Part shown: positions 1 through 27,984 of the stretch, one piece after another
Layout of the letters: every line of letters begins with the position of its first letter
Numbering within the stretch: position 1 is the stretch's first letter
Virus record (IMG/VR): IMGVR_UViG_3300046010_009121
Coordinates: 1 to 27,984 of that record
Reading direction: 5' to 3' (one strand)
Source of the DNA: a virus
DNA: 27,984 bases
Made by a program: the position numbers and the translations under genes
The notes under the pieces: model-generated
What the model was told of the DNA's origin: nothing
Database searches by the model: none
The model's input: only the letters and a program-made list of their open reading frames with translations

Positions 1-4
1 TCAT
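1..4 (-). CDS. Start of a gene cut by the window edge
   Basis: Only the start codon of this gene is inside the window: an ATG on the minus strand at 4-2. It is preceded by an excellent Shine-Dalgarno sequence (AAAGGAGAAGGT, then ATG). It lies 29 bases past the 3' end of the Arg tRNA gene, in the same direction as everything else, so it probably belongs to the same transcript. Nothing can be said about the product. Confidence 0.5.
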
Positions 5-33
5 ACCTTCTCCTTTGTTTTTTTATTGTTTAG

Positions 34-107
34 CGTTTCCGGTAGGATTTGAACCTACAGCCTACTGATTAGAAGTCAGTTGCTCTATCCAATTGAGCTA
101 CGGAAAC
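34..107 (-). tRNA. tRNA-Arg (anticodon UCU)
   Basis: A canonical class I cloverleaf of 74 nt. The acceptor stem is GTTTCCG/CGGAAAC, followed by a D arm GCTC...GAGC, an anticodon stem ACTGA/TCAGT with loop CTTCTAA (anticodon UCU, reading AGA and AGG), a five-base variable region, and a T arm GTAGG-TTCAAAT-CCTAC. The discriminator is G, and CCA is not encoded. AGA is common in AT-rich genes but rare in many actinobacterial hosts, so the tRNA plausibly supplements the host pool. It stands alone between protein genes, and a long hairpin lies four bases upstream of its 5' end. Confidence 0.95.
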
Positions 108-111
108 AATA

Positions 112-164
112 AGATGCCGTACAGAATAAAGTGTCTCAGCACTTTATTATTCTGTACGGCATCT
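112..164. repeat. Long inverted repeat (about 22-bp stem) beside the tRNA
   Basis: The arm at 112-133 is the reverse complement of 140-164 except for a three-base bulge in the second arm; the loop is the six bases 134-139. In the minus-strand transcript the hairpin falls between the stop codon of the gene at 209-811 and the 5' end of the Arg tRNA, with only four bases (108-111) before the tRNA. It is too long, and lacks a proper U run, for an ordinary intrinsic terminator. An RNA processing site or a transcript-stabilising hairpin is likelier, but this is inference. Confidence 0.85.
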
Positions 165-208
165 GGGGGATTATTAGGGGATTAATTATTATTACCCTAT
201 ACCCTTTA

Positions 209-811
209 TTAAGAATCGCCTTCTACTGAAAGTGGAACTGTAGATAGTAACTCTTTCATAAAATCGTTCATTTTAGATGAATTCTTAATACGAGAGTCAA
301 GTGTTATTTTACTGCCTTGTTTTTTATACAGAACTTTTGATTCGTGAAAGAACATTTCACCATTATTAAATATCCACTTCCATCGCTCGCCTTCTTCACC
401 ACTCCACACTATTTCTACTCCATTTTCAATAAATGGAGCAAGAGCGCAAAAGAATATATCTTCATTTCCTGTTTTATCTGAATATCTTAAATCGCACAAA
501 TTTCCATCTTTAAATTTAGAATCAAAACCAATGCAAGCTAGAATTTCTTCTAAGTTTTTTGTATGTTTATGATAATCAGATTCCATCCAACTAAACCATC
601 TTGCTGGGTGATGATCTAAATTATCTGGTCTATTGTCGTTTTTTGCTACGCTGTCACCACCATACCTTCCACCGCTCTTTAAGATATCATACTTTGGATT
701 GGTATTGAGCTCACATAGAGCAGCATAAGCTGCATCAATATTTTCTTTTTTGATGATTATATTTGTATTATCTTTTGTATCAATATATTGCAAATGTACA
801 TAATAACCCAT
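209..811 (-). CDS. Conserved phage protein of unknown function (200 aa)
   Basis: A 200-residue soluble protein starting MGYYVHLQY. The layout (MGYY start, a segment rich in ALCELN, a GGRYGG turn, an HPARWFSWM segment near residue 70, and a VWSGEEGERWKW segment near 135-147) resembles a protein type I associate with actinobacteriophage early genes, none with a known role. No catalytic motif, membrane segment or signal peptide is visible. The start codon has only a weak purine-rich Shine-Dalgarno (AAGAG). It is the last protein gene before the Arg tRNA. Confidence 0.8.
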   Translation of the reverse strand: MGYYVHLQYIDTKDNTNIIIKKENIDAAYAALCELNTNPKYDILKSGGRYGGDSVAKNDNRPDNLDHHPARWFSWMESDYHKHTKNLEEILACIGFDSKFKDGNLCDLRYSDKTGNEDIFFCALAPFIENGVEIVWSGEEGERWKWIFNNGEMFFHESKVLYKKQGSKITLDSRIKNSSKMNDFMKELLSTVPLSVEGDS

Positions 812-833
812 GATTCACTCTTTTCTTTTGTTG

Positions 834-1055
834 TTATTTGTTGTTTAAAACACTATTTTCAGGATAGCCATCTGGATATTTATTATTAAAATTTTCAATT
901 GCGTTTTCATATGCTTGATCAAATCCAGCAATTTCTTCCATTGGCTTATCTATCAATCGAATAAATCCTCTTTCTACCAAGTCAATAAATGCTGATTCAA
1001 TGAATCTATCTTGGACTTCAGCAGGTGCTTTTTCCCAATTTGTTTCATCTAACAC
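834..1055 (-). CDS. Small hypothetical protein (73 aa)
   Basis: A 73-residue acidic protein, mostly predicted helical, not recognised. The start is GTG at 1055, chosen because GGAG sits five bases upstream (GGAGATATT, then GTG). It follows the 95-aa gene at 1088 after 32 bases and precedes the 200-aa gene by 22 bases, so it is part of the same transcript. No metal-binding, membrane or nucleic-acid motif is visible. Confidence 0.65.
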   Translation of the reverse strand: MLDETNWEKAPAEVQDRFIESAFIDLVERGFIRLIDKPMEEIAGFDQAYENAIENFNNKYPDGYPENSVLNNK

Positions 1056-1087
1056 AATATCTCCAATCGTTTATATTTTTATAAATT

Positions 1088-1375
1088 TTAATCATCTTCA
1101 AAACTTCCCCAATTAACAATGATTGCATTATCCCAATACTTACCTTCTTCCCAGGGGATTTCAGTAATAACATAGCAAAGCCTGTTAACCCACCTATATC
1201 CACTTTCAATAAAGACATCATTGCCTTCTGCAATCATAGTCCATATTCTTCTAGGCTCTATTGTTTTAATAAAATCAAATTCTTCACCATATGTTTCGTA
1301 TGTTTTTACGGTGTCATTCTCCATTTCTGGCTTATATTTTTGAACCCAGTCGTCTGAATGCAATTCAGTAATCAT
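1088..1375 (-). CDS. Small hypothetical protein (95 aa)
   Basis: A 95-residue acidic protein rich in Trp and Tyr (for example RRIWTM, YRWVNRLCYVITE, WDNAIIVNWGSFEDD), suggesting a compact beta-rich fold. The composition resembles many uncharacterised actinophage early proteins; no function can be given. ATG start at 1375 with AGAAAGG upstream. A different reading frame over 1045-1233 is a shadow and was left out. Confidence 0.7.
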   Translation of the reverse strand: MITELHSDDWVQKYKPEMENDTVKTYETYGEEFDFIKTIEPRRIWTMIAEGNDVFIESGYRWVNRLCYVITEIPWEEGKYWDNAIIVNWGSFEDD

Positions 1376-1392
1376 CGGTTATGCCTTTCTTT

Positions 1393-1917
1393 TTACATTG
1401 ACCAGTGACCAGCGCCACCATTTTCATATAGATACTTAGATACTTTAAGATTACAATTTACATTAAACAGCCCATCAATTGATGTGCCACAAATGTTTTT
1501 TGTAACTGTTATCCAAGTAGAATTGACTTGCAAAAGCCCTAGATCTTCTGAACCATCTCTATTCAGAGTAGTGTTGTGAGCTTTCGGATTACATCTGCTT
1601 TCTCGCCAAGCTATGTAAGAAAATAGCTTTGGTGGCAGACCATACTCTATAAATTTAGACTCCCACTTAGGGCATCTCTTTGTTTCGTCGTTCGGTATTT
1701 TATTTCTAGTTTCTACCGGAACTTCTGCCATTGGCAATGTTGATGTAGTTGTAGATGTAGTAGTGGTAGTTTCAGGAACTGAAATATCAACAACAACTAC
1801 CTCAGCAGATTCCTGCTTTTTATAGTTATCTTCTACTACTGTTTTTGTTATAATTGCACCTGTAAAGGCACCATAGAATAAGCCTACTATAGCTATATAA
1901 GGCTGTGATTGAAACAT
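1393..1917 (-). CDS. Membrane-anchored lysozyme/transglycosylase-like protein
   Basis: A 174-residue protein with three parts. Residues about 7-26 form a hydrophobic N-terminal anchor or signal (YIAIVGLFYGAFTGAII). Residues 47-62 are a Thr/Ser/Pro linker. From about 80 to the end is a lysozyme-superfamily domain like SLT or resuscitation-factor domains: WRESRCNP at 104-111 carries the presumed catalytic Glu106, and DLGLLQVN at 125-132 matches the substrate-cleft motif. Four Cys (82, 109, 143, 155) could form two disulfides, fitting an extracytoplasmic location. It probably cuts cell-wall peptidoglycan. The ATG at 1917 is preferred because GGAGG sits five bases before it; an in-frame TTG at 1929 lies inside that Shine-Dalgarno. 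Short for an endolysin, so lysis helper or virion role remains open. Confidence 0.8.
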   Translation of the reverse strand: MFQSQPYIAIVGLFYGAFTGAIITKTVVEDNYKKQESAEVVVVDISVPETTTTTSTTTSTLPMAEVPVETRNKIPNDETKRCPKWESKFIEYGLPPKLFSYIAWRESRCNPKAHNTTLNRDGSEDLGLLQVNSTWITVTKNICGTSIDGLFNVNCNLKVSKYLYENGGAGHWSM

Positions 1918-1940
1918 AATTTCCTCCAAAGTTTAGGTTT

Positions 1941-2037
1941 TGCGTTATTACGCATTAGCTTTTCTAATAGAAGAAACGTTAGTAAATCAACAACTTTACT
2001 TACGTTTTCTTAATTATCATCCTATATGTAGCCTCCT
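1941..2037 (-). promoter_or_regulatory. Structured leader with six-codon ORF before the lysozyme-like gene
   Basis: The 139 bases between the tRNA-like gene and the lysozyme-like gene hold a full Shine-Dalgarno (AGGAGG, 2037-2032), a six-codon ORF (MIIKKT, 2020-2000), and three hairpins in series: 1974-2007 (13 bp with a mismatch), 1954-1968 (5 bp) and 1941-1954 (TGCGT/ACGCA). The short ORF ends inside the first hairpin, an arrangement reminiscent of attenuators. No repeated diagnostic codon is present, so a regulatory role is inference. Confidence 0.4.
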
Positions 2038-2056
2038 AATTTAAATTTGCTTTTTG

Positions 2057-2133
2057 TGCTGGCGATGGGACTTGAACCCATATGTCACCAGTTAACCTTT
2101 CTACACTTTATAAGAGTGAGGGTATACGCCAGC
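2057..2133 (-). tRNA. Atypical tRNA-like gene, anticodon loop UAU (Ile?)
   Basis: The ends are perfectly tRNA-like: a 7-bp acceptor GCTGGCG/CGCCAGC with discriminator A and a T arm ATGGG-TTCAAGT-CCCAT, 77 nt in all. The middle is not. Only seven bases (TATACCC) separate the acceptor from a CACT/AGTG stem with a textbook anticodon loop CTTATAA (anticodon UAU, codon AUA). No D arm fits in front. Instead, 21 bases follow the anticodon arm, and within them GTT-AACTGGT-GAC looks like a D arm or a class II variable arm. It could be an aberrant but functional tRNA-Ile, a decayed tRNA, or a tRNA-like processing signal. Confidence 0.6.
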
Positions 2134-2140
2134 TTAGATA

Positions 2141-2524
2141 CTAGTCGTTACCTTTTGATATGTCATCTTCCATCTCAAGCAAAATAGCCATTTCTTTTTG
2201 CCTACTTGGTGTAAGAGCCAAAGACCCAATAAGCCTTTCACGAACATTTTCATTGTAATGCTGTGTATATGTTGATGCTATTTCATTTATTGAAACACCA
2301 TTACTTTCTGCAAGCTCTGTCATAATGATGTTCATATGCATCATGAATGCATAAATTATTGCAGGCATAAAGAATGGATTATCACCATAATCTTCAGACA
2401 GAGAGCTAAATAGAGTTTCTAATACAACTTTATTTTCATCTTCTGTATTTGCTGATGCATTCATAAATGTATTGAACATTTGCAATGCAATATCAGTAAA
2501 TAGAAATTCGTCTTTATTTTCCAT
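2141..2524 (-). CDS. Hypothetical helical protein (127 aa)
   Basis: A 127-residue acidic protein with a high Met content in its centre (PAIIYAFMMHMNIIMTELAE), predicted all-helical, not recognised. The central stretch is amphipathic rather than a clean membrane segment. ATG start at 2524 with a modest AGGT Shine-Dalgarno nine bases upstream. It ends eight bases before the tRNA-like gene, so that RNA must be processed out of the shared transcript or the two are co-transcribed and coupled. Confidence 0.65.
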   Translation of the reverse strand: MENKDEFLFTDIALQMFNTFMNASANTEDENKVVLETLFSSLSEDYGDNPFFMPAIIYAFMMHMNIIMTELAESNGVSINEIASTYTQHYNENVRERLIGSLALTPSRQKEMAILLEMEDDISKGND

Positions 2525-2530
2525 AGTAAT

Positions 2531-2719
2531 TTACCTACATTCACTAAGAACATAATAAGTATATATTTCTCGATTAGAGATTAACCATTCTACCATAGTT
2601 ATTTCATTTTGTCGAGTAAGATACTCAAGTACATATTTAAATGAATATATGTCTCCTCCTTGTTCTTTAATTTGTTTTGTAATTAATTTCATTTTTGTTG
2701 GTATGATATGTTTCTTCAT
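2531..2719 (-). CDS. Small hypothetical protein (62 aa) directly after a tRNA
   Basis: A 62-residue basic protein (MKKHIIPTKMKLITKQ start) with no recognised motif. The frame stays open upstream to 2794, but that part is the body of the Leu-anticodon tRNA, so the ATG at 2719 is taken as the start. It has no Shine-Dalgarno: only four bases separate it from the tRNA 3' end. After 3' tRNA processing the mRNA would begin almost at the AUG, which would suit leaderless initiation, common in Actinobacteria. It ends six bases before the next gene. Confidence 0.5.
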   Translation of the reverse strand: MKKHIIPTKMKLITKQIKEQGGDIYSFKYVLEYLTRQNEITMVEWLISNREIYTYYVLSECR

Positions 2720-2723
2720 ATCG

Positions 2724-2796
2724 TGGGTGTAGTGGGATTCGAACCCACACTTTATTGATTTTAAGTCAACTGCCTCTGCCATTGGGCTACACACCC
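2724..2796 (-). tRNA. tRNA with UAA anticodon (Leu), class I body
   Basis: A 73-nt cloverleaf: acceptor GGGTGTG/TACACCC (one G-U pair), D arm with the conserved GG, anticodon stem GTTGA/TCAAT with loop CTTAAAA (anticodon UAA, codon UUA), a five-base variable region AAAGT, T arm GTGGG-TTCGAAT-CCCAC, discriminator A, no encoded CCA. By anticodon this is Leu. However, bacterial tRNA-Leu normally has a long class II variable arm, and this one does not, so its amino acid identity is uncertain. UUA is heavily used in AT-rich genes. Confidence 0.9.
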
Positions 2797-2802
2797 CATT
2801 AT

Positions 2803-3138
2803 TTACTCTATATCTTCTTGTTCTAACGATTTAGTCAATTCAATCACATCAGCAGGAGTTTCACCTTTCTGAACAAGATCGTTATGATGAGATATATTTT
2901 TGGTTATTTCCCTTACTGAAACTGAATGTGGATTGTAAAAGTATTCCTTAACTATTCCGGGCTGTTTTTCACCGACAGAATATTCAAAGACTCTGGCATT
3001 CCAATTATCAGGTTTAAAGCCATGCACTCTTTCGCAAATTCTATTAGCAATAGTTACAGCTTCTATTACAGTAGATGTATCTTCCACTCTAATCGGGAAA
3101 CGATATTCTACAATGTAATAGTTATCAAATTTAGGCAT
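2803..3138 (-). CDS. Hypothetical protein (111 aa)
   Basis: A 111-residue protein starting MPKFDNYYIVEYRFPIRVEDTST. The first third reads as beta strands with a VEAVTIANRICERV-type helix, an alpha/beta pattern often seen in small phage proteins of unknown role. No catalytic or metal motif is visible. The ATG at 3138 overlaps the stop of the 42-aa membrane protein by one base (TAATG), so translation is likely coupled. Confidence 0.7.
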   Translation of the reverse strand: MPKFDNYYIVEYRFPIRVEDTSTVIEAVTIANRICERVHGFKPDNWNARVFEYSVGEKQPGIVKEYFYNPHSVSVREITKNISHHNDLVQKGETPADVIELTKSLEQEDIE

Positions 3139-3266
3139 TATAACCCCTTTCCACAGTATAAGACTAGCACTATAAATGGCAATATAATAATTAAGCTTGC
3201 ATACATCATTAGAAGTGCGCCAAAGCCCAATGCTAATAAACCTACAAGTATTTGCTTTTCAGTCAT
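3138..3266 (-). CDS. Membrane microprotein (42 aa)
   Basis: A 42-codon ORF starting MTEKQILVGLLALGFG with hydrophobic residues running from about 6 to 37, wide enough for one long or two short membrane helices, and a short basic tail (CGKGL). The ATG at 3266 is directly adjacent to the stop of the large GHKL-like gene (TAAATG), has GAGGA about eight bases upstream, and its own stop overlaps the next start (TAATG). This tight fit on both sides supports a real gene. The function is unknown; small phage membrane proteins include holins and exclusion proteins. Confidence 0.75.
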   Translation of the reverse strand: MTEKQILVGLLALGFGALLMMYASLIIILPFIVLVLYCGKGL

Positions 3267-4922
3267 TTATATTTCCTCGATCTCAACATTATCACTTTCC
3301 ACAGGGCTAGGGAATGCGTTTGTAATTAACATCGAGACATTATCATCTGATGGCATCAATTTACCCACCAGATTATTTGCCATAGCCACAGATTTGGCAA
3401 CAAACTTTTTCTTACCAACTCTAATAATATGACCATCAAGAATTGCTGACTTTTCAATATGGAAATCTAAACCTTGAACATATGGCAAGTTTGCAATTTT
3501 AATTGATATATCTTTACTGCCCTTAGTTGTTGATAACAATGGCTCTCGATAATTTTTGACCATTAAACCACCAATCCTTGAGTCAGCAAGATTCCTGAAT
3601 TCAATATTATTATCACCAATTCCAGTTTCGTAATGATCATATTCGTGAATGATAGTGCCAATAATTGATTCAATACTGCTAGATTCAGCGTGAGTTTTGC
3701 TAACCAGAATTTGTCGTTCACTTCTCGGCTTATCAGTATTTATTGTTAAGCCCAGCAATGTTTGAGATTCTGCTTGGAATAAAGCAACACGCTTATTCAT
3801 CATTTTAAGACCTGGCTCAAAATGTTCTGCAATTTTTAAAGCTCTTAAGAAGTTTGGATATTCTTCGTAGTTATAATCAAGATCATATTGAAGTTCTTGA
3901 CCAGCAATTTTATCTACAGTATTAACACCGCTCCTGTTTAAAATCGTATAAAGATTGTTTGATAAGCAAGTAATAGGAATATAACCAAGCTCTTTGATTT
4001 TAAGAGAAACTGTAGGATATGCGCTTTCAATTTGATTGATAAGGACAGCTTTCTCTCCATACTTATCAACGAACTTGCGCTTCCAAGCTTCATTTACTTT
4101 ATTAAATTCAAAACAGCCTTCGCTAAATGACCAGAATTCGTCAGATGAATAATCTATTGGATTCTCACCAATAATCTTAGTTAAAACTTGATTAATTGCA
4201 AACTCATTATCCATCGAGCAGATTACTTTAGCGATATCATATGTAACTGTGTAATAAGCAGCAAGCCTTCTTTCTTCGTTAAGTTTAAAATGTTTTCCAT
4301 TATAATAAAAGAAGCTTGGGGTATCATTATCATATGACAACACAGATTTACAATATACAGCAGTGTTATTATTTTGATTCTTCATCACCGAAATATCGCT
4401 GTATTTACAGGTGTAATACACCTCTGTCTTATCACAGTAATAATAGTCGTGCATTTTATACACTTCCATTATTGCATCTGTTGCCTGAATGAAAATTGAA
4501 AATTCACCAGGGTTAAAGGAAATTTTATCTACTGATTCAATCCCCCAAAGTTTCGGATCATTGTCAGCACCATCTTTTGCATTGCTTACAACTTCTCGAT
4601 AAATTTGGAATTCATCTTCCCAAGATAATTTGCCGGCATCAACCGTAAATGAAGATGGTATTTGTTCATTTCCATAATCGTAATAAACAACTTCAATACC
4701 ACGTACAGATTTTGTAGTATATTTAAGTTGATATTGACCATCTTCATCAAAGCCTACAAATACAAACTCAATACCTTTTCTTAGGGAAAGGATTGGTGCG
4801 TATTTAATTCCGGATCCGAATTGACCAATTTTTGAGTCATCATCACGCTTTGTAGAAAGACCTAGGTATTGCAACCCAAGCCTATTTACACCTGATGTTT
4901 TATTCCACACTCTTAGGTACAT
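3267..4922 (-). CDS. Permuted GHKL (Hsp90-like) ATPase fused to HEXXH metallopeptidase-like domain
   Basis: A 551-residue protein, one of the largest here. Near the N-terminus, KIGQFGSGIKYA (31-42) closely matches the Hsp90 G2 ATP-lid motif GxxGxG (G33, G36, G38). Further on, REVVSNAKDG (109-118) matches the GHKL N-box ExxxNAxD (E110, N114, D117). In ordinary GHKL proteins the N-box comes first, so the nucleotide fold seems circularly permuted; FIQATDAIMEV (144-154) may be a degenerate G1 motif. In the C-terminal part, IIHEYDHYETG contains a zinc-peptidase motif H426-E427-x-x-H430, with E441 a possible third ligand. Related unnamed phage proteins with an N-terminal FGSGxKYA motif exist. The activity is unknown. 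ATG at 4922 is preferred to TTG at 4925 for Shine-Dalgarno spacing (GGAG, seven bases). Confidence 0.75.
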   Translation of the reverse strand: MYLRVWNKTSGVNRLGLQYLGLSTKRDDDSKIGQFGSGIKYAPILSLRKGIEFVFVGFDEDGQYQLKYTTKSVRGIEVVYYDYGNEQIPSSFTVDAGKLSWEDEFQIYREVVSNAKDGADNDPKLWGIESVDKISFNPGEFSIFIQATDAIMEVYKMHDYYYCDKTEVYYTCKYSDISVMKNQNNNTAVYCKSVLSYDNDTPSFFYYNGKHFKLNEERRLAAYYTVTYDIAKVICSMDNEFAINQVLTKIIGENPIDYSSDEFWSFSEGCFEFNKVNEAWKRKFVDKYGEKAVLINQIESAYPTVSLKIKELGYIPITCLSNNLYTILNRSGVNTVDKIAGQELQYDLDYNYEEYPNFLRALKIAEHFEPGLKMMNKRVALFQAESQTLLGLTINTDKPRSERQILVSKTHAESSSIESIIGTIIHEYDHYETGIGDNNIEFRNLADSRIGGLMVKNYREPLLSTTKGSKDISIKIANLPYVQGLDFHIEKSAILDGHIIRVGKKKFVAKSVAMANNLVGKLMPSDDNVSMLITNAFPSPVESDNVEIEEI

Positions 4923-4949
4923 CAATGTACTCCTTTGTTATTGTAATGA

Positions 4950-5900
4950 TTACAGTGGATTGTGTAGCGTATTAGTTTTTGTTGTAAATGCAACTCTGGA
5001 TTCTTGCATTAATTTATTTGAGAACAAAAATGATTTAATTGCATCAGATTGTTCCTGGGTATAAGTTGTAATTTTAAAGTGAGTACAAGGAAACGCTGTG
5101 CTTGGAACTATATCATCTATAATTTCAACTTTTGTAGTTTCATTAAACTGATTGACCAAGCCAGCTTTCTTAACAACATTTGTAGCAACAAGCTCAATCA
5201 ATTTGACCAGTGAAATTACCGAAGTGCTCATACCTTCAAATGATTTATTATCAACTTGATGATTTAAAATTGTAGATTCTTCAGCATTATTCGAGCTTAA
5301 ATTGCCAGACTTAACTGCATCATAATACATGTTAATATCTTCAGAAATTGTTAAAACAATTGCATTCCAAACATCTTTACCTAATGAGCAAAGACTGGAT
5401 GGTATTTGATGTTTGTATTGCCGTAAATTATCTTGAATCCACGCGGAATTTAATGCTTCAGAATCATCAAACTTTTCTTGAATCTTATCATCTAGCTCGG
5501 AATCAATATAATCCATTACGTTATCAGACGTTAGATACTTGTCATCAAATGATTCTTCAATTTCTCTTTTAATTTCATAAGTATTGTCTGAATTTTCAAA
5601 CCATTCATTAATGTAATCGGAAATTTGCCCTTCATCAATTGGTTCAATTTTCTCTTTAACTTTATCATAAACGATATTGATAACGGTGTCATTCTTTGCC
5701 AACGATTCAACCAATAAATTGATCGGAATCGTAACTGATACTTCATTGTTTGTTTCCATAATTTGCTCCTGTTTTGATTTGGTATTAACTATATTGCCAG
5801 CCGCTTCTGTTCTTTCAATTATATTCATTGCGTTCTCCTGTGCTAATCGTACTACGCCGTTTTTATTCTTTTTGCCTATCAAATTGAGTATACGTTTCAC
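4950..5900 (-). CDS. Acidic hypothetical protein with three candidate starts (316 aa)
   Basis: Not recognised. The middle (about 80-160) is very acidic and predicted helical or coiled (for example EIKREIEESFDD, SELDDKIQEKFDD); the C-terminal third is more mixed alpha/beta. Three in-frame starts each have a good Shine-Dalgarno: GTG 5900 (AAGG), ATG 5828 (AGGAG, six-base spacing) and ATG 5759 (AGGAG, six-base spacing; product 269 aa starting METNNEVSV). The first 47 residues are basic and low in similarity to the rest, so the 5759 start is attractive. The gene is 27 bases upstream of the GHKL-HEXXH gene and is its most likely functional partner. Confidence 0.65.
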   Translation of the reverse strand: MKRILNLIGKKNKNGVVRLAQENAMNIIERTEAAGNIVNTKSKQEQIMETNNEVSVTIPINLLVESLAKNDTVINIVYDKVKEKIEPIDEGQISDYINEWFENSDNTYEIKREIEESFDDKYLTSDNVMDYIDSELDDKIQEKFDDSEALNSAWIQDNLRQYKHQIPSSLCSLGKDVWNAIVLTISEDINMYYDAVKSGNLSSNNAEESTILNHQVDNKSFEGMSTSVISLVKLIELVATNVVKKAGLVNQFNETTKVEIIDDIVPSTAFPCTHFKITTYTQEQSDAIKSFLFSNKLMQESRVAFTTKTNTLHNPL

Positions 5901-5915
5901 AACATACCTTCATAA

Positions 5916-6380
5916 TTAAGCAAGATCTATCAATCCTTCACAATAAATCTCAGCAAATTCCCAAAGTGAATCATTACTAGATACATCCATTTGTGCATGA
6001 TCAAACCAGTCAGCAAAATGGTATACAACTCTCATAATCGAATTATTATCAGCTGTGTCAATAAATACTTCAAGATAATCAGCCGGACCACCTGTGCTCA
6101 ATTCAATTTTGATAACTTTATGAATGCTAAATCCCAAGGGGAACTCCATAAGGCTATCTTCATCATACTCTTTTTCAGAAGCATTCTCCCGGAATTTATC
6201 AACTTCATCTTCTGTCGGTTCTCTATTCTCAGTCTTTGTGAATTCCTCAACAAATTGTTCGGTCAATTCATCAAGTTCATCTCCAGCAGTTCCATTATGA
6301 TATTTAATCATTTTGGCAACTGACTCATTCCTATTGTCGTACTGCTCTCTAATACGCTCTTTACATGTTTTTTCTGACAT
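5916..6380 (-). CDS. Acidic hypothetical phage protein (154 aa)
   Basis: A 154-residue protein with a helical acidic N-terminal half (DELTEQFVEEF, EPTEDEVDKF) and a C-terminal alpha/beta segment containing ELSTGGPADYLEVFID and VYHFADWFDHA. The STGGPADYLE part resembles a segment repeatedly seen in uncharacterised phage proteins, but I cannot name the family with confidence. The start is strong: GGGAGG six bases before ATG at 6380. A 60-base AT-only-looking spacer (6381-6440) separates it from the preceding 68-aa gene. Confidence 0.7.
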   Translation of the reverse strand: MSEKTCKERIREQYDNRNESVAKMIKYHNGTAGDELDELTEQFVEEFTKTENREPTEDEVDKFRENASEKEYDEDSLMEFPLGFSIHKVIKIELSTGGPADYLEVFIDTADNNSIMRVVYHFADWFDHAQMDVSSNDSLWEFAEIYCEGLIDLA

Positions 6381-6440
6381 AATGATCCTCCCTATGTCTT
6401 ATTGTTTTTTATTATTAATTACTTTTAATTTATTTTTTAG

Positions 6441-6647
6441 TTAAGCGAGACCATTAACCTTGTCTCGTTGTGCCGTAAGTACACCTTTTTTATATTCTTC
6501 AGAAATATCAATATTTAACATTTCATCACAATATTCAATTATTTCTATTGAAGGCGGATTATCTTCATTTACCATCTTGCTGTAATAACCCCTAGCAAAC
6601 CAATATTTAGATGTAAAAGCAACACCTTTTGATTTTATACCTGGCAT
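6441..6647 (-). CDS. Small hypothetical protein (68 aa)
   Basis: A 68-residue protein with the pattern YWFARGYYSKM near residues 16-26 and KKGVLTAQRD near the end. This W-x-ARGYY...GV layout is recalled from short uncharacterised actinophage proteins. No Shine-Dalgarno precedes the ATG at 6647, but it is two bases from the WhiB gene's stop codon, so it is probably translated by coupling with WhiB. The function is unknown. Confidence 0.65.
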   Translation of the reverse strand: MPGIKSKGVAFTSKYWFARGYYSKMVNEDNPPSIEIIEYCDEMLNIDISEEYKKGVLTAQRDKVNGLA

Positions 6648-6648
6648 A

Positions 6649-6990
6649 TTAAAATAAGTTTTCTTTTTGATGCTTATACTTAATCATATGCATGGTTTGA
6701 TTTACAATCTTACTAGTTATTGGGGTATAATCTTTTAAGTTAAACATTCTACGCAAGGTACCCCTTTCCCTAGATGTAAAGCCACCCCATACTCCAAACT
6801 TAATATCTTCGTTTAAAGCATAAGATAAACATTGTTCAGCAACAGGACATTGCTTGCAATATGATTTTGCCTTCTCTGTCTCTTTCTTAAGATTTCTATT
6901 TTCCTCATCTGATTCAAAATAGAAGACATCAATTGGCATTCCTTTACAGGCAGCTCTATCTCTCCATACTTCTTTTATTGGGCTAAACAC
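6649..6990 (-). CDS. whiB: WhiB-family transcriptional regulator
   Basis: A 113-residue WhiB-like protein. The four iron-sulfur ligands are C15, C45, C48 and C54 (one Cys, then CKQC, then Cys after five residues), followed by the signature turn GVWGG at 66-70 and a basic stretch (ERGTLRR). WhiB proteins bind a [4Fe-4S] cluster, contact the principal sigma factor and change host transcription. Phage versions are known; that of mycobacteriophage TM4 interferes with host WhiB2. This points to an actinobacterial host. The start is GTG at 6990 with GGAG five bases upstream. It probably tunes host or phage promoters. Confidence 0.95.
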   Translation of the reverse strand: MFSPIKEVWRDRAACKGMPIDVFYFESDEENRNLKKETEKAKSYCKQCPVAEQCLSYALNEDIKFGVWGGFTSRERGTLRRMFNLKDYTPITSKIVNQTMHMIKYKHQKENLF

Positions 6991-6992
6991 TA

Positions 6993-7373
6993 TTACTCCT
7001 CGTTTTCGTAAAATGGAATAATTGGTTTATCCACCAATGGATCAAGAAGAGTTTCTTGATAATTTTGAAAATACTTTTGTATATCAATATTTTCAATACT
7101 GCTTAAAGCATTGATCAATTGAGAGATATGTGAAGACATGGAAATAATTACATTCACAGCCTTATTAATCTCCACTTGATCAGTTTGCTCATTACAAGCC
7201 AAATTGATTAGCTCTAAGCCAAATACAGTTCTACCAGTATTGCTGGTAAAATCAGTATTTTTTAGCAAGTCAGCAACAGCCTGTAATGTTTTAACAAAGT
7301 CTGTTTCATCCGACATGCCATCCGGTACTCTATTCTCAACACTAGCGTTTTCAATATCTTTTTTGTTATACAT
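6993..7373 (-). CDS. Hypothetical protein (126 aa) upstream of WhiB
   Basis: A 126-residue, mostly helical acidic protein (repeated Asn, Ile and Leu; VIISMSSHISQLINALSSIENI in the centre). It is not recognised. The ATG at 7373 (MYNKKD) is chosen because AAGGA lies four bases upstream; a longer in-frame start at 7391 lacks this. It ends two bases before the WhiB GTG, so the two are probably co-translated, but no link in function is evident from the sequence. Confidence 0.7.
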   Translation of the reverse strand: MYNKKDIENASVENRVPDGMSDETDFVKTLQAVADLLKNTDFTSNTGRTVFGLELINLACNEQTDQVEINKAVNVIISMSSHISQLINALSSIENIDIQKYFQNYQETLLDPLVDKPIIPFYENEE

Positions 7374-7381
7374 TTTTTCCT

Positions 7382-7891
7382 TTAGTACCAAACTCGTGAA
7401 CCATCAGCATATTTTGCAACAAAGTCTAACCACCAAGATGCATATATCCAATCATTGATGATAGATTTTTCATCAATTTTTTCTGATGGATTTCTTTCTT
7501 GATAATCTCTAACCATTGCTGCAAAATGCTCTGTTTCATTTTTCATATATTGAGACATTTCCTGGCAGTATTCTGGTGACATACCTTCTTTACCATCATC
7601 AAATCCTTTTCCATAAAATGAATATAATGTATCACCGTATGAACTAAAATCTCCATTTTCAGATAGATTCAAAAGTGAATTACCATACTTTCCTCTATAC
7701 CAACACCCAGTGCCAAGCATTCCATATGTTGGAGATGCTTCTTTTAGCAAAGGATTAGATTCGTATTCATTTTTCCAAGGACAACCGCCATTATTCTGTG
7801 TTTCATCACAATCTATTTTACCGTCATCAGTTAAAATGGCAGTATTTGCTTTCTGGCATGGGTATACTTTTGGAATATTATCTAACCCCAT
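7382..7891 (-). CDS. Hypothetical Cys- and Trp-containing phage protein (169 aa)
   Basis: A 169-residue protein with four Cys in the first 65 residues (C12, C28, C37 in GGCPW, C63 in GTGCWYRGKYG), suggesting a metal site or structured loop, then a helical C-terminal half. The YPC...GGCPW...GTGCWYRGKYG pattern resembles unannotated phage proteins I have seen but cannot name. The Shine-Dalgarno GAGAGG overlaps the stop region of the preceding YubB-like gene. No membrane segment is visible. Confidence 0.7.
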   Translation of the reverse strand: MGLDNIPKVYPCQKANTAILTDDGKIDCDETQNNGGCPWKNEYESNPLLKEASPTYGMLGTGCWYRGKYGNSLLNLSENGDFSSYGDTLYSFYGKGFDDGKEGMSPEYCQEMSQYMKNETEHFAAMVRDYQERNPSEKIDEKSIINDWIYASWWLDFVAKYADGSRVWY

Positions 7892-7892
7892 A

Positions 7893-8495
7893 TTAATACC
7901 TCTCTAATGCATCGCTCATTGATGTTGGAAATTCATTATAGTTTTCACAACCTTGTTCTACTACTGAACCATCTTTAATAAAGAAAAAACCATGAAAACC
8001 CATTCCTGGTTCTTGATAGTAAAGGTGAAATGTAAGCTTTTTATAATCTTCAACTGCTAGATATTCCATAAGGGAATCATCACCCGGAGACCAAGCAGTA
8101 TCATAATTGATTTGCATTTCATATTCACCATTATCTGTTTTATAAATAGGATCAAATGAAACATTATAACAACCCCATTTAGTTCCCCAGTTATCATTAG
8201 CCCAGTCATACCAGTTATCAGAACCATACTTTTTAATTAATTCTTCATCTTTTTTTCCAGGTGAAGTTGTATCTCTTAACTCTTCTGGCATTGGCTTTAG
8301 TTTTCTAAACAGGCAGAAGTTTTCAAAGACATACTTTGAATCATCATTGAATACTCCTTGAATAATTGCTTGCTTAATTTGATTTTCACTCAATGGCTCT
8401 TCACCTTGTTTTGGATTAACGCAAGATACAATGAAATTAATTATATCATTTTTGTCACCATGAACGGTAAATTGATTTTGACAATGATTAGGCAT
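7893..8495 (-). CDS. YubB/Api92-like protein (DUF1281 type)
   Basis: A 200-residue protein with features of the YubB/Api92 group found on plasmids and phages: an MPNHCQNQFTV start (family MPNWCxNxLxV), FRKLKPMPEELRDT near 63-76, YGSDNWYDWANDNWGTKWG near 90-108, a DTAWSPG segment, and a C-terminal GMGFHGFFF. The family has a ferredoxin-like fold and no established biochemical role. It is often in accessory mobile-element DNA. The gene overlaps the KTSC-like gene before it by a few bases and runs directly into the 169-aa gene. Confidence 0.85.
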   Translation of the reverse strand: MPNHCQNQFTVHGDKNDIINFIVSCVNPKQGEEPLSENQIKQAIIQGVFNDDSKYVFENFCLFRKLKPMPEELRDTTSPGKKDEELIKKYGSDNWYDWANDNWGTKWGCYNVSFDPIYKTDNGEYEMQINYDTAWSPGDDSLMEYLAVEDYKKLTFHLYYQEPGMGFHGFFFIKDGSVVEQGCENYNEFPTSMSDALERY

Positions 8496-8853
8496 TTCTT
8501 AGCTCCTTCTTTTTTTGGTCTCGTGCTTTTTGTTTTCTTATTCTTCTTGCAGCACTATTTTTTGCAAGATATTGCTTTTTTCTTTCTGCTTCAATATTTT
8601 TGTACCATTTTTCAGTGTATACTTTCTTTTTATTTGGGTACATATTGTCAATATATTTATTATGTGCAGTAAATGCGTATTGCTCATCATTTTCAAATAA
8701 CAAGTTGACAGAATTAAGTGCTACATTTTGATAATGATAACGCAATCCACTTTGATATTCGACTATAAGCTTTCCAATTTCTTTATTCGGATTATAGTTA
8801 TATGTTGCACTTTTAAGTACAGTGCAATCAAATTGCTTAGTCAACTTCTTCAT
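8488..8853 (-). CDS. KTSC-like domain protein with basic tail (121 aa)
   Basis: Residues about 8-70 follow the KTSC domain pattern: a short strand with Tyr (SATYNYNP), then LIVEYQSGLRYHYQNV, then a helix and a final NKYI. KTSC domains, usually about 60 residues, occur alone or fused to RNA-related proteins and are often phage-borne; their role is not defined. The remaining 50 residues are strongly basic (KKKVYTEKWYKN, RRIRKQKARDQKKK), suggesting nucleic-acid contact. ATG at 8853 is chosen (GGTGA upstream, 17-base overlap with the preceding gene) over an in-frame start at 8898. Confidence 0.6.
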   Translation of the reverse strand: MKKLTKQFDCTVLKSATYNYNPNKEIGKLIVEYQSGLRYHYQNVALNSVNLLFENDEQYAFTAHNKYIDNMYPNKKKVYTEKWYKNIEAERKKQYLAKNSAARRIRKQKARDQKKKELRNA

Positions 8854-9268
8854 AATCTTCACCAAACTCCAATGATAGCTGTTCATAATGACTTTCATTA
8901 GCTACTGGATAATCATCTAATTTATTTCTCCAAGACATAGCATCAAGAAATGCATCAGTAATATTCCAGCCTACTAAGCCCATTGATTCATTTTTAAGGA
9001 CTCTGCAAACTAGTCTATCAATACTTCCAACTAGCCAATGAGTATATGTTTCAATTCGGAAATCATTGGGGTATTTAGTAATCAGATCTTCACTGATTAC
9101 TTCAAAGTTAGAGACATCTATAGATTCAGAGTCTCTATGCTTATCGATTCCACAATAACCCCAAGTTACAAACATATCTTCTGGACCATTATAATAAAAG
9201 TCATCCGGCTTTTTTAATGCTTCGCCGGCATACGTTATAATATTGTCTGTAAAATGCTTACTCGCCAT
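8837..9268 (-). CDS. Conserved actinophage-type protein, unknown function (143 aa)
   Basis: A 143-residue acidic protein. The stretch HWLVGSIDRLVCRVL near 77-91 and the closing LDDYPVANESHYEQLSLE resemble an uncharacterised protein seen repeatedly in actinobacteriophages, where a similar HWxxG...DYPxLDExxY pattern occurs. No role is known. The Shine-Dalgarno GGAGAG and the ATG at 9268 lie inside the end of the previous gene (11-base overlap), supporting coupling. Confidence 0.75.
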   Translation of the reverse strand: MASKHFTDNIITYAGEALKKPDDFYYNGPEDMFVTWGYCGIDKHRDSESIDVSNFEVISEDLITKYPNDFRIETYTHWLVGSIDRLVCRVLKNESMGLVGWNITDAFLDAMSWRNKLDDYPVANESHYEQLSLEFGEDYEEVD

Positions 9269-9740
9269 CTGCTCTCCAGCCTTTCAAAAACGATTCAAAT
9301 TCATCTGCCAATGAACCACCAGCTTTCATATAATCATACATAACTTCATCTTTACCAGAGAATGTCAAAGTCGAACTATATTGCTGTGCAGTATTACCAA
9401 GCAATGTCATTTTAACTCTAATCCTTTCTGGGTGTTCAGATGGAGCAATTTGGTCTTGGCTATTATTATTTACTGGAGCAGCCCAACCAGCAGTCAATAG
9501 TGCTATCAATTGATATGAATCAAACTTTTTACGATTTTTTCTTGTAGAATACAAACTGTCGTCAAGCAATTGATAGATGTCATTATGTGATGAAATGATT
9601 TCCATTTGTCGATTGCCATCTTCAAGAATTCTGACTCCAATCATTGTTGCTTTGTTAACAGTTCTAAAGTTTTCCACTTCTTCATGGATTTCTTTAGAAA
9701 TGCCTTCATATTCTTCTTGTGTGTAATTTTTGATTTCCAT
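9258..9740 (-). CDS. Hypothetical protein (160 aa)
   Basis: A 160-residue protein, helical at the start, with a central ALLTAGWAAPVNN segment followed by PSEHPERIRVKMTLL. This AGWAAP...HPxRxRV order recalls uncharacterised actinophage proteins, but I cannot assign a family. No catalytic motif stands out. ATG at 9740 is preceded by AGGAG about ten bases away. It overlaps the 143-aa gene by 11 bases. Confidence 0.7.
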   Translation of the reverse strand: MEIKNYTQEEYEGISKEIHEEVENFRTVNKATMIGVRILEDGNRQMEIISSHNDIYQLLDDSLYSTRKNRKKFDSYQLIALLTAGWAAPVNNNSQDQIAPSEHPERIRVKMTLLGNTAQQYSSTLTFSGKDEVMYDYMKAGGSLADEFESFLKGWRADGE

Positions 9741-9758
9741 TGTTTTCTCCTGTTTTTG

Positions 9759-10136
9759 TTAGTTGTATAGCATTTTATTCATTACATCATTAGCCCATCT
9801 TAGGGCATCACTTTCGCAAGTTTCGCCAAAGAATGAATTGACAGTCAAACCCCATCTTACATTATTTTTATCAACCCATACTTCTGCGTATGAGTACATT
9901 CCTGGGTATGTTTTATTTTCCTTACTGTAATACCCAGAACAATCCCAGATATTGATAGTTATAGTTTTACTATCACTAAATGGGAATCCATCATCTGCCT
10001 TTTGAAAATCATATATTTTTTTCCAATCATGCAATGGAATACAGCCAGATTTTTCGCTTGATTTATTTACAAATTGTCTGAATTCAAGCTCTTTTGTTTC
10101 CATATCAGTTTCTAGTTCAGACAAGGACTTGTTCAT
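9759..10136 (-). CDS. Hypothetical protein (125 aa)
   Basis: A 125-residue protein: helical N-terminus rich in Glu and Lys, then a beta-rich part (TITINIWDCSGYYS, YSYAEVWVDKNNVRWGLTV). Not recognised. The ATG at 10136 is preferred to the one at 10163 because GGGAG stands seven bases before it. The start lies inside the end of the preceding 159-aa gene (20-base overlap). Confidence 0.65.
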   Translation of the reverse strand: MNKSLSELETDMETKELEFRQFVNKSSEKSGCIPLHDWKKIYDFQKADDGFPFSDSKTITINIWDCSGYYSKENKTYPGMYSYAEVWVDKNNVRWGLTVNSFFGETCESDALRWANDVMNKMLYN

Positions 10137-10596
10137 TTTGTTTCTCCCATTGCTCGTATTCATGCTTATAAAGTGTTACCATTGCCTTTACTACTTTTCT
10201 ATCAGGAGCAACAGACTTGTTATTCCTCATGAAAATATCAAGCCATTGAGTTGTGCTAAATGTATTGTGATTTGTTGCCAATCCAATGTGATCTTTTACA
10301 TTTTGCATTTCAATGTAAATATCTTTTACATAGGACTCGCCATTCTCATCTTCCCCCCAACCTTGCATAAAAGAGATATTACAAATCTTTTCTACAACTT
10401 TAGATCTCGCATAATACTCTGCTGCGTTTGATTTGGTAATGCTTCCATAACCAGTAGCACCACTCCAAAAGATAAATGCTTTAGTCATTGGAACTAAATC
10501 ATATACTTTTTGACCAAACTCTTCTCTTTCAATATAAGCTTTGTCTGTATCATCTTTATACATTTTAATATTACCAATATTCCATGACAATGGCAT
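10117..10596 (-). CDS. Hypothetical protein (159 aa)
   Basis: A 159-residue protein beginning MPLSWNIGNIKMYKDD, with FWSGATGYGSITKSNAAEYYAR near 42-64 and VKDHIGLATNHNTFSTTQW near 100-118. It resembles unannotated actinophage early proteins in which an ATGxGxIT...DHIGLxTN arrangement occurs. No function is known. AGGAAG precedes ATG at 10596, and the gap to the preceding gene is one base. Confidence 0.7.
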   Translation of the reverse strand: MPLSWNIGNIKMYKDDTDKAYIEREEFGQKVYDLVPMTKAFIFWSGATGYGSITKSNAAEYYARSKVVEKICNISFMQGWGEDENGESYVKDIYIEMQNVKDHIGLATNHNTFSTTQWLDIFMRNNKSVAPDRKVVKAMVTLYKHEYEQWEKQNEQVLV

Positions 10597-10597
10597 G

Positions 10598-10798
10598 TTA
10601 TCTTCCTTCTTTCTGTTTGAGTATTTCTTCTCTAAAATTTTTCACTGCTGTTAAATTAACACCAAGATCTTTTACTATCACATTCCAGATCATATCTATA
10701 CATTCACCATCTGTTGCTTCTTCTCCGGGGATAGTTAGTATTTCAACAATCTGCTCAATTGCTTTTTTATAAGGATTAGCTATTTCATTTTTGTCCAT
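10598..10798 (-). CDS. Small hypothetical protein (66 aa)
   Basis: A 66-residue acidic, mostly helical protein starting MDKNEIANPYKKAIEQIVEIL. Not recognised. Two adjacent ATG codons exist; 10798 is chosen since AGGAG is four bases before it and the earlier ATG would be only one base away from it. The start lies inside the end of the 35-aa membrane microprotein gene, a 14-base overlap. Confidence 0.6.
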   Translation of the reverse strand: MDKNEIANPYKKAIEQIVEILTIPGEEATDGECIDMIWNVIVKDLGVNLTAVKNFREEILKQKEGR

Positions 10799-10892
10799 CA
10801 TTCTCCTCTTCAAGATATAGTGATTTAATTGCAATACCAGCCATCAATCCGGCTATGACTACAATTGCTAAAGTAAGTATTGATTCAAACAT
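10785..10892 (-). CDS. Membrane microprotein (35 aa)
   Basis: A 35-codon ORF, MFESILTLAIVVIAGLMAGI onward, with a single hydrophobic helix at about residues 5-22 and an acidic C-terminal tail (EEENDGQK). It fills what would otherwise be an empty gap, starts inside the end of the preceding gene (8-base overlap) and overlaps the next by 14 bases. The Shine-Dalgarno is weak (GAAG). Its role is unknown; the single-pass layout is common among phage membrane microproteins. Confidence 0.6.
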   Translation of the reverse strand: MFESILTLAIVVIAGLMAGIAIKSLYLEEENDGQK

Positions 10893-11196
10893 TGACTTCA
10901 ATTTGACACAGTGTCATAATTTTATAAATTACTGGAATAAACAACTTGTTTCTTTCTTTCAAAGAAGCATCCCAATCTAGAAATTTTGGATGATCTGAAT
11001 AGTATTTATTGAACCAGTTTTTGCAAAGATCATGCAATTCCATTTTTTCCTCTTGTGTTAATTTAGAAGTAATAGCAATTATTTCTTTTTCTTCTCGATT
11101 ACCTGCGCTCCACACTCTGTGGTCATCTGAATATTCATATGTGTGATCAAAGTTAACAATTTGATCATAAATATATGTCAGGTTAATTGAACTCAT
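10885..11196 (-). CDS. Hypothetical protein (103 aa)
   Basis: A 103-residue protein, MSSINLTYIYDQIV start, with a TQEEKMELHDLCKNWF helix in the middle. Not recognised; predicted soluble and mostly helical. The ATG at 11196 overlaps the stop of the upstream 118-aa gene by one base, so the pair is probably translationally coupled. Confidence 0.65.
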   Translation of the reverse strand: MSSINLTYIYDQIVNFDHTYEYSDDHRVWSAGNREEKEIIAITSKLTQEEKMELHDLCKNWFNKYYSDHPKFLDWDASLKERNKLFIPVIYKIMTLCQIEVNV

Positions 11197-11552
11197 TATT
11201 GTTGCTCCCTTTTATTTTTGTAGTGTAACTTATTTTCTAACTTACTTTTAGAAATATCATCCCAGTAATATGGGATAGATTTTTCAATTTCATACACCAT
11301 TTCGTGTTCAGGTTTATCTGGATAATAAATAACCCTTATAGATGGATAACTACCAAAGTCGTGGTCATTCCATTTTATTTTAAATCTAATACCAATTTCT
11401 AATGCTTTTGGAAATGTTCTTTTCATTTGTTCTAAAAATGTTTCTGCTTCAAGTAATGCATCTTCATAGAAGTTTTCAGATCCTATTTGTGCACAACTTT
11501 CTTCTACTGGAACTGTGTCAAATTCTAGATAATCTGTCATTGTTATGTTCAT
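11196..11552 (-). CDS. Hypothetical protein (118 aa)
   Basis: A 118-residue acidic protein starting MNITMTDYLEFD, with alternating helix (DALLEAETFLEQMKRTF) and strand (IGIRFKIKWNDHDFG, SIRVIYYP) segments. Not recognised. ATG at 11552 is chosen for its AAGGAG four bases upstream. A longer frame begins with ATG 11600, directly abutting the stop of a 34-aa ORF (TAAATG) but lacking a Shine-Dalgarno; that alternative cannot be excluded. Confidence 0.65.
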   Translation of the reverse strand: MNITMTDYLEFDTVPVEESCAQIGSENFYEDALLEAETFLEQMKRTFPKALEIGIRFKIKWNDHDFGSYPSIRVIYYPDKPEHEMVYEIEKSIPYYWDDISKSKLENKLHYKNKREQQ

Positions 11553-11600
11553 GTTTCTCCTTGGTTGTTTATTAATACAATAGAGATAGGCGGAAAACAT

Positions 11601-11705
11601 TTATATTGATACGTCTTCATCTATAAACCAACCCGTGACTAACAAATTTATAGATATAGCTAAACAAGTTTTAGCAAATACTTTAATATGATGAATAACC
11701 ATCAT
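11601..11705 (-). CDS. Candidate membrane microprotein (34 aa)
   Basis: A 34-codon ORF, MMVIHHIKVFAKTCLAISIN onward, containing a hydrophobic stretch from about residue 9 to 28 and an acidic end (DEDVSI). AAGGA stands eight bases before the ATG at 11705. It occupies most of a 159-base gap between larger genes. With so little sequence, chance cannot be ruled out; the combination of Shine-Dalgarno, hydrophobic helix and correct strand is the support. Confidence 0.45.
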   Translation of the reverse strand: MMVIHHIKVFAKTCLAISINLLVTGWFIDEDVSI

Positions 11706-11731
11706 ACATATTTTCCTTCACCTAATGAAAG

Positions 11732-11751
11732 GAGATAGGCTAGCCTATCTC
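11732..11751. repeat. Perfect 20-bp palindrome (operator or weak terminator)
   Basis: GAGATAGG-CTAG-CCTATCTC is a perfect palindrome in the intergenic space just after the gene at 11760-12143. In the minus-strand RNA it would form an 8-bp stem with a CTAG loop, followed by CUUUCAUU, a poor U tract. A third copy of its half-site, extended to AATAGAGATAGG, is at 11579-11590 and is the exact inverse of 11744-11755. This looks more like repeated protein binding sites than a simple terminator. Confidence 0.55.
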
Positions 11752-11759
11752 TATTCTAT

Positions 11760-12143
11760 TTACAACTCTTCCCAAATCCTTCTATACTGAAATGCTTCTT
11801 CATTTCTATCGATCAGATATAGAGATATTACATGCTTTCCCAATTTGCGATCGTCAGAGCCAATATATGGATAAATCATTTGGATTGCAAATTGCCATTT
11901 TGACATAAATTTCTTTTGATGTGTTGAGAATGGTGGATTTGATTTGTAATGAGTGATATTAAAATCTGTATTTAAATACTCACTCATAGCACCAAGAAAT
12001 ACATATTCAAAGTATTTCTCTGGCACCGGTCTTGGAGTAAATCCGTCATTTTCTCTTTGATTTTGAAACAGCCATTCTCTTTCCAACACAATAAGATGTT
12101 TACCATCTGCTGTGTATTTGAATTTGCCATATGGGTTTTTCAC
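11760..12143 (-). CDS. Hypothetical protein (127 aa)
   Basis: A 127-residue protein, beta-rich at the start (GKFKYTADGKHLIVLEREWLF), then helical (YFEYVFLGAMSEYLNTDF) with many aromatic residues. Not recognised. The start is GTG at 12143 with AAAGGAG five bases upstream, and it overlaps the stop of the 45-aa zinc microprotein by three bases inside GTGA. Confidence 0.65.
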   Translation of the reverse strand: MKNPYGKFKYTADGKHLIVLEREWLFQNQRENDGFTPRPVPEKYFEYVFLGAMSEYLNTDFNITHYKSNPPFSTHQKKFMSKWQFAIQMIYPYIGSDDRKLGKHVISLYLIDRNEEAFQYRRIWEEL

Positions 12144-12277
12144 TTGTTCTCCTTTGGTTTAAATTGATTTAAGAATTGTTGATGGTTTTTACGAGTACAC
12201 TTCCCACAAACTTTATCTTTAGTAAAAGCTGTGAGTAAATCTGCTTTTTTATTACATTGTGAGCATTTTACATTCAT
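12140..12277 (-). CDS. Zinc-ribbon microprotein (45 aa)
   Basis: A 45-codon ORF with two CxxC knuckles, CSQC at residues 5-8 and CGKC at 24-27, separated by 15 residues, followed by a basic, polar tail. This spacing fits a minimal four-Cys zinc ribbon. The ATG at 12277 touches the stop of the preceding gene (TAAATG) and the stop overlaps the next GTG, so it is tightly embedded in the operon. Such phage zinc microproteins commonly bind nucleic acid or host proteins; the target here is unknown. Confidence 0.7.
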   Translation of the reverse strand: MNVKCSQCNKKADLLTAFTKDKVCGKCTRKNHQQFLNQFKPKENK

Positions 12278-12490
12278 TTACTTTACTTCCTGTTCATTAA
12301 TAATGCTACGAATAATAATATTTTGACCTTCTAAATATTCAATTCTATCTTGCAAAGCCAACATTACTTTTTGCATTTCGTCTAATATACTCATTACAAG
12401 ACGATGATTTATATTTTCTTGCTCCAAAGATTCTGTTACAAGATTAATCATTTTTTCAATTTCTGCATTTTGCTTTTCTAGATCATTCAT
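12278..12490 (-). CDS. Coiled-coil hypothetical protein (70 aa)
   Basis: A 70-residue protein predicted almost wholly helical with heptad-like hydrophobic spacing (KQNAEIEKMINLVTESL, then MQKVMLALQDRIEYLEGQ), so probably an oligomerising coiled coil. ATG at 12490 is chosen because GGAG is seven bases upstream; an earlier in-frame ATG two codons before is too close to the Shine-Dalgarno. It overlaps the preceding stop by eight bases. Confidence 0.65.
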   Translation of the reverse strand: MNDLEKQNAEIEKMINLVTESLEQENINHRLVMSILDEMQKVMLALQDRIEYLEGQNIIIRSIINEQEVK

Positions 12491-12653
12491 ACTCATTCTC
12501 CTTGTTTGTTTTGTTAGACATTTCTTGTTTCCACAATTGAAAATCTTCATTCATTTCTACATCCAATTCCCAATCGTATGGATTCACTACTTCATGTATT
12601 GCTACTACTTCTTTTGTTATTCCATATTGCCAATTTCTGTAGTAGTTACTCAT
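12483..12653 (-). CDS. Small hypothetical protein (56 aa)
   Basis: A 56-residue acidic protein starting MSNYYRNWQYG, rich in Asn, Glu and Trp, not recognised. The ATG at 12653 overlaps the stop of the previous gene (ATGAGTAA), which suggests translational coupling; the Shine-Dalgarno is poor (GGGGG). An in-frame ATG at 12665 would add MGAR. Confidence 0.55.
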   Translation of the reverse strand: MSNYYRNWQYGITKEVVAIHEVVNPYDWELDVEMNEDFQLWKQEMSNKTNKENEYE

Positions 12654-12852
12654 TCGAGCCCCCATCTTTTATTTTTTTTGCTTGCCATATCTTTGCTATG
12701 ATTGTTGCTTTATCTGAATCTTTTCTTTCACGAATTTGATCAGCAATAGCCCAACATTCATTTGCATCTTTACTTTGACCAAGTGAATAGTAAAGTTGTG
12801 CTAATTCATCCCACTTTTTCCATTCAGCTTCAGTTTCAACAAAGTCAGTCAT
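12646..12852 (-). CDS. Small helical hypothetical protein (68 aa)
   Basis: A 68-residue protein whose central part (WDELAQLYYSLGQ, then CWAIADQIRER) reads as a helix-turn-helix hairpin of the kind found in single TPR-like repeats. It is too short to assign. ATG at 12852 has GGGAGG eight to nine bases upstream and overlaps the preceding zinc-protein gene by one base. Confidence 0.6.
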   Translation of the reverse strand: MTDFVETEAEWKKWDELAQLYYSLGQSKDANECWAIADQIRERKDSDKATIIAKIWQAKKIKDGGSNE

Positions 12853-13103
12853 TACTGATCCTCCCATACTTCTGTTTTAAATTGTAGTGTCTCTTCATAT
12901 TTAATTAATTCTTCTCCAATAAGTTTTTTAATACATTTGTCGCAAATAGCGGCTGAATGAATTTCCATATCAAATACACTGCCGTAATCACCACGAATGA
13001 TTACATCACAACCATCTTCAAGATTTGTTGTTTCTTCTTTATCCCAAACATAGAGAATTCTTTCTTTGCAAATAATGCAATGCTTTTTAGGTCTATTAGT
13101 CAT
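12852..13103 (-). CDS. Small zinc-binding protein (83 aa)
   Basis: An 83-residue protein with CIIC at residues 9-12 and CDKC at 54-57, between which lies GCDVIIRGDYGSVFDME. This arrangement (knuckle, YGSxFD strand pair, knuckle) matches small zinc-ribbon proteins frequent in phage genomes, with no assigned function. The ATG at 13103 is chosen with AAAGG about ten bases upstream. It overlaps the next zinc-type gene at 13096 by eight bases. Confidence 0.7.
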   Translation of the reverse strand: MTNRPKKHCIICKERILYVWDKEETTNLEDGCDVIIRGDYGSVFDMEIHSAAICDKCIKKLIGEELIKYEETLQFKTEVWEDQ

Positions 13104-13338
13104 TTTGTGTTTGCCTTTCTTGTAGCAAATCACTACGTGTATTTAATGAAGCTAATTCTGTTTTTTTAATCCAGAAATAATTTGATTTATGCAACAAAGC
13201 CGGCGTATAGATTTTTCTAAATTCACGTTCTGTTTTATCTACACCTTGTTTGTAACAACTATCTAATAGACAATAATCAAATCCGGCTTCTTTTCTTTCA
13301 TCAATATATTCTTGTTTACAATAGACACAAATAGCCAT
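13096..13338 (-). CDS. Small putative zinc-binding protein (80 aa)
   Basis: An 80-residue protein with CVYC at 4-7 and a second Cys pair at 23 and 28 (FDYCLLDSCYKQG), a plausible zinc site in the first 30 residues. The rest is basic and polar. It is the third Cys-paired protein in about 1.2 kb. AAGGGG precedes ATG at 13338 at good spacing. Its role is unknown. Confidence 0.65.
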   Translation of the reverse strand: MAICVYCKQEYIDERKEAGFDYCLLDSCYKQGVDKTEREFRKIYTPALLHKSNYFWIKKTELASLNTRSDLLQERQTQND

Positions 13339-13349
13339 TTTTACCCCTT

Positions 13350-13601
13350 TCAGGATTTTTTCAGTGGATTTTCTTCATCTCTATTCGAATAAATATTCAT
13401 TAAGAATAAATCATAATCAGCTTGATTAGATTCTTTAATTCTATCAATATCTGTATACCAACCAGTAAGTGTATTATTTACTTCATAAATATAACAACTT
13501 CTTGGGTCTTCCCTAGCATAACTATCAAAGTATGCTAATTCATAATCTATATCATTGTCATAATCTGGATACCATCTAACTAAATCACCTTTATCAAACA
13601 T
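13350..13601 (-). CDS. Small acidic protein, possible SH3-like barrel (83 aa)
   Basis: An 83-residue acidic protein whose start, MFDKGDLVRWYPDYDND, has the FxxGDLVRW pattern typical of the first strand of small SH3/KOW-like barrels, followed by other strands (ELAYFDSYA, SCYIYEVN, LTGWYTDI). The fold suggestion is weak and no function follows. The ATG overlaps the preceding stop by eight bases. Confidence 0.6.
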   Translation of the reverse strand: MFDKGDLVRWYPDYDNDIDYELAYFDSYAREDPRSCYIYEVNNTLTGWYTDIDRIKESNQADYDLFLMNIYSNRDEENPLKKS

Positions 13602-13788
13602 TGTTTTCTTCTTTCATAAGCAGTTGACAAATTTTATTTATCTTGTCAAGGTTTTTGTGATTTGGATTATTTATGCCAGCATTTCTAGATAGCCAACGGA
13701 AATCCCTTTGCCTTTGAATAGGAATATCCATATTTCTAGTTAAATTTTCAAGTTCATTTAGAAGTTGATTTTTTACTATGCTTTCCAT
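13594..13788 (-). CDS. Small hypothetical protein (64 aa)
   Basis: A 64-residue basic, helical protein containing RQRDFRWLSRNAGINNPNH, which hints at a small nucleic-acid or protein binding helix pair. Not recognised. The ATG at 13788 shares one base with the stop of the 169-aa gene (TAATG), so it is probably coupled to it. Confidence 0.6.
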   Translation of the reverse strand: MESIVKNQLLNELENLTRNMDIPIQRQRDFRWLSRNAGINNPNHKNLDKINKICQLLMKEENNV

Positions 13789-14297
13789 TATGCCAAGCCT
13801 TTTGCTTTTCTCACTTGTTGTATTTGATTATTAAATTCTTCTAATTCTTTCTTTTTATCTTCTGGGCTGGCTGGTCTTTTATTACCATAACGCAACCACA
13901 TTAGATGTTCTAATGTTTTTTCTTTACGAGATTTGTCATTTTCTTCTTGCTTTTCCAACTCTACAAGATGTTCTTTTATTTGACTAATGTTGTCAGGATT
14001 ACTTTCTTCAATGTCACCGTCAATAAGAACATTGATTTCTGATTGAAGTAGACTAATAACAAGTTTGAGTTGATTTATTTGATTGAGTCTGAGAAATAGG
14101 CGTTCTTCACCTAAGTCAATACTTATACCTTTGCGATTATTAGTAATAACCTTTACTCGCAACAATGAAGTAATAAATGCTATTTCCTCTTTGGTATCGT
14201 ATGTGATACACTGTGTATTAAAGTACGGTTTTGGCTTTGGCTTTGCTTTTTTACGAGCAAGTCTTGGTTGTATGTCTTTGAGGCTGACTTTTGCCAT
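13788..14297 (-). CDS. Basic hypothetical protein (169 aa)
   Basis: A 169-residue protein with a strongly basic N-terminus (ARKKAKPKPKP near 14-24), a mixed central part with a DLGEERLFLRLNQINQLKLVISLL stretch, and charged helices at the end. The basic arm suggests contact with nucleic acid or host surfaces. Its central strand-helix pattern partly resembles that of the neighbouring 138-aa protein, which also carries a residue run around YEFECQELLYIIRLIELK. AAAGGG precedes ATG at 14297. Confidence 0.65.
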   Translation of the reverse strand: MAKVSLKDIQPRLARKKAKPKPKPYFNTQCITYDTKEEIAFITSLLRVKVITNNRKGISIDLGEERLFLRLNQINQLKLVISLLQSEINVLIDGDIEESNPDNISQIKEHLVELEKQEENDKSRKEKTLEHLMWLRYGNKRPASPEDKKKELEEFNNQIQQVRKAKGLA

Positions 14298-14315
14298 TGT
14301 AGTTCCCTTTCTACT

Positions 14316-14732
14316 TTACTTTCTTTTAGTTGTGTAATAATCAAACTGTGACGGATGAATAAATGCTGAACCATCTAATATTTTTGCTTTGCGCTTTTGC
14401 TTTGGCTTTGTCCAATTTCGTGCGTAATCAGAACCTTGTGGATAAACAACTTCTATCCCTTTGGCTTTGAGTTCAATAAGTCTAATAATATACAATAACT
14501 CTTGGCATTCAAATTCATAACCTTTATTGGTTACTGCGTATGTAGATTCATCACGCTGAATACTTACTGATTTGAAATGTGTAATAACACCGTATTCAGT
14601 ATTGCCAAATGACAACTCTGTGCCAATAAGTTTGCGATAAACTTTGAGAAACTCAAAGTCTATGTTTGTTTGACGCAATGCGTGTGCCAATGCGTCTGTG
14701 TATGACTGTTTGTATTCAGATAGATTAGTCAC
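14316..14732 (-). CDS. First gene of the small-gene operon, unknown (138 aa)
   Basis: A 138-residue protein with helical N-terminus (YKQSYTDALAHALRQTN), central strands (GTELSFGNTEYGVITHF) and a basic tail (KPKQKRKAK). Not recognised. The start is GTG at 14732 with AAAGG eight bases upstream. It is the first gene after the 436-base gap and lies about 70 bases downstream of the promoter at 14809-14837, so it probably leads the long leftward transcript. Confidence 0.7.
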   Translation of the reverse strand: MTNLSEYKQSYTDALAHALRQTNIDFEFLKVYRKLIGTELSFGNTEYGVITHFKSVSIQRDESTYAVTNKGYEFECQELLYIIRLIELKAKGIEVVYPQGSDYARNWTKPKQKRKAKILDGSAFIHPSQFDYYTTKRK

Positions 14733-14808
14733 GATTATTGCCTTTCTAGATGTGTTTGAATATTTTATTTATTGTGTTATTTATGACTATTCGCATAGCG
14801 TTCCGTCC

Positions 14809-14837
14809 ATTGTATCGTGCATTTATAGAAACAACAA
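14809..14837 (-). promoter_or_regulatory. Sigma70-like promoter for the small-gene operon
   Basis: On the minus strand, TTGTTG (14837-14832) and TACAAT (14814-14809) are separated by exactly 17 bases, a good match to the housekeeping sigma factor consensus. Transcription would begin near 14802 and reach the GTG of the 138-aa gene after about 70 bases. It is the only convincing promoter before the run of some forty small genes. Confidence 0.6.
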
Positions 14838-14939
14838 CCTAAACCGAAAGAAATATTTGAAATTCATTTAATCGCACAGGAAGTCGCATAAGGCTGTGTG
14901 CCAATGAATACACTTAATGATCGACATCATTGATAAAGG

Positions 14940-15080
14940 CTATATTATAGCTTGATCGATCCGGTATTTAAAATAATTTATTGCGGCAACGGATATGAAG
15001 CAAATAAAGTCTAACTTTAATACACGCTTTTCACGCATTAAAGCTTTTATTAAAGAATACGATAAATGAACTACCCGCAT
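14940..15080 (-). CDS. Weak candidate microprotein (46 aa)
   Basis: A 46-codon ORF (MRVVHLSYSLIKALMREKRV onward) with a basic first half and a hydrophobic middle (DFICFISVAAINYF). It is on the coding strand of the region but has only a purine-rich A/G stretch and no proper Shine-Dalgarno. It might be a chance frame in a non-coding regulatory gap; included so that the gap is fully described. Confidence 0.25.
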   Translation of the reverse strand: MRVVHLSYSLIKALMREKRVLKLDFICFISVAAINYFKYRIDQAII

Positions 15081-15168
15081 TCTTTTCTTTTTTTCTACAA
15101 ATTTTAGTATGTATTTCTCAAGGTCTCGTGATTTTGAGAAAAAATCCCTTTTTCAAACTGATTTCAAA

Positions 15169-15987
15169 CTACTCTGTTATCTTTGCGTGCTTCTCTATAA
15201 ATGACATCATAGTGCCTTTATATTTTATTCTTCCTAAATGAGTAAGCTCTATTGATGGATCAACCCATATCTTTCCATCCATATTTTGCCAATATCTACA
15301 GAAGCCATAGTCTTCAGATAAAAATCTATTCATGTGTGGATCAATGTATGAATTAAAGAAAGCATAGGTCCATTTCTTTTCTTCATCATTTAACGAGTTG
15401 GTATCGTCGTTGTATTTTAGCTCTGGGTATTTTTCCATCATTTTTATGAAAGCTTCCTTCTTAATTAACATAAATCCGGTGCCGGCATCAAATATTTCCA
15501 GTGCACCATTGCTTACATTAATAGTTCTATTATTAGCATCACGAACAGGATTTACAACAAATCGAACACTGTTATCTAATAATTTGTTATTGTCCATGCC
15601 GGCTTTTACATTTTCCTCAACACGCTTCCAATCAATTTCTTTAATAGGGTATGCGGCAGTTACCACTTCTTTTTCATGATATAAAAGCTTAATAATGCTC
15701 TCCGGCTCCCAAGCTATGTCTGCATCAATAAACATCAAATGCGTAGCCTTTTCAAAGCCCATAAATTTTGCAACCACGCTATTTCTAGCTCTGTTAATTA
15801 AGCTATCGGTTATCGTACACAAACCGAACTTTATTCCGTGATCTCTAAAATACATCATTGTTTTAATCAATGATAAAACTGTTGGTTCAGATATTTGCAT
15901 ATCGTAGCAAGGTATTGCGAATAACACATTCCACTTGCTTGTTTGTTCTTTACTAATTTCAATTTGCTGTGTCTCAAATAATGCCAT
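15169..15987 (-). CDS. GT-A-fold glycosyltransferase
   Basis: A 272-residue cytoplasmic glycosyltransferase of GT-A type. Residues 21-30 (VLFAIPCYDM) form the first strand of the nucleotide fold; SLINRARNSVVAKFM (62-76) and THLMFIDADIAWEP (82-95) follow, with the metal-binding D88-A-D90; FLSEDYGFCRYW in the C-terminal half supplies a second acidic pair, and a conserved HLG comes near the end. It would move a sugar from a nucleotide donor to a glycan or protein. No Shine-Dalgarno is present: a TATAAT box ends six bases before the ATG, so the mRNA is probably leaderless. It stands alone between the terminator at 16002-16028 and the long gap. Confidence 0.85.
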   Translation of the reverse strand: MALFETQQIEISKEQTSKWNVLFAIPCYDMQISEPTVLSLIKTMMYFRDHGIKFGLCTITDSLINRARNSVVAKFMGFEKATHLMFIDADIAWEPESIIKLLYHEKEVVTAAYPIKEIDWKRVEENVKAGMDNNKLLDNSVRFVVNPVRDANNRTINVSNGALEIFDAGTGFMLIKKEAFIKMMEKYPELKYNDDTNSLNDEEKKWTYAFFNSYIDPHMNRFLSEDYGFCRYWQNMDGKIWVDPSIELTHLGRIKYKGTMMSFIEKHAKITE

Positions 15988-15993
15988 ATGGAC

Positions 15994-15999
15994 ATTATA
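15994..15999 (-). promoter_or_regulatory. TATAAT -10 box giving a leaderless mRNA
   Basis: A perfect TATAAT (15999-15994) is followed by GTCCAT and then the ATG of the glycosyltransferase at 15987. With the usual 6-7 base spacing, transcription would start at or next to the A of the ATG. No good -35 is visible, since the upstream region is the terminator of the previous gene. The absence of a Shine-Dalgarno agrees with leaderless initiation. Confidence 0.6.
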
Positions 16000-16001
16000 C
16001 T

Positions 16002-16028
16002 AAAAAAAAAGTGGGGCTTTCGCCCCAC
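16002..16028 (-). terminator. Strong intrinsic terminator
   Basis: In the minus-strand RNA a perfect 7-bp GC-rich stem GUGGGGC/GCCCCAC is closed by a GAAA tetraloop and followed directly by nine U residues. It ends the transcript of the 113-aa gene at 16063-16404 and separates it from the downstream glycosyltransferase. Confidence 0.95.
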
Positions 16029-16062
16029 CCGAAAAATTTATTTTTTTTTCTAAAACTGCTAA

Positions 16063-16404
16063 TTACGCCTTAACCGAAGTCTTGACGTTCTTAACATCTT
16101 TTGCCTTTACTGATGTATTCTTAATGACAGTAACTTCCATGTCATCTTTTCCGGGTACTCTGAAATAAAGTGTCTCATTAACTTTATCAAAGTGAATCTG
16201 AACTTGAAGGTTTAACTTCTTAGCTTGCGCTCTGATTCTCTGTTGCATTGAGTTATACCGTTTTCCAGACTGAACCCCGGCAATACTGTATGCCTTACCG
16301 TTTTCAGATGACTGCACCAATGTATCGATTATCTGCTGTAATTCAGCAGATGTGCGACCACTGCGTGAAATAACTGGGAAATTGCTTGCTTCATTGATTT
16401 GCAT
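16063..16404 (-). CDS. Conserved hypothetical protein in its own transcription unit (113 aa)
   Basis: A 113-residue basic protein. The central part SGKRYNSMQQRIRAQAKKLNLQ looks like a helix with Arg/Lys facing outward, followed by strands (VQIHFDKVNETLYFRV) and a Lys/Val-rich tail. The SGRTSAEL...SGxxYNxMQQRIR order recalls a short protein seen in other actinophages near structural genes; its role is unknown, and DNA binding is only a guess. GGAG is six bases before ATG at 16404. It has its own promoter/operator region upstream and a strong terminator downstream, suggesting separate control or high expression. Confidence 0.7.
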   Translation of the reverse strand: MQINEASNFPVISRSGRTSAELQQIIDTLVQSSENGKAYSIAGVQSGKRYNSMQQRIRAQAKKLNLQVQIHFDKVNETLYFRVPGKDDMEVTVIKNTSVKAKDVKNVKTSVKA

Positions 16405-16433
16405 TTTATGCTCCTATTTACTGTGTAATTTCA

Positions 16434-16475
16434 TCGTCACCGTGACGACAAGAGAGATAGTAGCACATTTGTCAA
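16434..16475 (-). promoter_or_regulatory. Promoter with 15-bp palindromic operator candidate
   Basis: Upstream of the 113-aa gene the minus strand has an extended -10 (TGC-TACTAT, 16465-16457), with a TTGACA hexamer at 16475-16470 that is too close to serve as its -35. The expected start, near 16450, abuts the perfect palindrome TCGTCAC-C-GTGACGA (16434-16448). A repressor bound there would block transcription. The assignment of -10 is tentative. Confidence 0.5.
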
Positions 16476-16492
16476 AAACTATACGACGCTCG

Positions 16493-16669
16493 CTAAACTT
16501 CTTTCAAAGAGTTTTTTTCTTGTGCCTGATTCAGTTTTCTAACCAGCGTATTTACTTGTGCAGTAAGGACTGCATTTTGTGCAGTTAAATCTGCCACTTT
16601 ATCTGTAAGTATCGCTACAACTTCTGAAGCCTCTACTTGTATATCTTTTGCTATATTGATTCTATCCAC
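16493..16669 (-). CDS. Coiled-coil microprotein overlapping the large terminase gene (58 aa)
   Basis: A 58-codon ORF starting with GTG at 16669 inside the last codons of the large terminase gene (19-base overlap, different frame), with AGGAGG seven bases upstream, the best Shine-Dalgarno in the area. Hydrophobic residues repeat at heptad spacing (VVAILTDKVADLTAQNAVLT, then VNTLVRKLN), so it is almost certainly a parallel coiled coil. Asn at a core-like position is typical of leucine zippers. Its position suggests a role near packaging or head genes, which is inference. Confidence 0.75.
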   Translation of the reverse strand: MDRINIAKDIQVEASEVVAILTDKVADLTAQNAVLTAQVNTLVRKLNQAQEKNSLKEV

Positions 16670-18390
16670 TTTCCCACCTCCTGACTTGGTACACTAATTT
16701 CTTTATATCCGGGAGTGAACTGTCTCAAATTATGATTATACACGCTCACAGTTCCAAAATCTTCTAAATCCTCATCAATTTCCGACTGAATTGAAAAGTC
16801 TAATACTTCAACTTCCACTTCTTGTTCAACGGCAATATTCTCTACGCAATTAAAAACAGATCCGGCAAGAGCATCTGCCATATCTTTTGAACCACCAGAT
16901 GGGTGATCTATTTTATTGTTACTAAACAATCTAAGCTTAAGAAGTTCTTCATTGACCAATATTTGATTCCAATAACCTCTTAATCTTGTATCGTATATAG
17001 CAGTCATTAATGTATCATAATCACTCTTCTTAACGCTGTGGAAATCAGATGCGATTCCTTGAGCTCTCAAACTCTGAATCATTTCAATTGATTGCCATCT
17101 ATCAAATGTAACTTTAGCTACATCAAATTTTCTACACAAATCAACTATCATTTGCCTGACAGATGCAAAATTAATTTCTTCACCGGGTGCTGCTTCCCAA
17201 GAATGTAATAGATCAACATTAATCACCGGAAGCTTTTCTACACCCATAGAGGTTTTTACTTCTTTAAATCCTGCGCAATGTGTCATACATAATGCCGATC
17301 TGTCTCTTTTAAATCCTAAGTCAACATGTATAAACCTTCTATGACCATCTGCATTATTAAACCATTTATGATAACGACCATCTTCATCCACCGGATTGTC
17401 TGCATACATAAATGCTTTTCTAACTAAATCTTCATCTCTAAAATATGCGTCTTCCATTGTTGGTGGTTCACATTCAAATCTTGATGCAGCTTCTATAGGA
17501 TTTCTTACATATTCAGATTCAAGATCTGATCTTTTAATTGTTGGATTCACTTCCCAAGTTGCTGCTTTTATATACCAAGTTTTAGGCTCACTTCTTTCTT
17601 GAGCACCAAAATATCTTTGTTGAATAAAATCCCCCTTATATCTTGGGAATGAAAGTAAGATAACCTTTCCGACTTCCGGGAATCTTGACATTACAGATAG
17701 CTTACTCATATTATAGATCGCAGAGGCTGAACCTTTAGCTCTTGTATCACCCTTTAATTCTGTATCTGTTTTAAATGCAGAGATTTCGTCTAACACTATT
17801 GTTAAAACTTCGTAACCTTCCCAGCCTTCACTTTCTGAGTGACCGGAGAATAGTCTTACAGGTCTAGAAAAGAAAAATATTTCTGACACTCTGGGTTCAA
17901 ATCCAACGCTATTAAAATACGGAGAGCCAAGTAATAGATTCTTTAAAGGTTCGAAAAAAACTCTTTGAGCCTGCTGTGCGTTTACGGCAAGATTCAATAG
18001 GTCAACATACACCCCATTTGCTTTACCATAGTAACTGAGAGGATCACGCAAACAATGTAGCAAATATGCCGTGTATGCGATTGAAATTCTGCTACAATGG
18101 TCCTTCCCGGAACCTTTACCTAACATACAAATTACTTCATTATCTGTATATTTCTTATAGTATTCGAGACCATCATGTTCACCCATAAGCTTTTGCAAAG
18201 TAGGCAGTTTAAAGATTTGCGTACTATGTCTTACTATTTCAAGCTGTATGGGAGACAATGGCGGAAGACCAAGATATTTCTTTTCTTGTACGAATGTTTC
18301 AATTGGTACAGGTTGTTCCATCAATTCATCTTGCCTAAGCAATCTATCAAAATCTGCAAATTCCAAATTTATTCCAAGATATTCAGACAT
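16651..18390 (-). CDS. terL: Terminase large subunit
   Basis: A 579-residue packaging motor. The N-terminal ATPase carries Walker A GKGSGKD at 91-97 and a hydrophobic Walker B TIVLDE ending at D201-E202. The C-terminal RNase H-like nuclease has FIHVDLGFKRD with D357, VTFDRW with D430, and GGSKDMADALAG with D506, the expected acidic triad. It translocates phage DNA into proheads and cuts it. The length is typical. The ATG at 18390 has a weak Shine-Dalgarno (GGTGA). The small-terminase candidate is just upstream, separated by four direct repeats. Confidence 0.97.
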   Translation of the reverse strand: MSEYLGINLEFADFDRLLRQDELMEQPVPIETFVQEKKYLGLPPLSPIQLEIVRHSTQIFKLPTLQKLMGEHDGLEYYKKYTDNEVICMLGKGSGKDHCSRISIAYTAYLLHCLRDPLSYYGKANGVYVDLLNLAVNAQQAQRVFFEPLKNLLLGSPYFNSVGFEPRVSEIFFFSRPVRLFSGHSESEGWEGYEVLTIVLDEISAFKTDTELKGDTRAKGSASAIYNMSKLSVMSRFPEVGKVILLSFPRYKGDFIQQRYFGAQERSEPKTWYIKAATWEVNPTIKRSDLESEYVRNPIEAASRFECEPPTMEDAYFRDEDLVRKAFMYADNPVDEDGRYHKWFNNADGHRRFIHVDLGFKRDRSALCMTHCAGFKEVKTSMGVEKLPVINVDLLHSWEAAPGEEINFASVRQMIVDLCRKFDVAKVTFDRWQSIEMIQSLRAQGIASDFHSVKKSDYDTLMTAIYDTRLRGYWNQILVNEELLKLRLFSNNKIDHPSGGSKDMADALAGSVFNCVENIAVEQEVEVEVLDFSIQSEIDEDLEDFGTVSVYNHNLRQFTPGYKEISVPSQEVGKWIESI

Positions 18391-18410
18391 AATTATTTCA
18401 CCAAATATAC

Positions 18411-18560
18411 CATAAAGGCAGCAAAACCAGTTCTCAAATTCTGGTACTTTGTCATAAAGGCATCAAAACCCGTTCTCAAATTCTGAGCAAGGGTATAAAG
18501 GCAGTAAAACCCGTTCTCAAATTCTGACATAAAGGCTTCAATTCTAGCTCTCAAATTCTG
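18411..18560. repeat. Four 33-bp direct repeats between terS and terL
   Basis: Copies at 18411-18443, 18453-18485, 18494-18526 and 18528-18560 share the layout CATAAAGGCA..AAAACCC.TTCTCAAATTCTG (plus strand). The first three differ at only a few positions; the fourth, which overlaps the end of the small terminase gene, is more diverged. Spacers are 9, 8 and 1 bases, so start-to-start distances are 42, 41 and 34, close to whole helical turns. Such iterons beside terS would suit packaging-site (pac) recognition, though slippage expansion of the terS end is also possible. Confidence 0.9.
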
Positions 18561-19152
18561 GCTCCTCATGCTCCACCACTTCTTGACTATCACCGGACAG
18601 ATCGACACTTTCTCCCGACATAATCTCAAAGGCTATTTCTAATTCCCTTCTAACTTCCTCTGCAATTGATGGATGCTTCGCAATAACATCTCTAAGGATT
18701 TTAGAAAGAATCTGATTGACATTCTCTGCTTTTTGCATTCTTGCAATATATTCGCCATCGGCTTGATTTCCACCGAGCAATTTATGCAACTGTGCTTTTT
18801 TAGATGCGATCTCCCCAGCTAATTTAATCGCCTGTATTCTTGCAGCGACCATTCCATTGTCAGTTGCAATATTAATAGTTTCCCAAGCCTCTTTGCTTAA
18901 CTGATCAAACTCCTGCAATGCTTTAACTGTATTGAATTGAACTCTTTCAAGAAAATATGGATCATCCTCAACAGTTTTATTTAATATTCTTTTGTATTCA
19001 TCAATATAATCTTTTACTTCATTAATTTTAAGAGCCATTAAAGCAGAAATTTCTCTATTGCTATATCCCTTAACATGAAGCAATCCGACCTGCTCCACAT
19101 CTTTAATTTTATCTATTAAACTTTTTTGCTTAACTTGTTCGATATCTGACAT
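18544..19152 (-). CDS. Probable terminase small subunit
   Basis: A 202-residue, mostly helical acidic protein. Residues about 22-58 (VGLLHVKGYSNREISALMAL, then a second helix) form a helix-turn-helix of the kind that small terminases use to bind packaging sites; the middle is long helices suited to oligomer ring formation (TVKALQEFDQLSKEAWETI, RIQAIKLAGEIASKKAQL); the tail is acidic. Its place directly before terL supports the call, though no family signature is decisive. AAGGA precedes ATG at 19152, and the gene overlaps the GT4 gene by 37 bases. Confidence 0.7.
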   Translation of the reverse strand: MSDIEQVKQKSLIDKIKDVEQVGLLHVKGYSNREISALMALKINEVKDYIDEYKRILNKTVEDDPYFLERVQFNTVKALQEFDQLSKEAWETINIATDNGMVAARIQAIKLAGEIASKKAQLHKLLGGNQADGEYIARMQKAENVNQILSKILRDVIAKHPSIAEEVRRELEIAFEIMSGESVDLSGDSQEVVEHEEPEFES

Positions 19153-20210
19153 AATCTTTCCTTATATTCAATACTGACCTTTTCCCAGGTAAAATTTTTG
19201 TGAACGTACTTAGCGCCATCAAAAGTATTCAATGCAACTTCATCATAGTTGTTTACAACATATAACATTTTATCACATAAATCATCGAAATCTGGCTCAG
19301 CCCACTCTCCGCACCCCTCATATATTCCAGTCATATTTTTACTTCCCCATTTAAACCCTAATGGTACGGATAGGTGTGCAAACTCAGTACATGCCGTAGC
19401 GTTAGTACATATTGTAGGTATACCTAATGCTATGCCCTGAACCGGCAGCAGCCCCCAGCCCTCTCCGCTAGTTGGATAAAGAACACAATCTGATCTTTTA
19501 TATATGGATGCAAGATCAGATTCACTAACTTGCCAATCAATAACCTCTATCCTTGGATGCTCGCTTAACATCATTTTCATTTCCAGAGTGTCATTATAAA
19601 TCCTTGCATCTGGCGGTCCATTTGATTTATATATAAGCTTAAACCTTTCATCATGACCAAATAACTTTAGAAAAGCATTCACTGCGATCTGAGAATTCTT
19701 CCTGGTGGATGGGGAACCAATGCAAAGAAAAGTAAATGGCTCCCGTGCAAGCTTCCTAGGCATATCCGGAAGTGTATAGATTTGATCATTTATCCCCAAT
19801 TTAAAGTCATATACAGGTATTTGCACACCAGAGTTTATAAATACTTCTCTAGCCCATCTAGATGTTGTCCAAACCTCATCTGCGCTATTTAATGCATCTA
19901 GCCATTGATAAGGAATCCTAGATGTCTCCCAGTATGTGAAGCAAACATTGTAGCCATTTTTTTTATTAAACAGAATTGGCAATGCATTATGGATATAAAT
20001 GTCAGCATCTTTTTCAGATTTTTCATACAATATTCCAATACCCATGCTAGCTAATTTGCCAACCTCAGCCGAATCCTCTTCGACCGGGCTGGTTGCATTG
20101 TGCTCAATAATAGAAAAATCTTTTTTAAGATTATTTTTTAAATACCCAGCTGCATCTGAGTATCCTTCTGATTTATTGGGTACTATCGCTGTTGTCCACT
20201 GTATTTTCAT
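19116..20210 (-). CDS. GT4-family glycosyltransferase
   Basis: A 364-residue GT-B glycosyltransferase. FTFLCIGSPSTRKN (159-172) begins the C-terminal donor domain, and YPTSGEGWGLLPVQGIALG (245-263) is the GT4 signature loop that binds the nucleotide sugar (E250). The N-terminal half contains the acceptor domain with FTYWETSRIP near 91-100. It likely transfers a sugar onto a virion or cell-surface glycan. Its layout parallels the other GT4 gene at 23578-24801. The start has a weak Shine-Dalgarno and overlaps the preceding gene by 38 bases. Confidence 0.9.
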   Translation of the reverse strand: MKIQWTTAIVPNKSEGYSDAAGYLKNNLKKDFSIIEHNATSPVEEDSAEVGKLASMGIGILYEKSEKDADIYIHNALPILFNKKNGYNVCFTYWETSRIPYQWLDALNSADEVWTTSRWAREVFINSGVQIPVYDFKLGINDQIYTLPDMPRKLAREPFTFLCIGSPSTRKNSQIAVNAFLKLFGHDERFKLIYKSNGPPDARIYNDTLEMKMMLSEHPRIEVIDWQVSESDLASIYKRSDCVLYPTSGEGWGLLPVQGIALGIPTICTNATACTEFAHLSVPLGFKWGSKNMTGIYEGCGEWAEPDFDDLCDKMLYVVNNYDEVALNTFDGAKYVHKNFTWEKVSIEYKERLCQISNKLSKKV

Positions 20211-20958
20211 CTATGTTAAATCCAATTACACCACCAGCAGCTGCAGCTTCTTCTTTAAGCCTTGGCAGTGGCAAACCATGCACCTTCGTGTACTCAACTC
20301 TGTAGTTGTACCATCCCTGAACGGCTCTCCACATTTTGTCATCTGTGTTTTTAGCCAATTCTTCTAATTCCTCTGTTGAAATTAAAAAGCTAAGAACACC
20401 TAATGGCATATAAACAACTACATCGTAATTTGAATCTTTATCTTTAGCGTACTTCTTCATTAAAAATTGAAATTGCCTAACAAGATCTTCAACTGGCTCA
20501 CCGGCGTAAAAATCTATATTGCCATAAGCATTCCTAATTCGTGGACAGTAATCATCAACACCGGCTATTGTTCCAAAACTTCTACACACCATTGGTCTAT
20601 ATCCATAAATAGAGCAACCATTTTTATAGAATGCACACCATCTCTCTGTCTCACCGCCAAACTCCCAACTAGTGTCATTCATTGCCTCCTTTAGAGAAGA
20701 TACAACGCTATCAAACCACTCTTTTGCAAATTGCTCGCCTTTATTTTCTAGGTGAAGATAGTATTGTTTATTTAAATTGTATGCAATATTCGCACACTCA
20801 GCCATATGAATGGTGATGCCAATTTTACAACATTTGCCAGAGCCAAGACATTTGTATTGAGTTTCATTTTGCTTTGCTTCAAGAACACGAACTTGATTGT
20901 ACAACATATCAAGTTCACCAAAAATTGCAATATCAGTTAATGCCACTTTTCTCTGCAT
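20173..20958 (-). CDS. YkgJ-like cysteine-cluster protein
   Basis: A 261-residue protein with the YkgJ family (zinc/iron-chelating) pattern: C37-LGSGK-C43-C44, C55, then C108...C115 and RPMVC125RSFG, with another Cys at 138. Members bind a metal or iron-sulfur cluster and are often described as putative oxidoreductases or as modifying partners; none has a settled reaction. The C-terminal half lacks Cys and contains a YMPLGVLSFLI segment. Lying between a DNA-binding protein and a GT4 enzyme, its partner is unclear. The ATG overlaps the preceding stop by one base. Confidence 0.8.
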   Translation of the reverse strand: MQRKVALTDIAIFGELDMLYNQVRVLEAKQNETQYKCLGSGKCCKIGITIHMAECANIAYNLNKQYYLHLENKGEQFAKEWFDSVVSSLKEAMNDTSWEFGGETERWCAFYKNGCSIYGYRPMVCRSFGTIAGVDDYCPRIRNAYGNIDFYAGEPVEDLVRQFQFLMKKYAKDKDSNYDVVVYMPLGVLSFLISTEELEELAKNTDDKMWRAVQGWYNYRVEYTKVHGLPLPRLKEEAAAAGGVIGFNIDENTVDNSDSTQ

Positions 20959-21257
20959 TATCTTCTTTTAAGACCTTTCTTTTTTTGTTGTATTTCTTTT
21001 CTTTTCTGCCGCTTTCTCTGCTCTACTTGCTTTTGCATTGGAGATTGCGGTCTACGCTTAGCTGTAGATGCAAGATTTCGACCCTTGCCTCTAAATCTAA
21101 GGAGATCGTATTTTTCACACCAGTTATACAAGCCCTGTGGTGTTATTTCCATGTTATAAGTTTGCTTTAAAAGTTTTACAATGTCAGTAAGATTCATTCT
21201 CTTACGAACATAATGCTCATAAAGCCAGCTTTTATCTTTGTACGGTTCTAGTGCCAT
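20958..21257 (-). CDS. Helix-turn-helix DNA-binding protein (99 aa)
   Basis: A 99-residue protein. Residues about 7-55 (WLYEHYVRKRMNLTDIVKLL, then ITPQGLYNWCEKYDL) have the helix-turn-helix pattern of resolvase/transposase-type specificity domains. The tail from about 55 is extremely basic (RKRQKRKEIQQKKKGLKRR). It should bind DNA, perhaps as a regulator or packaging accessory. It overlaps the RuvC-like gene end by 26 bases; AGGA precedes ATG at 21257. Confidence 0.75.
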   Translation of the reverse strand: MALEPYKDKSWLYEHYVRKRMNLTDIVKLLKQTYNMEITPQGLYNWCEKYDLLRFRGKGRNLASTAKRRPQSPMQKQVEQRKRQKRKEIQQKKKGLKRR

Positions 21258-21813
21258 CTTTCCTCAACATTAAATAATACCATAGACCAATACCGATTGC
21301 GTCAACAATATCATCATCTTTCAAGTCATCATCAAGCATTTCAAAATAACCAGTGATGATATCTCTAACCCTATCTTTCCTTTCTTTTTTTCGACTTGCT
21401 TCTGTTAGCAAATATTCTTTATCGTCTTTAGAAAGATTTTTATAGCCTACTCCACGCTTCCATATCATTGGATTTATATCTATAACTTTTGAGCAATAAC
21501 CCTGAGCAATACCCCATGAGTAACCTATGATGTAAGAAATCACCCTGCTGGTTTGAAAATTTTGAATATATACTGATTGCTCTATTACGCAATGATTTGG
21601 CTTGTACTCTTTACATATCTCAGCCAACCCATCATTTATTGCTTGAAATTTAATATGCATTTCCGGGGACTTGGGGAATTTTATTTTTCCGCATTTTATC
21701 AATCGAGGTTGTTTTAATCCGATCTCTATAACAGCCCAACCAAGAGAGTGTGATGATGGATCAATTGAAAGAACTTTTGTAAAGTTAGTATTAGCAATAG
21801 ATTTAATACTCAC
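21232..21813 (-). CDS. RuvC-like Holliday junction resolvase
   Basis: An RNase H-fold nuclease. With GTG at 21813 as start (193 aa), VLSIDPSSHSLGWAVIE carries D18, CVIEQSVY carries E78, and DDDIVDAIGIG carries the last catalytic acids (about 167-171), matching RuvC's D-E-D-D set. It should resolve four-way junctions during recombination-driven replication and packaging. GTG 21813 overlaps the previous stop as GTGA and has GGAG upstream; the longer ATG start at 21897 (221 aa, AAGGA upstream) adds a basic 28-residue arm but overlaps the zinc-finger gene by 88 bases. RuvC proteins normally begin close to the first Asp, favouring the short form. Confidence 0.88.
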   Translation of the reverse strand: MSIKSIANTNFTKVLSIDPSSHSLGWAVIEIGLKQPRLIKCGKIKFPKSPEMHIKFQAINDGLAEICKEYKPNHCVIEQSVYIQNFQTSRVISYIIGYSWGIAQGYCSKVIDINPMIWKRGVGYKNLSKDDKEYLLTEASRKKERKDRVRDIITGYFEMLDDDLKDDDIVDAIGIGLWYYLMLRKDGTRTVQR

Positions 21814-22121
21814 ATTTTTTCTCTTCGGAGCTTTGCTTCGTCCCAGCCCCAACTTACTAGTCTTTGTATTAGCCTTTCGTCTTTGCACCTTTCGCATATA
21901 TCTTCCTTGTTATACCTAGAAAGTATCGTTGTACAATTTTCAGTTGAACAAGTTCTCTTCTTACCTTTATTACGTTTTTTTTCGTAATAATTGGCTAGTA
22001 GCTTTTTATTAGTAACTATCCTTCTACATTCTGCAGAACAATATATACTGTTGTAGACTTTTGCTTCAAACTTTTTCTTACACTCGTTGTTTTTGCAAAC
22101 TCTAGAAACACCACTACTCAC
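21810..22121 (-). CDS. Double zinc-finger protein (103 aa)
   Basis: A 103-residue basic protein with two Cys4 sites: C9, C14, C28, C32 (the YCSAEC form common in small DNA-associated zinc fingers) and C58, C63, C76, C79. A Lys/Arg-rich linker (YYEKKRNKGKKR) joins them, suggesting nucleic-acid binding. The start GTG at 22121 is chosen because it overlaps the preceding stop (GTGAGTAG) just after GGGGAG; the frame stays open to 22151 without a better start. It lies between two recombination nucleases, so it may assist them. Confidence 0.75.
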   Translation of the reverse strand: MSSGVSRVCKNNECKKKFEAKVYNSIYCSAECRRIVTNKKLLANYYEKKRNKGKKRTCSTENCTTILSRYNKEDICERCKDERLIQRLVSWGWDEAKLRREKM

Positions 22122-22839
22122 TATCTCCCCAGCATAAAGCAGCCAAATCACAAGACGAGCAATTCTTAGATGTCCTCTTGTATGGTCTGTCTGGAATACT
22201 TTGTCTCACAAAGTTTCCATAATACTCTCTGTACTTTTTGAATAATTTATTTATAAAATCCTGATCTTTTTCTATATAAATTGGAAGTATCTCTTGATTG
22301 TTTTTGTTTTCATAAATAACGAAACCACCATCAAGGTCAAGACATTGCATGTATATCTGCGCTTGGCGATAGTGTTCATCTTTTGGTTTTTTGTAAATTT
22401 GTCTATAATGGAATCCTTCGGAGCTAATAGACTTTAACTCTATTAACTTATCTCCGTACCAATTAATGATACCATCTGCTGTGCCCTCAATTGGCGGATC
22501 AGCATAAGTAACTGGTATTTCTTCATCTACAAGAATACCCATATCTCTAAAGTAATTGTACAAACGACTATGAACAGCATGACCATTATCAAATATTCTA
22601 AGCGTTTGTGGACTAAAATCGGGTGTTACCTCTACTCCTTCAAATAAATAATACCAATATCTTGAGCATTGATTTGTATAACTAGGATGGAATCCACTGA
22701 CCTTTTTATAGGTAGTCGCATTCTTTTTAAGCAGTTGCTCATCTATTGCTTTATTTAAAGTCTGCTCTAAATCAGCTGGCGACTGGGATTGAACAATCAC
22801 TGTCTCTTTTGGTTTTCTCAACTGTTTTAATGATTTCAT
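22114..22839 (-). CDS. Cas4/RecB-like PD-(D/E)XK nuclease
   Basis: A 241-residue nuclease. The active site reads H90, then GTADG with D122, and LIELKS with E134-x-K136, followed by HYRQAQIYM (156-164), the QxxxY-type helix of RecB/Cas4 nucleases. C58 together with C227, C230 and C236 near the C-terminus match the four Fe-S ligands of Cas4/AddB enzymes. It likely degrades or trims DNA ends in phage recombination. The ATG overlaps the preceding stop by four bases (ATGA). No CRISPR array or cas1/cas2 is present, so it is a phage recombination enzyme here. Confidence 0.9.
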   Translation of the reverse strand: MKSLKQLRKPKETVIVQSQSPADLEQTLNKAIDEQLLKKNATTYKKVSGFHPSYTNQCSRYWYYLFEGVEVTPDFSPQTLRIFDNGHAVHSRLYNYFRDMGILVDEEIPVTYADPPIEGTADGIINWYGDKLIELKSISSEGFHYRQIYKKPKDEHYRQAQIYMQCLDLDGGFVIYENKNNQEILPIYIEKDQDFINKLFKKYREYYGNFVRQSIPDRPYKRTSKNCSSCDLAALCWGDSE

Positions 22840-23159
22840 TGGTTATAACCGCCCTTTCCGGCAATTTTTAGTGCATTTATATTTTCTGTTAGAGCCTCGT
22901 ACATTGTTTTCCAAATATCATTAACAAACTTATCTTGATCACTCATAATCGCAGATTTTCTCTTGAAAGCCTGTGATTTAACAATCATTAGCGTTCTATA
23001 GGCGGCAAGAATATTTGCATACTTTATAGCCTGAGTACCAAGATAGTGATCTGGATTTTCAATAATATCCTGCACGACCCGGATGCATTCTATGAACTCT
23101 TCTGATTTATCCCCCATCTGTTCGGCAATGATGTCTTTATTAATAATGATATCTGGCAT
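22836..23159 (-). CDS. Hypothetical helical protein before the Cas4-like nuclease (107 aa)
   Basis: A 107-residue, mostly helical protein (ECIRVVQDIIENPDHYLG, then ANILAAYRTLMIVKSQAFKR). I recall similar short proteins directly upstream of Cas4-like nucleases in other actinophages, so a functional partnership is plausible; the function is unknown. AAAGGG precedes ATG at 23159, and it overlaps the nuclease gene by four bases. Confidence 0.75.
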   Translation of the reverse strand: MPDIIINKDIIAEQMGDKSEEFIECIRVVQDIIENPDHYLGTQAIKYANILAAYRTLMIVKSQAFKRKSAIMSDQDKFVNDIWKTMYEALTENINALKIAGKGGYNQ

Positions 23160-23299
23160 CAGATACCCTTTCTAATTTGAATTCCGATCGACCATCTTAG
23201 CACATAGAAACCAAAATATATTCCGTCATCCCAATTGAAATGAACACCAATTGCTGCCCAGGATGAAAGCTTGTCGGCGTATATAGATACTCTATTCAT
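23159..23299 (-). CDS. Small aromatic-rich protein (46 aa)
   Basis: A 46-codon ORF, MNRVSIYADKLSSWAAIGVH onward, rich in Trp, Tyr and Phe (FNWDDGIYFGFYVLRWSIGI), reading as beta strands. AAAGGAAG precedes the ATG; the start overlaps the preceding gene's stop by eight bases and its own stop overlaps the next ATG by one base. The fit at both ends argues that it is real. The function is unknown. Confidence 0.7.
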   Translation of the reverse strand: MNRVSIYADKLSSWAAIGVHFNWDDGIYFGFYVLRWSIGIQIRKGI

Positions 23300-23591
23300 A
23301 TTCGCTTCCTTTTATTAAATCTTTAAAAACTTCCCAATCTATTATTGCAACTTTTGTTTCCGAATCATCACCCATAACCACTGATATGCATGGATATTTG
23401 TAATTATTATTCCAAGCATCTTTACTAAATTTCTTCCAAAATTTTTGAGTCAAAGTAAAACTTTTACCATTATGTTTGTAATCTAACAAAAATTTATTCA
23501 TTGTCGCATCACCTTTTCTAAAACCCCTTCCTGAATTCTTAACGGTTCTTGCGCCATCTCTTTTTGCTTCTTCCTTCTCAGTTCTTTTCAT
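23292..23591 (-). CDS. Candidate PD-(D/E)XK Holliday-junction resolvase-like protein (99 aa)
   Basis: A 99-residue basic protein. TVKNSGRGFRKGDATMNKF followed by LLDYKH gives a minimal PD-(D/E)XK pattern: G27-D28, then D37-Y-K39, with a basic KNSGRG segment before it as in archaeal Hjc-type and phage resolvases. The rest (KYPCISVVMGDDSETKVAIIDW) supplies the closing strands. It may cut DNA junctions, parallel to the RuvC-like enzyme. The start overlaps the preceding GT4 gene by 14 bases, with AAGGG upstream. Confidence 0.6.
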   Translation of the reverse strand: MKRTEKEEAKRDGARTVKNSGRGFRKGDATMNKFLLDYKHNGKSFTLTQKFWKKFSKDAWNNNYKYPCISVVMGDDSETKVAIIDWEVFKDLIKGSEYE

Positions 23592-24801
23592 TAAACGCCC
23601 TTATCTCATCGTCTGTTGCTTTTCTAAAAGATTTATTATACACCAAGCTGTCAGCAACTTTCTTATCAATCTCTCTAATTCTATTTTCTGAATCAAACAT
23701 AGATCCATCTGGGGCTATATAGCGGTTGTTGCCTTTAAAGTAGATGAAGTCTTTTACAACAACATACTTTTTGATGGGATTAAATTTTTTTATGCCGACT
23801 CTTTTTATGAGAGCATTAAGAACCTTATCTGTTTTATTTTTCCAATCATACTCTTCAATGACAAGAGGAGCTTGATCATAAAAAAACTTTTTTTGCGCAT
23901 CAATATCGTCGTATACTTTTTTAATAAGCGAAACAAGCGAATCAAAATCTGGAAGCACAACTTCGCCTTCAAAATACCCGGTATGTTGAGTTTTACCCAT
24001 GGTTGAATCAATAATATTTGAGTTGAAAAATCTTTCATAATCACACCAAACCCCTGTTGATATCACAGGCATACCTGTAGCCATTGCCTGAAGTGGTATT
24101 AGACCAAATCCTTCGCCCTCACTTGGGTACAAAAGAACATCGTGATCCTGATAAAGCTTTACCATCTCTTCAGTGCTTAATGTTTTATACAGTTTTACAA
24201 CATTAGATTTTCCACCAGAATCGCCTTCATGAGAATGATATTTTAATGTTAATTGAACATCATTTCTGTCTCCAAAAATAGTAGTAAAAGCTTTTTCTAC
24301 AAGGTCAGCTCGTTTTCTTGGACTGCCTGAATCAACATGAAGAAATCTGACAACGCCTGTATCTTTTCTTTTGTATGGTTGCCAAATCTTATCTAAACCC
24401 AATTCAAAAATATACACAGGTGTTTCAATGCCGGAATTCTTAATTGCATCTACAGAAAATTTATTACCGACCCAAATTTCATCAACTTGCTTCATCGCCT
24501 CAATCCAATGAGACCAAACGCGGGTTGCCTCAAGGTATGTTCCATAGATTTTATACTGGTGATCATGGAACTTTTGGAATTCAGGGGAACGAAAACTTGT
24601 CATCGTTTTGAAGTTATACCACTCAGGCTCCATGTAGAACATTTGAATTGGAGAAGCCTTGTCGTTTTTAACGACATTCATTTTTTCGTTGCGATACTTA
24701 AACTTATTAAAGTTTTCAATCGTTTTATGGTATCCATATGAATACCCAAATATACCGTTGGCATCAATAATGTGCTGATCAGTATGAATTGAAAATAGCA
24801 T
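23578..24801 (-). CDS. GT4-family glycosyltransferase
   Basis: A 407-residue GT-B enzyme. VRFLHVDSGSPRKRADLV (151-168) begins the donor domain, and YPSEGEGFGLIPLQAMATGMP (225-245) is the GT4 signature loop. The N-terminal domain carries an acceptor-side core including VWSHWIEAMKQVDEIWV near 95-111. A C-terminal extension of about 60 residues after the core (YVVVKDFIYFKGNNRYIAPD) is unusual and reads as strands, perhaps a substrate or virion-binding add-on. Its start shares a base with the MazG stop (TAATG). Confidence 0.9.
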   Translation of the reverse strand: MLFSIHTDQHIIDANGIFGYSYGYHKTIENFNKFKYRNEKMNVVKNDKASPIQMFYMEPEWYNFKTMTSFRSPEFQKFHDHQYKIYGTYLEATRVWSHWIEAMKQVDEIWVGNKFSVDAIKNSGIETPVYIFELGLDKIWQPYKRKDTGVVRFLHVDSGSPRKRADLVEKAFTTIFGDRNDVQLTLKYHSHEGDSGGKSNVVKLYKTLSTEEMVKLYQDHDVLLYPSEGEGFGLIPLQAMATGMPVISTGVWCDYERFFNSNIIDSTMGKTQHTGYFEGEVVLPDFDSLVSLIKKVYDDIDAQKKFFYDQAPLVIEEYDWKNKTDKVLNALIKRVGIKKFNPIKKYVVVKDFIYFKGNNRYIAPDGSMFDSENRIREIDKKVADSLVYNKSFRKATDDEIRAFNEKN

Positions 24802-25133
24802 TAACGATTATCGCCATCTCCATGAATTGCATTTCTATTATTGCGATCTTCAAGTTTCTGAAGATTTCTGATTGCAACTTCATTAAATGAAATGTTTAGC
24901 TCGGTAGCGAGCATGGCACAATACCATAAGACATCACCAATCTCATCTACCACCTGCTGTTTTCTATCAAATGTTAATTCCATATTATCATCACGGATCA
25001 TCTTCTTGATTTTGCCAGCAACTTCTCCAGCTTCTGAAGCCAATCCAAGAGCAGTATAAATAACCCCAATGGTGGGGTTCTGAGGATACTTTGCAGTTTT
25101 ACACGCCCTAAATTGATAATTAGAAAAATCCAT
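24801..25133 (-). CDS. MazG-like nucleotide pyrophosphohydrolase
   Basis: A 110-residue all-helical enzyme. LGLASEAGEVAGKIKK gives the ExxE pair and VVDEIGDVLWYCAML the following ExxD pair, the Mg-binding set of MazG/dUTPase-like pyrophosphohydrolases; the C-terminal NxxKLEDRN segment is also typical. It would hydrolyse NTPs or dNTPs, perhaps lowering alarmones or damaged nucleotides. The ATG at 25133 (MDFSNYQ, GGAG six bases upstream) matches the usual family start; an in-frame ATG at 25145 adds four residues and overlaps the RecA-like gene. Confidence 0.9.
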   Translation of the reverse strand: MDFSNYQFRACKTAKYPQNPTIGVIYTALGLASEAGEVAGKIKKMIRDDNMELTFDRKQQVVDEIGDVLWYCAMLATELNISFNEVAIRNLQKLEDRNNRNAIHGDGDNR

Positions 25134-25134
25134 T

Positions 25135-26055
25135 TCATTCTCCATTTAGAATCACCTTCTCAATCCCTTTTCTTTGCTTATCAGTCAAGTCAATTGAACC
25201 AAGACCATTCCATTTACTATCTTCATAAGTATACCATGCGCCTTTTCTTTCAATCACATTCATCTCAACGGCAATGTCAATGAGTTCCCGATTAATATCA
25301 ATTTTACCTTCCTGGGGGAGAACATAATAGTAACCAGTAGTGCCAATACTTGGAAGCTGTTTTGTTTTCTCAATTGTCCAAGTAGCACGTTGGCTGGTAA
25401 TAAGATTAGTCTCGTCCCTCTCCATCTCGCTCTTTGACATTGATAAGAAAAGTTTAACAATATTATGCATATTATGATGAACAGTATTCCCCATCTTTGC
25501 TTTTGTAACTGCAAACATTCCGCTAAGATCAACCGTTTGATGAGCTACAAAGAGCATTATATTTCTTTCCTTGTGCAAATAATTGACTAGCTTTTGCAAT
25601 AGGAATCCTTGCGATCTTGACTGCAAGCCCATTGCCTTGCCGCCCTCCGGCTTGTCATAGAATTCTTCTTTAATAATGTTAGACAAGCTATCGAAGAGAA
25701 AGATGTGCTTCTCCTCTTGATGGTTGAGATATTGATGAATATTTTTCAATATCTCTTCAACAATTGTAGATTGAATAACAACAATGTCATCAACATCAAT
25801 ACCACATTTAATTGCATACTCATCATTATAAGACGATTCTGAATCAATAATAACTGGTCGATATCCCATGCGCTGAGCTTCGGCAAGAATTCTAAAGCAC
25901 ATTGTGGTTTTACCAACTGATGGAGTACCCCAGAATAAATGAGTTGCTCCTGTATTTAACCCCCCACCAAGCGCCCGGTTTAATCCAATGCTAGGTGTTG
26001 GAATAATCTGATGCACCGGCATCAGATCTCCTTTTCTTTTATCTACTATTAACAT
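25135..26055 (-). CDS. RecA/UvsX-like recombinase
   Basis: A 306-residue RecA-fold ATPase. Walker A is GTPSVGKT (43-50), VIIDSES holds the likely catalytic Glu73, Walker B is HIFLFD ending at D122, and AHQT (171-174) sits where RecA has its coupling Gln. The closing ELIDIAVEMNVIERKGAWYTY is the characteristic RecA C-terminal segment. It should form filaments on single-stranded DNA and exchange strands. Two in-frame starts both have strong Shine-Dalgarnos: ATG 26055 (AAAGGAG) and ATG 26022 (AGGAG, product starting MPVHQII). The first is used here. Confidence 0.92.
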   Translation of the reverse strand: MLIVDKRKGDLMPVHQIIPTPSIGLNRALGGGLNTGATHLFWGTPSVGKTTMCFRILAEAQRMGYRPVIIDSESSYNDEYAIKCGIDVDDIVVIQSTIVEEILKNIHQYLNHQEEKHIFLFDSLSNIIKEEFYDKPEGGKAMGLQSRSQGFLLQKLVNYLHKERNIMLFVAHQTVDLSGMFAVTKAKMGNTVHHNMHNIVKLFLSMSKSEMERDETNLITSQRATWTIEKTKQLPSIGTTGYYYVLPQEGKIDINRELIDIAVEMNVIERKGAWYTYEDSKWNGLGSIDLTDKQRKGIEKVILNGE

Positions 26056-26064
26056 ATTTCTCCT

Positions 26065-26577
26065 TTATTGTAATGATCTGTTTAGTATTCTTGATTTAAT
26101 AATTGTTGTTGAGATAGCATCTGTATACGGGATAAACATCACACCAATATTATGCTCGTCAAGCCATTCTTGAGTGAATCCCATTTGTTTGTAATAATCT
26201 TTAGTTTGCCAGTCGGAACCAACAATTACAAGATTAGCTTTCGCCTCTATAATAGCAGGTCGAGAATCAGCACCGCCCGAATTTACAATTACTTTATCCA
26301 CCCATTTACAAGAAGAAACAACTTCCATTCTTTCAGCTAGACTGCAAATTGGAGGTTCTTTGTATTGAGAGCAGAATTCATCTGTATTAACCGAAACGAC
26401 TAAATAGCCATTATCGCCAACTGCTTTTTTGCATCTCTCCAACAATCTTGAATGACCAAAATGAAATAAATCAAATGTACCACCTGTATACACAACCATC
26501 TTATCTCCAGTGAACTTATCTCCAGTGAAATGACCGGAATGAAATAGATCAAATGTGCCACCTGTAGAGACAATCAT
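26065..26577 (-). CDS. Cytidylyltransferase-like enzyme with duplicated N-terminus
   Basis: A nucleotidyltransferase of the glycerol-3-phosphate cytidylyltransferase/RfaE type: TGGTFDLFHxGH is the nucleotide-binding HxGH motif and ISTTIIKSRI near the end is the family signature. It likely makes an activated CDP- or ADP-linked precursor for the phage glycosyltransferases. The first 16 codons are an imperfect copy of codons 27-42, joined by two tandem copies of FTGDK. An internal ATG at 26499, with GGAG five bases upstream, gives a normal-length 144-aa enzyme. The outer ATG (26577, GGAGG upstream) overlaps the GT2 stop as ATGA. Confidence 0.9.
   Translation of the reverse strand: MIVSTGGTFDLFHSGHFTGDKFTGDKMVVYTGGTFDLFHFGHSRLLERCKKAVGDNGYLVVSVNTDEFCSQYKEPPICSLAERMEVVSSCKWVDKVIVNSGGADSRPAIIEAKANLVIVGSDWQTKDYYKQMGFTQEWLDEHNIGVMFIPYTDAISTTIIKSRILNRSLQ
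26452..26577. repeat. Intragenic duplication (48-bp unit, 78-bp offset)
   Basis: The 48 bases at 26577-26530 and at 26499-26452 (both read on the minus strand) match at about 41 positions by eye; many differences are synonymous. Between them lies a perfect 15-bp tandem repeat (26500-26514 and 26515-26529) that carries a GGAG Shine-Dalgarno. Thus the start region with its ribosome-binding site appears to have been duplicated in frame. Confidence 0.9.
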
Positions 26578-27296
26578 TTTGCCTCCAACGAGGCGCTAAC
26601 AAAATTCCATTTATTAGCGTTGTAAAAAGTAAATCTCTCAACACCGTTAGCATCAGCTAATGCATCTGAATATTCAAACATAACTTGATCAAACGCTCTA
26701 AATTCAAACTGATTAGTGTCATTGACTAAAACTGTTGGGAAAATTGGAATACTAACTGTCTTGCAATTAAGACCAGCCCAAGCTAACACATTCCTAGAAT
26801 CCAAGTGTTTTACTCCTGTTCTAAAGTCCATAACATCCCTTCTCCACACATTCATACTTGCTAATGTTGCAGCAATTAAAAATGATTTGTCATTAAGTTT
26901 AGTTATTAACTCAGACATTGCGCCAGAAAATGCAGGTATTACTTCACCAGAATATGGTGCAAATTGCATTATACGATCTGTTCCATCAAGCATTGATAAA
27001 ATAATATCCAAAGCCCCAGGTAGGATAACATCATCATCTCCAATAACCCATACATATTCTCCATCACCGGCTGTGATTCCATATAAACAATTCCCATCGC
27101 AGCCAATATTTTGCTTTCTAATTGAATATTCAGATATATATTTTTCATATTTATAAACTATATTTTTTGCAAATCCGTCTTGATCATTGTCAGAAACAAT
27201 AATCTCAACATGGTCATTATATTGTGATGTAATGCTGTTTAAGCAAGCATCAAGTGATTCTCTTCTATATGTCGGAATGTATATAGTTAACTTCAC
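26574..27296 (-). CDS. GT2-family glycosyltransferase
   Basis: A 240-residue GT-A enzyme. LTIYIPTYRRESLDACLNSI (3-22) is the typical GT2 opening, EIIVSDND (31-38) the nucleotide strand, and VWVIGDDDV (82-90) the metal-binding DxD-like motif. The C-terminal acceptor part is shorter than in full GT2 enzymes. It would add sugars to a carrier, protein or surface glycan. GTG at 27296 with AAAGGAG upstream; it overlaps the polymerase gene end by 32 bases and the cytidylyltransferase by four. Confidence 0.9.
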   Translation of the reverse strand: MKLTIYIPTYRRESLDACLNSITSQYNDHVEIIVSDNDQDGFAKNIVYKYEKYISEYSIRKQNIGCDGNCLYGITAGDGEYVWVIGDDDVILPGALDIILSMLDGTDRIMQFAPYSGEVIPAFSGAMSELITKLNDKSFLIAATLASMNVWRRDVMDFRTGVKHLDSRNVLAWAGLNCKTVSIPIFPTVLVNDTNQFEFRAFDQVMFEYSDALADANGVERFTFYNANKWNFVSASLEAK

Positions 27297-27984
27297 TTTG
27301 TAGCTCCTTTATTTGTTTTCTAGTGATGTAATCTTCCATAGTAATTAGTTTATCAGCGGAATCAAGCTTGAAAGAGTCAAGTCGATTAAGAGTTTCCTTA
27401 TCTTCAATCCTTGATAGTCTTGCTGCATACCATTCACCCTCTTTGAGAAGATTTTTTACTTTCTTATACACTGCAGAGAATATAACTACTTTAAAGAATT
27501 GCTTCCCATCCCAGCAGTAAACGCTTGCCATTTCTTTACCTGTTGATGTTTTAAAACTTCTAATGTTGAAGACATACATCATTGTCTTTGGATCACTTAT
27601 AAATCCAATATCATGCTTGTAAACCCATGAGTATTTATGATCTGTTCCTAATTTCTTCATCATCATAATGTTGTAGAGCTTTGAATCTTGCGCTTGATAA
27701 ACATCGCAATATGCATGAAGCGTTCTATCACCAATGAGCGCATAAACATAATCACGTTGTGCCAATTCAGTATTTCTCTCACCAAAAACGGTACAAGAGC
27801 CGGAGTGATCTTCAAACTCTACACGCAAATAATTCTGTGCTTTCTTTGTGGATCTAACTACGGCTTTAATGAGAGTTAGACTCGATGCTGTCTCATGAAA
27901 ATCGGCAGCATTTTCTACAAATTCATCTATCTCTGTCTTGAATTCACTTGCTTTAATTGGGAAACCAAGAATTGGTAGATAGTA
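27265..27984 (-). CDS. C-terminal part of a DnaE-type DNA polymerase III alpha subunit (partial)
   Basis: The frame is open to the window edge, giving 239 residues with no start. KKAQNYLRVEFEDHSGSCTVFG and, later, KEMASVYCWDGKQFFKVVIF followed by YKKVKNLLKEGEWYAAR are OB-fold strands of the type at the C-terminus of bacterial replicative polymerases of family C (xxMAxVxxxDxxGxxxVxVF). The catalytic palm would lie beyond the edge and is not visible, so the call depends on this region only. It probably replicates the phage genome. An internal TTG at 27828 is not a likely start. Confidence 0.75.
   Translation of the reverse strand, partial: YYLPILGFPIKASEFKTEIDEFVENAADFHETASSLTLIKAVVRSTKKAQNYLRVEFEDHSGSCTVFGERNTELAQRDYVYALIGDRTLHAYCDVYQAQDSKLYNIMMMKKLGTDHKYSWVYKHDIGFISDPKTMMYVFNIRSFKTSTGKEMASVYCWDGKQFFKVVIFSAVYKKVKNLLKEGEWYAARLSRIEDKETLNRLDSFKLDSADKLITMEDYITRKQIKELQSEVNYIHSDI

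Follow-up and report, generated by a model that had tools for sequence, protein, structure and literature searches.

Known roles of GHKL ATPases are those of chaperone, topoisomerase, repair protein, kinase and DNA clamp. Those of the GHKL-S5 type (Hsp90, MutL, GyrB and MORC) bind ATP, close a lid, dimerise and move a transducer via a basic switch residue. To our knowledge, no GHKL ATPase powers a protease, and no permutation has been described for the T4 rIIA-type GHKL proteins of phages. The rIIA-type proteins combine a GHKL domain with a variable C-terminal part (PMC7824862), as does the protein described here, whose matches to the rIIA-like fold are weak (best E values in the range 0.012-0.056). 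The protein is encoded in a viral stretch of 27,984 nucleotides, referred to as the window (IMG/VR record IMGVR_UViG_3300046010_009121), and joins an internally permuted Hsp90-like ATP-binding domain and an S5-like transducer to a zincin domain. The folds are known; the order of the parts and the combination of domains appear to be new. Within an incomplete coverage of the literature, no description was found that joins both halves or notes the permutation, and the paper on the origin of MORC proteins (PMC2292703) mentions neither permutation nor peptidase.

The gene for this ATPase-zincin (P0001, 551 amino acids) occupies positions 3267-4922, as given in the first-pass annotation, and is read from the minus strand. 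It is the single open reading frame of that interval, running from an ATG at 4922-4920 to a stop codon at 3267-3269, with AAGGAG at 4930-4935, 7 nt ahead of the ATG, and it has 63 distinct relatives in its own class. The motifs reported earlier were found at the same places when the numbering was checked on the translation: residues 33-38 are GQFGSG, residues 110-117 EVVSNAKD and residues 426-430 HEYDH. When the protein was shuffled 20,000 times, HExxH occurred in 0.7% of the cases, GxxGxG in 11%, ExxxNxxD in 16% and all three jointly in none; conservation among relatives is a stronger test of the three motifs than shuffling. The presence of a WhiB gene and of a terminase nearest to those of Streptomyces phages points to an actinobacterial host for the virus.

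Relatives of the ATPase-zincin are present in hundreds of phage genomes and are frequent among phages infecting actinobacteria, pseudomonads and Bacteroidota. Three classes were distinguished by scans of viral contigs, from which 234 distinct members were aligned. Class 1 is the clade of the window protein and comprises 64 distinct sequences with a mean pairwise identity of 40% (minimum 29%); class 2 includes gp29 of Pseudomonas phage YuA and PHROG 8203, and class 3 includes members from Bacteroidota. The window protein shares only 18-26% identity with classes 2 and 3. Nine residues are invariant in all 234 sequences, namely G33, G36, G38, R109, E110, N114, D117, E216 and R218. The family is filed under 'unknown function' in PHROGs, and labels in single GenBank records read 'HATPase' (Epa38 QIQ65836, Ssp-JY42), 'ATP-binding protein' (PAC9) or 'hydrolase, metallopeptidase' (AN14_30). 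The family members phrog_8203, phrog_6077, YuA gp29, Epa38 QIQ65836 and AN14_30 all belong to class 2 and differ from the window protein by an EExxH motif, other gene neighbours and shorter length. As well-studied laboratory phages of the YuA group carry the family, its function is directly testable. A cellular origin was considered and dropped: about 85,000 genomes yielded only 23 loci, several of them on short contigs, and the proteins retrieved from these loci are of phage type. A scan using the huge-phage member LR756511 as query found no relatives. In the unannotated record of Escherichia phage ERS-1 (PP337211.1, near 106319-106626) several separate pieces matching the ATPase part lie at three places, possibly representing a broken, split or repeated gene.

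The ATP-binding domain spans residues 1-165 (4428-4922, minus strand, as for all parts of the protein given below). Two hallmarks of GHKL proteins are present in 234 of 234 members, the G2 glycine box GxxGxG (GQFGSG, 4809-4826, with G33, G36 and G38) and the N-box E-x3-N-x2-D (EVVSNAKD, 4572-4595, with E110, N114 and D117), which is immediately preceded by R109. The position of the G1 (DxG) aspartate is taken by N7 (4902-4904), an Asn in 221 of the 234 sequences, and most of class 2 reads NxG here. The order of these elements differs from that of Hsp90: instead of N-box, G1, lid and G2, the phage protein shows G1, lid, G2 and then the N-box.

Queried with this one sequence, Pfam, NCBIfam, PADLOC and the PDB sequences returned no useful match apart from a hint of sacsin, whose ATP domain in NCBIfam was matched by six of six class-3 members (best E 2.5e-4). 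Among PDB entries, a family profile of residues 1-260 in native order picked out MORC2 (E 0.0011). It placed G1, lid and G2 on MORC2 residues 77-145, the switch region on 360-395 and the N-box, out of order, on 30-50, the N-box segment by itself being not significant (-4 bits). After residues 98-137 had been moved to the front, the match to MORC2 became collinear (E 2.1e-4) with N7 aligned to the DDG of MORC2, and sacsin was also reached. No gain from this relocation was seen in whole-profile scores against HtpG and MutL, the best HtpG score falling from 8.1 to 4.6 bits, probably because of the long lid of Hsp90. The whole-profile test on HtpG was replaced by a profile cut in two, with the N-box unit alone as a sub-profile. 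This found the true N-box in eight of eight HtpG proteins at 6.5-9.2 bits, compared with 3.4 bits for the best shuffle. The N-box precedes the glycine box in all eight targets and follows it in the phage protein.

Modelled with AlphaFold, the window protein (pLDDT 86) and one class-2 protein (pLDDT 89) both align to Hsp90, MORC2, GyrB and TopoVI-B from the G1 strand onward, with Z scores of 4-7; all structural Z scores of the two models are below 8, which is middling by the aligner's own note. The lid and G2 region is predicted with the least confidence in each model (pLDDT 47-59 over residues 21-40 or 21-30), and the pTM values of 0.67 and 0.58 leave the arrangement of domains uncertain. Coevolution in the 234 sequences gave the top ranks to pairs 6-142 and 6-140, which set the G1 strand antiparallel to strand 140-146, and coupled the N-box helix at rank 9 to the G2 helix (42-107) and at rank 12 to the G1 strand (7-105); with an effective sequence number of only 190, this signal may partly reflect ancestry. 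Profiles, models, tree and coevolution agree, and the assignment of residues 1-165 to an Hsp90-like (GHKL) Bergerat site, predicted to bind ATP, is well supported. Its parts follow each other as G1, lid, G2, strands, N-box helix, strand, last strand with helix, and transducer. As the last strand-helix and the transducer keep their usual place, the permutation is internal, and only the helix-strand unit of the N-box has been relocated behind the glycine-box part. The first-pass annotation had proposed a circular permutation: the swapped order holds, but the domain as a whole is not permuted. The structure prediction and profile searches it had suggested returned a Bergerat-type site in the models and matches to MORC2, sacsin and HtpG, and both features on which it had made its proposal depend, this site and the conservation of the glycines and HExxH, are present in the window's own clade. 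A permuted member would mean that the Bergerat fold tolerates its catalytic helix elsewhere in the chain. The permuted order is also useful to know for motif-based annotation, which assumes the usual one.

Residues 166-260 (4143-4427) form an S5-like transducer, a GHKL-S5 feature that adds an S5/middle domain with an invariant Arg to the anatomy described before. The structural alignments of residues 1-257 to MORC2 62-465, and those to Hsp90, run into this region, and it contains the switch-loop motif LNEER (residues 214-218, 4269-4283), in which E216 and the basic switch residue R218 never vary. The phage protein thus resembles Hsp90/HtpG and TRAP1 in its R-E-x-x-x-N-x-x-D N-box, its GQFGxG box, a transducer after the ATP domain and an LNxxR-type motif. 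It differs from them in the N-box unit located after the glycine box, a short lid, an Asn for the G1 Asp and the lack of the Hsp90 C-terminal domain, in place of which it carries the zincin domain. With MORC2 and sacsin, the top sequence matches of the ATP part, it shares an S5-type transducer, a compact lid, a G-x-S-x-K ahead of the glycine box and a YN motif near the switch residue, but the order of parts, the zincin domain and the location on a phage genome set it apart.

The zincin peptidase domain was assigned to residues 348-459 (3546-3881). This part of the window model matched Wss1 (Z 6.7, rmsd 3.6 over 97 residues), selecase and jannalysin (Z 6.5) and the deuterolysin-type zinc peptidase 1g12 of Grifola (Z 6.0). 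The C-terminal domain of the class-2 model matched 3e11 best (Z 7.9, rmsd 2.5 over 84 residues), followed by 1ge6 (Z 7.8), with selecase, LTA4H and HtpX also among its matches; 15 of its best 16 rows were zincin peptidases or LTA4 hydrolase, the exception being YbeY. It is the agreement in family among these rows, rather than the middling Z values of the models, that carries the assignment as a zincin fold. Class-1 members gave weak Pfam matches to SprT-like and Tox-MPTase2, of which SprT-like reached only E 0.0088, in 2 of 28. Residues 460-551 (3270-3545) form a small beta-rich tail by DSSP of the model, and this tail is missing in the shorter class-1 members (453-494 amino acids).

The zincin hallmark HExxH, located on the active-site helix, is represented by HEYDH (3633-3647), in which H426, E427 and H430 are conserved in 64 of 64 class-1 members, together with D437, F442, R443, A446 and D447. 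The zinc-peptidase signature claimed in the first-pass annotation is therefore invariant in the window's clade but specific to it. Its 'downstream Glu' has to be replaced by D437 (3612-3614), the conserved acid seven residues past the second His and the most likely candidate for the third metal ligand. Across the family E427 is retained in 224, H430 in 223 and D437 in 225 of the 234 sequences, whereas Glu (158 sequences) outnumbers His (66) at position 426. Classes 2 and 3 almost always have Glu at this first position, and this remainder of the family reads E-E-x-x-H-x6-D (e.g. locus L136, 3001-4179), nearly as invariant as HExxH in class 1. Some members lack the C-terminal motif altogether. 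When the ATPase part was used for a maximum-likelihood tree, all sampled HExxH sequences fell on one side of a branch with 100/100 support. HExxH turns up once more, separately, in two class-3 loci (L255 and L274), where the motif reads HEAMH instead of EExxH. It would be unusual for a zincin to have its first ligand position occupied by Glu. An exchange between Glu and His at this position with the rest fixed would be the behaviour of a metal ligand.

The domain was compared with described zincin groups. It shares the fold around the HExxH helix with minigluzincins and selecase, 3e11, Wss1/SprT and the aspzincins (deuterolysin, AsaP1), but differs from these in the predicted Asp ligand seven residues after the second His and in relatives with mostly EExxH. 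Metzincins, in which HExxHxxGxxH/D puts the ligand ten residues past the first His, were rejected, as the distance from H426 to the Asp is eleven residues here and the Gly varies. Membership in Wss1/SprT was rejected for want of a conserved downstream His as third ligand in the class-1 alignment. For the aspzincins (M35) the Asp is present but GTxxDxxYG is absent, and the likeness consists of the fold matches to 1g12 and 1ge6.

The class-1 gene lies in a conserved cassette of an acidic protein, the ATPase-zincin, a membrane microprotein and a 111-amino-acid protein, and the linkage of the first and third of these, noted in the first-pass annotation, is borne out by their presence as neighbours at the class-1 loci. 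The upstream gene (4950-5900, minus strand) encodes an acidic protein of 316 amino acids with a pI of 4.7. Acidic proteins (pI 4.1-4.7) occur upstream at almost all class-1 loci, and one Cys is invariant in 32 of 32 aligned rows. This gene had at first been judged a poor partner, with relatives found by BLAST at 10 of 57 loci; the judgement was reversed by iterative profiles, which joined 37 of 40 examined loci to the 316-amino-acid family, although scores of this kind tend to be inflated for acidic, repetitive proteins. Directly downstream, the hydrophobic microprotein of 42 amino acids (3138-3266, minus strand) corresponds to a hydrophobic ORF of 30-47 amino acids between the two flanking genes at 40 of 53 loci. 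The third neighbour, next downstream (2803-3138, minus strand) and absent from the first-pass annotation, is found at 53 of 57 loci with 70-94% identity among the best matches listed; the 111-amino-acid protein belongs to no PHROG family and to no Pfam family at significance, and the collection of isolated phages yielded no match. Its identity is 85-94% to the closest relatives and 70-75% to others in the clade, the corresponding values for the ATPase-zincin being 56-63% and about 40%. Further upstream, a 154-amino-acid gene (5916-6380) has relatives at 50 of 57 class-1 loci and the WhiB-like regulator (6649-6990, minus strand) at 49 of 57. The class-1 cassette neighbours are not shared by class-2 loci.

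As a GHKL-S5 module is followed by a zincin domain in one chain, the simplest reading is a zinc peptidase under the control of ATP. A probability of about one half is given to the reading that the protein is a GHKL clamp, specific to phages and driven by ATP, with a zinc peptidase coupled to it. The mechanism proposed starts from what was observed, namely the anatomy, the conserved motifs, the assigned folds and the linked genes; that the protein hydrolyses ATP, dimerises, cleaves peptides, couples its two domains and acts on the target named below are all predictions. By analogy to Hsp90, MORC, GyrB and MutL, ATP would close the lid and join two protomers via their ATP domains. The signal from the ATP site would run through the S5-like transducer, with R218 touching the gamma-phosphate, and the motion of the clamp would open, close or load the zincin domain, a coupling suggested by the shared chain. 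There, zinc would be held by H426, H430 and D437, and E427 would activate water for cleavage of the peptide bond. As its target, the clamp would probably hold a protein of the host or of a defence system, and the acidic protein, the microprotein and the 111-amino-acid protein would be the likeliest adaptors or regulators. The full picture, a new ATP-dependent protease in which a phage-specific permuted GHKL dimer clamp gates the fused peptidase, the substrate is a protein of the host or of a defence system and three cassette proteins act as adaptors, is put forward tentatively. In the way it would work, such an enzyme is comparable to FtsH and paraplegin, which combine an AAA+ motor and an HExxH peptidase in one chain. 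The phage protein differs from these in having no P-loop/AAA+ domain (no Pfam AAA match was obtained for the window protein), and GHKL motors close as dimers, with no threading through a hexamer.

The Glu at the first motif position in most of the family indicates that peptidase activity may not be general. The C-terminal fold might bind metal in a structural role, as a pseudo-enzyme under regulation or as another kind of metal hydrolase, and the protein would then be a chaperone-like or DNA-clamp ATPase. The 158 of 234 relatives that replace His by Glu while retaining E-x-x-H and D are consistent with this alternative, as are the members devoid of the motif and the metallo-ribonuclease YbeY among the class-2 matches. 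However, the complete HExxH in every member of the window's clade and fold matches that are almost all peptidases argue against it, and the recurrence of His in HEAMH fits an exchangeable metal ligand of an active site; the alternative is considered rather unlikely. Less probable again is a MORC/MutL-like DNA clamp whose peptidase strips proteins from DNA like Wss1/SPRTN, in host takeover or against DNA-bound defences. MORC2 is the top sequence match of the ATP part and Wss1 the top zincin match of the window model, but the rank of Wss1 is tied with other zincins, the third His of Wss1 and SprT is absent and no DNA-binding motif was found in the protein. That the ATP motifs are due to chance and the N-terminal half has an unrelated fold, as the lack of a Pfam match for the window protein could suggest, is hardly credible given seven ATP-site residues invariant across 234 sequences, profile matches to MORC2, sacsin and HtpG and GHKL structural matches for two models.

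Elsewhere in the window, a nucleotidyltransferase-like ORF (26065-26577, minus strand) has a duplicated start, with TGGTFDLFHSGH followed by a second TGGTFDLFHFGH about 26 residues on.
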